Assembly: GCF_900143215.1 (NCBI RefSeq)
Contig: NZ_FRDM01000017.1
Location: 1-64,000 of the forward strand
Direction: 5' to 3'
Length of the DNA: 64,000 bases
Source of the DNA: Geodermatophilus obscurus
GTDB taxonomy: Bacteria; Actinomycetota; Actinomycetes; Mycobacteriales; Geodermatophilaceae
Part shown: piece by piece, positions 1 to 64,000 of the stretch
How positions within the stretch are numbered: the stretch's first letter is position 1
Layout of the letters: every line of letters begins with the position of its first letter
The notes under the pieces: model-generated
The model's input: the letters and a program-made list of their open reading frames with translations, nothing else
Told to the model about the DNA's origin: nothing
Databases searched by the model: none
Position numbers and translations under genes: made by a program

Positions 1-66
1 GGAGCGGACCCCGGCGGGGAGCGGACCCCGGCGGGGAGGGGACTCCGGCGGGGAGGCGCACCGGTG
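1..66. repeat. 17-bp tandem repeat at window edge
   Basis: Units of 17 bp start at 1, 18 and 35, with a decaying fourth at 52. Units 1 and 2 are identical (GGAGCGGACCCCGGCGG) and unit 3 differs at two positions. The array runs into the left edge, so the copy number is unknown. It lies downstream of the leftward acyl-CoA ligase gene. Confidence 0.8.
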
Positions 67-114
67 CTGTCGTGCGCTGACGGCTGAGGGAGCATCGCGG
101 CAAGCTCTGCCAGC

Positions 115-138
115 GAGGCGTTCCCGCGGGAACGCCTC
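115..138. other. 24-bp perfect palindrome
   Basis: Positions 115-126 are the exact reverse complement of 127-138 (GAGGCGTTCCCG then its complement). It lies just beyond the stem-loop at 154-192, outside any gene. It could be a second terminator for a convergent gene to the left or a protein-binding site; nothing seen decides between these. Confidence 0.6.
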
Positions 139-153
139 CGTGTGGGGACGTGC

Positions 154-192
154 GGGGTGGATCCGTCCGCGTCGACCGGACGGATCCACCCC
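154..192 (-). terminator. Stem-loop terminator of the acyl-CoA ligase gene
   Basis: A 16-bp perfect stem (154-169 with 177-192, arm GGGGTGGATCCGTCCG) encloses a 7-nt loop. It starts five bases after the stop codon of the leftward gene ending at 198. There is no U-tract, which is usual in high-GC actinobacteria. Confidence 0.75.
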
Positions 193-197
193 GGGGC

Positions 198-1814
<1,617 letters not shown>

Positions 1815-1875
1815 GGCCGGATCTTGCCAGTGACCGCGCTCACGATCCACAACGGTCCGGCGGCGACGGGCCAGG

Positions 1876-3084
1876 TCAGCGGGCCAGCACGACGGGCAGC
1901 TCGGCCAGGCCGCGGATGACGAACTCCGGACGGCGCACCGGCTCCCCGCCGAGCTCCAGCCGGGAGGTGCGTTCCAGCAGGGCGCCGAAGGACGCCTGCA
2001 GCTCGACCCGGGCCAGCGGTGCGCCGATGCAGAAGTGCACGCCGGCCCCGAAGCTGGTGTGCGGGTTGTCGGTGCGGCCGACGTCGAGGGCGTCGGGGGC
2101 GGCGAACACCGCCGGGTCCCGGTTCGCGGCCCCGAGCAGCGCGGCGATCTTCTGCCCCTCCCGCACGGTGACGCCGCCGAGGTCCACGTCGGCCGTCGCG
2201 GTCCGCTCGAACAGCTGCAGCGGCGAGTCGAACCGCATCAGCTCCTCGACCGCCGTCGGCAGCAGACCGGGGTCCGCGCGGAGCCGGCGCAGCTGGTCGG
2301 GGTGCTCGAGCAGCGCCAGCAGGCCGTTGCCGCTGACGTTGACCGTCGCCTCGTGCCCGGCGTCGAGCAGCAGGATGCAGGTCGTCACCAGCTCGTCCTC
2401 GGTGAGCCGATCGCCCTCGGCGTCGCGCACGGTGACCAGGTGGGACAGCAGGTCCTCGGCCGGGGCGCGGCGGCGCTCGCCGGCCAGCCCGCGCAGGTAG
2501 GTGACGAACTGGTCCGCCGCACGCTCCGCGGCGTCCTCGACCGCCGCCGTCCGGCCGTACTCGTACATCTTCACGATCGCGTTGGACCACGGCCGCAGCA
2601 GCGGCCGGTCGGCCCGCGGGACGCCGAGCAGCTCGGCGATGACGGCGACGGGCAGCTCCCCGGCCATCCCGGAGAGGACGTCGACCGGCTCGGTCCCGCC
2701 GGAACGCTCCACCAGGCCGTCGACCAGCTCGGCGGCCAGCTGCCGCACCCACGGCCGCAGCCGCTCGACGTGCCCGCGGGCGAAGGCGGCGCTGACCAGC
2801 CGGCGCAGCCGGGTGTGGTCCGGCGGCTCCATCTCCAGCATCGCGTTGCGGTGGATGAGGTTGAACGACCGGAACCGCGCGGCCGGCTCCCGGTCCCGCC
2901 AGATCCGGCCCAGCCGCCGGTCGCGCAGGACGGCGTTGCTCTCGGCGTGGGTGAACGCCAACCACAGGCCGAGCCCCTCGTGCCACTGCACCGGCGCCTG
3001 CGACCGGGCGCGCGCGAAGGCCGGGTAGGGATCGGCGACGACGGCGGGGTCGGTGAGATCGATCGGCGGGGCCGCGGGCGTCAC
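1876..3084 (-). CDS. Cytochrome P450
   Basis: A soluble 402-residue bacterial P450 monooxygenase that needs external redox partners; no ferredoxin or reductase gene is adjacent. The I-helix oxygen-binding motif is AGHEAT, the K-helix ExxR is EELMR, and the heme-cysteine loop is FGAGVHFCIGAPLAR near residue 340. The length matches the class I family. The start GTG at 3084 has no Shine-Dalgarno sequence, but a TACGCT box (3093-3098) lies 8 nt upstream, suggesting a leaderless mRNA. It precedes the acyl-CoA ligase gene on the same strand. A joint role in fatty acid or terpenoid oxidation is inference; the substrate is unknown. Confidence 0.93.
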   Translation of the reverse strand: MTPAAPPIDLTDPAVVADPYPAFARARSQAPVQWHEGLGLWLAFTHAESNAVLRDRRLGRIWRDREPAARFRSFNLIHRNAMLEMEPPDHTRLRRLVSAAFARGHVERLRPWVRQLAAELVDGLVERSGGTEPVDVLSGMAGELPVAVIAELLGVPRADRPLLRPWSNAIVKMYEYGRTAAVEDAAERAADQFVTYLRGLAGERRRAPAEDLLSHLVTVRDAEGDRLTEDELVTTCILLLDAGHEATVNVSGNGLLALLEHPDQLRRLRADPGLLPTAVEELMRFDSPLQLFERTATADVDLGGVTVREGQKIAALLGAANRDPAVFAAPDALDVGRTDNPHTSFGAGVHFCIGAPLARVELQASFGALLERTSRLELGGEPVRRPEFVIRGLAELPVVLAR

Positions 3085-3103
3085 GCCGGAGCAGCGTAGT
3101 TGT

Positions 3104-3214
3104 AAGGACCCCCTCGCCCCCCGCCACTCGCGGGCTCGCAGCGGGACCCTGCGAGGGGGCCGCCCTTGCCCCCGCCAGTCGCAGGCTTGCGGCGGGACCC
3201 TGCGCGGGAGCCGC
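3104..3214. repeat. Two copies of a terminator-like intergenic repeat
   Basis: Two consecutive copies of a GC-rich element fill the divergent gap between the P450 and DUF5926 genes. Copy 1 has inverted arms CCCCCTCGC (3109-3117) and GCGAGGGGG (3151-3159) around a core CACTCGCGGGCTCGCAGCGG. Copy 2 spans about 3162-3214 with the same core slightly changed. The core recurs at least eight more times in this window. Confidence 0.75.
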
Positions 3215-3227
3215 TTAGGCTCGGGCC

Positions 3228-4163
3228 ATGGCCCGCTCCGCGACCCGCAAGCGCCCCGCTGCCCCTGCCACAGAGAACGGCGTCAACCCCAAGGCGCCGT
3301 GTCCGTGCGGCTCGGGCCGTCGCTACAAGCACTGCCACGGCTCGGGCTACGCCCCGCCGGTGACCCGGCCGTTCGAGGGGCTGCCCGGCGAGCCGCACTG
3401 GGTGGCGCTGCGCGAGCTGGTCCCGGCGGCGACCGCGCCCCTGCGGACGGCGGACGGCCGCGACGTCACCCTCGCCAGCGTGCTGCCCGGCGGGGCTCCG
3501 GCCCTGGTGCGCGCCGGCGGCGAGATCCTGCTCGGCGTCCAGCTGCAGGGCTCCTCCGACGACGTCAGCCGCGACCTCGGGACGGCGCTGGCCGCCGCCC
3601 TCGACGCCCCCGCCGGCGCGCCGGTCGATCCGGGCCCCCTCGGCGGCGCGGGCTCGGCCGGGCCGCGATTGCAGGAGCTGGTGGACCTCGGTGCGCCGCT
3701 CGAGGTGACCGTGCACGAGGACTTCGGCTTCTGGCTCGAGGGAGTCGACGCCGGGGCCGCGGCGCAGGCCGGTCTGGAACAGGCCAACGCCGCGATCCTG
3801 CCCACCGAGCTGCTGTCCGGCCTCGGTGCCGCCTACTGGGTGCGGCCCGGCGCCGAGCGCGCCCACCTGCGCTGGGTGCGGCCCGAGCCGGAGGAGCGGC
3901 TGCTCGACGCGCTGGCCCGGCTGCGCGCCTCGGGCGAGATCCTGCTCGGCGAGGGCACCCGCTACGCCGGCGCCTTCCGGGCGCACGGCCTGCTCGTGCC
4001 GGTGTGGGACCTGCCCGCCGACGCCCCGGCCGCCGACTGGACGGACGCTGCCGCCGCGTTCCAGACCCGGCTGGAGCAGGCGCTGGAGGTCACCGACCCG
4101 CTGACCGCTGACGAGCGCCGCGCTCGGGCGGGCCTGCTGTCCCGTCAGGTCACCCTGCGCTGA
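3228..4163 (+). CDS. DUF5926 family protein with N-terminal SEC-C zinc motif
   Basis: A 311-residue cytosolic protein of unknown function. Residues about 24-40 form a SEC-C motif (PCPCGSGRRYKHCHG), a short zinc-binding module also found at the SecA C-terminus. The rest resembles the actinobacterial DUF5926 family, which has no established activity. The ATG at 3228 is supported by a TAGGCT -10 box at 3216-3221, 6 nt upstream, with no Shine-Dalgarno sequence, so the mRNA is probably leaderless. It is followed by one copy of the terminator-like repeat. A role in zinc or protein handling would be a guess from the SEC-C motif only. Confidence 0.88.
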   Translation: MARSATRKRPAAPATENGVNPKAPCPCGSGRRYKHCHGSGYAPPVTRPFEGLPGEPHWVALRELVPAATAPLRTADGRDVTLASVLPGGAPALVRAGGEILLGVQLQGSSDDVSRDLGTALAAALDAPAGAPVDPGPLGGAGSAGPRLQELVDLGAPLEVTVHEDFGFWLEGVDAGAAAQAGLEQANAAILPTELLSGLGAAYWVRPGAERAHLRWVRPEPEERLLDALARLRASGEILLGEGTRYAGAFRAHGLLVPVWDLPADAPAADWTDAAAAFQTRLEQALEVTDPLTADERRARAGLLSRQVTLR

Positions 4164-4225
4164 GAGAGCACCCCTCTGCCCCCGTCACTCGCGAGCTCGC
4201 GGCGGGACCCTGCGGCGGGGCCGGC
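4164..4225 (+). repeat. Terminator-like repeat after the DUF5926 gene
   Basis: One copy of the family, with core CACTCGCGAGCTCGCGGCGG inside inverted G/C runs, beginning right at the stop codon. The likely role is transcription termination. Confidence 0.65.
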
Positions 4226-4394
4226 GGGGTCGGCCCGGTGGACGACGGACGTCCCCCGGGCCGGTGTCACGTGCGACGCCCGCGTGGTCGACACGGGGTA
4301 GCGACCAGCTCACCGTTCGCCGACGCGCCTCACCCCACGTGGGCACTTCCCGGTGCTCGTTACGAGACCGTGACGCCGAGGTGGCGATCAGGGG

Positions 4395-4424
4395 TTGACG
4401 GCAGTGGGTTGTTAACGCTCACAC
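4395..4424 (+). promoter_or_regulatory. Promoter and LacI-type operator of the arabinose transporter
   Basis: A -35-like TTGACG (4395-4400) is followed after 9 bp by TGTTAACGCTCACA (4410-4423). This matches 12 of 14 positions of the perfect palindrome TGTTAGCGCTAACA before the araBDA genes. The operator covers the expected -10 position (about 4418-4424), so bound repressor would block RNA polymerase. The binding protein is most simply the LacI-family product encoded at 8725-9771. Confidence 0.7.
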
Positions 4425-4491
4425 TTGTGCCGCTCGCCACGGGCGGGCCTGCGCCGGGTCGAGCGCGCAGCAGTCTCGAGGAGGAGATCAC

Positions 4492-5649
4492 GTGAGCAAG
4501 AGGCTCGGCTTCGCCGCCCTCAGCGCCGGCATGGCGCTGACCCTGGCGGCCTGTGGCGGCGAGGGCGCCGGTGGCAGCGGCGGTGCCGGTGGCGGAGGCG
4601 CCGAGACGGAGGACCTGACCATCGGCGTCTCGATGCCGACCCAGACCTCCGAGCGCTGGATCGCCGACGGCAACAACGTCAAGGAGCAGCTGGAGGGCGA
4701 GGGCTACACCGTCGACCTGCAGTACGCCAACGACGACATCCCCACCCAGTCGCAGCAGATCGACCAGATGATCACCGAGGGTGCCGACATCCTCGTCGTC
4801 GCGGCGATCGACGGCACCGCCCTCTCCGGCCAGCTGGAGAACGCGGCGGCCAACAACATCCCGGTCATCTCCTACGACCGCCTCATCCGCGACACCGAGA
4901 ACGTCGACTTCTACGTCACGTTCGACAACTTCGAGGTCGGCGTCGCCCAGGGCAACGCGCTGCTGACCGGCCTGGGCCTGCGGAACGAGGACGGCTCGCC
5001 GGGCACCGCGACCGGCCCGTTCAACGTCGAGCTGTTCGCCGGCTCGCTGGACGACAACAACGCGTTCTTCTTCTGGGACGGCGCGATGTCGGTCCTGCAG
5101 CCGCTGATCGACGACGGCACGCTGGTCGTGAAGTCGGGCCAGACGAGCATCGAGCAGGCCGCCATCCTGCGCTGGCAGCAGGAGACCGCCCAGCGGCGGA
5201 TGGAGGACCTGCTGACCTCCGCCTACAACGACGGCTCCCGGGTCGACGGCGTCCTCTCCCCGTACGACGGCCTCTCCCGCGGCATCATCACCGCGCTGCA
5301 GAACGCCGGCTACGGCCCGACGCTCGACGCCCAGCCGCAGCCGATGGCGGTCGTGACCGGTCAGGACGCCGAGATCGCCTCGGTCAAGCTGATCAACGAC
5401 GGGGTCCAGAGCTCCACCATCTTCAAGGACACCCGTCTGCTGGCCGAGCAGGCCGTCGCCGCCGCCTCCGCCTTCGCCGAGGGCAACGAGCCGGAGGCCA
5501 ACGACACCGAGACGTACGACAACGGCGTCAAGGTCGTCCCCTCCTACCTGCTCCCGGTCGAGACGGTCTTCGCGGACGACATCCAGTCCGTGCTGATCGA
5601 CTCCGGCTACTGGACGGCCGAAGAGGTCGCCAGCGGCCAGTCGGACTGA
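4492..5649 (+). CDS. Sugar ABC transporter substrate-binding lipoprotein (ChvE type, probably L-arabinose)
   Basis: An extracytoplasmic sugar-binding lipoprotein that captures a monosaccharide for the ATPase and permease encoded downstream. The 385-residue product has a short signal peptide ending in a lipobox (TLAAC, Cys about 21), a Gly/Ala-rich linker and a type I periplasmic-binding fold (starts LTIGVSMPTQTSERW near residue 43). The start GTG at 4492 follows a strong Shine-Dalgarno sequence (GAGGAGGA). It is the first gene of the arabinose locus and sits directly behind the LacI-type operator. The sugar is inferred from the linked araBDA genes; ChvE relatives also bind glucose, galactose or xylose. 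Three hairpins follow it before the ATPase gene. Confidence 0.9.
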   Translation: MSKRLGFAALSAGMALTLAACGGEGAGGSGGAGGGGAETEDLTIGVSMPTQTSERWIADGNNVKEQLEGEGYTVDLQYANDDIPTQSQQIDQMITEGADILVVAAIDGTALSGQLENAAANNIPVISYDRLIRDTENVDFYVTFDNFEVGVAQGNALLTGLGLRNEDGSPGTATGPFNVELFAGSLDDNNAFFFWDGAMSVLQPLIDDGTLVVKSGQTSIEQAAILRWQQETAQRRMEDLLTSAYNDGSRVDGVLSPYDGLSRGIITALQNAGYGPTLDAQPQPMAVVTGQDAEIASVKLINDGVQSSTIFKDTRLLAEQAVAAASAFAEGNEPEANDTETYDNGVKVVPSYLLPVETVFADDIQSVLIDSGYWTAEEVASGQSD

Positions 5650-5665
5650 CCTCCGGCACCTGAGC

Positions 5666-5753
5666 CCGGCCGGGCCCGGCAGCACCGCTGTCGGGCCCGG
5701 CCGGCACCACCCAGGCCGGCCATCCCGCGGCCTGGCCCACCCCGCCGGGGTGG
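5666..5753 (+). other. Three consecutive intercistronic stem-loops
   Basis: Between the binding-protein and ATPase genes lie three stems: 5666-5678 with 5692-5704 (13 bp, CCGGCCGGGCCCG), 5711-5717 with 5729-5735 (7 bp), and 5737-5744 with 5746-5753 (8 bp, 1-nt centre). Such stems typically act as partial terminators or RNA-stability elements, letting the binding protein be made in excess over the membrane parts. Confidence 0.7.
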
Positions 5754-5828
5754 CGCACACTTCTCCCCACCATCAGCGGCGCGCCCTCCGCCAGCGACGA
5801 GGCGCCGACGACAGGACGACGAGGTCCC

Positions 5829-7367
5829 ATGGACGACCACATCCTGGAGATGCGCGGCATCACCAAGACGTTCCCCGGCGTCAAGGCCCTGGAGAACGTC
5901 AACCTGGTGGTCCGCCGAGGCGAGATCCACGCGATCTGCGGTGAGAACGGCGCCGGCAAGTCGACCCTCATGAAGGTCCTCTCGGGCGTCTACCCGGCGG
6001 GGAGCTACGAGGGCGAGATCGTCTTCGACGGCCAGTCGGTCCGCTTCTCCGGAATCCGCGACAGCGAGCACGTGGGCATCGTGATCATCCACCAGGAGCT
6101 CGCGCTGGTCCCGTACCTGTCGATCGCGGAGAACATCTTCCTCGGCAACGAGCGGCGCGGCCGGTTCGGAGTCATCGACTGGAACAAGGCCAACGCCGAG
6201 GCCGGCGAGCTGTTGCGCTCGGTCGGGCTGGACGAGAACCCGGTCACCCCGGTGGGCCAGCTCGGCGTCGGCAAGCAGCAACTGGTGGAGATCGCCAAGG
6301 CGCTGTCCAAGGACGTGCGCCTGCTCATCCTCGACGAGCCGACCGCCGCGCTGAACGACACCGACTCCGCGCACCTGCTGGACCTGATGCGCCGGCTCCG
6401 GGACCGCGGGATCACCTGCATCATGATCTCGCACAAGCTCGGCGAGATCACCGCCGTCTCGGACAACGTCACGGTGATCCGCGACGGCAAGACGGTCGAG
6501 ACGCTGAACCTGCACGCCGGCGAGGTGACCCAGGAGCGGATCATCCGCGGGATGGTCGGCCGCGACCTGGAGAGCTACTACCCCGAGCGTGAGTCGCACC
6601 CCGGCGAGGAGATCCTGCGGGTCGAGGACTGGACGGTCTGGCACCCGACCCAGGACCGCAAGGTCGTCGAAGGCGCGAACTTCACCGTCCGGGCCGGGGA
6701 GGTCGTCGGGATCGCCGGCCTCATGGGCGCCGGGCGGACCGAGCTGGCGATGAGCATCTTCGGGCGCGCCTACGGCCGGAACACCACCGGCCGGCTCTTC
6801 GTGCACGGCAAGGAGGTCAAGCCGCGCAACGTCTCCGAGGCGATCGACGCCGGGATCGCCTACGCGACCGAGGACCGCAAGCACTACGGCCTCAACCTCA
6901 TCGAGGACATCCGGCGCAACGTCTCCGCCGCCGCCCTGGACAAGCTCGCCAGCAAGGGCTTCGTCAACGGCAACGAGGAGGTCAAGGTCGCCGAGGGCTA
7001 CCGCCGCGACATGAACATCAAGGCCCCGAGCGTCGCCTCGATCGTGGGCAAACTCTCCGGGGGCAACCAGCAGAAGGTCGTGCTGTCCAAGTGGCTGTAC
7101 ACCGACCCCGAGGTGCTCATCCTCGACGAACCCACCCGCGGCATCGACGTGGGGGCGAAGTACGAGATCTACACGATCATCAACCGGCTGGTCGCGGCCG
7201 GTAAGGCGGTGCTGGTCATCTCCTCCGAGCTGCCCGAGCTGCTCGGCATCTGCGACCGCATCTACACCCTGTCCGCGGGCCGGATCACCGGAGAGGTGCC
7301 CGTCCAGCAGGCGACCCAGGAGAACCTGATGGAGCTCATGACCAAGGAGAAGGAGCTCGCGGCATGA
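5829..7367 (+). CDS. Sugar ABC transporter ATP-binding protein (two ATPase domains)
   Basis: Energises uptake of the sugar delivered by the upstream lipoprotein. The 512-residue protein has tandem ABC domains, as usual for monosaccharide (CUT2) transporters. Domain 1 has Walker [10 protein letters not shown], a degenerate signature around GVGKQQL and Walker [12 protein letters not shown]. Domain 2 has a degenerate Walker [10 protein letters not shown], signature LSGGNQQKV and Walker [13 protein letters not shown]. The degenerate second P-loop is normal for this class. Its last codons overlap the permease start by 4 bp (ATGA), indicating translational coupling. Closest recognised architecture: GguA/MmsA/XylG. 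Confidence 0.95.
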
Positions 7368-8629
7368 CCAGGACCGTGCCCCCCTCGTCGGAGCCGGAGG
7401 CCCAGGACTCGACGGCCCCCAAGGACGTCGCGCCCGCCGTCGCCCTGCACACCGGCACCAGCAACGTCCGCACCCTGCTGACGAGCAACCTCCGGCAGAG
7501 CGGCATCTACATCGCCTTCGTGGCGATCATCGCGCTGTTCACCGTGCTCACCGACGGGACGCTGCTGTCCCCGGGCAACGTCACCAACATCGTCCTGCAG
7601 TACAGCTACATCCTGATCCTGGCCATCGGCATGGTCATCGTGATCATCGCGGGGCACATCGACCTCTCCGTGGGGTCGGTGGTGGCCCTGACCGGCGCGG
7701 TGTCGGCCGTACTGGTCATCCAGCAGGGCCTGCCGTGGTGGGTGGGCGTGCTGGCCGCCTTGGCGACGGGCGTCGCGATCGGTGCCTGGCACGGCTTCTG
7801 GGTCGCCTACGTCGGCATCCCGGCGTTCATCGTCACCCTGGCCGGCATGCTGCTGTTCCGCGGCCTGACGCTGCAGGTGCTGGACAACATCTCGCTCTCG
7901 CCCTTCCCCCCGGGCTACGGCGACATCGCCAGCGGGTTCCTCAACGGCCTCATCGGCGGCGACGGCTACGACGCGTTCACCCTGCTCATCGGCGGGATCG
8001 CGGTCGCCGGATACGCGGTGAGCCAGTACCGCAGCCGCATCGCCCTCATCCGCTACCAGCAGCCGGTCGAGTCGTTCCCGCTCTTCGTCGCCAAGATCGT
8101 GCTCGTCGGCGCGGTCGTCATGGCGTTCGCGTGGCAGCTGGCGCACGCCCGCGGCCTGCCCATCGTGCTGATCATCCTGGCCGTGCTGATCCTCGTGTAC
8201 GCCGTCGTCACCAAGCGGACCGTCTTCGGGCGCCAGGTGTACGCGATCGGCGGCAACCTGGCGGCGGCCACGCTGTCAGGTGTCAAGGTCCGGGCGGTCA
8301 ACTTCTGGATCTTCGTCAACATGGGCTTCCTGGCCGGGATCGCCGGCGTCGTCTTCTCGTCGCGGTCCAACGGCGCCCAGCCCGGCGCGGGCAACATGTT
8401 CGAGCTCGACGCGATCGCCGCGGCGTTCATCGGCGGTGCGGCCGTCACCGGCGGTGTCGGCACGGTGGTCGGCGCCATGGTCGGTGGTCTGATCATGGCC
8501 GTCATGAGCAACGGCATGCAGCTCATGGGCGTCGACCAGTCCATCCAGTCGGTGGTCAAGGGCATGGTGCTGCTGCTGGCCGTGGCCTTCGACGTCTACA
8601 ACAAGCGGCGCGCCGGAGCGTCCCGCTGA
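7364..8629 (+). CDS. Sugar ABC transporter permease (BPD_transp_2)
   Basis: A membrane permease for the CUT2 sugar importer, 421 residues, with a roughly 45-residue cytosolic N-terminus followed by many hydrophobic helices (first about residues 46-65, [12 protein letters not shown]). It has the family motifs GHIDLSVGS near residue 100 and [10 protein letters not shown] near residue 285. Its length matches the long GguB/XylH-type permeases. It overlaps the ATPase gene by 4 bp. A 14-bp terminator-like hairpin follows, ending the transporter operon before the repressor gene. Confidence 0.93.
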
Positions 8630-8633
8630 CGCC

Positions 8634-8670
8634 CCGGGCGGCCCCGCGGTCTTCCTGCGGGGCCGCCCGG
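8634..8670 (+). terminator. Stem-loop after the sugar permease gene
   Basis: A perfect 14-bp stem (8634-8647 with 8657-8670, arm CCGGGCGGCCCCGC) and a 9-nt loop lie 5 bases after the permease stop. It separates the transporter genes from the repressor gene. Confidence 0.8.
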
Positions 8671-8724
8671 CGGGGCACCGACCGAGGCGGCCACGGGCCG
8701 GCTCCTCGACGGGGAGGGGTGACG

Positions 8725-9771
8725 GTGGAGCCCGAGGGGCCGAGCCGAGCGCTGGTCATGTCGGACGTCGCAACTCGGGCCGGCGTCTCCCACCAGACGG
8801 TGTCCCGGGTCATCAACGGGCACCCCAACGTCGCGCCGCAGACCCGTGAGCGCGTCGAGCGGGCCATCCGCGAGCTGGGCTACCGGCCCAACACCGCCGC
8901 GCGGGCCCTGGTCACCGGCTCGACCCGGACCATCGGGTTCGTCACGGTGAACATCAACCAGTACGGGCCGGCGCAGACCCTCGTGGGGCTGGAGCGGGCG
9001 GCGCGGGCGGCCGGGTACTCGCTCAGCGTCGCCGTGCTCGACGAGGCCACCGCCGACGCGATGCGCGACGCCGTCGACCGCTTCATGGCCCAGTCGGTCG
9101 ACGCCGTCCTGGCGCTGGCCACCTACGACGACGCGGCCGAGGCGCTGCACGCGGTGCACACCCCGCTGCCGCTGGTCACCGTGCAGAGCGGCGGGGCCCT
9201 GGAGGAGCCCGCGGTCGGCGTGGACCAGGTCGCCGGTGCCCGGCTGGCCACCCGCCACCTGCTCGACCTCGGCCACCGCACCGTCCACCACGTCACCGGT
9301 CCGGCCGACTCCCAGGAGGCCCGCGACCGGATCGAGGGCTGGCGCGCCGAGCTGGCCGCCGCGGGTGCGCCCGTCCCGGTGTGCCTGCACGGCGACTGGA
9401 CGCCGTCCTCGGGCTACGAGGCCGGCCGCCGGCTCGCCGCGCGCAGGCGCGCGGGCGAGCAGGTCACCGCGGTGTTCCTCGCCAACGACCAGATGGCCCT
9501 GGGGCTGCTCGCGGCGTTCCACGAGGAGGGGCTCGAGGCCCCGCGGGACGTCAGCGTCGTCGGCTTCGACGATCTGCCCGAGGCCCCCTACCTGACCCCG
9601 CCGCTGACGACGGTCCGGCAGGACTTCGCCGAGCTCGGTCACCGTGCGGTGGAGCTCGTGCTGGCCCGGCTGGCCGGTCGCGACCTGCACCTGGAGCCGG
9701 TACCGCCGGTTCTGCTGGTCCGGTCCAGCACCGGCCCCGTCCCGGTGGGGAGCACGCCCGCCGCAGTGTGA
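8725..9771 (+). CDS. LacI-family transcriptional repressor of the arabinose locus
   Basis: A 348-residue regulator with an N-terminal LacI helix-turn-helix (MSDVATRAGVSHQTVSRVIN, residues about 12-31), a hinge helix (ARAL) and a sugar-binding core. It lies between the transporter and araBDA operons. A perfect LacI-type palindrome starts 11 bp after its stop, and a 12/14 match lies before the transporter, so it most likely represses both until the pathway sugar binds. The GTG at 8725 is chosen because a strong Shine-Dalgarno sequence (GGGGAGG) lies about 6 nt upstream; GTG 8719 overlaps that sequence. It is not related to B. subtilis AraR, which has a GntR-type DNA-binding domain. Confidence 0.92.
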   Translation: MEPEGPSRALVMSDVATRAGVSHQTVSRVINGHPNVAPQTRERVERAIRELGYRPNTAARALVTGSTRTIGFVTVNINQYGPAQTLVGLERAARAAGYSLSVAVLDEATADAMRDAVDRFMAQSVDAVLALATYDDAAEALHAVHTPLPLVTVQSGGALEEPAVGVDQVAGARLATRHLLDLGHRTVHHVTGPADSQEARDRIEGWRAELAAAGAPVPVCLHGDWTPSSGYEAGRRLAARRRAGEQVTAVFLANDQMALGLLAAFHEEGLEAPRDVSVVGFDDLPEAPYLTPPLTTVRQDFAELGHRAVELVLARLAGRDLHLEPVPPVLLVRSSTGPVPVGSTPAAV

Positions 9772-9796
9772 CGGCTGTCCCTGTTAGCGCTAACAT
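9769..9796 (+). promoter_or_regulatory. Promoter and perfect LacI-type operator before araBDA
   Basis: TGTTAGCGCTAACA at 9782-9795 is a perfect 14-bp palindrome with the central CG of LacI/GalR operators. It overlaps a -10-like TAACAT (9791-9796), which lies 16 bp after a -35-like GTGACG (9769-9774). The layout mirrors the site before the transporter genes. Confidence 0.8.
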
Positions 9797-9852
9797 CCCC
9801 GGCGGTGACGCGGCCGTCCGGCCGTCGGAGCCGCCGGGTGGAGGAGGAAGCG

Positions 9853-10014
9853 ATGCGGAGCACCGCTGGACCAGCTGACACCCACCTCGTCGGGACGCTG
9901 CCGGGCCGGGCGGACGTCCTCCACGACGGGCGAGGTGCGGGGACGCGCGGTGCTGCGCTTCCCGGGGGCCCGGGCGGGCCCACCACTACGGGCCGGGAGG
10001 GTCGCGAGAGATGA
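9853..10014 (+). CDS. Possible 53-codon leader ORF coupled to araB
   Basis: An ATG at 9853 follows a strong Shine-Dalgarno sequence (GGAGGAGGAAGCG). The frame runs 53 codons to a TGA that overlaps the araB ATG (ATGA at 10011-10014). The peptide resembles no family I know, and its third-codon GC (about 77 percent) is lower than that of real genes here. It may be a translated leader that couples ribosomes to araB, or chance. This is the only content of the 239-bp repressor-araB gap besides the operator. Confidence 0.35.
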   Translation: MRSTAGPADTHLVGTLPGRADVLHDGRGAGTRGAALPGGPGGPTTTGREGRER

Positions 10015-11606
10015 CGACGGATGTCGGCGCAGCGATCACCGGAGGTCGCACGGCCCTGGGGATCGAGCTGGGATCGACCCGGATCAAGGCGGTGCTCGTC
10101 GGCCCGGACCACGCTCCGCTCGCGGTCGGCAGCTCCGACTGGGAGAACCAGTTCGTCGAGCGGCGGTGGACCTACTCGCTGGAGGCCGTCTGGGCGGGGG
10201 TGCAGCAGAGTTACGCGGCCCTGGCGGACGACGTGCGGCGACGCCACGGGGTCGAGCTGGCAGGACTCGGCGCACTCGGCGTGTCGGCGATGATGCACGG
10301 CTATCTGGCGTTCGGCGTCGACGGTGAGCTGCTCACGCCGTTCCGCACCTGGCGCAACACGAACACGGGTCGATCAGCAGAGCGGCTCAGCACGGAGTTC
10401 GGCGTCAACATCCCGCACCGGTGGAGCGTCGCGCACCTCTACCAGGCGATCCTGGATCACGAGGAGCACGTCGGTCGGCTCGATCACCTGACGACCCTGG
10501 CCGGCTACGTGCACTGGCAGCTCACCGGCGAGAAGGTCCTGGGCATCGGCGATGCCAGCGGCATGTTCCCGATCGACGTGGGCACCGGCGGGTACTCCGC
10601 CCCGATGCTGGACCGGTTCGACCAGCTGGCCGCCGAGGCCGGGGTCGAGCTGACCCTCGCCGACCTGCTGCCCAGGATCGCGTCCGCCGGCCAGCCGGCC
10701 GGCGAGCTCACCGAGGCGGGGGCCGAGCTGCTCGACCCGACCGGGCGGCTGCGTCCCGGCATCCCGTTCTGCCCACCCGAGGGTGACGCGGGCACGGGGA
10801 TGGTCGCCACCAACTCGGTCGCTCCGCGCACCGGCAACGTCTCCGCCGGGACGAGCATCTTCGCCATGGTCGTGCTCGAGCGCGAACTCACCCGGGTGCA
10901 CCGCGAACTCGACCTCGTGACCACGCCGGCCGGTGACCCGGTGGCCATGGTGCACTGCAACAACGGGGCCAGTGAGGTGAACGCCTGGGTCGGTCTGTTC
11001 ACCGAGTTCGCCCGGGCGCTGGGTTCCGACGTGGACCCGTCGGCGGTCTTCGAGATCCTCTTCTCCGCCGCGCTCGGTGGTGCCAGCGACGGCGGCGGGA
11101 TGCTGGCCTACAACTACCTCTCCGGGGAGCCGATCACCGACCTCGACGAGGGGCGGCCGCTGTTCGTGCGGTCCCCGGACAGCAGGTTCGACCTCGCCAC
11201 CTTCATGCGGACGCACCTGTTCGCGTCCCTCGCCACGCTGCGGATCGGCATGGACGTCCTGCAGAAGACCGAGGGCGTGCGGCTCGACCGGATGTTCGCG
11301 CACGGCGGCCTGTTCCGGACCAAGGGCGTGGCGCAACGCTTCCTGGCCGCCGCGATCGACACCCCGGTGTCCGTCGGGGACGTCGCTGCCGAGGGTGGCG
11401 CCTGGGGGATCGCCGTCCTGGCCGCCTTCGCCACCGGGCGCTCGCCGGGACAGGACCTGGCCGACTACCTGGACACGACGGTCTTCACCGGCACCAGCCT
11501 GCAGACCGCCCAGCCCGAGCCGGCCGACGTCGCCGGCTTCACCGCGTTCATGCAGCGGTACGTCGCCGGGCTCCCGGTCGAGCGGGCCGCCGTGACATGC
11601 GTGTGA
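10011..11606 (+). CDS. araB: FGGY-family carbohydrate kinase, probable L-ribulokinase
   Basis: Predicted to phosphorylate L-ribulose to L-ribulose 5-phosphate with ATP. The 531-residue protein has the FGGY N-terminal nucleotide fold (ALGIELGSTRIKAVLV, residues about 15-30), the sugar-site region around WRNTNTG, and a C-terminal ATPase lobe with GNVSAGTSIF and AHGGLFRTKG. It belongs to a variant FGGY subgroup, not the classical E. coli AraB branch. The assignment therefore rests on its position directly before araD and araA under the same operator. The ATG at 10011 follows GGGAGGG. It could act on xylulose in another setting, but no xylose genes are nearby. Confidence 0.85.
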   Translation: MTTDVGAAITGGRTALGIELGSTRIKAVLVGPDHAPLAVGSSDWENQFVERRWTYSLEAVWAGVQQSYAALADDVRRRHGVELAGLGALGVSAMMHGYLAFGVDGELLTPFRTWRNTNTGRSAERLSTEFGVNIPHRWSVAHLYQAILDHEEHVGRLDHLTTLAGYVHWQLTGEKVLGIGDASGMFPIDVGTGGYSAPMLDRFDQLAAEAGVELTLADLLPRIASAGQPAGELTEAGAELLDPTGRLRPGIPFCPPEGDAGTGMVATNSVAPRTGNVSAGTSIFAMVVLERELTRVHRELDLVTTPAGDPVAMVHCNNGASEVNAWVGLFTEFARALGSDVDPSAVFEILFSAALGGASDGGGMLAYNYLSGEPITDLDEGRPLFVRSPDSRFDLATFMRTHLFASLATLRIGMDVLQKTEGVRLDRMFAHGGLFRTKGVAQRFLAAAIDTPVSVGDVAAEGGAWGIAVLAAFATGRSPGQDLADYLDTTVFTGTSLQTAQPEPADVAGFTAFMQRYVAGLPVERAAVTCV

Positions 11607-11655
11607 GCCCCCTGTCAGTGACCACGTCCGCCGCACCCGCCGAGGAGCAGCCCGC

Positions 11656-12393
11656 ATGACCTCACCCCACGAAGACGCTCCGCTGGCGCTCCACGTCTCC
11701 GCGGGGACCCCGAGGGCAGCCACCGCCCCCCGCACCGAGCGGGGCACCCACCAGGCGCAGCGCGAGCACGTCGCCGCGCTGCACGTCGAGCTGACCCGCA
11801 ACGGGCTGGTCACCTGGACCTCGGGCAACGTGTCCGAGCGGGTGCCCGGCGAGGACCTGTTCGTCATCAAGGGCAGCGGTGTCCTCTACGACGAGCTGAC
11901 CTGGGAGGGCATCACCGTCTGCGACCTCGACGGGAACGCCGTCGACGGGGTGAAGAAGCCGTCCAGCGACACCGACGCGCACGCCTACGTCTACCGGCAC
12001 GTGCCCGAGGTCAACGGCCAGGTGCACACGCACAGCCCCTACGCCACGGCCTGGGCGGCGCGGGCCGAGCCGATCCCGTGCGTGCTCACCGCGATGGCCG
12101 ACGAGTTCGGCGGCCCGATCCCGGTCGGCCCGTTCGCGCTCATCGGCGACGACTCGATCGGCCAGGGGATCGTGGCCACGCTGCGCGACTCCCGGTCCCC
12201 GGCGGTGCTCATGCAGAACCACGGCGTCTTCACGATCGGCCCGTCGGCCAAGGCGGCGGTCAAGGCCGCGGTCATGACCGAGGACGTCGCCCGCACCGTG
12301 CACCTGTCCCGCCAGCTCGGCGAGCCGCTGCCCATCGCGCAGTCGGACGTCGACTCGCTCTACGCGCGCTACCAGAACGTCTACGGACAGTGA
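11656..12393 (+). CDS. araD: L-ribulose-5-phosphate 4-epimerase
   Basis: A class II aldolase/epimerase that converts L-ribulose 5-phosphate to D-xylulose 5-phosphate using a metal ion. The 245-residue protein has the substrate-phosphate site TSGNVSER, the zinc-binding HTH (in [11 protein letters not shown], near residue 124) and a third histidine in NHGVFTIG. A 30-residue N-terminal extension precedes the conserved part. It sits between araB and araA. Its stop is immediately followed by the araA ribosome-binding site, so the three are one operon. Confidence 0.93.
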
Positions 12394-12407
12394 GGAGAGC
12401 TCCCACC

Positions 12408-13916
12408 GTGGTCGGAGACCCGTTCGAGGGGCACGAGGTCTGGTTCCTGACCGGCAGCCAGGGGCTGTACGGCGAGGAGACCCTGCAGCAGGTCGCCGAG
12501 CAGTCACAGCGGGTCGCCGCGGCGCTCGACGAGGCCGCCGAGGTGCCGATCCGGGTGGTGTGGAAGCCGGTGCTCACCGACGCCGCCGCCATCCGGCGGG
12601 CGATGGGCGAGGCCAACGAGGACCCCTCCTGCGTCGGCGTCGTCACCTGGATGCACACCTTCTCCCCGGCGAAGATGTGGATCAGCGGGCTGGACGCGCT
12701 GCGCAAGCCGCTGCTGCACCTGCACACCCAGGCCGACGCCGCCCTGCCGTGGGCGACGATCGACATGGACTTCATGAACCTCAACCAGGCCGCGCACGGC
12801 GACCGGGAGTACGGGTTCCTGCTGTCCCGGCTGCGGATGCCGCGGACGACGGTCGCCGGCCACGTGTCCAACCCGCGGGTGCGCTCCCGGGTCGGTTCGT
12901 GGGCGCGCGCGGCCACGGCGGCGGCTGCGGCCCGGTCGCTGCGGCTGGCCCGGTTCGGCGACAACATGCGCAACGTCGCGGTGACCGAGGGGGACAAGGT
13001 CGAGGCCGAGATCCGCTTCGGCATGTCGGTGAACACCTGGGGCGTCAACGACCTGGTCGCCGTGGTGGACGCCGTGGCGGAGAAGGCCGTCGACGCCCTC
13101 GTCGAGGAGTACGGCGACCTGTACGAGTTCGCCGACGGCGCCCGCCCGGGCGGGCCGCAGCACGAGGCCGTGCGCTACCAGGCGCGCATCGAGGCGGCGC
13201 TGCGCAGCTTCCTGGAGGACGGCGGGTTCACCGCGTTCACCACGAACTTCGAGGACCTCGGCGGGCTGCGCCAGCTCCCCGGTCTCGCCGTCCAGCGGCT
13301 GATGGCCGACGGCTACGGCTTCGGCGGCGAGGGCGACTGGAAGACCGCGGCGCTGCTGCGCACCCTCAAGGTCGCCGCGGCCGGGCTGCCCGGCGGTACC
13401 TCCTTCATGGAGGACTACACCTACGACCTCGCCGGGACGCCGAAGATCCTCGGTGCGCACATGCTGGAGGTCTGCCCGACCATCGCCGGCGACCGGCCGC
13501 GGGTCGAGGTGCACCCGCTGTCCATCGGCGGCCGCGAGGACCCGGCGCGGCTGGTGTTCACCGCGGCGCCGGGCGAGGGCGTCGTCGTCGGCTGGTGCGA
13601 TCTGGGCGACCGCTTCCGGTGGGTGGCCGACGAGATCGACGTCGTCGAGCCCGACGAGCCGCTGCCGAGCCTGCCCGTGGCCCGCGCGGTGTGGCAGCCC
13701 CGGCCGGACTTCGAGACCGCGACCGAGGGCTGGCTGACCGCCGGCGGCCCGCACCACACGGTGCTGTCCACCGCCATCGGCGCCGACGAGCTCACCGACC
13801 TGGCCGAGGTCTTCGCGACCGAGCTGGTGCTCATCGACGCCGACACCACGCGACGCTCGCTGGCGAAGGAGCTGCGCTGGGGAGCCGCCTACCACCGCCT
13901 GGCCCAGGGCCTGTAG
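12408..13916 (+). CDS. araA: L-arabinose isomerase
   Basis: Interconverts L-arabinose and L-ribulose, the first step of the pathway, in the cytosol with Mn2+. The 502-residue product matches the family length of about 500. Metal and catalytic residues are visible: Glu in [10 protein letters not shown] and [10 protein letters not shown], His in [10 protein letters not shown] and [10 protein letters not shown]. The start is GTG at 12408, preceded by GGAGAG overlapping the araD stop. Longer open frames upstream lie inside araD and are not coding. It is the last gene of the operon; a terminator-like repeat follows. Confidence 0.96.
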
Positions 13917-13917
13917 G

Positions 13918-13976
13918 AGGACCCCGCTGCCCCCCACCGCTCGCAGGCTCGCGGCGGGCCCCTGCAGCGGGGCCGT
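13918..13976 (+). repeat. Terminator-like repeat between araA and arginine deiminase genes
   Basis: Outer arms CCCCGCTGC (13922-13930) and GCAGCGGGG (13964-13972), with an inner pairing CACCGC/GCGGCG, surround the recurring core. It lies between convergent genes and probably ends both transcripts. Confidence 0.7.
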
Positions 13977-13985
13977 TCCAGCACG

Positions 13986-15209
13986 TCAGACCGGGTCGCG
14001 GCGGACCGGGCAGGACATGCACCTCGGCCCGCCGCGGCCGCTGCCGAGCTCGGAGCCGGCGATCCGCACGACCTCGATGCCGGCCGCCTCGAGCGCGGCG
14101 TTGGTGACGGTGTTGCGCTCGTAGGCCACGGCCAGCCGCGGGGCCAGCGCGAGGGTGTTGTTGCCGTCGTCCCACTGCTCGCGCTCGGCGGTCACCGGGT
14201 CCAGGCCGGTGTCGATCACCCGCAGCCGGTCGATGCCCATCGCGGCGGCCGCGGCCTCGAGGAACGGCGCGGGGCCGCGGACGACGAGGTCGGTGGTGTC
14301 GTCGTCGTCCGGTGGGACGTCGGCGGTGACGGTCCAGGCGACCAGCGAGGCGGCGACGGCGGGGTACACGACCATGGCGTCGACGTCGACCATCGTGGCG
14401 ATGGTGTCCAGGTGCATGGTCGCCCGCTGCTGGGCGATCGGGACGACGAGCACGGTGTGCGCCAGGCCGCGGGCGAACACCCGCCGGGCCAGCCGCTCCG
14501 CGCCACCGGGCGTCGTCCGCTCGCCGACGCCGACCGCGACCACGCCGGGCGCCAGCAGCAGCACGTCGCCGCCCTCCAAGTGCTCCAGCGAGGCGTCGTA
14601 GAGCTGCTCGGCGCCGGCGAAGCGCGGGTGGTGGGCGTAGACCGCGGCGGTGATCGTGCTCTCCCGGTGCCGCGCCGGCATCGTCAGCGAGGTCACCGCC
14701 ACCTGGTCGCCCACCCACACCGACGAGTCGCGGGTGAACAGCAGGTTGGGCAGCGGTGGGACGACGAAGTCACCGCGCGCCATGAGCTCCCAGGACAGCC
14801 CGCGGGCGCCGGGCAGCTCGTCGTGGGCCACCCCGGCGACCAGCGCGCGGGCGAGGTCCTCGGAGGAGAGGTCGGCGAGGTGCGCGGCGGCGGTGCGCTT
14901 GAGCGTCGCGCCCAGCCGCGGGTCGTCGACGGCGGCCGTGATCAGTTCCGCGCGTGCCGCGGGGTCGGTGAGGACCTCGGCCAGCAGCCGGTCGAGGTAC
15001 AGCACCTCCACGCCGCGGGCGCCCAGCTCGGCGGCGAAGGCGTCGTGCTCCTCCTGCGCCCGGCGCACCCACGGCACGCCGTCGAAGAGCAGCTGGTCGT
15101 TGTTGCGGGGCGTGAGCCGGCGCAGCTCGGCGCCCGGCCGGTGCAGCAGCACGGCCCGCAGCGCCCCGACCTCGCTGGTGGCGCCGCGGACGGCGGCGGG
15201 TGTGATCAT
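13986..15209 (-). CDS. arcA: Arginine deiminase
   Basis: Hydrolyses L-arginine to L-citrulline and ammonia. The 407-residue protein has the guanidino-modifying fold with the family signatures FTRDSSVW (near residue 160), EGGDVLLL (near 210), the catalytic-His region [12 protein letters not shown] (near 265) and the C-terminal catalytic cysteine in [10 protein letters not shown] (near 400). The ATG at 15209 gives the normal length; upstream in-frame codons look non-coding. No ornithine carbamoyltransferase, carbamate kinase or antiporter gene is adjacent, so it is a stand-alone deiminase, perhaps for nitrogen scavenging or acid resistance. It converges on araA and diverges from the SDR gene. 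Confidence 0.95.
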
Positions 15210-15303
15210 GCGCCGAGGCTGGCACACGGGGTGTGCCGGCCGCTGGATACGGTGCTCCGGCCGGGGGCCGACGACGTCCCCCTCGACGCGGAGGAGACCG
15301 CCC

Positions 15304-16071
15304 GTGCACCTGTTCGACCTCTCCGGGAAGGTCGCCGTCGTCACCGGCGGCACCCGCGGCATCGGCCTGATGATGGCCCGCGGGCTGCTCCAGGCCGGGG
15401 CGTCTGTCTACATCAGCTCCCGCAAGGCCGAGGCCGGCGAGCAGGCCGCCGCCGAGCTGTCGCAGTTCGGCACGGTCGAGTCGATCCCGGCGGACGTCTC
15501 CACGGAGGCCGGGTGCCGCCGGTTGGCCGAGGAGGTGGGTCGCCGCGAGGAGCGGCTGCACGTGCTGGTGAACAACGCCGGCGCCACCTGGGGGGAGCCG
15601 TTCGAGACCTTCCCGGCCGCCGCCTGGGACAAGGTGCTCGACCTCAACCTCAAGGCGCCGTTCTTCCTCACCCGGGCCTTCCTGCCGCTGCTGGAGGCCG
15701 CGGGCACCGACGACGACCCGGCCCGCGTGGTCAACGTCGGCAGCATCGACGGCCTGCACGTGCCCCAGCTGCCCACCTACTCGTACTCGTCGAGCAAGGC
15801 CGCGGTGCACCAGCTGACCCGGCACCTGGCCAAGGAGCTGGGGCCGCGGCGGATCACGGTGAACGCCGTCGCCCCGGGGCCGTTCGAGTCCAGGATGATG
15901 GCCGCCACGCTGGCCGCCCGCGGCGAGGAGATCGCCGCGTCGTCCCCGCTCGGGCGGATCGGCCGGCCCGACGACATGGCCGGCGTCGTGGTCTACCTGG
16001 CCAGCCGGGCCGGTGCCTACGTCACCGGCGCGGTCATCCCGGTGGACGGCGGCCGCGCAACCACCCTTTGA
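15304..16071 (+). CDS. SDR-family oxidoreductase
   Basis: A classical short-chain dehydrogenase of 255 residues using NAD(P)H. The cofactor motif TGGTRGIG is at residues 14-21 (the usual TGxxxGxG), the NNAG motif follows near residue 87, and the catalytic Ser and YSSSK come near residues 145-165. The GTG at 15304 is preceded by GGAGGAG. It resembles the gluconate 5-dehydrogenase/rhamnolipid RhlG-like subgroup, but the substrate cannot be told. It is divergent from arginine deiminase and is followed directly by a decayed gene. Confidence 0.9.
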
Positions 16072-16383
16072 GGCCGCGGACTGCATCGCCGCCACCTACG
16101 CCTTCGACGAGGTGCGGCTGGCCCCGGTGACGGTGCGCCGGCCGGACCCGCGGACCTGGACGGTCGGCGCCGGCCCGCTGCAGCTGCGGGTCACGACCGG
16201 CCGCCGTCCACCGAGTGGTACGGCGTGCAGGACCTGCACGCGGTGACGTCGCTCGACGCCACGTGGGACGGCGTGCCGCTGGGCGCGCTGGCCGCGGTGC
16301 GGCCGCCGGTCACCTTCGGGTTCGGGTCGGTGCCGCCGCGGCCGGCCCTGGCGCGGGTCACCACGACGGTGCAGCTGCCCTGA
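16072..16383 (+). pseudogene. Remnant of a hypothetical protein gene
   Basis: Coding-like sequence continues after the SDR stop but has no start. One frame reads CIAATYAFDEVRLAPVTVRR and on to about 16205. Then a second frame continues with WYGVQDLHAVTSLDATWDG and ends RVTTTVQLP at the stop 16381-16383. The join between frames, the missing N-terminus and the strongly biased third positions in both halves point to a gene eroded by an internal deletion or frameshift. The original function is unknown. Confidence 0.55.
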
Positions 16384-16425
16384 CCGGTCCCGCGGCGCCG
16401 AACCCCGGCCACCGCGTCCCTTCCT

Positions 16426-16471
16426 GGCACCTCAGCCCCTGCTTCCAGGTGGAAGCAGGGGCTGAGGTGCC
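16426..16471. terminator. 22-bp perfect hairpin between convergent genes
   Basis: Positions 16426-16447 pair perfectly with 16450-16471 around a 2-nt centre (arm begins GGCACCTCAGCCCC). It lies in the gap between the SDR/remnant and the leftward FAD oxidase gene, so it is probably a bidirectional terminator. A short terminator-like G/C stretch follows to 16522. Confidence 0.8.
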
Positions 16472-16522
16472 CGAGGGAGACGTCGCCCACCGACCGGGTA
16501 CCGGGGAGGAAGGCGCCCTCCT

Positions 16523-17677
16523 TCAGTCGGGCAGCAGGACGCCGGGGTTGCAGATGCCGCGCGGGTCGAGCCGCTGCTTGACCGCGCGCAGCACGTCGAC
16601 GCCGAGGGCGCCGACCTCGCGCTCCAGCCAGGGGCGGTGGTCGGCACCGACGGCGTGGTGGTGGGTGAGCGTGCCGCCGGCCGCCAGCAGCGCGTCGGTC
16701 GCCGCCCGTTCGGCCGCGAGCCACTGCTGGATGGGCAGCGCGTCGTCCCGGTCGGCGAGCACGGTGACGTACAGCGAGGCGCCGGTCGGGTAGACGTGCG
16801 AGACGTGGCTCATCACCAGCGGCTGCTTCCCGCGCCGGCCCAACCGCGTGCGCAGCGCCTCGCGGACGGCGTCGTGGACGGTGGGCAGCGCGGTCCAGGT
16901 GGCCGCCGTCTCCAGCGTCTCGACCAGCAGCCCGGCGTCCAGCAGGCTGTCGCGGGTGTAGGGCGCGGCGTACCGGTGCCGCCGCCAGGCCTCCCCGACG
17001 CGCGCACCCAGCCGCACCGCCCCCGCCCCGCGCAACACGGAGGCCGCCGCCCGCTGCCGTGCGCGCACCGCCGCCGGCAGCCCCTCCCAGCCGACGACGA
17101 GCAGGCAGCCCGCGGCCCGTCGGCGCAGCCGCAGCGAGCCGCGCAGCAGCGACGCGCCGGTGCCGGAGGCGGTCAGCAGGTCGGCCCGGGTCTCGTCGGG
17201 GTCCGACAGCCGGACGACGTCGGGGAGCAGGTCGTGCCGGGCCATCCGCTGCAGCCCGGCCAGCCCCGCCTCCCACGACCGGAACGACCAGCCCTCGTAG
17301 TGCCGCGCCCGCGGCTCGGGCCGCACCCGCAGCGTCAGCTCGGTGATGACGCCCAGTGCCCCCTCCGATCCCAGCGCCAGGCCGAGCAGGTCCGGGCCGG
17401 CCGCCGAGGCCGGCGGCGAGCCGAGCGCGAGCACCCTGGACGGCGTGGCGAGCGTGAGCCCCGCGACCAGGTCGTCGAAGCGACCGACGCCGGTGGCGGC
17501 CTGCCCGGCCGAGCGGGTGGCCGCGTAGCCGCCCATGGTGGCGAACTCCCAGCTCTGCGGCAGGTGGCCGAGGGTCAGCCCGTGCCGGCCCAGGTGCTCC
17601 TCCAGCGCCGGCCCGCGCACGCCCGGTCCGACCGTGACCGGGGACGACGCGACGTCGAGGGCGTGCACCGAGGCCAT
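16523..17677 (-). CDS. FAD-binding oxidase C-terminal part (alkylglycerone-phosphate synthase type), N-terminally short
   Basis: Resembles flavin oxidases of the VAO/PCMH fold. The 384 residues include the second part of the FAD domain (GHLPQSWEFATMGGYAATRS), GSEGALGVITELTLRV and the C-terminal cap with the HHH motif (LTHHHAVGADHRPW) and RLDPRGICNPGVL. Relatives are about 450-530 residues and begin with an FAD-pyrophosphate loop (GGGTSVxG type). That segment is absent: only about 20 codons lie between the ATG at 17677 and an upstream in-frame TAG at 17738-17740. It is either a truncated pseudogene or needs another protein to bind FAD. It diverges from glcD. Confidence 0.7.
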   Translation of the reverse strand: MASVHALDVASSPVTVGPGVRGPALEEHLGRHGLTLGHLPQSWEFATMGGYAATRSAGQAATGVGRFDDLVAGLTLATPSRVLALGSPPASAAGPDLLGLALGSEGALGVITELTLRVRPEPRARHYEGWSFRSWEAGLAGLQRMARHDLLPDVVRLSDPDETRADLLTASGTGASLLRGSLRLRRRAAGCLLVVGWEGLPAAVRARQRAAASVLRGAGAVRLGARVGEAWRRHRYAAPYTRDSLLDAGLLVETLETAATWTALPTVHDAVREALRTRLGRRGKQPLVMSHVSHVYPTGASLYVTVLADRDDALPIQQWLAAERAATDALLAAGGTLTHHHAVGADHRPWLEREVGALGVDVLRAVKQRLDPRGICNPGVLLPD

Positions 17678-17750
17678 CCGGCGGGGACCGGCGACCGGAC
17701 CCCAGCCCTGGATGGTCAGTTCCGGCTGCTCGGGCGGCTACAGTCTGCCG

Positions 17751-17954
17751 GTGCCCGGCCCCGGACCCGCCGACCTCTCCGCGGCCCGGCGGACGGCGGA
17801 CCTCGACGCGGTGGCCGGTGCGGCCGCGGTGCTCGCCCGCCTCGACCGGCGGGTGCGGATCGGGCTGGTGCCGGGCGACCGCGAGCACGCCGTGCCGCTG
17901 GCCGAGCAGGTGCTCGCCGAGGAGGGTGAGGTCCAGCCGCACGGCACACCATGA
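17751..17954 (+). CDS. Short protein of unknown function
   Basis: A 67-codon frame from GTG 17751 to a TGA at 17952-17954. Almost all third positions are G or C, as in real genes here, so it is probably coding or formerly coding. No Shine-Dalgarno sequence or -10 box is seen. The predicted peptide is helical and charged (VAGAAAVLARLDRRVRIGLV). It may be a fragment of a longer gene, since the neighbouring oxidase gene is also damaged. Confidence 0.35.
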   Translation: MPGPGPADLSAARRTADLDAVAGAAAVLARLDRRVRIGLVPGDREHAVPLAEQVLAEEGEVQPHGTP

Positions 17955-18021
17955 CGGAGGTCACTAGGCTCCCCCCTGCGGCCGAGCGCGGGGCCCGCCC
18001 GCCTGCCGCGAGGGGTGTGAC

Positions 18022-19404
18022 GTGGCGCTGGATCCTGGGGTGCTGGCCGAGCTGGAGTCGATCGTCGGACGGGAGCACGTCCGCCACGAGCAGGGTGAGG
18101 TCGCGCCCTACGCCCGCGACGCCACCCCGCTGTTCTCCTCCCCGCCGGACGCGGTCGTCTTCCCGGCGCGCACGGCGGAGGTCGCCGCCGTCCTGCGGCT
18201 GGCCACCTCGCACCGCGTCCCGGTCGTGCCCCGCGGCGCGGGCTCGAACCTGTGCGCGGCGACCGTGCCGCTGCAGGGTGGCATCCTGCTGGTGCTCACC
18301 CGCATGGACCGGGTGCTCGAGATCAGTCCTGCGGAACTGCTGGTCCGCGCCGAGCCCGGCGCCACCACGGCCACCGTCGCCGAGGCCGCCGCCGCGAAGG
18401 GGTTGCTGTTCGCCCCCGACCCGGGCAGCCGCACCGTCTCGACCGTGGGCGGGAACGTGGCCACCTGCGCCGGCGGCCTGCGCGGCCTCAAGTACGGCGT
18501 CACCCGCAACTACGTGCTCGGTCTCGAGGTCGTGCTGCCCACCGGCGAGGTCATCCGCACCGGCGGCCGGCTGTGGAAGGACGTCGCCGGCTACGACCTG
18601 ACCCGCCTGCTCACCGGCTCGGAGGGCACCCTCGGCGTCATCACCGAGGTGACCCTCGCGCTGCTGCCCATGCCGGCCACGGCGAGCACCGGGGTGGCCT
18701 ACTTCTCCTCGCTGGCCGACGCCGGCCGCGCGGTGACGCAGGTCCTCGCCCACGGCGTGGTGCCGGCGACGCTGGAGTTCCTCGACCGCACCTGCATCGG
18801 GGCGGTGGAGGACTACGCCCGGCTGGGGCTGCGCACCGACGCCGGCGCGCTGCTGCTCTTCGGGGACGACGGCGAGCCGGACGCCGTGGAGCGCAACCTG
18901 ACCCGCATGGGCGAGCTGTGCGCCGACGAGGGGGCGCTCGAGGTCACCGTGGCCAAGGAGGTCGCCGAGTCCGAGGCGCTGCTGGCCGCCCGCCGCTGCT
19001 CCCTGCCGGCGCTGTCCCGGCTGAACACGCTGACCGTGCTCGAGGACGTCACCGTGCCCCGCCCGCGGCTGGCCGAGATGGTCGACCGGATCGAGGCCGT
19101 CGCCGCCCGGCACGAGCTGCTGATCGGCACCTTCGGCCACGCCGGCGACGGCAACCTGCACCCCACCGCCGTGGTCGACGTCCGCGACCCCGCCGCCGCC
19201 GAGCGCACCCACGCCGCCTTCGCCGAGATCTTCGCCGCGGCCCTCGAGCTCGACGGCACGATCACCGGGGAGCACGGCGTGGGCGCCGCCAAGCTGCCCT
19301 ACCTCCGCGACCGGCTGGGAGACGACCAGATGGCCCTGACCAAGCGGATCAAGGCCGCCTTCGACCCGGCGGGCATCCTCAACCCCGGGAAGACGGGCTC
19401 GTGA
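18022..19404 (+). CDS. glcD: Glycolate/D-lactate oxidase FAD subunit
   Basis: The flavoprotein subunit that oxidises a 2-hydroxy acid such as glycolate or D-lactate and passes electrons to the iron-sulfur subunit. The 460 residues contain the FAD_binding_4 pyrophosphate loop (VVPRGAGSNLCA, near residue 73), TVGGNVATCAGGLRGLKYG, the second FAD segment GSEGTLGVITEVTLA and the C-terminal FAD-oxidase domain with FGHAGDGNLHP and GEHGVGAAK. The GTG at 18022 follows GAGGGG. It ends 61 bp before glcF. No glcE-type third subunit is seen nearby. Confidence 0.92.
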   Translation: MALDPGVLAELESIVGREHVRHEQGEVAPYARDATPLFSSPPDAVVFPARTAEVAAVLRLATSHRVPVVPRGAGSNLCAATVPLQGGILLVLTRMDRVLEISPAELLVRAEPGATTATVAEAAAAKGLLFAPDPGSRTVSTVGGNVATCAGGLRGLKYGVTRNYVLGLEVVLPTGEVIRTGGRLWKDVAGYDLTRLLTGSEGTLGVITEVTLALLPMPATASTGVAYFSSLADAGRAVTQVLAHGVVPATLEFLDRTCIGAVEDYARLGLRTDAGALLLFGDDGEPDAVERNLTRMGELCADEGALEVTVAKEVAESEALLAARRCSLPALSRLNTLTVLEDVTVPRPRLAEMVDRIEAVAARHELLIGTFGHAGDGNLHPTAVVDVRDPAAAERTHAAFAEIFAAALELDGTITGEHGVGAAKLPYLRDRLGDDQMALTKRIKAAFDPAGILNPGKTGS

Positions 19405-19465
19405 GGTCGCGGATGGACACAGCAGCGCGGCGCGAACGCGCCGACGAGTGCAGCGAGGAGGTCGC

Positions 19466-20770
19466 GTGAGCGCCGAGGTGTCGCCCGGTGTCGACGCGCC
19501 AGGTGCCGCCGGCGCGGCCGCGCGCGGGATCTTCCCGCCCGAGCTGCTCGACCGGTGCATCTCCTGCGGGTTCTGCCTGCCGGCCTGCCCGACGTACGCG
19601 CTGAGCAAGGACGAGAAGTCCTCGCCGCGAGGACGGATCACGCTCATGCGCGCGCTGGAGACCGGCGTCCTGGAGGAGGACGACCCGACCCTGCGGGAGG
19701 AGTCCTCGTTCTGCCTGGGCTGCCGGGCGTGCGAGCCGGTCTGCCCGGCCGGCGTGCAGTACGGCGAGCTGCTCGAGCACTGGCGCTCGCACCAGTGGCA
19801 GGGCCGGCACCGGCCGCCGCTGGCGCGGGTGCTCACCAACGTCGTCGTCCGCAACTGGCTGGTGCGCCGGCTCGGCACCTTCCGCGGGCACGCGCGCACG
19901 GCCGCCACCTCACCGCAGGGTCCGCACCTGATGCTGGGCTGCTTCGAGCGAGCACTGTTCCCGGCGGTGAGCCGGGCCGCGCGACGGCTGCGCCCGGAGC
20001 TGGACGCTCCCGGGAACCAGGGCTGCTGCGGCGCCCTGCACGCGCACAACGGCGACCTCGAGCTCGGCCGCACGATGGGCCGACGGCTCGGCGAGCAACT
20101 GCCCGGCACGATCGTGACCACCGCCGGCGGCTGCGCGGCGCACCTGGCCGGCGTGCTGGGCCGCGACCGGGTGAAGGAGTTCTCCGAGTACCTGGCCCGC
20201 GACGGCTCGGCGTCCCTCGGCGAGCTGCGGGTCGACGGACGGCGGGCGCGGGTCGCGCTGCAGGACTCCTGCCACCTGCGCAACGGGATGGACGTCTGGC
20301 GGGAGCCGCGGGAGCTGATCGCCGCCGTCGCCGACTACGTCGAGCTGCCCGGCGCGGCGCAGTGCTGCGGCTCGGCGGGCACCTACTCGCTGCTGCGGCC
20401 GAAGGACAGCCGCCGGGTGCTGGCCCCGAAGCTCGACCAGATCGAGGCCGCCGGCGTCGACTACGTCGTCGCGGTGAACCCCGGCTGTCAGCGGCAGCTG
20501 GTCACCGGCCTGCGCCGCCGCCGCTCCCGGGTGCGCGTGCTGCACCTGACCGAGCTGCTGGCCGCTGCGCAGGACGGCGGGCTGCCGCGCCGTCGGCTGC
20601 GGCTCGGAGCGCGGCCGGGCCGCCGCGCCGAGGTGCCCGCCGACGAGCCGGCCGGGTTGACGGCCCACCTGAACGACCGGCCGCTGCCCGACGACCCGGG
20701 CGCGGCCGGTGCCGGCCGACCCGACGCGCTCGACGGGTCCGCCGGCCCCGACGAGGTGCACCGGAGCTGA
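19466..20770 (+). CDS. glcF: Glycolate/D-lactate oxidase iron-sulfur subunit
   Basis: The electron-transfer subunit paired with GlcD. The 434 residues have two 4Fe-4S motifs (CISCGFCLPACP and CLGCRACEPVCP) at residues about 24-90, then two cysteine-rich CCG domains (GCCGAL near residue 190; QCCGSAGTYSL near 300). This is the standard GlcF layout. The GTG at 19466 is chosen for its GAGGAGG Shine-Dalgarno sequence; an earlier in-frame GTG at 19448 overlaps that site. The last 70 residues are a Pro/Arg/Asp-rich tail beyond the usual end. Confidence 0.92.
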   Translation: MSAEVSPGVDAPGAAGAAARGIFPPELLDRCISCGFCLPACPTYALSKDEKSSPRGRITLMRALETGVLEEDDPTLREESSFCLGCRACEPVCPAGVQYGELLEHWRSHQWQGRHRPPLARVLTNVVVRNWLVRRLGTFRGHARTAATSPQGPHLMLGCFERALFPAVSRAARRLRPELDAPGNQGCCGALHAHNGDLELGRTMGRRLGEQLPGTIVTTAGGCAAHLAGVLGRDRVKEFSEYLARDGSASLGELRVDGRRARVALQDSCHLRNGMDVWREPRELIAAVADYVELPGAAQCCGSAGTYSLLRPKDSRRVLAPKLDQIEAAGVDYVVAVNPGCQRQLVTGLRRRRSRVRVLHLTELLAAAQDGGLPRRRLRLGARPGRRAEVPADEPAGLTAHLNDRPLPDDPGAAGAGRPDALDGSAGPDEVHRS

Positions 20771-20783
20771 CCCGGCCGGCCGG

Positions 20784-21872
20784 TCAGGCCGGCTGCGGCT
20801 GCCTCCGGTGCGCACCGAGGGCGGCCAGCCCGCGCCGGACGCCGACCGCCACCGCGCCGAGCGCGAAGAAGCCGTCCTCGTCGGCCACCTGCGCGTTCCG
20901 CAGCAGGGACACCAGCCGGTCCAGCGCGGCCTCCGCGGCGGCGATCCGCAGGTCACGGAGGTCCGGCGCCGTCCCGTCGGTGCTGTGGTGCGGCGTCCGG
21001 ACGACGCCGGCCAGGCCGGCGAGCGCGTCGGCGAGCAGCCAGCCGGCCCCGGCCTCGACCCGGTCGACGCCGCGCCGGTGCGGCTGCAGCTCGACGACGA
21101 GGGAGGTGAGGTCGTCGACGAGGACGGCGACGCGGTCGACGGCGCGGGACTCCTCGCGGATGCCGGCAGCCCGGCCCTGCCAGCGGCGGGCGCGCGGATT
21201 GGCCCGGCGGGCCCGCTCCACCTGGGCCTCGGCGGCGCGCATCCGGTCCAGCGCACGGTCGAGCCCGGCGGCGCGGCCGGCCCACTCCGCCGGATCGGGC
21301 ACCTGCCCCTCGCGCAGCGTGGCGGCGATCTCGTCGAGGTGGGTGGCGAGCAGCGACCGGGCGACGGCGATCCGGTCGACCGCGCGGGTCAGCTGCAGCG
21401 GCGGGAAGAGCACCGTGGTGACGAGGACGCCGATGGCGGCGCCGAGCAGCGTCAGCCCGGCGTAGCGCAGCACGTAGGCGCCGGGGTCGTCGAGGCCGAC
21501 GGTGATCATGAGGAGAGCGGCGAAGCTGACCCAGCTGGCCTGCTCGCGCCACAGTCGCAGCTGCTCGACGGTGATGGCCGCGGCGACGATCAGCGCGATG
21601 GTGAGGGCGTTCGGCACCGCCCGGGTCAGCTCGTAGAGGCCCACGGCCAGCGCGAAGCCGGTGAGGATGGCCAGCACGCTGCGCCAGGCGGCGCTGGCCG
21701 AGTCGGCGATCGTCGGGTGCACCGCGATCACCGCGCCGAGCGGGGCGGAGTACGCGTACTCGCTCAGCATCGGCGGCAAGAGGACGGCGACCTGCCAGGC
21801 CAGCGCCGCCGCCACCGCCGCCCGCACCCCGCGCTGCACGGCGGGCTGATGCAGCTGCACCCACAGGGACAT
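20784..21872 (-). CDS. FUSC/aromatic-acid-exporter-like membrane protein
   Basis: An inner-membrane protein of 362 residues with about six hydrophobic segments in the first 180 residues (for example LGAVIAVHPTIADS and ALTIALIVAAAITVEQ), then a long soluble helical C-terminal half rich in Arg/Glu. This resembles half-size FUSC/ArAE proteins thought to export aromatic or organic acids. The ATG at 21872 gives the family-like start; upstream codons look non-coding. It converges on glcF with only 13 bp between the stop codons. The substrate is unknown. Confidence 0.8.
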   Translation of the reverse strand: MSLWVQLHQPAVQRGVRAAVAAALAWQVAVLLPPMLSEYAYSAPLGAVIAVHPTIADSASAAWRSVLAILTGFALAVGLYELTRAVPNALTIALIVAAAITVEQLRLWREQASWVSFAALLMITVGLDDPGAYVLRYAGLTLLGAAIGVLVTTVLFPPLQLTRAVDRIAVARSLLATHLDEIAATLREGQVPDPAEWAGRAAGLDRALDRMRAAEAQVERARRANPRARRWQGRAAGIREESRAVDRVAVLVDDLTSLVVELQPHRRGVDRVEAGAGWLLADALAGLAGVVRTPHHSTDGTAPDLRDLRIAAAEAALDRLVSLLRNAQVADEDGFFALGAVAVGVRRGLAALGAHRRQPQPA

Positions 21873-21960
21873 CACGGGGAGCCAGGATGACCGGTGCGGC
21901 GGGCCACCGTTGCTGCGACGCGGTGTGCAACGGCACACACCGCGCGGCAGCGCCACCGGC

Positions 21961-22010
21961 CGGCCCTCCTGCCCCCGCCGCGAGCGGGCGAGCGACGGGG
22001 GCAGGAGGCT
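21961..22010. repeat. Terminator-like hairpin after the TipAL-type gene
   Basis: A perfect 13-bp stem pairs 21965-21977 (CCTCCTGCCCCCG) with 21996-22008 around a loop bearing the repeat core (GCGAGCGGGCGAGCG). It lies just past the stop of the leftward MerR gene. Confidence 0.75.
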
Positions 22011-22016
22011 CCTCCC

Positions 22017-22772
22017 TCAGCCGCCCTGGCGGGCGGCGTTGGCCTGGACGGCGGTGCTCACGTACTGCGCCAGGCCCGGGGCGATCTGCTCGTAGTGGGC
22101 GGTGAACCGCTCGTCCTCGACGTACATCCGGCCCAGGCCCGCGTGCATCTCGGGCGGGCAGTCGTAGAAGTTGCGGCTGATCTGCTGCCGGTGCTCCTCC
22201 GCGACGTCCATCGCCCGCTCCGAGTCCGCGGGGACGCCCGAGCGCAGCGCCTCGGTGAAGCGCCGCTCGACGTCCTCGCCCTCGGCCTTGATCCGGACCC
22301 AGTCCTCCTTGGTGTAGCTCCGGGTGCGCCGCTGGGACTGCGCCCACGCCTCGGTGTCGCCCCAGCGCTCCTCGGCCTCCGCCTCGTACTCCTCGGGCAG
22401 CCAGTCGCCGAACAGCTCGAACCGCTCCTCCGGGGTCAGCGAGATCCCCATGTGCCGTGCCTCCATCTCCTTCTCGACGGCCGCGACCATCGCCCGCGTC
22501 CGCTCCATCCGGTCGAGCAGCAGCCGGTGCTGCCGGCGCAGGTGCTCGGCCGGGTCGGCGGCGGGGTCGTCGAGCAGGGTCGCGACCTCCTCGAGGGGGA
22601 ACCCGAGCTCGCGGTAGACCAGCACCTGGTGCAACCGGTCGAGGTCCGACGGCGCGTACCGCCGGTACCCCGCCGTCGTCCGGCCGGACGGCGACAGCAG
22701 CCCGATCCGGTCGTAGTGGTGCAGCGTGCGCACCGTCACCCCGGCCAGCGCTGCGACCTGACCCACGTTCAC
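22017..22772 (-). CDS. MerR-family regulator, TipAL type
   Basis: A transcription activator of 251 residues. It has an N-terminal MerR helix-turn-helix (VGQVAALAGVTVRTLHHYDR, residues 3-22), a coiled dimerisation helix (about 75-115) and a C-terminal TipAS domain (SYTKEDWVRIKAEGEDVERR and NFYDCPPEMHAGLGRMY). TipAS domains bind thiopeptide antibiotics and related ligands, and TipAL often activates its own promoter. The length is nearly that of Streptomyces TipAL. The GTG at 22772 follows GGAGGAGG. It is divergent from the DinB gene, a possible target. Confidence 0.92.
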   Translation of the reverse strand: MNVGQVAALAGVTVRTLHHYDRIGLLSPSGRTTAGYRRYAPSDLDRLHQVLVYRELGFPLEEVATLLDDPAADPAEHLRRQHRLLLDRMERTRAMVAAVEKEMEARHMGISLTPEERFELFGDWLPEEYEAEAEERWGDTEAWAQSQRRTRSYTKEDWVRIKAEGEDVERRFTEALRSGVPADSERAMDVAEEHRQQISRNFYDCPPEMHAGLGRMYVEDERFTAHYEQIAPGLAQYVSTAVQANAARQGG

Positions 22773-22862
22773 CGGCTCCTCCTCCCTGACGGGGACGAGT
22801 GCACAGCCTGACGTCGCGTCAGGGTCAAGCACGAGGTCACCCGGTGCGGCAGGGTGCCGGCC

Positions 22863-23477
22863 ATGGACGAGAAGAGTGCCCTGCTGGAGTACCTGCGCGC
22901 CCGGCGGGCCGACCTGCTGGCCAAGCTCGACGGCCTCGGGGAGTACGACGTCCGGCGGCCGGTGACGCCCACCGGCACCAACCTGCTCGGCCTGGTGAAG
23001 CACGTCTCCTACGTGCAGCTGGGCTACTTCGGGGAGGTGTTCGGCCGGCCGAGCGGGCGGTCCTACCCGTGGGACGCCGAGGGCGCGGAGGAGGGCGTCG
23101 ACCTGTGGGCGGCGCCGGAGGAGTCCCGCGCCGACGTCCTCGAGCTGTACGCGTTCTCCGCCGCGCACGCCGACGCGACGATCGGGGAGCTGCCGCTCGA
23201 CGCCACCGGCACGGTGCCCTGGTGGCGGGCGGAGCGCCGGCACCCGACCCTGCACACGGTCCTCGTGCACGTGGGCGGAGAGGTCGCCCGGCACGCCGGG
23301 CACGCCGACGTCCTCCGCGAGCTGATCGACGGGTCGGCCGGGGTGAGCTCCCCGGGGGACAACCTGCCCGAGCGCAGCGCGGCGGAGTGGGCGGCGTTCC
23401 GGGAGCGCATCGAGGCCGCCGCGCGGCAGGCGGCCGGCCTCCCCACCCCGAGCGGTGCGCCACCGGGAGATGGGTGA
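22863..23477 (+). CDS. DinB/DUF664-family protein
   Basis: A four-helix-bundle protein of 204 residues resembling the DinB/DUF664 (mycothiol-transferase-like) family. Putative metal histidines are in GLVKHVSYVQLGYF, HTVLVHVGGEVARHAGHAD and nearby. A family-typical WWRAERRHPTLHTVL segment lies near residue 120. In actinobacteria many such proteins are mycothiol- or bacillithiol-dependent S-transferases, but the substrate is unknown. The ATG at 22863 is chosen; a GTG 9 nt upstream is also possible. The haloalkane dehalogenase gene follows after 10 bp, so they are probably one operon. Confidence 0.82.
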   Translation: MDEKSALLEYLRARRADLLAKLDGLGEYDVRRPVTPTGTNLLGLVKHVSYVQLGYFGEVFGRPSGRSYPWDAEGAEEGVDLWAAPEESRADVLELYAFSAAHADATIGELPLDATGTVPWWRAERRHPTLHTVLVHVGGEVARHAGHADVLRELIDGSAGVSSPGDNLPERSAAEWAAFRERIEAAARQAAGLPTPSGAPPGDG

Positions 23478-23487
23478 GGATCGCAGC

Positions 23488-24390
23488 ATGGCCGCCGACG
23501 TCTCATCCGACGACCCGTTCCCCCGCCGGCGCGTCCGGGTCGACCGCCGGGCCGACGGCAACCTGCAGATGGCCTACGTCGAGGTGGGGGAGGGCGATCC
23601 CATCGTCTTCCTGCACGGCAACCCCACGTCGTCCTACCTGTGGCGCAACGTCGTCCCGCACGTGCAGCACCTCGGCCGCTGCCTGGCGCCGGACCTGATC
23701 GGCATGGGGGAGTCGGACAAGCTGCCCGACCCGACCCGCGGCAGCTACTCGTTCTCGGCCCACGCGGGTTTCCTGGAGCGGTTCCTCGAGGCGGTCGGCG
23801 CCACCGAGCGGGTCACCCTCGTGCTGCACGACTGGGGCTCGGCGCTGGGCTTCGACTGGGCGCACCGCCACCCCGGCGCGGTCCGCGGCATCGCCTTCAC
23901 CGAGGCGCTGGTCGTCCCGCTGACCTGGGCCGACTGGCCGGCCGAGGGACGGCGGATCTTCCGCACCATGCGCGGTCCGGACGGTGAGGCCGCGGTGCTG
24001 GAGAAGAACGCGTTCGTCGAGCGGATCCTGCCGGCGTCGGTCGCCCGCGGCCTGAGCCCGGAGGCGCACGCTCGCTACCGCGAGCCCTTCGCCGACCCCG
24101 CGCACCGCTGGCCCACGCTGGAGTGGCCGCGACAGCTGCCGATCGAGAACGTGCCGCCCAAGGTCCGCGACGTCGTCGCCCGGTACGGCCAGTGGCTGCG
24201 CACCAGCGACGTCCCCAAGCTGTTCCTCAACGCCGACCCGGGCTTCATGCTGGTCGGCCGGCCGCGGGCGTTCGTGCGCAAGTGGCGGGCGCTCACCGAG
24301 GTGACCGTGCCCGGCGCGCACTTCGTGCCCGAGGACTCCCCGCACGAGATCGGCCGGGCGCTGGCCGAGTGGATCCCGACCCTGCGGTAG
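23488..24390 (+). CDS. Haloalkane dehalogenase (LinB-like, HLD-II)
   Basis: An alpha/beta hydrolase that replaces a halide on an alkyl halide with hydroxyl. The 300-residue protein carries a full HLD-II active site: nucleophile Asp115 followed by Trp116 (LVLHDWGSALG), catalytic acid Glu139 (FTEALVVPLTWADWP), His278 (GAHFVPEDSP) and halide-binding Asn45 (HGNPTSSYLWRN). The cap and C-terminal segments (WPRQLPIENVP, KLFLNADPG) closely follow LinB, the hexachlorocyclohexane enzyme. The ATG at 23488 has GAGGA upstream. The natural substrate is unknown; many soil actinobacteria carry such enzymes without known pollutant use. Confidence 0.93.
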   Translation: MAADVSSDDPFPRRRVRVDRRADGNLQMAYVEVGEGDPIVFLHGNPTSSYLWRNVVPHVQHLGRCLAPDLIGMGESDKLPDPTRGSYSFSAHAGFLERFLEAVGATERVTLVLHDWGSALGFDWAHRHPGAVRGIAFTEALVVPLTWADWPAEGRRIFRTMRGPDGEAAVLEKNAFVERILPASVARGLSPEAHARYREPFADPAHRWPTLEWPRQLPIENVPPKVRDVVARYGQWLRTSDVPKLFLNADPGFMLVGRPRAFVRKWRALTEVTVPGAHFVPEDSPHEIGRALAEWIPTLR

Positions 24391-24448
24391 CCGATCCCGG
24401 GTGCTGCCCGCGGCCGGGGCCCGCCGGCCGGGGAACTCCCCCGGAGCG

Positions 24449-24484
24449 CTCAGGCGGTGAGTGCAGCTGCACTCACCGCCTGAG
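24449..24484. terminator. 36-bp perfect palindrome between convergent genes
   Basis: Positions 24449-24466 (CTCAGGCGGTGAGTGCAG) are the exact complement of 24467-24484. The palindrome lies midway between the stops of the dehalogenase gene (24390) and the leftward gene ending at 24550, which fits a bidirectional terminator. Confidence 0.8.
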
Positions 24485-24549
24485 GACTGCGGGAGGCACC
24501 ATCTGCGGATCCGGGTCGTCCGTCCTCGGCACCGACGGAGGGAGCGAGC

Positions 24550-24996
24550 TCAGCGGGTCTTGCGGCCCGCGCGCAGCGCCTCGGCGGTCTTCTCGACGCG
24601 GGCGGCGCGGGTCTCGGGCTTCTTGGCCTCCTCGACCCAGCGCACCCACTCCTTGCGGTGCGACGGGGCCAGGCCGTCGAAGAAGGTCCGCGCGCCGTCG
24701 TCCAGCGCCGCAGCCAGGTCCTCGGGGAGCGGGGTCTCCCGCGGCGCGGTGTCGAGCTCCACCCGGACGTCGACCTCCTGCCCGGCCTGCAGTCCGGCGG
24801 CCTCGCGGTGCTCGGCGGCCAGCGGGATCCAGAACGCCCCGCCCATCGGCGCGACCGTCGTCCGGTAGCCGTACCCGCCCAGGGTGACGGTGACCGGCGG
24901 CCGCTTGCCGCCGCCCAGGGCCGCGACGACGTCCTCGGGCACCTGCAGCCCCGTCGCCGTCTTCCCGCTCTGCACGACCGTCGTCCGGAAGTCCAC
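24550..24996 (-). CDS. DUF1905/YdeI-like protein
   Basis: A 148-residue cytosolic protein. The N-terminal 90 residues match the DUF1905 beta-barrel (FRTTVVQSGKTATGLQVP, GYGYRTTVAPMGGAFWIPL). The C-terminal part is a bacteriocin-protection/YdeI helical segment (SHRKEWVRWVEEAKKPETRA). No biochemical function is established. The GTG at 24996 is supported by a TACGCT box at 25004-25009, 7 nt upstream, so the mRNA is probably leaderless. Confidence 0.85.
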   Translation of the reverse strand: MDFRTTVVQSGKTATGLQVPEDVVAALGGGKRPPVTVTLGGYGYRTTVAPMGGAFWIPLAAEHREAAGLQAGQEVDVRVELDTAPRETPLPEDLAAALDDGARTFFDGLAPSHRKEWVRWVEEAKKPETRAARVEKTAEALRAGRKTR

Positions 24997-25015
24997 GGCC
25001 GGGAGCGTAGAGGGT

Positions 25016-25073
25016 GGCCCCGTCCAGGGCACCGCAGCGAGCTCGCGAGGTGTGGGGAGGACGGGTCCTCCCC
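25016..25073. repeat. Terminator-like repeat
   Basis: An inverted copy of the intergenic family (core CAGCGAGCTCGCGAGGTG) flanked by CCCCGTCC and GGACGGG. It ends at the stop of the ABC permease gene. Confidence 0.6.
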
Positions 25074-25903
25074 CTAGTCGAGGGCGCGGCGGCGGAAGCC
25101 GATGAGGCTGGTCACCCCGAAGAGGGCGAGGAAGCCGGTCAGCGCCAGCGCGCACAGCCACGGCGGCAGGTGCGGCACCTCCGGGGCCATCTCCGCCCGC
25201 AGCGCCTCGCTGACGTAGGTCAGCGGGTTGAGCGCGCAGACGACCTGGAACCAGCGCAGCGTGTCCAGCGACTGCCACGGGAACTGGGTGGACCCGGTGA
25301 ACAGCAACGGGGTCAGGACGACGGCGAAGACGATGTTGATCCGGTTGGGCTTCACGAACGTCCCGAGCGTCATGCCCATCACCGCGCCGACCAGCGAGCC
25401 GAGCACGAGGAACGCGGCCAGCACCGGCAGGTCACCCCACTCGACCGGCAGTGTGCCGAGCACCCACCAGCTGATCGGGAACATCACCGCCGCGGCGATC
25501 AGCGCCCGCAGCAGCGCGAACACCACCTTCTCGACGGCGACCAGCGCGGTGGGCAGCGGCGCGAGCAGCCGGTCCTCGATCTCCTTGGTGAAGGAGAAGT
25601 CGATGACCAGCGGGAAGGCGGTGTTCTGCAGCGCGGTGAGGAACGCGGTCAGCGCGATGACGCCGGGCAGCAGCACGTCGGCGTACTGGTCGGTGGCGAA
25701 GCCGAGCTCGACGAGCACCTTGCCGAAGACGAACAGCAGGAACACCGGCTGCAGCACGACCTGCAGCAGGAACGGCACCAGCTCGCGGCCGGTGACGAAC
25801 ACGTCGCGCCACAGCAGCGCCCGGAACGCCCGGCCGACGTCCGGCCGGCCCGCTGCGGCTGCCCCGGCCTGGACCACCAGGCCCGGCGCGACCGTGTCCG
25901 TGC

Positions 25904-25907
<4 letters not shown>
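25074..25907 (-). CDS. ABC-2 type exporter permease (DrrB-like)
   Basis: A membrane subunit of a drug or lipid exporter, 277 residues, with about six hydrophobic helices and the ABC2 signature region (FTGSTQFPWQSLDTLRWFQ, ALNPLTYVSEALRAEM). The N-terminal 35 residues are a soluble Ala/Gly/Pro-rich stretch. The start ATG at 25907 overlaps the ATPase stop (ATGA), so the two are translationally coupled. Together they form a DrrAB-type exporter; the cargo is unknown. Confidence 0.92.
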
Positions 25908-26866
<959 letters not shown>

Positions 26867-26908
26867 CGGTGGCCATGCTCCCACCGGGAGGGGCCGGGGC
26901 CGAGCGCG

Positions 26909-27289
26909 TTACGCCGACAGCGCAGCAGCCGTCTTCAGCGTGGGGATGACGCCCTCGGTGCCGGGGTACGACCGGTTGCTGAATTCCCGCATCTCGGGGC
27001 CCCAACGGCGCATCGCCGCGCGGTGCGGGTCGGTGCGGACGAACGCGACGACGGCGGCCTGGTCATCCCACCAGGACACGGTGGTGAAGTGCCGGGCCAG
27101 CGGCTGTGCCCGCAGGTACAGCGAGCGCGCGCCAGGGGCGGCCATGGTCTGGTTCCGGATGGCCAGCGAGTCGCGGAAGAACGCCGGGACGTCGCGGAGC
27201 CGGCGCAGGTGCAGGTGGGTGACCATGACGACGCCCGCGCCGTCGCCGATGTGTTCGGCGGTCCAGGGCAGATCGGGGATGACGGCCAC
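26909..27289 (-). CDS. Monooxygenase-like/DUF3291-type protein
   Basis: A small 126-residue protein resembling dimeric alpha-beta-barrel proteins (DUF3291, CrtA/antibiotic-monooxygenase-like). Visible features are VVMVTHLHLRRLRDVPAFF, FTTVSWWDDQAAVVAFVRTD and a helical C-terminus. No catalytic residue can be assigned, so an enzymatic role is not proven. The GTG at 27289 follows an excellent Shine-Dalgarno sequence (GAGGAGG). It lies 42 bp upstream of the exporter ATPase gene on the same strand and may be co-transcribed. Confidence 0.75.
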   Translation of the reverse strand: MAVIPDLPWTAEHIGDGAGVVMVTHLHLRRLRDVPAFFRDSLAIRNQTMAAPGARSLYLRAQPLARHFTTVSWWDDQAAVVAFVRTDPHRAAMRRWGPEMREFSNRSYPGTEGVIPTLKTAAALSA

Positions 27290-27359
27290 GGCGACCTCCT
27301 CAGCTCCACGTGTGGAGCGAGGTTGGGCCTCCTCGCCACGGACGGGAAGTGGCTTTGTG

Positions 27360-27423
27360 CCCCCGGCCCCTGCAGGGTCCCGCCGCGAGCTCGCGAGTGG
27401 GCGGGAGGCAGGGGGGTCCTCTC
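27360..27423. repeat. Terminator-like repeat
   Basis: An inverted copy: CCCCTGC with GCAGGGG outer arms around GCGAGCTCGCGAGTGGGCGG. It ends at the stop codon of the leftward UPF0016 gene. Confidence 0.7.
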
Positions 27424-28023
27424 TCAGCCGGCGAGGGTCCGCACCGTCTCGACCGCGGCCACGACGGCGAAGACGAGGAACAGCACCGCGGCCACCCGGC
27501 GGATCAGCGCCACCGGCAGCCGGTCGGCCAGCTTCCTGCCGAGGAACACGGCCAGCGCCGAGACGGTGAGCAGCGCGGCCCACGCCCCGGCGAACACCGA
27601 GATCGGGTCGTCCAGGCGCGCGGCCAGCCCGGCGGTGGCCAGCTGCGACAGGTCACCCCACTCCGCGGCGAACAGCACGCCGAAGGAGATGGCGGCGACG
27701 CGGAAGAACGACCGGCCCTCCTTGCCCTCGGCCACGTCGGCGGCGTCCTCCGGCCCCTCCTGCGCGCTGCGCCAGAGCAGGACCGCACCGACCAGGAACA
27801 GCACCGCGACCACGCCGCTGACCAGCGCCTCGGGCAGCAGGGACAGCAGGCTGCCCGCGGTGACCGCGATCGCGACCTGCAGCCCGAACGCCGTCCCGAC
27901 GCCCACGAACACCGGCAGCGGCGGGAAGCGGGTGGCCAGGACCAGGCTGGCGAACAGCGTCTTGTCCGGCAGCTCGACCGGCAGGACGAGCACGAAGGCG
28001 GTCAGCACGACCGTCAGGGACAC
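27424..28023 (-). CDS. UPF0016/GDT1-type transporter, probable Mn2+ exporter
   Basis: An integral membrane protein of 199 residues with six predicted helices in two repeats. Each repeat carries the family metal motif E-x-G-D-K/R-T/S: the first reads VELPDKTLF (Gly replaced by Pro), the second AEWGDLSQ. Bacterial members (MneA type) export Mn2+, and eukaryotic TMEM165/Gdt1 move Ca2+/Mn2+. The GTG at 28023 is the only sensible start. The leader carries a yybP-ykoY motif, an RNA that turns on Mn2+ efflux genes when Mn2+ is high, which strongly supports manganese as the substrate. Confidence 0.92.
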   Translation of the reverse strand: MSLTVVLTAFVLVLPVELPDKTLFASLVLATRFPPLPVFVGVGTAFGLQVAIAVTAGSLLSLLPEALVSGVVAVLFLVGAVLLWRSAQEGPEDAADVAEGKEGRSFFRVAAISFGVLFAAEWGDLSQLATAGLAARLDDPISVFAGAWAALLTVSALAVFLGRKLADRLPVALIRRVAAVLFLVFAVVAAVETVRTLAG

Positions 28024-28099
28024 GGGGTTCTCACTTCCGTCAGGGCGCTGCCGGACGGATGCGGGCAGCCTCCGACCGGCAGCTGCCGGCGATGGCGAC

Positions 28100-28212
28100 T
28101 GCGGTCGAAGGTCTCGCCCACCCACGGCCGAGCGTGGGCCCGCTGACCGGGCACCCGGAGGCGCCAGCGTGTCGACCAGCGGACGGGGGGCTACTCCCCT
28201 TCTCGGCCGGAG
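28100..28212 (-). promoter_or_regulatory. yybP-ykoY manganese riboswitch
   Basis: Read on the minus strand, the leader of the UPF0016 gene contains GAGAAGGGGAGUAGCCCC (around 28187-28204) and, about 75 nt later, GCGAGACCUUCGACC (around 28104-28118). GGGGAGUAGC and GAGACC are the two invariant Mn2+-binding loop sequences of this class, with variable GC-rich stems between. About 77 nt separate the motif from the start codon, enough for an expression platform. Boundaries are approximate. Confidence 0.85.
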
Positions 28213-28346
28213 AGCCTAGCCGAGCGCGGCCGGAAAACCGGCTGCGGGCGGGGGTGACCCCCGCTACGGTCCGGCCCGTGCCCTTCCGTTGACGCCCGGC
28301 CGGAACTCCCCTGCCGCCCGCCGCCCGGCCGCTCGCCCGCCTGGCG

Positions 28347-29450
28347 GTGTGCTGGACCGCGCTGTCGGAGCTGGTGCCGCTCTACCCGCTCTACGCGCTG
28401 CTGTTCCTCGACACCGGGCTCTCCGCCGCGGAGATCTCGCTGCTGTTCGCCGCCTGGTCGGTCACCGCGGTGCTCACCGAGGTGCCGGCGGGCGCGCTGG
28501 CCGACCGGTGGTCCCGCCGCGGCGCGCTCGTCGCGGGCGGCGCCCTGGAGGCGGCCGCCTTCGTCGTCTGGACCGTCGCGCCGCAGACCACCGGCTTCCT
28601 CGCCGGCTTCGTCGTCTGGGGCGTGGCCGGCGCGCTGGTCTCCGGCACCGTCGAGGCGCTGGTCCACGACGGCCTGGCCGAGGTGGGCGCCGAGGGGTCC
28701 TTCGCCCGGGTCAACGGCTGGATGACGTCGGCCGAGCTGCTGGTGCAGATCCCGACCGCGGCCGTGGCCGCCGGTCTGTACGCCCTCGGCGGCTACGCGC
28801 TGGTGGGCTGGGCCAGCGCCGCGGTGTGCCTCGCTTGGGCGGCGCTGGCCCTGCGGTTCCCCGAGACGCCGCGGGAGTCCGACGGCGAGTCCCTGCTCGG
28901 CACCCTGCGCAGCGGCGTGGCCGAGGCCGTCCGCGTTCCCGGGCTGCGGCTCACCGTGCTCGCGGTCGCGCTGGTCGGTGGGCTCGACGCGGTGGAGGAG
29001 TACTTCCCGGTGCTCGCCGGCGACCGCGGGGTGCCGACGGTCGCCGTCCCGGTCGCCGTCCTGGGCATCACGCTGGCCGGGGCGCTCGGCGCCGCGCTGG
29101 GCGGCCGGGCCGACCGGCTGCCCGACCGCGCGCTGTCCGGGCTGCTGCTCCTCTCGGGCCTGCTGCTCGGGGCGGTGGCCGTCGTCCCCGGCCCGGCGGC
29201 GCTGGTGCTCGTGGCGGTCGCCTACGCCCTCTACCTGGCGGTGCTGGTGGTGGCCGAGGCGCGGCTGCAGGAGCGCATCGACAGCACCCGCCGGGCGACG
29301 GTCACCTCGGTCGCGGGCCTCGGCACCGAGCTGGCCGCCCTGCTGGTGTTCGCCGCCTGGGCGCTGGGTGGCGTCGTCGCGGTGGCGGTGCTCGTGGTCG
29401 CCGTCGTCCCCGTGGTGGCAGCGGGCCTGCGCCGGACGCCGGTCAGCTGA
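28347..29450 (+). CDS. MFS transporter
   Basis: A drug- or metabolite-efflux-type major facilitator, 367 residues as annotated, with about 12 hydrophobic helices and the loop 2-3 signature GALADRWSRRGAL. The first helix (ELVPLYPLYALLFLDTGLS) starts almost at the GTG used. Upstream, a GTG at 28278 with a good leaderless box (TACGGT, 28265-28270) lies in the same frame but hits a TGA at codon 5 (28290-28292). Translation therefore must start later, at GTG 28347 or CTG 28311, or the gene carries a nonsense mutation. The substrate is unknown. It overlaps the convergent yczE gene by 8 bp. Confidence 0.8.
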   Translation: MCWTALSELVPLYPLYALLFLDTGLSAAEISLLFAAWSVTAVLTEVPAGALADRWSRRGALVAGGALEAAAFVVWTVAPQTTGFLAGFVVWGVAGALVSGTVEALVHDGLAEVGAEGSFARVNGWMTSAELLVQIPTAAVAAGLYALGGYALVGWASAAVCLAWAALALRFPETPRESDGESLLGTLRSGVAEAVRVPGLRLTVLAVALVGGLDAVEEYFPVLAGDRGVPTVAVPVAVLGITLAGALGAALGGRADRLPDRALSGLLLLSGLLLGAVAVVPGPAALVLVAVAYALYLAVLVVAEARLQERIDSTRRATVTSVAGLGTELAALLVFAAWALGGVVAVAVLVVAVVPVVAAGLRRTPVS

Positions 29451-30066
29451 CGCGGACCGGCGCGCGGGGGAGGTCCACCGACAGCCGGGGCAGGAGCGCG
29501 TGCACCAGCGGGCCGATGGCCAGCGCGTACAGCACGGTGGCGACGCCCAGCGTGCCGCCGAGGAGCCAGCCGAGGCCGACGACCAGGACCTCGATCGAGG
29601 TGCGCACCAGCCGGACCGAGCGCCCGGTGCGGCGCACCAGCCCGGTCATCAGCCCGTCGCGCGGCCCCGGGCCCAGGTGGACCCCGATGTAGGCGGCGGT
29701 CGCGACGGCGTTGAGCAGGATGCCGGCGGGGACGAGCGCGACGCGGACGGCGAGGGACGACGGCTCGGGCAGCACGGCGAGGACGGCGTCCAGCACCAGG
29801 CCGATGACGACCACGTTGCTGACCGTGCCGAGCCCCGGCCGTTCGCGCAGCGGGGCCCACGCCAGCAGCACCAGCGCGCCGACGACGATGGTGACCACCC
29901 CGAGGGACCAGCCGAGCTGCCGCGCCAGGCCCTGGTGCAGCACGTCCCACGGCATGACCCCGAGGCCCGAGCGGACGAGCAGGGCCATCGAGAGCCCGTA
30001 GAGCGCCAGGCCCGCGTAGAGCTGGACGAGGCGTCGGGCCGGCCGGGCGGTCAGCAGCGGGGGCAT
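29443..30066 (-). CDS. yczE: YczE/YitT-family membrane protein
   Basis: A 207-residue integral membrane protein with five or six hydrophobic helices. The family-typical start is RLVQLYAGLALYGLSMALLV, followed by GLGVMPWDVLHQGLA. YczE-type proteins have unknown biochemical function and are usually encoded divergently from a MocR-type (GntR-aminotransferase) regulator. Here only a fragment of such a regulator remains on the other side of the start codon. The ATG at 30066 forms part of a GCATGC palindrome shared with that fragment. Confidence 0.85.
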   Translation of the reverse strand: MPPLLTARPARRLVQLYAGLALYGLSMALLVRSGLGVMPWDVLHQGLARQLGWSLGVVTIVVGALVLLAWAPLRERPGLGTVSNVVVIGLVLDAVLAVLPEPSSLAVRVALVPAGILLNAVATAAYIGVHLGPGPRDGLMTGLVRRTGRSVRLVRTSIEVLVVGLGWLLGGTLGVATVLYALAIGPLVHALLPRLSVDLPRAPVRVS

Positions 30067-30264
30067 GCCCCGATCCTCCGTCGTCGAGCAGCTCGCCGCC
30101 TGCGCGCTGCTCGACGACCTGGACGGGTCGCTGCCGGCCTGGCGCGGGCAGCTGCGCGAGCACCGGTCGGTGCTGACGGCCGAGCTGCGGCGGCGGGTGC
30201 CCGAGCCGGCAGGCGGCCCGGTGCTGTGGTGCGGGTTGCCGCAGCCGGTGGTCCGACCCGGGCT
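30065..30264 (+). pseudogene. Remnant of a MocR-type (YczR-like) regulator
   Basis: The plus strand immediately after the yczE start reads RSSVVEQLAACALLDDLDGS, then LREHRSVLTAELRRRVPE, then PAGGPVLWCGLPQPV. This matches the C-terminal part of the aminotransferase domain of MocR regulators, with a short deletion between RRVPE and PAGG. The winged-helix domain and most of the aminotransferase core are gone, and the frame then runs into the AraC gene. Third positions remain strongly GC-biased, so decay is recent or the segment was deleted cleanly. Confidence 0.65.
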
Positions 30265-31019
30265 CAGCCGGTGCCCCGGGCCGCGCGTGCCCGTCGCAGG
30301 TAGGCCGACGGCGTCGTGCCGGTGACGGCCCGGAAGTCACGGCTGAAGTGCGACTGGTCGAACCAGCCCAGGGACGCCGCGAGGCCCGCCAGGTCGCCGA
30401 CCGCGCCGGCGTCGATCGTCGCCGCGGCGTCCTGCAGGCGGTACCGGGCGAGCACCGCCTTGGGGCTCAGCCCGACGTAGCCGGCGAACAGGTCCCGGTA
30501 CGCCGCGGGCGGGTCCGGGGCCAGGAGGGCGAGGGCCGCGTCGAGCACCGCCGCGCGGGCGCCGTCGTCCTCGACGGCGAGCACCGCGTCGCGCAACCGG
30601 GCGGCGTCGAGGCCGAGCGCGGAGCCCAGCGGCGTCGCCGTGGCCCGGCCGGGCAGCCGGCCGCCGAAGGCGACCCAGCCACCCGGGCGGAACTTGGCCG
30701 CGGTCACCCGGCCGGTCCCGACGAGGTCGATGGTGAAGCGACGCGGGGTGACGCCGTGCACGAGGACGGCGGGCAGCGCGTGCCCGAACCGCGGCTCGGA
30801 GCCGGACTCCACCGACAGGTTCACGCTGGGGTGGCTGAGCACCTCGGAGCGGTGCGGCGGTCGGCCGGTCCGGTCCCACCGCACCGACCAGTACCGCTCG
30901 ACGAACGGGGCCAGCACCGGGGACACCGGGGCGTCGCGGCGCAGACCGGCCTCGCGGGCGGTCTCGGCCGGCCGCAGCAGGCCGCTCGCCGGACCTGTCG
31001 CGTTCCTCCAAGACGGCAC
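30264..31019 (-). CDS. AraC-family transcriptional regulator
   Basis: A 251-residue regulator with an N-terminal ligand-type domain (FVERYWSVRWDR, LVHGVTPRRFTIDLVGTG, FRPGGWVAFGG) and a C-terminal AraC double helix-turn-helix (YVGLSPKAVLARYRLQDAAA, LGWFDQSHFSRDFRAVTG, TPSAYLRRA). The GTG at 31019 is supported by a TAGGCT -10 box (minus strand, 31026-31031) 6 nt upstream, implying a leaderless mRNA. It is divergent from the VOC gene with only 27 bp between starts, so it probably controls that gene and itself. Confidence 0.9.
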   Translation of the reverse strand: MPSWRNATGPASGLLRPAETAREAGLRRDAPVSPVLAPFVERYWSVRWDRTGRPPHRSEVLSHPSVNLSVESGSEPRFGHALPAVLVHGVTPRRFTIDLVGTGRVTAAKFRPGGWVAFGGRLPGRATATPLGSALGLDAARLRDAVLAVEDDGARAAVLDAALALLAPDPPAAYRDLFAGYVGLSPKAVLARYRLQDAAATIDAGAVGDLAGLAASLGWFDQSHFSRDFRAVTGTTPSAYLRRARAARGTG

Positions 31020-31046
31020 GGCCGGAGCCTAGGCAGGCTCGGGGAC

Positions 31047-31526
31047 ATGGCGATCACGAACGGCCGTCCCGACGGCTGCACCACGCTGACCCCGTTCCTC
31101 GTCTGCTCGCCCGCGGCCGAGGCGATCCGCTTCTACGCCGACGTCTTCGGCGCCACCGTCGTCCAGCGGATGGACGGCCCCGACGGCACGGTCGTGCACG
31201 CGGAGCTCGACCTCGGCCTCGGCCGGTTGCAGCTCGGCGACCCCAACGACGCCTACGGGCTGGTGGCCCCGAGCGGGCAGGAGTCGGACCGGGTGAGCAG
31301 CTCCACCTGCGTCTACGTCGCCGACGTCGACGCGGTGTTCGCCCGCGCCGTCGAGCGCGGCGCCACGGTGCGCGAGGAGCCGGCCACCTTCGTCACCGGC
31401 GACCGCTTCGCCTCCGTCTACGACCCGTTCGGCCACCGCTGGGCGATCATGACGAAGGTCGAGGACGTCAGCCCCGAGGAGCAGGAGCGGCGTCTCGCCG
31501 AGTGGGCGGCGTCCGGCGCGCAGTGA
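31047..31526 (+). CDS. VOC-family (PhnB/glyoxalase-like) protein
   Basis: A 159-residue glyoxalase/bleomycin-resistance fold protein of the PhnB type (TPFLVCSPAAEAIRFYADVF, VHAELDLGLGRLQLGDP, YDPFGHRWAIMTKVEDVSPE). The family includes metal-dependent dioxygenases, isomerases and resistance proteins; this subgroup has no known activity. The ATG at 31047 is used. It is divergent from an AraC-type regulator, its probable controller. Confidence 0.9.
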   Translation: MAITNGRPDGCTTLTPFLVCSPAAEAIRFYADVFGATVVQRMDGPDGTVVHAELDLGLGRLQLGDPNDAYGLVAPSGQESDRVSSSTCVYVADVDAVFARAVERGATVREEPATFVTGDRFASVYDPFGHRWAIMTKVEDVSPEEQERRLAEWAASGAQ

Positions 31527-31584
31527 TCGGCCGCCCCCGCCGCCGTGGCTCCCCCGCGCGATGACCAGGTGAGCTGATCCCGGT

Positions 31585-31620
31585 GGGTCCGGGCTCATCA
31601 CTGGTCGTGAGCCCGGACCC
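31585..31620. terminator. 13-bp hairpin between convergent genes
   Basis: A perfect 13-bp stem pairs 31585-31597 (GGGTCCGGGCTCA) with 31608-31620 around a 10-nt loop, between the VOC gene (stop 31526) and the leftward GGDEF-LarB gene (stop 31665). Confidence 0.8.
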
Positions 31621-31664
31621 GCGACGGTGAGCTCAGCTGATCGTCGCCGACCGTGGCGGCGTGG

Positions 31665-34493
31665 TCAGCGCCTGTGCGTCCTCCGGGCGACCCGGGCGGC
31701 GAAGACGCCGGCGGCGTGGCCGTTGTCGATGTTGCTCACCACCACGCCGGGCGCGGCCGAGTTCAGCATGGTCAGCAGCGCGCTGAACCCGCCGAAGGAG
31801 CCCGGCTGCCCGGTCGAGGTGGGAACGGCGACGACCGGCACGTCGGTGAGCACGCCGACCAGGCCGGCCAGCGAGGCGTCGAGCCCCGCGACGACGACCA
31901 GGCAGTCGACGTCCTCCGACAGCGCCCCGCCCGGCAGCCCGGCGCGGAACCGGCTGCCCCCGACGTCGTCCACCCGGACCACCGCGGTCCCCGTGACGCG
32001 GGCGGCGAAGGTGGCCTCGGCGGCCACCGCGAGGTCGCCGCCGGCCCCGCACAGCACGCCGATCCGACCGGCGGGCTCGGGCAGCGGCCCGACCGCCGCG
32101 GACATCGACGCCGCGTCGACCGTCGTGTAGGCGTCGTGCTCGCTGGCCAGCGCGACCAGCGTCTCGGCGGGAGCCCGCACGACGACGGCGGGCCGGTCCG
32201 GGAACTGCCGGCGCGCCTCGCGGACCAGGGCGAGCACCTGCTCGGTGCTGCGGCCGGTGCCCCAGATGACGTCGGGCTCGGCCGGCGTCCCGCGGGCCGG
32301 CGCGGCCGGTGGGGCAGCAGGCTCGGCGGGCGGTGCGGCGGCCGGCGGAACCGGCGCCAGGGCCGGCTCGGCGGAGCTGCCCAGGCCCAGCGGCGGATCG
32401 GCGGGCTCGACGAGGAGCGAGGCGAAGCCGCTGGTCACAGCGGTGGGGTCGGCCAGCAGGGAAGGCTGCACGGCAGGGACCCTAGGGGCCGCCGCGGACT
32501 CCTCCGGGGAGCCGGCGGCGGCCGTGTCGTCCCGGGAGGACCCGTCCGTCACAGCAGTCGCAGCCGGCCCGTACAGCGCGTCCGGCGGGCTCCCGGCGAC
32601 CCGCGTCTGGGTCACCGCCGACAGCCGGACGACCCGGTTCCGGCCGGTGCGCTTGGCGTCGTAGAGGACGCCGTCGGCGGCGGCGAACAGCGTGCGCCGG
32701 TCGTCGCCGCGGGTGGCCGAGGCGATGCCGACGCTGATCGTCACCGGCACGGGGAGCCCCCGTGCGGCCCAGTCGGTCCCCGCCACCGCGCGGCGGCAGC
32801 GTTCGAGCGCGTGTTCGGCCTGCTCGGCGGTGGTGTCGGGCAGCAGGACGACGAACTCGTCGCCGGCCCACCGGCAGACCTCGTCGGTGTCGCGGCACCC
32901 GGCCACCAGGATCTCGGCGACCCGGCGCAGGACGTCGTCGCCGCCCGCGTGGCCGACGGCGTCGTTGACCTCCTTGAACCGGTCGACGTCCACGACGGCC
33001 AGCGCCGCCGTCGTCCCGCCGCCCAGCAGCCCGTCGAGGGTCGCCTCGGCGTAGCGCCGGTTGGGCAGGTGGGTGAGCGGGTCCTCGTAGGCCTGCCGGC
33101 GCAGCTGCCCGGCGGCCCGCTCGGTCTCCAGCAGGCTCTTGCGCCGACCGAACAGCTCCACCCAGCGGGTGCGCCGCTCGTCGACCCGGTCCAGCTCGTC
33201 GGCCAGGTAGGCCTGCAGGTACGGCAGCGCCCGGCCGGCGTCGTCCAGCTCGGCGTGCAGGGTGCACAGCTCGCGCAACGCGGCCCGGCGCAGCCGCGGC
33301 AGGCCGTGCTCGGTGGCCGTGGCGAGCGCCAGGGCCAACTGCTCGTCGGCGCCACGGCCGTTCCCCTGCCGGCGCAGCGCGCGGCCCAGGGCGAGCAGCG
33401 CCGCGGCGTGCAGCGCCCGGTCACCGGCGGTGGTGGCGTGGACGGCGGCCCGCAGCGGTCCGACGGCCGCGGCGTGCTCGCCGAGGCCCACGAGCGCCCA
33501 GCCGTGCACCACCTGCGCGGCCAGGACCGCTTCGGCCGACTCCGGCGGGAGCAGGGTCAGTGCCTGCTCGGCCAGCGTGCGGGCCTCGGCGAAGTGCGGC
33601 CCGGCCGCGTCCGGCACGCCGTCGTCGAGCAGCGCCTCCCCGAGCTCGGCGCACAGCTCGCCCAGGGAGCTGGCGGCGCGGGCCACCAGGACGTCGGGAT
33701 CGCCGTCCTCCGGTCGCAGCGCCCCGGGGACCGCGGCGGCGGTCACCGCGGTCTCGTGCGCCCGCCGCTGGTAGTCCAGGGCCAGCGGCATCAGCTCGAG
33801 GTCGGCGAGCACGCCTGCGAGGTCGGTCAGGGTCCGCACCAGCAGCGCGGAGGGCGGCATCGCGGGGTCGAGCAGGCTGGCCGCCTCCACGGCCTCGTCC
33901 ATGGCGGCGTCGGTGCGGCGGGACAGCAGCTCGATGCGGGCGTGCCGGGCCAGGCCGGCGGCGCGCTGCAGCTCGTCCGCGGTGGCGTCGAAGGCGGCCT
34001 TCGCCGAGCGCACCAGCGCGATGGCCAGCGCCGCGGAGGAGGCGCGCGGGTCGCCGTCCTCGCTCGCGGGAGCGCCGTCGATCAGCTCGGCCACGCCGGC
34101 GTGCAGGTCCAGCGCGGGCGCCGCACCGGGGCCGGACGCGGGCTCCACCGGGTCGCCGACGAGGGTGAAGCCGGCCTGCCGCAAGCGGCGGACCAGCAGC
34201 TCGGCGCGCAGCGTGTCGGCCCAGGCCCGGCCCAGGTCGGCGGGACGGTCGGCGCCGCCGTCGCGCGGTGCGGGCGCCACGTAGGGGGAGTCGGTGCCGA
34301 CGTCGGCCAGCAGCTCCTCGGCGTCGTCGAGCTGCCAGTTGGACAGGGCGACGGTCACCCGGTGGTGCAGGGCTCCGGGAGGCACGAGCGCACTGTGCCC
34401 GCCGTCGTCAACGGAGTCGAGCACCGGGAGGGGGGCTCGCCGGGCGCCCGGTGCACTCCCGTCACAGCCGTCCCTCCCGGTCCGTGCCGTCAC
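31665..34493 (-). CDS. Helical-repeat/GGDEF diguanylate cyclase fused to a LarB-like domain
   Basis: A 942-residue cytosolic protein in four parts. Residues about 45-440 are helical, TPR-like (ALLALGRALRRQGNGRGADE). Residues about 468-620 are a GGDEF domain with DPLTHLPNRRY, VDVDRFKEVND and the active-site variant AGDEF near 545, which usually still makes c-di-GMP. A Pro/Ala linker follows to about 733. Residues about 735-942 resemble LarB (PurE-like; VVAGLDASLAGLVG, VPTSTGQPGSFGG, MLNS-APG, NIDNG), the NaAD carboxylase/hydrolase of nickel-pincer cofactor synthesis. The conserved LarB cysteine is alanine here (residue about 913, codon 31755-31757). The GTG start overlaps the stop of the upstream GGDEF gene (GTGA). 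A sensory role of the LarB-like part is inference. Confidence 0.88.
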   Translation of the reverse strand: MTARTGRDGCDGSAPGARRAPLPVLDSVDDGGHSALVPPGALHHRVTVALSNWQLDDAEELLADVGTDSPYVAPAPRDGGADRPADLGRAWADTLRAELLVRRLRQAGFTLVGDPVEPASGPGAAPALDLHAGVAELIDGAPASEDGDPRASSAALAIALVRSAKAAFDATADELQRAAGLARHARIELLSRRTDAAMDEAVEAASLLDPAMPPSALLVRTLTDLAGVLADLELMPLALDYQRRAHETAVTAAAVPGALRPEDGDPDVLVARAASSLGELCAELGEALLDDGVPDAAGPHFAEARTLAEQALTLLPPESAEAVLAAQVVHGWALVGLGEHAAAVGPLRAAVHATTAGDRALHAAALLALGRALRRQGNGRGADEQLALALATATEHGLPRLRRAALRELCTLHAELDDAGRALPYLQAYLADELDRVDERRTRWVELFGRRKSLLETERAAGQLRRQAYEDPLTHLPNRRYAEATLDGLLGGGTTAALAVVDVDRFKEVNDAVGHAGGDDVLRRVAEILVAGCRDTDEVCRWAGDEFVVLLPDTTAEQAEHALERCRRAVAGTDWAARGLPVPVTISVGIASATRGDDRRTLFAAADGVLYDAKRTGRNRVVRLSAVTQTRVAGSPPDALYGPAATAVTDGSSRDDTAAAGSPEESAAAPRVPAVQPSLLADPTAVTSGFASLLVEPADPPLGLGSSAEPALAPVPPAAAPPAEPAAPPAAPARGTPAEPDVIWGTGRSTEQVLALVREARRQFPDRPAVVVRAPAETLVALASEHDAYTTVDAASMSAAVGPLPEPAGRIGVLCGAGGDLAVAAEATFAARVTGTAVVRVDDVGGSRFRAGLPGGALSEDVDCLVVVAGLDASLAGLVGVLTDVPVVAVPTSTGQPGSFGGFSALLTMLNSAAPGVVVSNIDNGHAAGVFAARVARRTHRR

Positions 34494-36145
34494 GGTGCGT
34501 CGTCCCCGCCGCGGCCGCCGTGGGCGCGCACCCGGTTGCGTCCGCCGCGCTTGGCGGTGAACAGGTGCAGGTCGGCGGTGTCGAACAGCGACCGCCAGCC
34601 CAGCGGCTCGTCCTCGACCGCCGCCGGGGCGGTGGCCACGCCGATGCTCACCGTCACCGGCTCGGGCAGCTGCAGGTCACCCCAGTGGGCGCCGGCGACG
34701 GCGGCGCGCAGCCGGTCGACGGCGGCCAGCGCCTGGGCCTCGGTCGCCGTCGGGAGGACGACGAGGAACTCGTCGCCGGCCCACCGGTACACCTCGTCAC
34801 CGGAGCGGCTGTGCTCCCGCAGCAGCTCGGCCACCCGGCGCAGCACCTCGTCGCCGTGCGAGTGGGACGTGTCGTCGTTGACCGCCTTGAACCGGTCGAT
34901 GTCGACGACGGCCAACGACACCGGTTCGGCGCCCACGCGCATGCCGCCCAGCCGGCGCTCGGCGCTGCGCCGGTTGCCCAGCCCGGTGAGCGGGTCCTCC
35001 AGCGCGACCCGGCGCAGGTGAGCGGTCTGCCGCTCGGCCTCCCGCAGCCGGCTGCGCCGCACGAACATCTCCGCCCACAGCTCCCGGCCACGGGCGTGCG
35101 CGCGGCCGGTGTCGGCGCGGTAGGCCTCCAGCCAGTGCAGCGCCTCGGCCGGGCGGCCCATCGCCGCGGTGCCCTGACCCAGCTCCAGCAGGCACTGGCG
35201 GTAGCGGCGGCGGTCACCGGTGGCGGCGAAGGCGCCGGCGGCGTCGACCAGCAGGTCGGTGGCCTCGGCGTCGTGCCCGCCGCCGGACCGGGTGCGGGCC
35301 AGCCGGGACAGCAGCCGGGCGAGCACCAGGTCGGCGTAGCCGCGCAGCCAGGTCCCGCCGTCCCGGTGCACCCGCTTGTGCGCGCGGCGCATCGGGCCGA
35401 GTGCGTCCTCGACCTCGCCGCAGCCGGCCATCGCCCACGCCTGGACGACGTCGAGCAGGTCCTGGTCGGCGGGCTCGGCCTCCCAGTCCAGGGCGCGGGC
35501 GGCCTCCGCGAGGTCCACCGCCGCCCCGGCCAGCTCCCGGGTGGGCTCGACCTGGCCTCGGCGGTGCAGGGTCTGCGCCAGCTCGGCGTGCTGCTGGGCG
35601 CACAGCTGCAGCAGTCGCCAGCGGTCGGCGACGCCCGGCAGCTGGTCGGCCACCCGGGAGCCCTGCAGCGCCTGGGCGACGGCGAGCTCCTCCAGGTCGA
35701 GGGCGCCCAGCGCGAGCGACAGCCACAGGTGGGCCTGGTGCAGGGCGCGCGAGGGGCCGTCGGCCGCTGCCGTCTCGGCCAGCAGGCCGGCGTCGATGGC
35801 CAGCACCATCGCCGCGTCGACGTGGTCGGCGGCCACCTCGACGGCGGCCAGGTAGGCCAGCGTCAGTGCGGTCTGCGCGCCCGGCAGGCACCGGCCCAGG
35901 GCGTCGCGGGCGGCGGACACCCCGGCCGCCGCGGCCTCGCGGTCGCCGTCGACCAGGGCGCGGCGGGCGGCCAGGGCGTGCCGCCAGGCGACCCAGCGCG
36001 GCTCGGTCGCGGCGTCCAGGGCCTCGATCGCGCGATCGTGCTCGGCGGCGAAGGCAGCAGGGTCGTCCCGGTCGCTGACGGACAGCAGACGCCAGAGCGC
36101 ATCGTCGAGGTCACCCTCGGTGAGGCGCGCGGGGCCGGGGGTCAC
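34490..36145 (-). CDS. Helical-repeat/GGDEF diguanylate cyclase
   Basis: A 551-residue probable c-di-GMP synthase. It has a long TPR-like helical N-terminus (to about residue 370; ALHWLEAYRADTGRAHARG) and a GGDEF domain (DPLTGLGNRRS, VDIDRFKAVNDD, AGDEFLVVLP near residue 455, SIGVATAP). No membrane segment is seen, so it is cytosolic. The GTG at 36145 is preferred because GGAGGG precedes it closely; an upstream TTG overlaps that site. It is the tandem paralogue of the following gene, which has the same order of parts plus a LarB-like tail. The 4-bp overlap indicates coupled expression. Confidence 0.92.
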   Translation of the reverse strand: MTPGPARLTEGDLDDALWRLLSVSDRDDPAAFAAEHDRAIEALDAATEPRWVAWRHALAARRALVDGDREAAAAGVSAARDALGRCLPGAQTALTLAYLAAVEVAADHVDAAMVLAIDAGLLAETAAADGPSRALHQAHLWLSLALGALDLEELAVAQALQGSRVADQLPGVADRWRLLQLCAQQHAELAQTLHRRGQVEPTRELAGAAVDLAEAARALDWEAEPADQDLLDVVQAWAMAGCGEVEDALGPMRRAHKRVHRDGGTWLRGYADLVLARLLSRLARTRSGGGHDAEATDLLVDAAGAFAATGDRRRYRQCLLELGQGTAAMGRPAEALHWLEAYRADTGRAHARGRELWAEMFVRRSRLREAERQTAHLRRVALEDPLTGLGNRRSAERRLGGMRVGAEPVSLAVVDIDRFKAVNDDTSHSHGDEVLRRVAELLREHSRSGDEVYRWAGDEFLVVLPTATEAQALAAVDRLRAAVAGAHWGDLQLPEPVTVSIGVATAPAAVEDEPLGWRSLFDTADLHLFTAKRGGRNRVRAHGGRGGDDAP

Positions 36146-36257
36146 GCATCCCTCCAACCACGGTGTCCGGCCGCTGCACGGCTCCGGGTCCTGCGACAGC
36201 GTGGCAGCTCCCCCGGGTGGGGCACCCGCCCGTCCCCGACCGCACTACCCTCGTCGG

Positions 36258-37193
36258 GTGCCTGGGACGCCTCCGACGCGGTACGCCTATCTCGGACCCG
36301 AGGGTACCTTCGCCGAAGCGGCCCTGATCAGCGCCGTCGCCCCGGCCGAGGGCTCCCGGATCCCCTCCCCGGGGGTGCCGGCGGCGCTGGCCGCCGTCCG
36401 TTCGGGGGACGCCGACGCCGCGCTCGTGCCGCTGGAGAACTCCGTCGAGGGCTCCGTGCCGGCCACCATGGACGGCCTGGCCGAGGGCGACCCGCTGCTG
36501 ATCACCCGCGAGGTGTTCCTGGCGCCCTCCTTCGTCCTCGCCGCCCGCCCGGGGACGACGCTGTCCGACGTGCGCTCGGTGGCCAGCCACCCGCACGCGC
36601 TGGCGCAGACCGCCGGCCGGCTGGCCCGGCTGCTGCCCGGCGTCGTCCCGCTGCCGGCCACCTCCACCGCCGAGGCCGCGCGGCAGGTGGCGGCCGGTGA
36701 GCACGACGCCGCGGTGTGCGCGCCCATCGCCGCCGAGCGGTACGGGCTCACCGCGCTGGCCGACGACGTCGCCGACCGCTCCGGTGCGGTGACCCGGTTC
36801 GTGCTCGTCGCGCCCCCCGGCCCGCTGCCCGCGCCGACGGGCAACGACAAGACCTCGCTGGTCGCCGTCGTCGGGGACCGCACGGGGGCGCTGCTGGACC
36901 TGCTCCGCGAGTTCGCCGTCCGCGAGATCAGCCTGACCCGCATCGAGTCGCGGCCGACGCGCGAGCGGCTGGGCGTCTACTCCTTCTCCCTCGACTGCGA
37001 GGGACACGCCGCCGACGCCCGCGTGGGGGAGGCGCTCGCCGCGCTGCACCGGGTCTGCGACGAGCTGCGCTTCCTCGGCTCCTACCCGCGCGCCGACGGC
37101 CGGGAGAACAGGCCGGTGACGCCGGTGTCGACCGACGCGGCGTTCGGCGAGGCCGCCGGCTGGCTGGAGCGGGTGCGCGCCGGCCACGTCTGA
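36258..37193 (+). CDS. pheA: Prephenate dehydratase
   Basis: Converts prephenate to phenylpyruvate in phenylalanine synthesis. The 311 residues have the dehydratase domain (YLGPEGTFAEAAL at the N-terminus, VPLENSVEGSV near residue 57, and the catalytic TRF in AVTRFVLV near 185) and a C-terminal ACT regulatory domain with the phenylalanine-binding ESRPTRERLGVYSF near 235. A tail of about 30 residues follows. The GTG at 36258 has a TACCCT box at 36246-36251, 6 nt upstream, so it is probably leaderless. It is divergent from the GGDEF pair. Confidence 0.95.
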   Translation: MPGTPPTRYAYLGPEGTFAEAALISAVAPAEGSRIPSPGVPAALAAVRSGDADAALVPLENSVEGSVPATMDGLAEGDPLLITREVFLAPSFVLAARPGTTLSDVRSVASHPHALAQTAGRLARLLPGVVPLPATSTAEAARQVAAGEHDAAVCAPIAAERYGLTALADDVADRSGAVTRFVLVAPPGPLPAPTGNDKTSLVAVVGDRTGALLDLLREFAVREISLTRIESRPTRERLGVYSFSLDCEGHAADARVGEALAALHRVCDELRFLGSYPRADGRENRPVTPVSTDAAFGEAAGWLERVRAGHV

Positions 37194-37200
37194 GGCCGTC

Positions 37201-37266
37201 GAGTGAGCAGTTGGGGTCGCCCGGCCCGGCGCGTCCCGCCGTGTCGTCGACCGCAACTGCTCACTC
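37201..37266. terminator. Long hairpin between pheA and the MMPL gene
   Basis: 37201-37219 pairs with 37248-37266: 13 bp (GAGTGAGCAGTTG), one mismatch, then 5 bp. It lies between the stop codons of convergent genes and probably terminates both transcripts. Confidence 0.82.
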
Positions 37267-37279
37267 GGCCGGTTCGGCT

Positions 37280-39400
37280 TCACACCCTCTCGAGCTCGCG
37301 GTCCGGCTCCTCGGGCGTGCGCCGGCGGGCCAGCCGGCTGGGCCACCAGGTGCGGTCGCCGAGCAGCAGGACCGCCGACGGCACGACCAGCGTCCGGACG
37401 ACGAAGGTGTCGAGCAGGACGCCGAAGCCGACCAGGAACCCGAGCTGGATGAGGAGGACCAGCGGCAGCACGGTGAGCGCGCCGAACGTGGCGGCCAGGA
37501 CCAGCCCCGCGCTGGTGATGACCCCGCCGGTGACGGCGAGTGCCCGGATCGTGCCCTCCCTCGTCCCGTGCCGTCGCGACTCCTCGCGGGCCCGGGTCAT
37601 GAGGAAGATGTTGTAGTCGATCCCCAGGGCGACGAGGAACACGAAACCGATCAGCAGCACCTGCGGGTCGCTGCCCGGGAACTGGAAGAGGTGGTCGAAG
37701 GCCAGCGCGCCGACGCCGACGGTCGCGGCGGTGCTCAGCGCCACCGTGGCCACCAGGAGCAGCGGTGCGACGATCGCCCGCAGGAGCAGGGCCAGCACCA
37801 CGGTGATGACCAGCAGCACGAGCGGGACGATCACCGCCAGGTCGCGTGCCGCGGTCCCCTGGGTGTCCAGGTCACTGGCGGTGGAGCCGCCGACCAGTGC
37901 CGCGGGGTCGACGTCACGCACCGCCGTCCGCAGGTCCGCGACCGTGGCCTGGGCTGCCTCGCTGTCCGGCGCATCGGCCAGGGTGGCGTCGAGCCGGACC
38001 AGTCCGTCCACCTCGACCGGTCCGCCCCCGGCCGCCCCGGGCGGGCCGGCCTGTACGCCGGTGTAGGGCGCGACCCCGACGACGCCGTCGACCCCGGCCG
38101 CCGCGTCCGCGACGTCCTCCCACCCGTCGGCGGGCGCGATGACGGTGGCCGGGCTCGCGCCGCCCGCGTCGAAGTGCCGGGCCAGGGCCTCCTGCCCGGC
38201 GCCCGACTCCGACCCGCCACGGACGGCCTCGGACAGCGGTATCCCGTCGGCGTCGAACGTGGGCACGAACGCGGCCAGGGCGAACAGGCCGGCCAGCGCC
38301 CACACCAGGACCCGCGCGGGACGGCGGCCCACCGCCGTCGCCACGCGCCCCCAGCCCCGGCCGTGCGGCTGCTCGTCGCCGTACCGCGGGCGGAACGGCC
38401 AGAACGCGGCGCGGCCGAAGAGCACCAGCGCGGCCGGCAGGAACGTCAGCGCGGCGAGCATCGCGAACGCGATGCCGAGCGCGGAGATCGGTCCGAGGCC
38501 GCGGTTGGAGCCCAGGTCGGAGAAGAGCAGGCACAGGACGCCGAGGACCACCGTGGCACCGCTGGCCACGATCGGCTCCCACGACTGCCGCAGCGCCGCC
38601 CGCATGGCCGTCGAGCGGGACTCCTCGCGGCGCAGCTCCTCCCGGTAGCGGGCGACGAGCAGCAGGCCGTAGTCGGTGGCCGCGCCCACGACGAGGATCG
38701 ATGCGATCCCCTGGCTCTGCCCGTTGACGTCGATCCAGCCCTCGCGCGCCAGCAGGTAGGCCACCGCCAGGGACACCACCAGCGCCAGGCCGGCGGTGCC
38801 GATGACCAGCAGCGGCAGCAGCGGGCTGCGGTAGACGACCAGCAGGATGAGCAGGACGACGCCGAACGCCGCGATCAGGAGCAGGCTGTCGATGCCGGAG
38901 AAGCCGTCGGCGAAGTCGGAGAACACCGCCCCGGGGCCGGTGACGTAGGCGGTCGTGCCGTCGACGCCGGGCAGGTCCCGCAGCTCGGCGACCAGCTCGC
39001 CGAGCCCGTCGCCGAGGTCGGGATCGACCGGCAGCACCGCCTGCACGGCCGCGCCGTCCTCGGACGGGACGGGCGGTGAGGGCTCGCCGACGAGCGCGCC
39101 GGCGTCCTCGGCCACCGCGACCGCCTGACCGGTGCGCTCGCCGACGGCGGCGAGCGTCGCTTCGTCCAGCGCGCCGCCGTCGCTCTCCCACAGCAGGATC
39201 ACCGGCAGGCTCCGCTCGGTGCGGAAGCCGGCCTGCAGCTCGGTGACGCGCGTGGACTCCGCGCTGTCGGGCAGGAACGCCGCCGAGTCGTTCTCCTGGA
39301 CCTCGGTCAGCTTGCCGCTGGTCGGCCCCAGCGTGCCGGCGAGGCCGAGCCAGAGGAGGGCCACGACGGCGGGGACGATCCAGCGGGCGACGGAGCGCAT
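37280..39400 (-). CDS. MMPL/RND-family transporter
   Basis: An integral membrane exporter of 706 residues with about 12 helices in two repeats of one TM plus a periplasmic loop plus five TM. Proton-relay motifs are visible in each half: VVGAATDYGLLLVARYREE and VALGIDYNIFLMTRAREE. Actinobacterial MMPL proteins move lipids or drugs. The ATG at 39400 follows AAGGA. It is divergent from a MarR-type regulator with a palindromic site in the 78-bp gap, so it is probably a drug- or lipid-responsive pump under MarR repression. Confidence 0.93.
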   Translation of the reverse strand: MRSVARWIVPAVVALLWLGLAGTLGPTSGKLTEVQENDSAAFLPDSAESTRVTELQAGFRTERSLPVILLWESDGGALDEATLAAVGERTGQAVAVAEDAGALVGEPSPPVPSEDGAAVQAVLPVDPDLGDGLGELVAELRDLPGVDGTTAYVTGPGAVFSDFADGFSGIDSLLLIAAFGVVLLILLVVYRSPLLPLLVIGTAGLALVVSLAVAYLLAREGWIDVNGQSQGIASILVVGAATDYGLLLVARYREELRREESRSTAMRAALRQSWEPIVASGATVVLGVLCLLFSDLGSNRGLGPISALGIAFAMLAALTFLPAALVLFGRAAFWPFRPRYGDEQPHGRGWGRVATAVGRRPARVLVWALAGLFALAAFVPTFDADGIPLSEAVRGGSESGAGQEALARHFDAGGASPATVIAPADGWEDVADAAAGVDGVVGVAPYTGVQAGPPGAAGGGPVEVDGLVRLDATLADAPDSEAAQATVADLRTAVRDVDPAALVGGSTASDLDTQGTAARDLAVIVPLVLLVITVVLALLLRAIVAPLLLVATVALSTAATVGVGALAFDHLFQFPGSDPQVLLIGFVFLVALGIDYNIFLMTRAREESRRHGTREGTIRALAVTGGVITSAGLVLAATFGALTVLPLVLLIQLGFLVGFGVLLDTFVVRTLVVPSAVLLLGDRTWWPSRLARRRTPEEPDRELERV

Positions 39401-39422
39401 GATGTCCTTCGATGGTCGATAA

Positions 39423-39437
39423 TCTCGATCGTCGAGA
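39423..39437. promoter_or_regulatory. Probable MarR operator
   Basis: An inverted repeat TCTCGA-tcg-TCGAGA lies in the 78-bp gap between the divergent MMPL (start 39400) and MarR (start 39479) genes. A single site between the two starts fits repression of both by the MarR protein. Confidence 0.6.
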
Positions 39438-39478
39438 GACTACGGCGCGTGCCGGTCGCGCGGCAACGGAGGTGGTGG

Positions 39479-39946
39479 GTGTCCGGGGACGGCGACCGGG
39501 TGCGGCAGGAGGTCGCGCTGCTCCTGCGCCGGCTGAACGTGGAGCTCGACGCGGTCGGGCAGCGGTTCGCCACGATGCACGGGCTGGGGCGCACCGACGT
39601 CCGCGCGCTGGTCGCCATCATGGACGCCGCCCGCCGCGGCGAGGCGCTGACCGCCGGCACGCTGGGGCAGGCCGTCGAGCTCAGCTCGGCGTCGGTGACC
39701 GCGCTGGTCGACCGGCTCGAGCGGGCCGGCCACGTGCGCCGGGTCCGCGATCCGCAGGACCGGCGGCGGGTCGTGCTGGAGATGTCGGAGTCGGCGATGG
39801 CCGCCGGCGGGCAGTTCTTCGGCGGGCTGCAGCGGGACCTCCTCGCCGCGATGGAGGGCTACGCGGACGACGAGCTGACCGCCGTCCGCCGGCTCCTCGC
39901 CGAGATGACGGAGGTGATCGTGCGGCACGCCCGCGCCGACGGCTGA
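39479..39946 (+). CDS. MarR-family transcriptional regulator
   Basis: A 155-residue winged-helix repressor (LTAGTLGQAVELSSASVTAL recognition region; LVDRLERAGHVRRVRDPQDRR wing). The GTG at 39479 is preferred over one at 39449 because GGAGG lies about 7 nt upstream and family homology begins there. It probably controls the divergent MMPL transporter gene and itself through the palindrome between them. Confidence 0.92.
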   Translation: MSGDGDRVRQEVALLLRRLNVELDAVGQRFATMHGLGRTDVRALVAIMDAARRGEALTAGTLGQAVELSSASVTALVDRLERAGHVRRVRDPQDRRRVVLEMSESAMAAGGQFFGGLQRDLLAAMEGYADDELTAVRRLLAEMTEVIVRHARADG

Positions 39947-40028
39947 GCACTCCGTGCACGTACCGCGGTGCCGGCTCCCCGCGGGCGACGCTGTGTGCAC
40001 GCAGCGCTCGCCGGCGGGATCTGCGAAC

Positions 40029-40051
40029 GCCGGCGGTGACCTCCCGCCGGC
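40029..40051. terminator. Hairpin between marR-type and GroES-like genes
   Basis: GCCGGCGG (40029-40036) pairs with CCGCCGGC (40044-40051) around 7 nt, just past the stop of the leftward GroES-like gene. An outer CTGAGCA/TGCTCAG pair includes both stop codons. Confidence 0.6.
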
Positions 40052-40055
40052 CTGC

Positions 40056-40385
40056 TCAGAGGTAGAGGCCGGTGGACTCCTCGATCCGCTCGGCGGCGAC
40101 GGCGTGCACGTCCCGCTCGCGCAGGATGACGAGCTCCTCGCCGTGCACCTCGACCTCGTGCTGGTCCTCGGGGGAGAAGAGCACCTGGTCGCCGACCTTG
40201 ACCTGGCGCACGCTCGATCCGACGCCGCGCGCCTCGCCCCACACCAGCCGCTTGGCCACCTGGGCGGTCGCGGGGATGAGGATCCCGCCGGTGGACCGCC
40301 GCTCGCCGTCCTCCCGGCGCAGCGCGACCAGGACGCGGTCGTGCAGCATCTTGATCGGCAGCCCGCTGCCCTTGACGTCAGCCAC
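40056..40385 (-). CDS. GroES-like co-chaperonin
   Basis: A 109-residue Cpn10-fold protein (MLHDRVLVALRREDGERRST, GGILIPATAQ, VKVGDQVLFSP, LVILRERDVHAV). The mobile-loop region carries GERRSTGGILIP. It is encoded without groEL, unlike the main actinobacterial groES, and differs clearly in the N-terminal extension and the loop after strand 3. It may be a second co-chaperonin with a narrower client or partner range. The GTG at 40385 is the start. It converges on the MarR-type gene. Confidence 0.88.
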   Translation of the reverse strand: MADVKGSGLPIKMLHDRVLVALRREDGERRSTGGILIPATAQVAKRLVWGEARGVGSSVRQVKVGDQVLFSPEDQHEVEVHGEELVILRERDVHAVAAERIEESTGLYL

Positions 40386-40407
40386 GGGTGATCACGTTAC
40401 GCGGCGG

Positions 40408-40525
40408 TGAGGTGCTGGAACGGCCCCCCTGCAGGGGCCCGCCCCGAGCTGGCGAGCTGATGGAACGGCCCTCCTGCAGGGCCCCGCCGGGAGCCTGCGA
40501 ACGGTGGAGGGCAGGAGGGTCCTTC
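40408..40525. repeat. Two copies of the terminator-like repeat
   Basis: Two successive elements share TGGAACGGCCC followed by CCTGCAGGG-type arms and a C/GCGAGCTGGCGAG-like core. The second runs into GGCAGGAGGGTCC at the stop of the metallopeptidase gene. Confidence 0.7.
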
Positions 40526-40527
40526 TG

Positions 40528-40875
40528 CTATGACCAGCCGAGCTCGTGCAGCCGGTCGTCGTCGATGCCGAAGTGGTGCGCGATCTCGTGGACGACGGTG
40601 ATCGTGACCTCCTCGACGACCTCCTCGGCGGTCGAGCAGATGTCACAGATCGCCTCGCGGTAGACCATGATCCGGTCGGGCAGCGCGCCGCCGTACTCCC
40701 AGCCGCGCTCGGTCAGCGCGTACCCCTCGTAGAGGCCCAGGAGGTCGGGTTCGTCGGCGTTGCGGTCCTCGACGAGGACGACGACGTTGTCCATCAGCGC
40801 CAGGAGCTCCGGCGGGACCTGGTCCAGGGCGTCGGCGACCAGGCCCTCGAAGACCGGCTGTGGCAATGGCTTCAT
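40528..40875 (-). CDS. Small zinc metallopeptidase-like protein
   Basis: A 115-residue single-domain zincin-like protein of the metallopeptidase_1-type family, with HEIAHHFGIDDDRLHELGW near the C-terminus supplying HExxH plus a third ligand region. It lacks a signal peptide, so it is cytosolic. No substrate is known for the family. Its vicinity to serS and pheA matches the mycobacterial arrangement I recall (a similar small protein near serS). The ATG at 40875 is used. It lies 15 bp downstream of guaB1 and is probably co-transcribed. Confidence 0.88.
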   Translation of the reverse strand: MKPLPQPVFEGLVADALDQVPPELLALMDNVVVLVEDRNADEPDLLGLYEGYALTERGWEYGGALPDRIMVYREAICDICSTAEEVVEEVTITVVHEIAHHFGIDDDRLHELGWS

Positions 40876-40890
40876 CCCACCCGCCCGGCC

Positions 40891-42415
<1,525 letters not shown>

Positions 42416-42479
42416 CGGAGGAGGGGCGCCGCCCCGCCGCCCACCCGGCCCGCACCGCGGGGCCACCTACGATCGAGCG

Positions 42480-43781
42480 GTGATCGACCTGCGACTCGTG
42501 CGTGAGCACCCCGACCTCGTCAAGGCCAGCCAGCGAGCGCGCGGGGCCGACGAGTCCCGGGTCGACGAGCTGCTCGGCGCCGACGCCGCCCGCCGCGAGG
42601 TGGTCAAGCGCGCCGACGACCTGCGCGCGGAGCAGAAGGCCGCCTCCCAGGCGGTGCGGAAGGCGACGCCGGAGGAGCGGCCCGCCGTCCTCGAGCGGGC
42701 CCGGTCCCTGGCCGCCGAGGTCAAGGAGGCCGAGGAGGCGCTGCGGGCGGCCGACGCGGCGCTGCGCGAGGCGCACCTGCGCATCGCCAACGTGGTGCAC
42801 GACGGCGTCCCACCCGGCGGTGAGGACGACGCGGTGACCCTGCGCACCGTCGGCGAGGTGCCCAGCCACGACTTCCCGGTGCGCGACCACCTGGAGATCG
42901 GCGAGGCGCTCGGCGCGATCGACATGGAGCGCGGGGCCAAGGTCTCCGGCGCCCGCTTCTACTTCCTCACCGGCCCGGGCGCGATGCTGGAGTTCGCCCT
43001 GGCGCAGCTGGCGATCGGGCAGGCGGTCGCGGCCGGGTTCACCCCCGTCGTCGCCCCGGCGCTGGTGAAGCCCGCGGCCATGGAGGGCACCGGCTTCCTC
43101 GGCGAGCACGACGAGGAGGTCTACCGGGTCGAGCGCGACGACCTCTACCTCGTCGGCACCTCCGAGGTCGCGCTGGCCGGCATGCGCGGCAACGAGGTGC
43201 TCGACCTGTCGGGCGGGCCGCTGCGCTACGCCGGCTGGTCCTCCTGCTTCCGCCGCGAGGCCGGCTCCTACGGCAAGGACACCCGCGGCATCATCCGCGT
43301 GCACTGGTTCGACAAGGTCGAGATGTTCAGCTTCTGCCGGCCCGAGGACGCCGCCGAGGAGCACCTGCGGCTGCTGGCCTGGGAGGAGCAGTTCCTGCAG
43401 GCCCTCGAGCTGCCCTACCGGGTCGTCGACATCGCCGCCGGCGACCTGGGCACCAGCGCCGCGCGCAAGTTCGACATCGAGGCCTGGTTCCCCAGCCAGG
43501 GCACCTACCGCGAGCTGACCAGCACCTCGGACTGCACGACCTTCCAGGCGCGGCGGCTGAACACCCGCTACCGCGACGCCGACGGGAGAAACCAGACGGC
43601 GGCCACGCTCAACGGCACGCTGTGCGCGATCGCCCGGACCATCGCCTGCCTGCTGGAGGTGCACCAGCGCGCCGACGGGTCGGTGCACGTGCCGCACGCG
43701 CTGCGCCCGTGGCTCGGCGGCGTCGAGGCCCTCACCCCGGGCATGACGCTCGCGGCGCCGGTGCCGGCGCCGGTCGCATGA
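42480..43781 (+). CDS. serS: Seryl-tRNA synthetase
   Basis: Charges tRNA-Ser with serine; a class II aminoacyl-tRNA synthetase of 433 residues. The N-terminal coiled-coil arm spans about 30-100 (rich in Ala/Glu/Arg) and is followed by the catalytic core with motif 2 ([20 protein letters not shown]) and motif 3 ([16 protein letters not shown]). The start GTG at 42480 is preceded by TACGAT (42468-42473) 6 nt upstream and no Shine-Dalgarno sequence, so the mRNA is probably leaderless. Two HAD phosphatase genes follow with overlaps. Confidence 0.97.
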
Positions 43782-44704
43782 CGACTGACCGGCCGGGCGT
43801 GCTGCCCAGTACCGACACCGCCGGCGCCGGAGCGGACGACCTCGTCGAGCTCGGCGATCTCGGCACCTGGCGGCCCAAGCTGGTCGCCAGCGACCTCGAC
43901 GGCACGCTGCTCACCTCCGGCGGGGAGGTCAGCCCGCGCACCCGGGCGGCGCTGACCGCGTGCTGGGACGCCGGCGTACCGGTGGTCGGCGTGACCGGTC
44001 GCGGTCCGCGACTGTTCGACAGCGTCCGCGCCGCGCTCGACGGGCGGGGCATCGCCGTCCTGGCGCAGGGCGGCTTCGTCGTCGACCTGGAGCGCGACGA
44101 GGTGCTGCGCACGGTGGGCCTGCCGCGCGAGCAGGCCACCGCGGTCATCGAGCAGATCGAGGCGGTCGCCGGCGAGCTGGTCCTCGCGGTGGAGGATGCC
44201 GCCGAGCAGGGCGAGGTGCACTCCCCGCTGCGCGTGCAGCACGGCTTCGAGTGGCCCTACCCGGAGCCCGCGCACCTGCTGCCCCGGCACCAGGTGCTGC
44301 CTCCCGGTGCGGTGCTCAAGGTCTTCCTCCGCTCCTCGACCCTCGGCCAGGACGAGCTGCTCGCCCGCGCCCGCGAGGTGGTCGACCCGGCGCGGGCCGA
44401 GGTCACCCACGCCGGTCTGGGCTTCATCGAGGTGTTGCCGCCCGGCATCACCAAGGCGACCGGCCTGGCCATCGCGCTCGAGCGCTACGGCGTCGGCTTC
44501 GGTGACGTGCTCGTCTTCGGCGACATGCCCAACGACCTGCCCATGATGGAGGCGGTGCGCGACGCCGGCGGCCGGGCGGTCGCGGTGGCCAACGCGCACC
44601 CCGCCGTCCGGGCGGCCACACCACTGGTCACCAGCGGGCACGACGTCGACGGCGTCGCACGCTACCTGGAGGCCCTGCTCGACGGGAGGCGGCCGGGTGT
44701 CTGA
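43778..44704 (+). CDS. HAD-family (Cof-type) phosphatase
   Basis: A 308-residue HAD-IIB hydrolase. The catalytic motif I is [11 protein letters not shown] near residue 34, motif II is VVGVTGRG, and motif III/IV is [12 protein letters not shown] with [14 protein letters not shown]. Such enzymes dephosphorylate small metabolites. An N-terminal extension of about 30 residues precedes the domain. The ATG overlaps the serS stop (ATGA at 43778-43781), so translation is coupled. It is a paralogue of the next gene. Confidence 0.92.
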
Positions 44705-45500
44705 CTGGAGACCGCGGCTCATCGCGACCGACATGGACGGCACCCTGCTGCGGGGGAACGACACCGTCAGCGACGCGACGGTGGCCGAGTTGGAGCGCTG
44801 GCGGTCCGACGGCGTGCCGGTCGTGCTCGCCACCGGCCGCCCGCCGCGCTGGATGGTCCGCATCCGCGAGGTGCTGCGGCACGGCACGGCCGTGTGCTGC
44901 AACGGCGCCGTCCTGCTGGACCTGGCCGGCTTCGAGGTGCTCGAGGAGGACGCCTTGGCGCCGGAGGTGCTGCACGAGGTCACCGCCGAGCTGCGCCGGC
45001 ACCAGCCCGACACCTGGTTCGCCGTCGAGTACGGCCTGGAGTTCCGCCACGAGCCGGTCTACCAGCCGCGGTGGGACGTCGACGCGCCCGGTGTGGCGGT
45101 GGCGACGCTGGAGGAGATGGTCGCCGCTCCCGTGGCCAAGCTGCTGGCCCGCCACGAGAGGCTGCCGCGCGACGAGTTCGTGGCGCTGGTGGAGCGGGTC
45201 GTGGGCGACACCGCGACGGTCACCAACTCCTCCACCGACGCGCTCGCCGAGATCTCCGCGCGCGGCGTCACCAAGGCCACCGGCATCGCCAAGGTGGCCG
45301 CGCAGCACGGCGTCGGCCCCGAGGACGTCGTCGTCTTCGGCGACATGCCCAACGACATCGCCGCCTTCGACTGGGTGCGCGAGGGCGGCGGCCGGGCGGT
45401 GGCGATGGCGCACGCCCACCCGGACCTGCTCGCCGCGGCCACCGACGTGACCGGCACGAACGAGGACGACGGCGTCGCGGCCTTCCTCTCCTCGCTGTAG
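44697..45500 (+). CDS. HAD-family (Cof-type) phosphatase
   Basis: A 267-residue HAD-IIB hydrolase with motif I LIATDMDGTLL at residues 8-18, motif II VVLATGRPPRWM and motif III/IV GVTKATGIAK with [14 protein letters not shown]. It overlaps the preceding paralogue by 8 bp. The pair with serS forms one operon; the phosphate ester they act on is unknown. Confidence 0.92.
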   Translation: MSDWRPRLIATDMDGTLLRGNDTVSDATVAELERWRSDGVPVVLATGRPPRWMVRIREVLRHGTAVCCNGAVLLDLAGFEVLEEDALAPEVLHEVTAELRRHQPDTWFAVEYGLEFRHEPVYQPRWDVDAPGVAVATLEEMVAAPVAKLLARHERLPRDEFVALVERVVGDTATVTNSSTDALAEISARGVTKATGIAKVAAQHGVGPEDVVVFGDMPNDIAAFDWVREGGGRAVAMAHAHPDLLAAATDVTGTNEDDGVAAFLSSL

Positions 45501-45508
45501 CCCGGTGG

Positions 45509-45535
45509 GCCACGATCAGGTCACCTGATCGTGGC
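45509..45535. terminator. 13-bp palindrome after the HAD genes
   Basis: GCCACGATCAGGT (45509-45521) pairs with 45523-45535 around one central base, 9 nt after the HAD stop and before the convergent leftward gene. Its inner part GATCAGGT-N-ACCTGATC recurs at 46751-46767. Confidence 0.75.
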
Positions 45536-45620
45536 GCGTCCGCCCTCGGCGTGGAACGTGCGGGGGGACACCGCCAGCTGAGGGAGGATCCGCCGGGGGA
45601 GGCTGGGACGACGGCCCACG

Positions 45621-46628
45621 TCACGCGACCGCGTCGGCTGGATCTGCTCCCGGCTCGGGTCGACGGACGACGGTGAAGCGCCGCGGCCCCACCCACGGCG
45701 TCGCCAGGAGACGGGCGACCCGCGCCATCAGTGTCCGGGGAGCGTCCACGTCCTCCTGGGCGATGCGCACGACCCGGACATCCAACTCCCGGATCAGGTC
45801 CTCCCGGCGCTTCTCTCTCCACAGCACGTCACCGGACGTGTTGCCGGGACGCGGGTCGAGGTACTTGACGCGGCCGTCGAACTCGAGGGCCACAGCGGCG
45901 TCGTCGTACCAGGCGTCCACGCGCGCGACGAAACCTCGCACCCCGTGCAACTCGACCTGGAGTTCCGGCCGAGGGAGACCCCCGGAGACGAGTGCCAGCC
46001 GGCCCCGTGACTCGAGTGGGGACTCGGCACGGCCGTCCGACAGGTCGACCGCCCGGGCCGCACCGCCGACACCGAGCCAGTGCGTCTGCGCGAGCACTGC
46101 GGAGCGGAGGCCGGCCCGGGTGACCTGTCCGGCGTGGAGGGCGGCGTCGACAGCGACGACGGCATCAACGAGAGGCCACTCCCGTGCGCAGTCCACCAGC
46201 GTGCGTGCCTCGCTGGTGACGGTCAGCGGGGGCGCCGACGTGAGGTCGTTGGCCGGCAGGGTGGCTGCGGCGATCCGGTAACCGCGTCCCTGACGCCACT
46301 CCTCGACCTGCGTCAGCCGGACGTCCCCGTCGATCCGCCCAGGCAGGACGAAGCGGTGGAAACGGGCCGCTGACGAGTGACTGACGACCGGACCGGGCTT
46401 CAACGCGGTGAGGACAGCGACGCACTCGACGAGGTGGCGAGCCCGGGGGTCGTCAGCCACGGATCGCCACGCCGCCGTCTCGATGTAGATCCCGCGACGC
46501 AGCCGGTGCCAGCGGCCGCTGCTGATGGCAGACCGGATCTCGTCAGCTCGGTACCCGGCTCGCCGGGCTTCGACGACAGTGAACACGCCCAGGCGGCGCC
46601 GCGCGGCGGACTGGAGGGTCGGATGCAC
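45621..46628 (-). CDS. AbiEi-like antitoxin-domain/DUF559-type protein
   Basis: A 335-residue protein. An N-terminal winged-helix region like type IV antitoxin AbiEi (LGVFTVVEARRAGYRADEIR, RGIYI) is followed by a middle domain (VVSHSSAARFH, TLVDCAREW). The C-terminal part resembles DUF559/Vsr-type PD-(D/E)xK nucleases (VALEFDGRVKYLDP, then LWREKRREDLIRELDVRVVRI). These stand-alone proteins are very common in actinobacteria and have no proven role. The GTG at 46628 is chosen where homology begins; an upstream start would add an unlike 34 residues. No AbiEii toxin gene is adjacent. It is bracketed by two similar short palindromes. Confidence 0.8.
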   Translation of the reverse strand: MHPTLQSAARRRLGVFTVVEARRAGYRADEIRSAISSGRWHRLRRGIYIETAAWRSVADDPRARHLVECVAVLTALKPGPVVSHSSAARFHRFVLPGRIDGDVRLTQVEEWRQGRGYRIAAATLPANDLTSAPPLTVTSEARTLVDCAREWPLVDAVVAVDAALHAGQVTRAGLRSAVLAQTHWLGVGGAARAVDLSDGRAESPLESRGRLALVSGGLPRPELQVELHGVRGFVARVDAWYDDAAVALEFDGRVKYLDPRPGNTSGDVLWREKRREDLIRELDVRVVRIAQEDVDAPRTLMARVARLLATPWVGPRRFTVVRRPEPGADPADAVA

Positions 46629-46750
46629 AGGGGGAGTCTCGACGCCCGGTGTCCTAGCGGGACGAGGCGATTCACATCTGTGGATGGCGCCGTCCAGCCG
46701 CGCCCTGCAGCGTCCTCCCTCAACGCACACGCTCGGGGAGGACGCTGCAC

Positions 46751-46767
46751 GATCAGGTGACCTGATC
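46751..46767. repeat. Short palindrome, second copy
   Basis: GATCAGGT-G-ACCTGATC at 46751-46767 repeats the core of the palindrome at 45513-45531, on the other side of the AbiEi/DUF559 gene. A degenerate relative (CAGGTGAGCTGATCCCGG) lies near 31566-31583. Confidence 0.65.
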
Positions 46768-46783
46768 CCGGCGGAGCGGCGGC

Positions 46784-47347
46784 CTACAGGTACTGGCCGC
46801 CGCCGGGGTGCGGATGGGGACCCGGGGCCGGCTGCGAGCCGCCCGGCAGCGCGCGGCGACGCATCTCCTCCAGCTGGGCGCGCGCGGCCATCTGCTGGGC
46901 GAACAGCGCGGTCTGGATGCCGTGGAAGACGCCCTCCAGCCAGCCGACCAGCTGGGCCTGGGCGATGCGCAGCTCGGCGTCCGACGGCGTCTCGCCCTCG
47001 CTGAAGGGCAGCGTGATCCGCTCCAGCTCCTCGCGCAGCTCCGGGGCCAGGCCCTGCTCGAGCTCGCGGATCGAGGAGGCGTGGATGTCGCGGAGCCGGT
47101 TGCGGCTGGCGTCGTCCAGGGGCGCGGCGCGGACCTCCTCCAGCAGCTGCTTGATCATCGTGCCGATCCGCATGACCTTCGCCGGCTGCTCCACCATGTC
47201 GCCGATCGAGCCGCCCTCCCCGCCTGGGTCGCTGGCCTGCCCGCCCAGAGCGCCGTCCGGCGCGGGGATGGTGCCGACGGGCCGGCCGTCGGGGCCGACG
47301 ACGACGACCTGGTGAGGGCGTCCACTGCCGTTGTCAGATGCGGTCAT
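46784..47347 (-). CDS. bpa: Bacterial proteasome activator
   Basis: A ring-forming, ATP-independent activator that opens the actinobacterial 20S proteasome. The 187-residue protein has the DUF2587 helical core (KVMRIGTMIKQLLEEVRAAP, LRDIHASSIRELEQGLAPEL, RIAQAQLVGWLEGVFHGIQT) and ends in GQYL, the motif by which Bpa docks into the proteasome alpha ring. The N-terminal 50 residues are a disordered Gly/Pro-rich stretch. The ATG at 47347 follows GGAGGAT. The divergent neighbour, a class V aminotransferase-fold gene, is also next to bpa in mycobacteria as I recall. Confidence 0.95.
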   Translation of the reverse strand: MTASDNGSGRPHQVVVVGPDGRPVGTIPAPDGALGGQASDPGGEGGSIGDMVEQPAKVMRIGTMIKQLLEEVRAAPLDDASRNRLRDIHASSIRELEQGLAPELREELERITLPFSEGETPSDAELRIAQAQLVGWLEGVFHGIQTALFAQQMAARAQLEEMRRRALPGGSQPAPGPHPHPGGGQYL

Positions 47348-47435
47348 GCCCCCATCCTCCCCGCCGCCGCGGGAGCCTGCCGGGGTGGCACCGGGCGGCT
47401 TCGACGGGGGAGGGCAACGTCTAGGGTCGAAGCCC

Positions 47436-48659
47436 ATGGGACCGGGGGCGGGGCGGCTGGACGTCGCCCGCGTCCGGGGCCTGTTCCCGGGTCTCTCCGA
47501 CGGGCTGGTGCACGCCGACGGGCCGGCCGGGTCCCTGCTCCCGGAGAACGTCGTGCTGGCGGTGGCCCAGGCGATGCGGGTGCCGGTGGCCGACCGCGGC
47601 GGGGTGTTCCCGGCGTCCGCCCGCGCCGAGGGGCTGCTCGTCAGCGCCCGCACCGCCGTCGCCGACCTGGTCGGCGGGGTCTCCACCGGCGTCGTCCTGG
47701 GGCCGGACCCCGCCCGGCTGACCTGGACCCTGGCCCGGGCGCTGGCCCGCACCTGGCGCGCCGGCGACGAGGTGGTGCTCAGCCGCCTCGACCACGACGC
47801 GAACGTCCGGCCGTGGGTGGAGCTGGCCACCCGCGCCGGCGTGGGGGTGCGCTGGGCCGAGGTGGACATCGAGACCGGCGAGCTGCCCGACTGGCAGTAC
47901 GACGAGCTGCTCGGCCCGCGCACCCGGCTGGTCGCGGTCACGGCGGCCAGCTCCGCGATCGGCACCCGCCCGGACGTCGCCGCCATCGCCCGCCGGGCGC
48001 ACGCCGTGGGCGCGCTGGTCTTCGTCGACGGGACGCACGCCGCCGCGCACGACCTGCTCGACGTCGGTGCGCTGGGTGCGGACTTCCTGGCCGTCGCCGC
48101 CGACATGTGGTGCGGCCCGCACGTGGGCGCGGTGGTCGCCGACCCCGCGCTGCTGCTCGAGCTCGAGCCGGAGAAGCTGGCGCCGGTCCCCGACCGGGTG
48201 CCCGACCGGTTCGAGAGCGGCGGGCACGCCTTCGAGCTGCTGGCCGGGGTCCCGGCGGCCGTCGAGCACCTGGCCTCGCTGTCCGAGGACGCGCGCGGCA
48301 CCCGGCGGGAGCGGCTGGAGACCTCCATGGCGGCGGTGGCGGCCTACGAACGCGGGCTGTTCGACTGGCTGGACCAGGCGCTGCGGGCCATGCGCCACGT
48401 GCAGGTGCTCGGCTCGGCCCCGCTGACCACGCCGGCGCTGTCGTTCACCGTCCCCGGGATGGGCCCGCGACAGGTGGCCCACGAGCTGTCCCGGCGCGGC
48501 ATCTGCGCGTGGGACGGCGACCTCTACGCCCGGGAGCTGTTCGACGCGCTCGGCGTCAACGAGGAGGGCGGCGCCGTGCAGCTGGGGCTGATGCACTACA
48601 ACACGGCCGAGGAGGTCGGGTACCTGATCGACGCGGTCGCCGCGCTCCGCCCGCGCTGA
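47436..48659 (+). CDS. Class V aminotransferase/cysteine desulfurase-like protein lacking the PLP lysine
   Basis: A 407-residue protein with the NifS/VC1184-like fold type I layout (VHADGPAGSLLPENV, RLDHDANVRPWVELA, VTAASSAIGTRPDV, VFVDGTHAAAHD). Where active relatives read SAYKFFGPH, this one reads AADMWCGPHVG. The PLP-binding lysine is therefore Met224 (codon 48105-48107) and the preceding tyrosine is Asp. It is unlikely to be a normal PLP enzyme and may be a structural or regulatory homologue. The ATG at 47436 is preceded by TAGGGT (47422-47427), 8 nt upstream, indicating a leaderless mRNA. It is divergent from bpa. Confidence 0.85.
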   Translation: MGPGAGRLDVARVRGLFPGLSDGLVHADGPAGSLLPENVVLAVAQAMRVPVADRGGVFPASARAEGLLVSARTAVADLVGGVSTGVVLGPDPARLTWTLARALARTWRAGDEVVLSRLDHDANVRPWVELATRAGVGVRWAEVDIETGELPDWQYDELLGPRTRLVAVTAASSAIGTRPDVAAIARRAHAVGALVFVDGTHAAAHDLLDVGALGADFLAVAADMWCGPHVGAVVADPALLLELEPEKLAPVPDRVPDRFESGGHAFELLAGVPAAVEHLASLSEDARGTRRERLETSMAAVAAYERGLFDWLDQALRAMRHVQVLGSAPLTTPALSFTVPGMGPRQVAHELSRRGICAWDGDLYARELFDALGVNEEGGAVQLGLMHYNTAEEVGYLIDAVAALRPR

Positions 48660-48717
48660 GGAGGGACCTCCGGGAGGACCCGCTGCAGGTGGCCGGGGAC
48701 GGGGCCGAGCGGACAGC

Positions 48718-49707
48718 TCACCGGGCGACGAGCAGCACCTTCCCGACGTGCTCGCTGGCGTCGACGACCCGGTGCGCCTCGGCGGCGCGGGACATCGGCA
48801 GCCGACGGTCGACGATCGGCCGGACGACGCCACGCTCGACGTCGGGCCACACGTCGTGCCGCACCGCCGCGACGATCTCGGCCTTGCCGCCGGGCCCGGT
48901 CGCCGGCCGGGCCCGCAGTGTGGTGGCGTGCACCGACGCCCGCTTGCGCATCAGCTTGCCCAGGTCCAGCTCGGCCTTGGTGCCGCCCTGCATGCCGATG
49001 CAGACCAGCCGCCCCCCGGTGGCCAGGACGTCGACGTTGCGGGCCAGGTACTTGGCGCCCATGTTGTCGAGGACGACGTCGGCGCCCGCGCCGTCGGTCT
49101 CCTCCCGCACCCGCTCCACGAAGTCCTCGTCGCGGTAGTTGATACCGACCTCGGCGCCGAGCTCGCGGCAGACGTCGAGCTTGGCCTGGGTGCCCGCCGT
49201 GGTGAGCACCCGCGCGCCGGCGCGGGCGGCCAGCTGGATGGCCATCGTGCCGATCCCGCTGGACCCGCCGTGCACCAGGAAGGTGTCGCCGCGGCGCAGG
49301 CCGGCGAGCATGAAGACGTTGGACCACACGGTGCAGACGACCTCGGGCAGGGCGGCCGCCGTGGCCAGCTCCACCCCGGCGGGGCGCGGCAGCAGTTGCC
49401 CGGCCGGGACGGCGACCCGCTCGGCGTAGCCGCCACCGGACAGCAGCGCGCACACCTCGTCGCCGACCGACCAGCCGGTCACCCCCTCGCCGACCTCGCT
49501 GACCACCCCGCTGCACTCCAGTCCGAGGACGTCGCTGGCACCGGGCGGCGGCGGGTAGGAGCCGGCCCGCTGCAGCAGGTCGGCCCGGTTCACCGCGGTG
49601 GCGACCACGTCGACGAGCACCTCGCCAGGACGCAGCACCGGGTCGGGGACCTCACCCCAGCCGAGCACCTCGGGGCCACCGGGTCCGCTGACGGTCACCG
49701 CACGCAT
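48718..49707 (-). CDS. NAD(P)H-quinone oxidoreductase (PIG3-type MDR)
   Basis: A zinc-independent medium-chain reductase of 329 residues. It has the GroES-like N-terminal domain (NRADLLQRAGSYPPPPGASDV, LGLECSGVVSEVG) and a Rossmann domain with HGGSSGIGTMAIQLA near residue 145 and DVVLDNMGAKYLARNVD. It reduces quinones or enones with NADPH. The ATG at 49707 has TAGGGT (49714-49719, minus strand) 6 nt upstream, so it is leaderless. It converges on the class V aminotransferase-fold gene; a similar oxidoreductase lies beside the orthologous genes in mycobacteria as I recall. Confidence 0.93.
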   Translation of the reverse strand: MRAVTVSGPGGPEVLGWGEVPDPVLRPGEVLVDVVATAVNRADLLQRAGSYPPPPGASDVLGLECSGVVSEVGEGVTGWSVGDEVCALLSGGGYAERVAVPAGQLLPRPAGVELATAAALPEVVCTVWSNVFMLAGLRRGDTFLVHGGSSGIGTMAIQLAARAGARVLTTAGTQAKLDVCRELGAEVGINYRDEDFVERVREETDGAGADVVLDNMGAKYLARNVDVLATGGRLVCIGMQGGTKAELDLGKLMRKRASVHATTLRARPATGPGGKAEIVAAVRHDVWPDVERGVVRPIVDRRLPMSRAAEAHRVVDASEHVGKVLLVAR

Positions 49708-49717
49708 GCCCCGACCC

Positions 49718-49774
49718 TAGAAGGACCGCTTGCCCCCCACCTCTCGCAGGCCCGGACGGGGCCGGCCCCACCGG
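49718..49774. repeat. Degenerate terminator-like repeat
   Basis: AGAAGGACCGCTTGCCCCCCACCTCTCGCAGG-type sequence matches the 5' half of the family, followed by ACGGGGCCGG. It lies between the quinone oxidoreductase start and the esterase stop. Confidence 0.5.
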
Positions 49775-50734
49775 TCAGGTGCGGGGCTCCGGCGCCTCGG
49801 CGCGGAGGTGGAGGGCCAGCTCGGCGCACAGCTCGGCCATCGCCTGCGGAGCGCTGCGGCAGAAGCCGGGGAAGCTGAGGTAGCCGTGCGGCATGCCGAC
49901 GTACGTCGTCGTCCGCACCGGCACCCCCGCCGCCCGCAGCGCCGCCGCGTAGCGCAGGCCGTCGTCGCGGATCGGGTCGAGTTCGGCCACCTGGACCAGT
50001 GCGGGTGGCAGGCCGGAGTGGTCGGCCGCGAACAGCGGTGAGGCGTACGGGTCGAGCGGGTCCTGCCCGCCCAGGTAGTGGTCCCGGAACGCCACGCAGT
50101 CCGCCCTGGTCAGCACCGGCGCGTCCGCGTTCTCGTCGACCGACGGGCTGGACAGGGTGAGGTCGGTGGCCGGGTAGACCAGCCCCTGGAAGGCGATCCG
50201 GGGCCCGGTGCGGTCCCGCGCCATCAGCGCGACGACGGCGGAGAGGTTGCCCCCGGCGCTGTCGCCCATGACCGCCACCCGGTCGGGGTCGGCGCCGAAC
50301 TCCGCCGCGCGGGCCACCACGTCGCACAGCGCGGCGTAGCAGTCCTCGGGGCCGGCCGGCCAGCGGTGGGTGGGCGCGAGCCGGTAGTCCACGGACACCA
50401 CGACCGCCCCCACCGCGGCCGCGACGCTGCTGCAGTGCCAGTCGACCCCGTCGAGGTCGCCGAGCACCCAGCCCCCGCCGTGGAAGTCGACCACGAGCGG
50501 CAGCGGACCCTCCGCGCCGGCCGGTCGGTGCACCCGCGCCCGCAGGCTCCCGATCTGGCCCGCCACCTCGACCTCTTCCTGCTCGGTGCCGGGCGCCACC
50601 CCGCCGAACACGAAGTCGATCACGCGGTTGTGGCCCGGGTGCCGCGTCTGCGCCTCCGCGATGCCCTCGGCGTCCAGGCCGGTGATCGAGAAGCGGCGGG
50701 CCAGCAGTCCCAGCAGCCGCACCCGCAGGTCCAT
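49775..50734 (-). CDS. Alpha/beta hydrolase (hormone-sensitive-lipase family)
   Basis: An esterase/lipase of 319 residues. The oxyanion motif is HGGGWVLGD near residue 82, the nucleophile is GDSAGGN near 150, the acid is in AELDPIRDDG, and the histidine is in GMPHGYLSF. It has no signal peptide. The ATG at 50734 gives a family-like start (MDLRVRLLGLL). A GTG at 50785, which overlaps the upstream gene by 14 nt and has AAGGA before it, is an alternative coupled start. It follows the acyl-CoA ligase gene on the same strand; a joint role in ester or lipid use is inference. Confidence 0.9.
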   Translation of the reverse strand: MDLRVRLLGLLARRFSITGLDAEGIAEAQTRHPGHNRVIDFVFGGVAPGTEQEEVEVAGQIGSLRARVHRPAGAEGPLPLVVDFHGGGWVLGDLDGVDWHCSSVAAAVGAVVVSVDYRLAPTHRWPAGPEDCYAALCDVVARAAEFGADPDRVAVMGDSAGGNLSAVVALMARDRTGPRIAFQGLVYPATDLTLSSPSVDENADAPVLTRADCVAFRDHYLGGQDPLDPYASPLFAADHSGLPPALVQVAELDPIRDDGLRYAAALRAAGVPVRTTTYVGMPHGYLSFPGFCRSAPQAMAELCAELALHLRAEAPEPRT

Positions 50735-50771
50735 CCGTGCCGTCGGCCCGTCCGCCCGCGGCCCGCCGTCC

Positions 50772-52373
50772 TCAGCCCGCTGCACGCAGGTCCTTGCGCA
50801 GGATCTTGCCGGCCGCGGACTTCGGCACCGCCTCGATGAACTCGACGATGCGGATCTTCTTGTGCGGCGCCACCTTGGCGGCCATGTACTCGATGACCGC
50901 GTCCTGGGTGAGCGCCGAGCCGGGGGCCCGGACGACGAAGGCCTTGGGCAGCTCCTCGCCGCTCTCCTCGTCCGGAACGCCGATGACGGCCGCGTCGGCG
51001 ATCTCCGGGTGGCCGAGGAGTACGGCCTCCAGCTCGGCCGGGGCCACCTGGTAGCCCTTGTACTTGATCAGTTCCTTGACCCGGTCGACGACGGTGTAGC
51101 AGCCGTTGTCGTCCACGATCGCGACGTCGCCGGTGTGCAGCCAGCCGTCGGCGTCGATCGTGTCGGCCGTCGCCCCGGGGTTGTTCAGGTAGCCCTTCAT
51201 GACGTTCGGGCCGCGGACCCACAGCTCGCCGCGGGCGCCCTGGGCGGCGTCCTCACCGGTGGCCGGGTCGACCAGCCGGCACTCGGAGTTCGGGACGGCG
51301 AAGCCCACCGAGCCCTTGGGCACCGAGCCCGGGGCCGCACCCGGCGGCTCCGCGCCGAGGTCGGGAGTGGTGTGCGAGACCGGCGACAGCTCGGTCATGC
51401 CGTAGCCCTGGGCCACCGTGACGCCGCTGTCGGCGCCCTTGCGCAGCCGCTGCTCGGCGGCGAGCGCCAGCTGCTCGTCGAGGGGGGCGGCACCGGAGAG
51501 GACCGAGGTCAGCGACGACAGGTCGTACTGGTCGACCAGCGGGTGCTTGGCCAGCGCCAGCACGATGGGCGGCGCCACGAAGGCGCGGGTGATCTTCTGG
51601 TCCTGGATGGTGCGCAGGAAGTCCTCGAGGTCGAAGCGCGGCAGCGTCACCACCGCGCCGCCCCACGCCAGGCCCTGGTTCATCAGCACGGTGAGCCCGT
51701 AGATGTGGAAGAACGGCAGGACGGCGATGATCCGCTCGTCCTCGCCGAGCTGGATCAGCGGGCGGCACTGCGCCACGTTGGCCACCAGGTTGCGGTGGGT
51801 GAGCATGACGCCCTTGGGCAGCCCGGTGGTGCCACTGGAGTAGGGCAGCGTGACCAGGTCGTTGGCCGGGTCGACGTCGACCTGCACCGAGGGTGCGTCG
51901 GTGGAGAGCAGGTCGACCAGGGAGGCGTGACCCTCGGCGCCGTCCATGACGACGACCTCGCCGACCGGGGACTTCTCGATGGCGGCCTTCGCCCGGTCGA
52001 GGAACGGCGAGACGGTGATGAGGATCTTCGCGCCCGAGTCGCGCAGCTGGAAGGCGATCTCGTCGGGCGTGTACAGCGAGTTGATCGGCGACATGACGCA
52101 GCCGGCGGCGGCGATGCCGTGGAACACCACCGGGTACCACGGGGTGTTCGGGCAGAACATCGCGACGACGTCGCCCTTGCGCAGACCGCGGGCGTGCAGG
52201 GCGGCCGCGACGCGGTCGACGTAGGCGGCCAGCTGGCCGTGGGTGATGACGTCGCCCTTGAGGCCGTCGATGAGCGCGGGGGCGTCGGGCTTCTCGCGCC
52301 CGGCCGCCAGGACGAACTCGGGGACGGAGACGTCGGGGATCTCGACGTCGGGGTAACGGCTGGCCAGCGCCAC
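50772..52373 (-). CDS. Acyl-CoA synthetase (4-coumarate-CoA ligase-like)
   Basis: An adenylate-forming ligase of 533 residues that makes CoA thioesters from aryl or fatty acids. Motifs: P-loop YSSGTTGLPKG near residue 185, GYGMTELSPVSH near 330, LHTGDVAIVDDNG near 412 and PKSAAGKILRKDLR at the C-terminus with the catalytic lysine. The closest family is 4CL-like, but substrate residues cannot be read safely. The GTG at 52373 is chosen because GAAGGAG lies 8 nt upstream; an ATG at 52394 precedes that site. It is followed closely by the esterase gene. Confidence 0.92.
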   Translation of the reverse strand: MALASRYPDVEIPDVSVPEFVLAAGREKPDAPALIDGLKGDVITHGQLAAYVDRVAAALHARGLRKGDVVAMFCPNTPWYPVVFHGIAAAGCVMSPINSLYTPDEIAFQLRDSGAKILITVSPFLDRAKAAIEKSPVGEVVVMDGAEGHASLVDLLSTDAPSVQVDVDPANDLVTLPYSSGTTGLPKGVMLTHRNLVANVAQCRPLIQLGEDERIIAVLPFFHIYGLTVLMNQGLAWGGAVVTLPRFDLEDFLRTIQDQKITRAFVAPPIVLALAKHPLVDQYDLSSLTSVLSGAAPLDEQLALAAEQRLRKGADSGVTVAQGYGMTELSPVSHTTPDLGAEPPGAAPGSVPKGSVGFAVPNSECRLVDPATGEDAAQGARGELWVRGPNVMKGYLNNPGATADTIDADGWLHTGDVAIVDDNGCYTVVDRVKELIKYKGYQVAPAELEAVLLGHPEIADAAVIGVPDEESGEELPKAFVVRAPGSALTQDAVIEYMAAKVAPHKKIRIVEFIEAVPKSAAGKILRKDLRAAG

Positions 52374-52469
52374 GGGTGCAGCTCCTTCGCACATCGGTGT
52401 GGCGCCAGTCTCACATCTCCCGTGGTCCGGGCCACAAGGGGGTTACCGGCGAGTACTCCGGTCGGGTGG

Positions 52470-52895
52470 TCAGCGCGGCCAGAGCACCGACTGGGTGCAG
52501 CGGAACAGCGCGACGGTCTTGCCGGAGCCCGCCGCGGTCACCACGGCGTCCCACACCTGCGTCGTCCGGCCGGCGTGCGCGTTGGTGGCCACGGTCGTGA
52601 CCCGGCCCTCGCGCAGCGTGCCGAGGAAGTTGCTCTTCAGCTCGATGGTGGTGAAGCCGCTCGACCCCTCCGGCAGCAGCGCCCGGGTGGCCAGCCCGCA
52701 GGCGGTGTCGGCCAGCCCGATGACGGTCGCGGCGTGCAGGTAGCCGTTGGGCGCCAGCAACTCCGGGCGGACGTCGAGCGCGGCCTCCAGCCGGCCGGGC
52801 TCGTGGGCGGTGATCGTCAGCCCGAGCAGGCCCGGCAGGGTGCCCGGCAGCAGCGCGTTGAGCTCGTCGGCGGTGTGGAACCCGGTGGCGGCCAT
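52470..52895 (-). CDS. PaaI-type hotdog thioesterase
   Basis: A 141-residue hotdog-fold acyl-CoA thioesterase. The central helix is GYLHAATVIGLADTACGLA, with the family's N-G-x-x-H (APNGYLHAATV) and the strands FTTIELKSNFLGTLREGRVT. Such enzymes release CoA from phenylacetyl- or other acyl-CoAs. It lies 96 bp upstream of the acyl-CoA synthetase gene on the same strand, so it may edit or balance that enzyme's products. Confidence 0.9.
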   Translation of the reverse strand: MAATGFHTADELNALLPGTLPGLLGLTITAHEPGRLEAALDVRPELLAPNGYLHAATVIGLADTACGLATRALLPEGSSGFTTIELKSNFLGTLREGRVTTVATNAHAGRTTQVWDAVVTAAGSGKTVALFRCTQSVLWPR

Positions 52896-52942
52896 GAGCA
52901 GGAAGGTAGCGGCGGGTCGCGGTGCTCCTCAGCCCCGGGCGG

Positions 52943-53057
52943 GACGGCAGGTGGCCGCGGTCTGCGGGGAGACGCCCTGCGAGGCGGCGCGAGGAGTGGG
53001 GACCGGAGGCTCCCGCGATCGAGTGCCGGGAAGGGCTCGACGGCAGGTGGCCGCGGT
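52943..53057. repeat. 19-bp direct repeat in intergenic DNA
   Basis: GACGGCAGGTGGCCGCGGT occurs at 52943-52961 and again at 53039-53057, start points 96 bp apart. The DNA between them is G-rich with GCGAGGCGGCGCGAGG-like blocks resembling the terminator repeat family. No gene is seen in this 186-bp gap between the thioesterase start and the folP2 stop. Confidence 0.7.
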
Positions 53058-53081
53058 GTCGGCCGGTGGGCCGACGATGTG

Positions 53082-53942
53082 TCAGGCCAGGCCGCGGGTG
53101 GTGCGCGCGGGCGGCCGGTCGCCCCGGATGGCGGCCACCATGTCCAGGGTCTGCCGGGTCGCCGCGACGTCGTGCGCGCGGAACACGGTCGCCCCGAGCC
53201 AGGCGCTGACCGCCGTCGCCGCCAGGGTGCCGGTCAGCCGCTGCTCCAGCGGGACGTCGAGGGTTTCGCCGACGAAGTCCTTGTTCGACAGCGCCACCAG
53301 CACCGGCCAGCCGGTCGCGACCAGCTCGTCGAGCCGCCGGGTGGCCTCCAGCGAGTGCCGGGTGTTCTTGCCGAAGTCGTGCCCCGGGTCGACCAGCACC
53401 CGGTCGCGGTCCACACCCGCGGCGACGGCGGCCTCCGCGAGCGCCGTCGTCCGGGCCACCACGTCGGCCACGACGTCGTCGTAGGCGACCCGGTGCGGAC
53501 GGGTGCGCGGCGGCAGCCCGCCGGCGTGCGTGCAGACGATCCCGGCGCCGCACTCGGCCGCCACCGCAGCGAGCTCCGGCTCGACGCCGCCCCACGCGTC
53601 GTTGACGACGTCGGCGCCGGCGGCCAGCGCCTCCCGCGCCACCTCCGCCCGCCAGGTGTCGATCGAGATCGGCAGCGCCGGGTGCGCGGCGCGGACGGCG
53701 GCGACCAGGTCGACGGTGCGGCGGACCTCCTCCGCGGGGGACACCTCCTCGCCGGGCGCGGCCTTGACCCCGCCGACGTCGACCACGTCCGCGCCCTCGG
53801 CGACCACCCGGTCCACGCGCTCGACGGCGGCGGCCAGCTCGTAGGTCACGCCGCGGTCGTAGAAGGAGTCCGGGGTGCGGTTGACGATGGCCATGACCAC
53901 CAACCGGCCGGGCGGCACGGACAGGGCACCGAGCCGCAGCAA
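53082..53942 (-). CDS. folP2: Dihydropteroate synthase homologue, FolP2 type
   Basis: A pterin-binding TIM barrel of 286 residues: MAIVNRTPDSFYDRG, VDVGGVKAAPGEEVSP, SIDTWRAEVAREAL, VNDAWGG, DPGHDFGKNT and VALSNKDFVGET. The K-x-x-P-G-E and DTW variants are those of actinobacterial FolP2, a paralogue of FolP1. In mycobacteria I recall that FolP2 lacks synthase activity, so folate synthesis is not certain here. The TTG at 53942 is chosen because GGGGAG lies 5 nt upstream and the first strand (LLRLGALSVPPGRLVVMAIVN) is then complete. It is divergent from the MaoC gene. Confidence 0.88.
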   Translation of the reverse strand: MLRLGALSVPPGRLVVMAIVNRTPDSFYDRGVTYELAAAVERVDRVVAEGADVVDVGGVKAAPGEEVSPAEEVRRTVDLVAAVRAAHPALPISIDTWRAEVAREALAAGADVVNDAWGGVEPELAAVAAECGAGIVCTHAGGLPPRTRPHRVAYDDVVADVVARTTALAEAAVAAGVDRDRVLVDPGHDFGKNTRHSLEATRRLDELVATGWPVLVALSNKDFVGETLDVPLEQRLTGTLAATAVSAWLGATVFRAHDVAATRQTLDMVAAIRGDRPPARTTRGLA

Positions 53943-54014
53943 CCCCGCTCCCCTCGCCGTCGTGCTGTGTGGTGGAGTCAGCAAACCAGACCCGCGGATC
54001 AGGAGGAGAGGCTC

Positions 54015-54476
54015 ATGGCGCAGACCACGGTCGAGGGCGTCGAGGGCGTGCTGGCGAAGGTGGGCCAGCACCTCGGGCACAGCGACTGGGTGGAGATCAC
54101 CCAGGAACAGGTGGACATGTTCGCCGAGGCCACCCACGACCACCAGTGGATCCACGTCGACGTCGAGCGGGCGAAGAGGGAGAGCCCCTTCGGTGGCCCC
54201 ATCGCCCACGGCTACCTGACGTTGTCGCTGGTGTCGGCCCTGTCCGGGCAGATCATCGAGGCGACGGGCTTCCGGATGGGCGTCAACTACGGCGCCGACA
54301 AGATCCGGTTCATGTCACCGGTGCCGGTCGGCGCCCGCGTCCGCGCCTCCGCGACCCTCGACGAGGCCAAGCAGTTCGAGGGCGGCGTGCAGATGAACCT
54401 GGGCATCACGATGGAGATCGAGGACCAGAGCAAGCCGGCGATGGTCGCCTCGATCCTCTTCCGCCGCTACCTCTGA
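54015..54476 (+). CDS. MaoC-family (R)-specific enoyl-CoA hydratase-like protein
   Basis: A single-hotdog hydratase of 153 residues with the MaoC/Htd catalytic signature near residues 37-62: ATHDHQWIHVDVERAK then FGGPIAHGYLTLSL (Asp/His dyad). It hydrates trans-2-enoyl-CoA thioesters in fatty acid turnover or PHA supply. The ATG at 54015 has AGGAGGAGAGG upstream. It is divergent from folP2. Two strong hairpins follow it. Confidence 0.93.
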   Translation: MAQTTVEGVEGVLAKVGQHLGHSDWVEITQEQVDMFAEATHDHQWIHVDVERAKRESPFGGPIAHGYLTLSLVSALSGQIIEATGFRMGVNYGADKIRFMSPVPVGARVRASATLDEAKQFEGGVQMNLGITMEIEDQSKPAMVASILFRRYL

Positions 54477-54514
54477 GGAAGGTCCGGGACGGGGCCGACG
54501 GCGGCCCCTCGAGG

Positions 54515-54593
54515 GTTGGTGGGACGACGCGTGCGGCGCCGTCCCACCGACCCCGGGGGTGGGCCCTGCCGCGGCTCAGCCGTGGTAGGGCCC
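54515..54593 (+). terminator. Two strong hairpins after the MaoC gene
   Basis: The first stem pairs 54515-54526 with 54540-54551 (GTTGGTGGGACG, one mismatch). The second is a nearly continuous stem at 54561-54593: GGGCCCTGCC with GGTAGGGCCC plus inner CGGCT/AGCCG. They lie in a 302-bp gap without genes before the MFS gene. The rest of the gap shows no LacI-type operator like those of the arabinose locus. Confidence 0.75.
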
Positions 54594-54778
54594 TGCACCG
54601 GGGACTACGCTCTCCGCCACGGCCAGCCCCGACCGTCCCACGATCCGTACCGGAGGACCCCGCGGGAGGCCGACCTCGGGTCGGACCCGGGTGACCTGCC
54701 GGCACCCAGGGTGACCAGGCACCGCCAGGGCCGCGCTCCCGAAGGCAGGTCGCCTGATCGGAGAAGTGGGTCAGGACC

Positions 54779-56128
54779 ATGTCGACAGACCCGGCGTCCG
54801 ACATCGCCGGCCCCGGTCGGTCCGGCGGCAGCGACCGGAGTGGGGTGCGGGTCGGCAGGAGGCCGAAGGGCAAGGTCCGCTGGGTCGTCGTGGCGCTGCT
54901 CTTCATCGGCACGTCGATCGTCTACATCGACCGGGCGAACCTGAGTGCTGCGGCTCCTGACATCCAGGAGGAGTTCGGTCTCAGCAGCACTGAACTCGGC
55001 GTGCTCCTCTCGGGGTTCTTCTGGACCTATGCGGTGTTCCAGCTGATCTCCGGGTGGTTCGTCGACAGGGTCGGTGTCCGCATCGCCTACACCGCGGCAG
55101 CGCTGGCGTGGTCGGTGTTCACCGCGATGACGGCACTGGGCCGTGGATTCGCCTCGCTCCTCGGCCTGCGACTGCTCCTCGGCATCGGCGAGTCCCCGGC
55201 ATACCCGTGCAACGCCAAGGCCGTCCGTGAGTGGATGCCCAAGCAGGAACGCGGGCTCGCCACCGGGGTCTACGACAGCGGTTCACGTGTCGGCACCGCG
55301 CTCTCCCTGCCCATCGTCGTCCTGCTCATCGCGCTCGTCGGCTGGCGCGGCTCCTTCGTCGTGACGGGACTGCTCGGCATCGTCTGGGCGGCGGTGTGGT
55401 GGTGGTTCTACCGAAAGCCGCACGAGCACGGGCGGGTGTCCGCGGAGGAACTGGCGTACATCGAAGCGGGCCAGGAGGCAGTGCAGGAGGATCCCCACGC
55501 GAAGACGCAGATCCGGTGGATCGACCTGCTCAAGCACCGAGCCGTCTGGGGCATGGTCTTCGGCAACTTCTGCATCGCCTTCGTCATCTACTGGTTCGTC
55601 ACCTGGTTCCCGACCTACCTCGTCCAGGGCCGCGGGTTCGACCTGCCCTCGCTCGGCCTGTTCGGCGCGATACCCGCCCTGGTGGCGGTGCCCACCGGCT
55701 GGCTCGGCGGACTGACCGCCGATGCGCTGATCCGCCGCGGGTGGAGCGTCACCCGGGCCCGCAAGACCCTCATCATCGGGGGCCTCGTGCTCTCCAGCTG
55801 CATCGTGCTGTCACTGGCCACGGACAGCGCCGGGGTGGCCATCGCCCTCCTCTCCGTGTCCTACGGATCGCTCACCTTCGCGAACGCCAGCGTGTGGCTC
55901 CTGCCTGGTGAGCTCGCCCCGTCGACGAACCACGTCGCCTCGATGGCCGGGATCATGAACTTCGCCGGCAGTGCCGCGGGGATCGCGACGTCGATCGTCA
56001 CCGGCGCGCTCCTCGACCTCACCGGCGGATCGTTCGTCGCGCCTCTCCTGCTGGCCGGAGCGTTCATCCTCGGCGGGATCGTGGCCTACGGCCTGGTGAT
56101 CCGACGCGTGGAGCCGATCGCCGCATGA
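54779..56128 (+). CDS. MFS transporter, anion:cation symporter (sugar acid/sugar) type
   Basis: A 449-residue 12-helix transporter. After a soluble 35-residue N-terminus comes SIVYIDRANLSAAAPDIQEE, the ACS-family N-terminal signature, then GWFVDRVGVRIAY and GIGESPAYPCNAKAVREW. The family moves hexuronates, galactonate, glucarate and similar compounds. Only 29 bp separate it from the GH51 arabinofuranosidase gene, so it probably imports an arabinose-containing oligosaccharide or sugar acid for that enzyme; this is inference. No regulator gene is adjacent. Confidence 0.9.
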   Translation: MSTDPASDIAGPGRSGGSDRSGVRVGRRPKGKVRWVVVALLFIGTSIVYIDRANLSAAAPDIQEEFGLSSTELGVLLSGFFWTYAVFQLISGWFVDRVGVRIAYTAAALAWSVFTAMTALGRGFASLLGLRLLLGIGESPAYPCNAKAVREWMPKQERGLATGVYDSGSRVGTALSLPIVVLLIALVGWRGSFVVTGLLGIVWAAVWWWFYRKPHEHGRVSAEELAYIEAGQEAVQEDPHAKTQIRWIDLLKHRAVWGMVFGNFCIAFVIYWFVTWFPTYLVQGRGFDLPSLGLFGAIPALVAVPTGWLGGLTADALIRRGWSVTRARKTLIIGGLVLSSCIVLSLATDSAGVAIALLSVSYGSLTFANASVWLLPGELAPSTNHVASMAGIMNFAGSAAGIATSIVTGALLDLTGGSFVAPLLLAGAFILGGIVAYGLVIRRVEPIAA

Positions 56129-56157
56129 GCTGACCCGCACTCCCGGGAAGGAGCCAC

Positions 56158-57660
56158 ATGTCCAGTGTCCGGCTGACGGTCCACGACGCGTTCGCGCTGG
56201 GTTCGATCGATCGGCGGCTGTTGGGCGGCTTCCTCGAGCACATGGGGCGTGCCGTCTACACGGGGATCTACGAACCCGGTCACCCCACAGCCGACGAGGA
56301 CGGGTTCCGCGAGGACGTCCTCGGACTGGTCCGGGAGCTGGGCCCGACGATCGTCCGCTATCCGGGCGGGAACTTCGTCTCCGCGTACGACTGGGAGGAC
56401 GGCGTGGGCCCGCTCGAGGAGCGCCCGGTGCGGCTCGACCTGGCCTGGCGCAGTCGGGAGAGCAACCGGTTCGGCCTCAACGAGTTCGCCGCGTGGTGCA
56501 GGAAGGCCGACGTCGACATGATGCTGGCCGTCAACCTGGGCACCCGCGGCGTCGACGCCGCCCGCAACCTGGTCGAGTACTGCAACCACCCGGGCGGCAC
56601 GTTCTGGTCGGACCTGCGGAAGCAGCACGGTGCCGCGGAACCGCACGGCGTCAAGGTGTGGTGCCTGGGCAACGAGCAGGACGCGCCGTGGCAGATCGGG
56701 CACAAGACCGCGCACGAGTACGGCCGCGCGGCCTTGGAGGCGGCCAAGGCCATGCGTCGGGTGGATCCCGGGATCGAACTCGCGGCCTGTGGCAGTTCCA
56801 ACAGCCGGATGCCGACCTTCGGGAGCTGGGAGGCCACCGTCCTCGAGGAGACCTACGAGGCGGTCGACTACATCACGCTGCACAACTACTACGAGGACGT
56901 CGAGGGTGACCTGCCCAGCTTCCTGGCGTCGTCGGACTCCATGGACGACTTCATCCGGACGGTGGTCGGCACCTGCGACCACGTCAAGGGCAAGCTCCAC
57001 AGCGCCAAGACGATGAACCTGTCCTTCGACGAGTGGAACGTCTGGCACCAGACCGAGTTCCACCGGGGGGACGACACCAGGGTTCCGTGGCGGGACGCGC
57101 CCGAACTGGCTGAGGACGTGTACTCCGTCGCCGAGGCCGTGGTCGTCGGGACGCTGCTCATCTCCCTGCTCAACCACTCGGACCGGGTCCGGATGGGCTG
57201 CCTGGCTCAACTCGTCAACGTGATAGCCCCCATCACCACCGAGCCCGGCGGCACCGCCTGGCGTCAGACGACGTACTTCCCCTTCGCGGACGTCACCGCC
57301 GGCGCCCGTGGCCGGGCGCTGCGCGTGGAGGTCGACTCGCCCAGACACCCGACCGGCAAGTACGGAGAGGTCGACTCGGTCGTCGCCGCGGCGACCCACG
57401 ACGAGGTCAGCGGCGAACTCGTGCTCTTCGTGGCGAACCGCTCGACCGACGTCGCGGTCCCGCTGGAGCTCGAGCTGGCAGGTTCGCTTGCCGGTCACAC
57501 GGCACTCCGGCACCGCGTGCTCCAGGACGCCGACCCGGGGGCCACGAACACCGCTCGACAGCCCGATGCGGTGCGTCCCCGTGACGTCCCGGTGAACGGT
57601 CCGATCCGCCTCGAGCCCGTCTCGTGGAACGTGGTGCGCTGCGCCCGGCGCCCCGCCTGA
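56158..57660 (+). CDS. abfA: GH51 alpha-L-arabinofuranosidase (intracellular)
   Basis: Releases L-arabinose from arabino-oligosaccharides. The 500-residue protein has the GH51 barrel with acid/base Glu173 (CLGNEQDAPW) and nucleophile Glu292 (SFDEWNVW), almost the numbering of the Geobacillus enzyme, plus the N-terminal substrate loop GGFLEHMGRAVYTGIYEP and RYPGGNFVSAYDWEDGVGP. The C-terminal beta domain spans about 375-500. No signal peptide is seen, so it is cytosolic and needs imported oligosaccharides. The start ATG follows GGGAAGGAG. The product would feed the AraABD pathway encoded at 10.0-13.9 kb. Confidence 0.96.
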   Translation: MSSVRLTVHDAFALGSIDRRLLGGFLEHMGRAVYTGIYEPGHPTADEDGFREDVLGLVRELGPTIVRYPGGNFVSAYDWEDGVGPLEERPVRLDLAWRSRESNRFGLNEFAAWCRKADVDMMLAVNLGTRGVDAARNLVEYCNHPGGTFWSDLRKQHGAAEPHGVKVWCLGNEQDAPWQIGHKTAHEYGRAALEAAKAMRRVDPGIELAACGSSNSRMPTFGSWEATVLEETYEAVDYITLHNYYEDVEGDLPSFLASSDSMDDFIRTVVGTCDHVKGKLHSAKTMNLSFDEWNVWHQTEFHRGDDTRVPWRDAPELAEDVYSVAEAVVVGTLLISLLNHSDRVRMGCLAQLVNVIAPITTEPGGTAWRQTTYFPFADVTAGARGRALRVEVDSPRHPTGKYGEVDSVVAAATHDEVSGELVLFVANRSTDVAVPLELELAGSLAGHTALRHRVLQDADPGATNTARQPDAVRPRDVPVNGPIRLEPVSWNVVRCARRPA

Positions 57661-57677
57661 CCCCCTCCGCGCTCGGG

Positions 57678-58934
57678 TCAGTCGACCAGGGCCTGTTTGA
57701 CCAGCTGGCGCAGGTGGTTGCGGATCGGCAGCGTGCTCGACGGCAGCAGCTGGGTGTAGAAGCCGACGGTCACGTCCTCCACCGGGTCGACGTAGAAGGC
57801 CGTGGACGCCGCCCCGCCCCAGCTGTAGTCCCCGAGGCTGGACAGCACGCCGTAGCGCACGGGGTCGATGACCGTGGAGAAGCCGAGCCCGAAGCCCACC
57901 CCGCGCAGCGGCGTCTCGGCGAACAGCGGCCGGCCGAAGGTCTCCAGGTCCTGGTTGCCAGGCAGGTGGTTGCGGGTCATGTAGCCGATGGTGCGGGTGC
58001 TCAGCAGCCGGCCGCCGTCGTAGGAGCCACCGCGGCGGAGCAGCTCGGCGAACCGCAGGTAGTCCCCGGCCGTGGAGACCAGCCCGCCGCCGCCGGAGAG
58101 GAAGGCCGGCTTGGCGTGCGCCGCGGCGCCCATCGCGTCGTAGGGGGTGAAGCGGGTCGGCGCACCGCCGGGCTGCCCTGGGACGGCGGCGTAGAGCCGG
58201 GCGAGTGACTCGACGTCGTCCCCCTCACGCAGCCCGAAGGACGTGTCGGTCATGCCGAGCGGACGGAAGATGCGCTGCTCGAAGAACTCGTCGAGCGGGA
58301 GGCCGGAGACCACCTCGACCAGCCGGCCCAGGACGTCGGTGGAGACGCCGTAGTTCCACTCCGACCCGGGCTGGAAGACCAGCGGGATCGCGGCCCACTG
58401 CCGGCAGACCTCCGCGGAGTCGGCGCCGGCGGGGGTGCCCCACTCGTGCCCGGCGGCCCGGTACATCGCGTCGACCGGGTGGGCGTGGTGGAAGCCGTAG
58501 GTCAGCCCCGAGGTGTGCGTGAGCAGGTGGCGCACCCGGATGGGCTCGACCTGCGGCTGGGTCACCGGGCGCAGAGCCGAGCCGGCCACGTAGACGCGGG
58601 TCTCGGCGAACTCGGGCAGCCACTTCGCGATCGGGTCGGAGAGCTCGAAGGCGCCCTCCTCGTACAGCATCATCGCCGCGACCGAGGTGACCGGCTTGGT
58701 CATCGAGTAGATGCGCCAGCGGGTGTCCCGCTCCACCGGCAGGCCGGCCTCGACGTCGCGGTACCCGGCCGAGCCGACGTGCACCAGGTGTCCGTGCCGG
58801 GCCACGGTCACCAGGTAGCCGGGCAGCTGGCCGTCGTCCACCCAGCGGGCCAGCCGCCGGTCCAGCCGGGCGAGCCGGCCGGCGTCGAAGCCGACCTCGG
58901 CCGGATCGGTGTCCACCTCGGGTGCCGTCGTCAC
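57678..58934 (-). CDS. Serine hydrolase of the beta-lactamase/EstB class
   Basis: A class C beta-lactamase-fold esterase/peptidase of 418 residues. The S-x-x-K nucleophile motif is SMTK near residue 77, the tyrosine motif is YGVS (WNYGVSTDVLG) near 193, and a GGAAST-type segment near 375 stands where beta-lactamases have KTG. This combination suits an EstB-like esterase more than a true beta-lactamase. No signal peptide is seen. The GTG at 58934 follows GGAGGACC. It converges on abfA with 17 bp between them. Confidence 0.9.
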   Translation of the reverse strand: MTTAPEVDTDPAEVGFDAGRLARLDRRLARWVDDGQLPGYLVTVARHGHLVHVGSAGYRDVEAGLPVERDTRWRIYSMTKPVTSVAAMMLYEEGAFELSDPIAKWLPEFAETRVYVAGSALRPVTQPQVEPIRVRHLLTHTSGLTYGFHHAHPVDAMYRAAGHEWGTPAGADSAEVCRQWAAIPLVFQPGSEWNYGVSTDVLGRLVEVVSGLPLDEFFEQRIFRPLGMTDTSFGLREGDDVESLARLYAAVPGQPGGAPTRFTPYDAMGAAAHAKPAFLSGGGGLVSTAGDYLRFAELLRRGGSYDGGRLLSTRTIGYMTRNHLPGNQDLETFGRPLFAETPLRGVGFGLGFSTVIDPVRYGVLSSLGDYSWGGAASTAFYVDPVEDVTVGFYTQLLPSSTLPIRNHLRQLVKQALVD

Positions 58935-59095
58935 AGGTCCTCCGTCCCTCGTGCCGTCCGCCGTCGGACGGCGACTGCCCGGGCATCCTGACCCACGCGG
59001 TCGTGGGCCCGGTCACAGGGGCAGCCGCCGTCCCGACGCGGACGGTGCCGAGGACGCTCCCGATCAGACGGGGACGTCGCCGGGGAAGCCCCCGA

Positions 59096-59380
59096 TCAGA
59101 CGGGGACGTTGCTGGCGGCCTTCTTCAGGTTCGAGCCCGCGGTGACCTTGACGGTGTTGGCGGCGGGGATGTCGATCGACTCGCCCGTCTGGGGGTTGCG
59201 GCCGGTGCGCGCGGAGCGCTGGGTGCGCTCGACGGTCAGCAGGCCGGAGACGGCGACCTTCTCGCCGCGGGTGATGGCGTCGACGAGCTCGTCCTGGAGC
59301 CCGGCGAGCACCGAGTCGACGGTCGAGCTGGGCACGTCGGCCCGCTTGGCGATGGCGGAGACGAGTTCGGCCTTGTTCAC
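59096..59380 (-). CDS. HU-family DNA-binding protein
   Basis: A 94-residue histone-like protein that bends and compacts DNA as a dimer. It shows the full HU layout: NKAELVSAIAKRADVPSSTV helices, the beta-arm RSARTGRNPQTGESIDIPA (with the intercalating proline) and the C-terminal VTAGSNLKKAA helix. It lacks the long lysine-rich tail of mycobacterial HupB/Lsr2-type variants. The GTG at 59380 follows GGAAGGAA. Confidence 0.96.
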   Translation of the reverse strand: MNKAELVSAIAKRADVPSSTVDSVLAGLQDELVDAITRGEKVAVSGLLTVERTQRSARTGRNPQTGESIDIPAANTVKVTAGSNLKKAASNVPV

Positions 59381-59555
59381 GGGGTTCCTTCCGTGTCGGT
59401 GACAGAGCGTGCCGGACCGCGCCGGACGGCGGGTCGGACCGCAGGCACGGTGCCATGCCGTACTGACAGCGCGCCACCGAGGGGGGTCGAACGGGTCCCG
59501 CACGGCGCCGTCGGGCCTCGGCGGCGACCGGTTCCCGTGCGCCCGCTCACGGCTC

Positions 59556-59660
59556 TCCTGCAGGGTCCCGTCGTCGGCCCCGTCCCGGGTCCCGCTGGCC
59601 TCCCTGCAGGGTCCCGCTGCGAGCATGCGAGTGGCGGGGGGCAGGGAGGTCCTTCCTCTA
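59556..59660. repeat. Terminator-like repeat, two adjacent copies
   Basis: A partial copy (CTCCTGCAGGGTCCCG) is followed by a full inverted copy with arms CCTCCCTGC and GCAGGGAGG around GCTGCGAGCATGCGAGTGGCGG. It fills most of the 290-bp gap between HU and the aldo/keto reductase; the rest holds only the AKR promoter. Confidence 0.7.
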
Positions 59661-59670
59661 GCGTGAGGGG

Positions 59671-60594
59671 ATGCCAGTGATCCCCGGGACCGACCTCACC
59701 GTCAGCGACCTCTGCCTGGGCGCCAACGTGTTCGGCTGGACGGCGGACGAGCCGACGTCCTTCGCGCTGCTGGACCGGTTCACCGACGCGGCGGTCAGCA
59801 CCCAGGCCCCGTTCGTCGACACCGCGGAGTCCTACGGCCGGGGCGCGTCGGAGGAGATCCTCGGCAACTGGATGACCGAGCGGGGCATGCGCGACCGGAT
59901 GGTCGTGGCGACCAAGGCGTCACGCCTGGAGAAGGAGCACCCGCTGTCGGCAGCGGAGATCCGGACGGCGGTCGAGGGGTCGCTGCGCCGACTGCAGACC
60001 GACCGGATCGACCTCTACTACGCGCACTACGACGACGGGAGCACGCCGCTGGAGGAGACGCTGCGCGCCTTCGACCAGCTCGTGCAGGCGGGCAAGGTCC
60101 GGTACGTCGCGGCGTCGAACTACTCGCCGGACCGGCTCACCGAGGCGCTGGGGACCTCGCAGCGGCTGGAGCTGACCCGGTACGTGGCGCTGCAGCCGCA
60201 CTACAACCTCATGGAGCGGGCGGCCTACGAGGACGGGCTGCGCGACGTCGTGGCCGCCCACGACCTCGGCGTGCTGCCCTACTACGCGCTGGCCAAGGGC
60301 TTCCTGACGGGCAAGTACCGGGCCGGTGCGCAGGTCGACTCGCCGCGGGCGGAGGGTGCCTCGGCCTATCTGGGGGAGCGCGGCGACCGGGTGCTGGGCG
60401 CGCTGCAGCAGGTGGCGGAGGCGCACGGGGTGACGGTCGCCGCCGTGGCGCTGCGCTGGCTGGCCGACCGTCCGACCGTCGTCTCGCCGATCGCCAGCGG
60501 CCGGTCGGTGGAGCAGCTGGCCGACCTGCTGCCCATGCAGGACCTGGTGCTCACCGAGGAGCAGACGCAGGCGCTGGACACCGCCAGCGCCTGA
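59671..60594 (+). CDS. Aldo/keto reductase
   Basis: A NADPH-dependent (alpha/beta)8 reductase of 307 residues. The catalytic tetrad is visible: Asp and Tyr in FVDTAESYGRG, Lys in VVATKASRLE and His in DLYYAHYDDGS. Cofactor segments are VAASNYSPDR, LQPHYNLMERAAYE and SPIASGRSVEQL. It belongs to the YajO/AKR11-12-like group; the substrate is unknown. The ATG at 59671 has TAGCGT (59659-59664) 6 nt upstream, so it is probably leaderless. A short terminator-like hairpin (60597-60625) follows. Confidence 0.93.
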   Translation: MPVIPGTDLTVSDLCLGANVFGWTADEPTSFALLDRFTDAAVSTQAPFVDTAESYGRGASEEILGNWMTERGMRDRMVVATKASRLEKEHPLSAAEIRTAVEGSLRRLQTDRIDLYYAHYDDGSTPLEETLRAFDQLVQAGKVRYVAASNYSPDRLTEALGTSQRLELTRYVALQPHYNLMERAAYEDGLRDVVAAHDLGVLPYYALAKGFLTGKYRAGAQVDSPRAEGASAYLGERGDRVLGALQQVAEAHGVTVAAVALRWLADRPTVVSPIASGRSVEQLADLLPMQDLVLTEEQTQALDTASA

Positions 60595-60625
60595 GAGGGG
60601 CCCTCCCACCTGCAGGGGCCCCTCC

Positions 60626-61705
60626 TCAGCGGGTGACCGCCGCGGCGAGGTCCTCGACGCGCAGCAGGCCCACGACCGCGCCGGAGGCGTCGGTGCAGAC
60701 CACCGGGTCGAAGCGCTGCGCGGGGGGCCGGGTCACCGCCCGCCGCAACGTCGCGGCGACGTCGTCCGCGGGGTGGGCCTGGAGCGACACCGGCGCTAGG
60801 TACGGCTTCCCGGTGCGCGGGCAGGCCAGCACCAGCGCCACCGGCTCGCCCTGCCCGCCCACCAGCACCGCCGGCGGGACGGCGGGCGGCTCGCCGACGT
60901 CGGACTGGCGCACCGGGCGCACCAGGGCGGCCACCCCGTCGGCCACGTGCACACGGGCGACGTGCGCGCGGACCAGGACGGCGACCTCGGGTGCCAGCGG
61001 CGCGAAGCCGGGCGTGGGCCGGCCGAGCAGCCAGCCCTGCGCCAGCGGCACGCCGAGCCGGGTCAGCGCGGTCAGCTCCGCGACGGTCTCCACACCCTCG
61101 GCCAGCAGCCGGGCGCCGATGCGGCCGGTGAACTCGCCGACCACCTCGGCGAGCGCGGTGCGGACCGGGTCGGTGTCCACGCCGGTCACCAGAGCGCGGT
61201 CCAGCGTCACCAGCCGAGGGCGGACGGCGGCCATCTGCTGCAGCCCCGAACCGGCGCCGTCCAGTGCCACGACGGCCCCGCGGGCGCGCAGCGCGTCGGT
61301 CCTCCGACGCAGCACGTCGAGGTCGTCGACGGGTGTGTGCCCGGTGAGCTCGACGACGACGCGGGACAGGTCCGGCCGGGTGGCGAGGGCGTCCTGGACC
61401 GGGGCGCTGCCGAGCAGGTGCGGGCTGACGTCGACGGTGAGGAACGTGTCGTCGGGCAGCAGCGGGACGACGGCCAGGGCCTTGGCGATCGCCAGCGCCT
61501 CCAGCTCGGCGGCCAGGCCGCAGTCCGCGGCGGCGGCGGACCAGACGCCGGGGCCGGCGGTGCCGGGGAAGCGGGAGAGCGCCTGGTAGCCCGCGATCCG
61601 CGCCGCGGCGAGGTCGACGATCGGCTGGAACACCAGCGTCAGGTCGTCGGGGTCGGCGAGCAGCGGACGGCAGTCGGGCAGGCTGCTCACCGGGGTCGCC
61701 GTCAT
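60626..61705 (-). CDS. Degenerate EAL-domain protein with C-terminal CBS-like region
   Basis: A 359-residue protein. Residues about 20-245 follow the EAL phosphodiesterase fold (LVFQPIVDLAAARIAGYQAL, LAEGVETVAELTALTRLGV, AQGWLLGRPTP), but key residues are lost. EAL reads QAL, the DDFG loop reads LDGAGSG, and the lysine of the KxD motif is replaced (LVTLDRA). It is therefore probably a c-di-GMP receptor or inactive homologue. Residues about 255-359 resemble a weak CBS pair (VVCTDASGAVVGLLRVEDLA). The ATG at 61705 is used. It is divergent from the GAF-PAS-PP2C gene, suggesting joint signalling. Confidence 0.85.
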   Translation of the reverse strand: MTATPVSSLPDCRPLLADPDDLTLVFQPIVDLAAARIAGYQALSRFPGTAGPGVWSAAAADCGLAAELEALAIAKALAVVPLLPDDTFLTVDVSPHLLGSAPVQDALATRPDLSRVVVELTGHTPVDDLDVLRRRTDALRARGAVVALDGAGSGLQQMAAVRPRLVTLDRALVTGVDTDPVRTALAEVVGEFTGRIGARLLAEGVETVAELTALTRLGVPLAQGWLLGRPTPGFAPLAPEVAVLVRAHVARVHVADGVAALVRPVRQSDVGEPPAVPPAVLVGGQGEPVALVLACPRTGKPYLAPVSLQAHPADDVAATLRRAVTRPPAQRFDPVVCTDASGAVVGLLRVEDLAAAVTR

Positions 61706-61881
61706 GCACCGCCCATCGGCTCCCGCGCCGCCGCGCTCGACCCGGGAGCGGCCGCGCTCACCCTCCCGGGTGGGCGACGGCGGCGACACGATCGGGGACG
61801 ATCCCGTTCCGCGACGGGTCGCCGTGTCAGGATGTGCGGCCGGCGCATCCGCCGCCGACAGCGGGACGAGGGAGTGCGGGC

Positions 61882-64000
61882 ATGGCGTCGGGACCCCCGT
61901 CCCCGCGGACCGACGTGCTCACCGACCCCGGGCGGGTCGCCGCGGCCCGCCGGCTGCTCGCCGAGGCGTCCGCCGGCGTCCACGACCGGCTCGCGCAGCT
62001 CGCGGCGCGGTTGACGCAGGCCCCGGCGGCGCTGGTCTGCCTGGTCACCGACGCCGAGGTGCCCGTGGGGTCCTGCGGACTGCCGGCGTCGGTCGTCAGC
62101 GGTCCGCTGCCGCTCGCGGGCTCCCCGTGCGCGGTGACCGTCGGGCTGGGTGTCCCCGTCGCTGCTCCGGACGCGGCGCAGGACGAGCGGCTGGCCTCCC
62201 TGCCCGCGGCAGTCGACGGGTCGCTCGTCGCCTGCCTCGGCGTTCCGCTGCGAGCACGGTCCGGGCAGGTCGTCGGGGCGCTCGCGGTGTTCGACGGCGT
62301 GCGGCGCGACTGGTCGCCGGACCAGGTCGCCTCCCTCGAGCAGCTGGCCGCCTCGGTGGCCGCCGAGCTCGAGCTGTCCGCGGCGCGGTCGGCCGCGGAC
62401 GCCTCCCTGATGCGCCTGGAGCTGGCGCTGGAGGCCGGTGCCGTGGGCACCTGGGAGGTCGACCTGCGGCGGCACACGATCGTCTGGGACGAGCGCTGCG
62501 CGTCGATCTTCGGCCACGACGCCACCGTCCTGCTCGGGATGGACCGGCTGTTCGCCGAGCACGTGCACCCCGACGACCGCGAGCGCGCGCAGCAGGAGAT
62601 GCAGGCCGCCATCGACGCGCTGGCCCAGTACGCCGTCGAGCTGCGCGTGGTCCGCACCGACGGCAGGGTGCGCTGGACGATCAGCCGCGGCCGGGTCCTC
62701 GCCGGCCCGGACGGCGGGCCGGCGCGGATCGTGGGCACGGTCGTCGACGTCACCGAGGCCCACGAGCAGGCCGACCGGGAGCTCGACGCCGTCCGCCGCG
62801 CCGCCGCGATCGCCGAGGTCGCCGCCGAGCTGGCCGGCGCCACCCGGGTCACCCAGCTGGCCGAGATCGCGCTGCGCGCCGCCGCGGTGCTGGGCGCCGA
62901 GTCGATCGGGCTGGCGGTGTTCGACCCACGTGACGACGAGCTGTACCTGCACCTGACCCGCCGCATCGTCGACACCGTGGCCAGCGCGGCCGACCTCCAG
63001 CTGCCGTCCGGTGGGGTGCAGACGCCGCTGGACGACGAGCTGCCCACCCAGTGGGTCGCCCGGCACGGGGAGCCGCTGCTGTTCCCCGACGCCGCCGAGG
63101 TCGAGGCCCGCTTCCCGCGGATGGCCGAGGTCAACGCGGTCCTGGGCACGCGGGCCCTGGCCGCGTTGCCGCTGCGGGTCGAGGGCCGGCTGCTCGGCAG
63201 CTTCGTCGTCGTCTGGACGACCGAGCACGCCTTTCCCGACCGCGACGTCGAGCTGCTGGAGGGGCTGACCGCGCAGCTCGCGCTGACCGCCTCGCGGCTG
63301 CGGGCCGACACCGTGCGCGCCGACGCCGTCGCCGCGATGACCGAGGCCACCGCCCGGCTGCAGCTGCTCGCCGACGCCGGCCGGGTGCTGTCGGGGACCC
63401 TGGACGTCACCCGGCAGGTCGGCCAGCTCGCCGACGTCGTCGTCCCCACCCTCGCCGACTGGTGCTGGCTGGTGGTCAGCGACGAGCAGGGCCGGCTGCA
63501 CGAGATGGCCTCCGCGCACCGCGACCCCGCGCTGCGCGCCGAGCTGGAGCTGTACGTGCACTCGATGGTCGCGGTGATGACCGACGAGGCGGCCGCGCCG
63601 GTGGTGACCCGCACCGGCCGCCCGCTGGTGCTGCCCCGGATCGACGCCGCGCGGGTCGCGCGCTCCATCCCGGAGCCCGCGACCCGCGCGCTGCTGGGCC
63701 GGCTGGGCCCGGACTCCGGCGTGGTCGTGCCGCTGGTGGCCCGTGGTCAGTCCCTCGGCGCGCTCGGGCTGTTCAACGGCGCCGAGCGGGGGCCGCACAC
63801 ACCGGCCGAGGTCGAGACCGCGGTCGAGGTGGGCCGCCGGGCCGGCCTGGCGCTGCACCACGCCCGGCTCTACGGCCAGCAGCGGGAACTGGCCGGTGCG
63901 CTCCAGCACAGCATGCTCACCGCGCCACCGGAGCCGGCCTCCTGCGAGATCGTCGTCCGGTACGTGCCCGCGGCGGAGGGCGCGGAGATCGGCGGCGACT
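61882..64000 (+). CDS. GAF-PAS-GAF-GAF-PP2C (SpoIIE-type) phosphatase, cut by window end
   Basis: A large sensory serine phosphatase; 706 residues are visible, the rest lies outside. GAF 1 is at about 25-165. A PAS domain is at about 175-295 (LALEAGAVGTWEVDL, HVHPDDRERAQQE, VVDVTEA). GAF 2 is at about 305-470 and GAF 3 at about 490-665. The SpoIIE/PP2C domain begins with LAGALQHSML and VRYVPAAEGAEIGGD, whose final Asp binds metal. Such RsbU/RsbP-like proteins control partner-switching anti-sigma-antagonist systems in response to stress or ligands. The ATG at 61882 follows GAGGGAG. It is divergent from the degenerate EAL gene. Confidence 0.9.
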   Translation, partial: MASGPPSPRTDVLTDPGRVAAARRLLAEASAGVHDRLAQLAARLTQAPAALVCLVTDAEVPVGSCGLPASVVSGPLPLAGSPCAVTVGLGVPVAAPDAAQDERLASLPAAVDGSLVACLGVPLRARSGQVVGALAVFDGVRRDWSPDQVASLEQLAASVAAELELSAARSAADASLMRLELALEAGAVGTWEVDLRRHTIVWDERCASIFGHDATVLLGMDRLFAEHVHPDDRERAQQEMQAAIDALAQYAVELRVVRTDGRVRWTISRGRVLAGPDGGPARIVGTVVDVTEAHEQADRELDAVRRAAAIAEVAAELAGATRVTQLAEIALRAAAVLGAESIGLAVFDPRDDELYLHLTRRIVDTVASAADLQLPSGGVQTPLDDELPTQWVARHGEPLLFPDAAEVEARFPRMAEVNAVLGTRALAALPLRVEGRLLGSFVVVWTTEHAFPDRDVELLEGLTAQLALTASRLRADTVRADAVAAMTEATARLQLLADAGRVLSGTLDVTRQVGQLADVVVPTLADWCWLVVSDEQGRLHEMASAHRDPALRAELELYVHSMVAVMTDEAAAPVVTRTGRPLVLPRIDAARVARSIPEPATRALLGRLGPDSGVVVPLVARGQSLGALGLFNGAERGPHTPAEVETAVEVGRRAGLALHHARLYGQQRELAGALQHSMLTAPPEPASCEIVVRYVPAAEGAEIGGD

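Follow-up and report, generated by a model that had tools for sequence, protein, structure and literature searches.

A LarB-like domain without the catalytic cysteine at the C-terminus of a diguanylate cyclase of the Geodermatophilaceae

How did a domain resembling LarB, an enzyme of nickel-pincer cofactor synthesis, come to lie behind a diguanylate cyclase, and what might it do there? The question is raised by a gene in the window, the 64,000-nucleotide stretch of Geodermatophilus obscurus DNA analysed here; the Geodermatophilaceae are soil and rock bacteria. An initial annotation of the window knew of no account of such a fusion, and we likewise found none in open-licence PubMed Central full text. 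We think it probable that the product of the gene is a diguanylate cyclase ending in a regulatory pseudoenzyme domain derived from LarB.

Structure and distribution of the fusion gene

The gene is a single frame of 942 codons on the minus strand (31665–34493; all features below are on this strand unless stated otherwise), as the initial annotation had read it, with a GTG start that shares 4 bases with the stop of the TPR-like/GGDEF gene lying upstream. First, a helical region with a helix leading into the GGDEF domain occupies approximately residues 34–455 (33129–34394). It had been described as a helical repeat region, and the full-length model does place helices over residues 149–447, but the Pfam MalT-like TPR profile (TPR_MalT) reaches only 29 bits against a gathering cut-off of 45, so we call it TPR-like only. 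That model is weak (pLDDT 68.0, pTM 0.49); a fold search with it listed GGDEF-containing chains, which do not place the TPR-like region. Second, the GGDEF domain (residues 468–620; 32634–33092) scores 132 bits with Pfam (cut-off 23.8) and has the active-site motif AGDEF (residues 543–547; 32853–32867) and an RxxD motif (RDTD, residues 534–537; 32883–32894) at what we take to be the place of the inhibitory I-site. Third, a Pro/Ala linker (residues 624–739; 32277–32624) is predicted to be disordered (pLDDT <50); both it and the AGDEF variant had been recognized in the initial annotation. Finally, the C-terminal domain assigned there to LarB/PurE does adopt a LarB fold in the predicted structure (residues 740–938; 31680–32276), with lower confidence at two loops (domain residues 111–130 and 161–170, block means 64–75).

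Upstream lies a tandem paralogue, DGC1 (34490–36157), which has a TPR-like region and a GGDEF domain without a LarB domain and shares 40% identity with the fusion across 466 positions. Its divergent neighbor is the prephenate dehydratase gene pheA (36120–37193, plus strand), which marks an ancestral pheA / larB-larC locus.

An assembly artefact, or a frameshift joining two genes, was considered and is ruled out by the database proteins listed, 120 of 120 of which have the LarB-like domain and a GGDEF motif in one chain, although the search took only proteins of approximately 520–1650 residues and so favors fused forms; the identical gene order in many genomes also opposes it. The named relatives listed are from Geodermatophilus, Blastococcus, Modestobacter and Trujillonella, with Klenkia among the partial ones. 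The active-site motif is AGDEF in 98 of the 120 and AGDEY in the other 22, RxxD is present in all 120, and a DxxxFKxxND-type pattern in 117; with its motifs intact, the fusion cyclase is probably active. Short LarB-like proteins near the fused domain exist in the database as well, most of those listed being on short contigs and two being Blastococcus proteins of 306–309 residues.

A genome search for the fused architecture, which the initial annotation had proposed, finds it family-wide. A fusion-type LarB domain is present in at least 100 of 112 Geodermatophilaceae genomes (G107 adds one, and G097, 72% complete, is counted neither way), and the fusion in 91 of the 96 that are at least 90% complete; Geodermatophilus ruber and Blastococcus litoris are among the carriers. 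The five good genomes without it comprise four with an unfused larB (G070, G072, G073 and G074) and one with none (G080). The open frame around the LarB domain is shorter than 850 codons in 11 of 100 fusion genomes listed. Among seven of these inspected, G047 and G091 have the GGDEF and LarB parts out of frame with each other, contig ends cut the gene in G095, G098, G008 and G081, and G032 has both parts in one frame. The fused domain is strongly diverged in G005, G019, G020 and G107, and since it is also absent from G080 it is not indispensable. Identity to the window's domain is 54–57% at L094 (G107), L087 (G005) and L185 (G020), where, as in G019, decay is possible.

No fusion outside the family appears among the matches listed in 249 genomes of the order (approximately 38 of them from the family) and 396 of the phylum. 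No extra-family match listed in the order search lies in a frame longer than 668 codons, and frames in the phylum search are of at most 801 codons among matches listed outside the window's genome. Six of the longer non-family cases (G486, G556 and G389 of the phylum; G185, G203 and G219 of the order) have LarB without adjoining TPR-like/GGDEF homology, and larC adjoins LarB in five of the six. The idea of a widespread architecture was rejected, there being no fused case among these listed matches.

Residues lost and kept in the LarB-like domain

The NCBIfam LarB profile aligns with the fused domain over positions 12–208 of 209 at 136.4 bits, below the equivalog cut-off of 175 that two other fusions pass (177–179 bits). 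Pfam AIR carboxylase (PF00731) matches residues 859–938 at 37.6 bits (cut-off 30), and the purE equivalog gives 23.5 bits against a cut-off of 149.6.

There are several departures from LarB. First, Cys221 of Lactiplantibacillus plantarum LarB, presumably the adduct-forming catalytic residue, aligns with Ala913, the GCC codon (31755–31757) in which the initial annotation had seen a cysteine-to-alanine change. In our alignment this position is Cys in 58 of 58 standalone LarBs and in 0 of 168 fusion domains. The loss of cysteine is thus universal among the fusions compared, but its replacement is not uniform, being Ala in 145 of 168 and Ser or Thr in 22. Second, Ser127 is found in none of the 168 and is Gly819 in the window (32037–32039). 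Deposited LarB variants (8soq, 8stc and 8std) carry Ala at 127, which suggests a catalytic role for Ser127, and the natural changes of Ser127 to Gly/Ala and Cys221 to Ala resemble the laboratory S127A variant in the deposited LarB complexes. Third, the N-terminal DxxRxxRTG segment, already reported as missing from the window's gene, is present in 43 of 43 standalone rows and 0 of 49 fusion rows, a few places occurring twice among the rows. Fourth, as judged from the alignment alone, the LarB pocket is much altered: K57, T79, R159, Y204, F234 and G235 are replaced in nearly all fusions (K57 in 168 of 168), and the LarB-conserved V154 and G156 are replaced too.

Much is also retained or newly fixed. 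PTSxG (891–895), D820, E826 and DNG (923–925) are kept in 96–100% of fusions, and six positions of the last helix (A928, G929, A932, A933, R934 and R937) are the same in all 168. R848, in the loop standing where LarB has AGxHR, is a new near-invariant residue (165 of 168). Cys864, within DC[LIV]V, was considered as a new catalytic cysteine and rejected, as most standalone LarBs compared match DC[LIV]V too.

These patterns bear on two alternatives. The domain could be an assembly scaffold only, kept for a PurE/LarB-type multimer that clusters GGDEF domains, with the old active site an empty relic. LarB forms an octamer and the PurE entry 3oow is titled octameric; the kept fold and invariant last helix would suit such a role, as would the loss of Cys221, Ser127, K57, R159 and Y204. 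A pure scaffold, however, could lose PTSxG, D820, E826 and DNG, unless they hold the fold, and the near-invariance of R848 also speaks against it. We regard the scaffold as a somewhat unlikely account, one that overlaps the second half of our preferred explanation. Alternatively, catalysis could have changed rather than ceased, for example to dinucleotide hydrolysis without Cys-dependent carboxylation, so that the domain breaks down or removes its own signal. PMC9283937 describes LarB as a carboxylase that is also a hydrolase, and the fusions with Ser or Thr at the cysteine position fit this idea, but with Ser127 and K57 lost in all and Ala commonest at 913 we consider it improbable.

Descent of the locus and the nickel-pincer genes

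Genus g7 of the family and further families of the order have an unfused larB towards pheA, with larC after it (in g6 the contig stops short of pheA). DGC1 and the fusion come after pheA in most of the other genomes examined, and many of these have larC next. In the window the order is pheA, DGC1, fusion, and at the place of larC, before an AraC-type regulator is reached, there is a frame (30348–31526, plus strand) that reads to us like a VOC-family protein. The initial annotation had remarked that no larC or larE is nearby. This is true of this species, as the matches listed for the window's contig include no larC, no second larB and no larE over the cut-off (two weak larE-model matches of the window genome lie outside those listed), but not of the family at large: larC stands directly behind the fusion in 26 of 41 loci taken with flanks of up to 1.5 kb. 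Two other observations concern the neighborhood. A 207-codon frame without a Pfam match (29443–30066) is 78–81% identical in L085, L087, L093, L096 and L186, after larC or the fusion gene, and may be a further member, and several relatives have an extra GGDEF gene near the downstream GDT1 gene (L090 13670–14131, L093 4206–4673, L097 12842–13309 and similar).

In a LarB tree rooted on other phylum members (a first tree had no outgroup), the fusions form a clade (100/100) on a stem of 1.52 and group (86/95) with 10 of 11 pheA-type LarBs, L181 falling outside. The exact sister of the clade is placed only tentatively (87/76, with a long stem). The group includes neither the working larB of the window genome nor the larB-larE type seen in other genomes. 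LarC proteins adjacent to fusions (32 rows) and to pheA-type larB (10 rows) likewise form a clade (100/100), where among the ten pheA-type loci L075 ends before pheA and L082 and L084 have 3–4 kb between pheA and larB. Together with the shared locus order, the two trees suggest that the captured gene was most likely the ancestral larB of the locus and not a stray copy. That the locus is the old pheA / larB-larC locus is new here, such descent being something the initial annotation could not see. In an ancestor of the core Geodermatophilaceae, larB of this locus would have been joined to the tail of the tandem TPR-like/GGDEF gene; it would have lost its N-terminal segment, catalytic cysteine and Ser127, with much change on the stem branch, and then have come under purifying selection.

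The window genome has a canonical set of lar genes on another contig, C48 (larA at C48:215237, larB at C48:216047, larC at C48:216916 and larE at C48:199405). This region (G000:C48:199405–217410) has larE, larA and larB-larC, and its larC is of another lineage than the fusion-adjacent larC, from which it falls apart in the LarC tree. In many genomes, as at L086 (G031:C30) and, by coordinates, in G027, G087 and others, the nickel-pincer genes are spread over two loci, with the working larB beside larE and away from larC.

Co-occurrence was counted over the 96 good genomes from the matches listed, taking as canonical LarB an NCBIfam LarB match of at least 208 bits and as fusion a match of the fusion-domain profile with nine unfused cases left out (G107 is scored here as without the fusion that it carries). 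On this basis, 34 genomes have the fusion and neither canonical larB nor larE; 28 of these are without larC, five have a diverged larC and one (G057) an ordinary one. Another, Cys-type larB is present in 56 further good genomes. Canonical LarB goes with LarE (G100 has only a partial LarE match, 70.9 bits), and no genome among the 96 has LarE with the fusion as its sole LarB-like domain. If the fused domain made P2CMN, such genomes might be expected. It could nonetheless still be the LarB of the NPN pathway, acting by an alternative mechanism, given the larC behind the fusion gene in many genomes and the six (G057 and five others) that keep larC with the fusion as sole LarB-like domain. Its catalytic residues are absent, however, and LarE is found in 0 of the 34. 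The latter argument is weakened because canonical larB and larE often adjoin (e.g. in G031 and G027), so that their joint absence may be one deletion; even so, we find this alternative hardly credible. Separately, at L089, L090, L091, L175 and L176 (in G002, G013, G018, G011 and G015, respectively) the fusion is followed by a larC that is diverged yet still open, although these genomes have neither larB nor larE.

Selection was compared by simple Nei-Gojobori dN/dS in GC-rich DNA and chosen pairs, so that only relative values are meaningful. The LarB-like domain gives 0.047–0.167 over 16 close pairs, the GGDEF domain 0.017–0.200 (15 pairs) and the linker 0.25–1.1; in several pairs the value for the LarB-like domain is a few times higher than that for GGDEF. 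In four pairs without nickel-pincer genes it is 0.055–0.088. In these close pairs purifying selection acts on the fused domain, including in genomes that lack the nickel-pincer pathway. Constraint on larC is relaxed, yet not gone, where neither larB nor larE remains (0.33–0.39 in five pairs, in two of which the fused domain gives 0.15–0.16, against 0.16–0.27 for larC in ten pairs elsewhere, two involving G057). These values count against the domain being a vestigial tail, a functionless in-frame remnant of larB. A vestige could explain the separate frames of G047 and G091 and the few genomes whose copy is diverged or absent, but dN/dS is below 0.17 in 16 of 16 pairs, under the range of the linker, and many residues are invariant over the family, leaving a vestige very improbable.

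Inputs to c-di-GMP synthesis and comparison with known systems

The initial annotation had proposed a disarmed nucleotide-binding domain on a c-di-GMP synthase. A disarmed LarB domain is well supported, as none of the fusions compared has the catalytic Cys or Ser, the fusion stays where canonical LarB and LarE are jointly absent, and selection is purifying; ligand binding is not a given, because several LarB-conserved positions are replaced. The evolutionary steps of our preferred explanation are supported by sequence, and from them we infer a mechanism with two inputs. The TPR-like region would be one and the LarB-like domain the second, by holding a small, perhaps nucleotide-like ligand in what is left of the PurE/LarB pocket, by forming a PurE/LarB-type multimer, or both. 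Ligand or multimer would govern the pairing of GGDEF domains and hence c-di-GMP output; GGDEF domains work in pairs, so a C-terminal domain that multimerises or is reshaped by a ligand can set that output.

If the domain is a pseudoenzyme, the chances that it responds to a ligand are about even, and that it serves for assembly only is somewhat doubtful. With K57, T79, R159, Y204, F234 and G235 replaced, the ligand may differ from that of LarB, or the domain may merely assemble the protein; the kept loops and conserved replacements, above all Arg848, appear more in keeping with a ligand site whose specificity has changed than with a plain scaffold. Sensing of NaAD/NAD, the role suggested in the initial annotation, is possible, though many pocket positions have changed. 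The particular proposal that the domain, having lost its catalytic residues, became a receptor for NaAD or a close pyridine dinucleotide that sets c-di-GMP synthesis is in our view rather unlikely; if true, the c-di-GMP programme of an entire actinobacterial family would be coupled to NAD salvage or to nickel-pincer status. Such signaling is credible in the Geodermatophilaceae because the twin-motif form of RsiG, a c-di-GMP-binding anti-sigma factor, is present in 16 of 16 species according to PMC8325347. The window genome has 29 GGDEF matches over the cut-off.

The fusion is real, family-wide and conserved. Multi-domain diguanylate cyclases are a known kind of protein; the regulatory domain of this one, a LarB pseudoenzyme, is of a new kind. 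It suggests a new way of controlling c-di-GMP, with the LarB-like domain presumably acting as receptor or assembler. For most diguanylate cyclases, to our knowledge, the input is not known; here structures of the input domain's ancestor have been solved and the candidate ligands are few, which makes the input directly testable. The family also offers a clear case of an enzyme turned signaling pseudoenzyme, since living members still show the locus before fusion, the fusion itself, further working copies of larB and lineages that lack the pathway. For annotation there is a warning, since fragments of the domain carry the names AIR carboxylase or NCAIR mutase (PurE)-related protein and might be counted as LarB by mistake.

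Among known systems, the GGDEF diguanylate cyclases PleD, DgcB and SiaD share with the fusion the AGDE(F/Y) motif, the RxxD site and the helix leading into the GGDEF domain, and Foldseek matches the GGDEF domain to solved diguanylate cyclases; the titles of the 50 chains that it lists name no C-terminal LarB domain. DGC1, in the same operon, has the same TPR-like and GGDEF parts but stops after the latter. The fused domain is much nearer to LarB than to PurE (AIR carboxylase, PF00731). From LarB (PDB 7mj0–7mj2, 8soq, 8stc and 8std) it differs in lacking Cys221, Ser127 and the N-terminal DxxRxxRTG segment, in having K57 replaced by R, in many pocket changes and in its place behind a GGDEF domain, yet the two are alike in fold over approximately 200 residues at 36–38% identity, share the PTSxG and DNG motifs, and trace to a locus of common descent.
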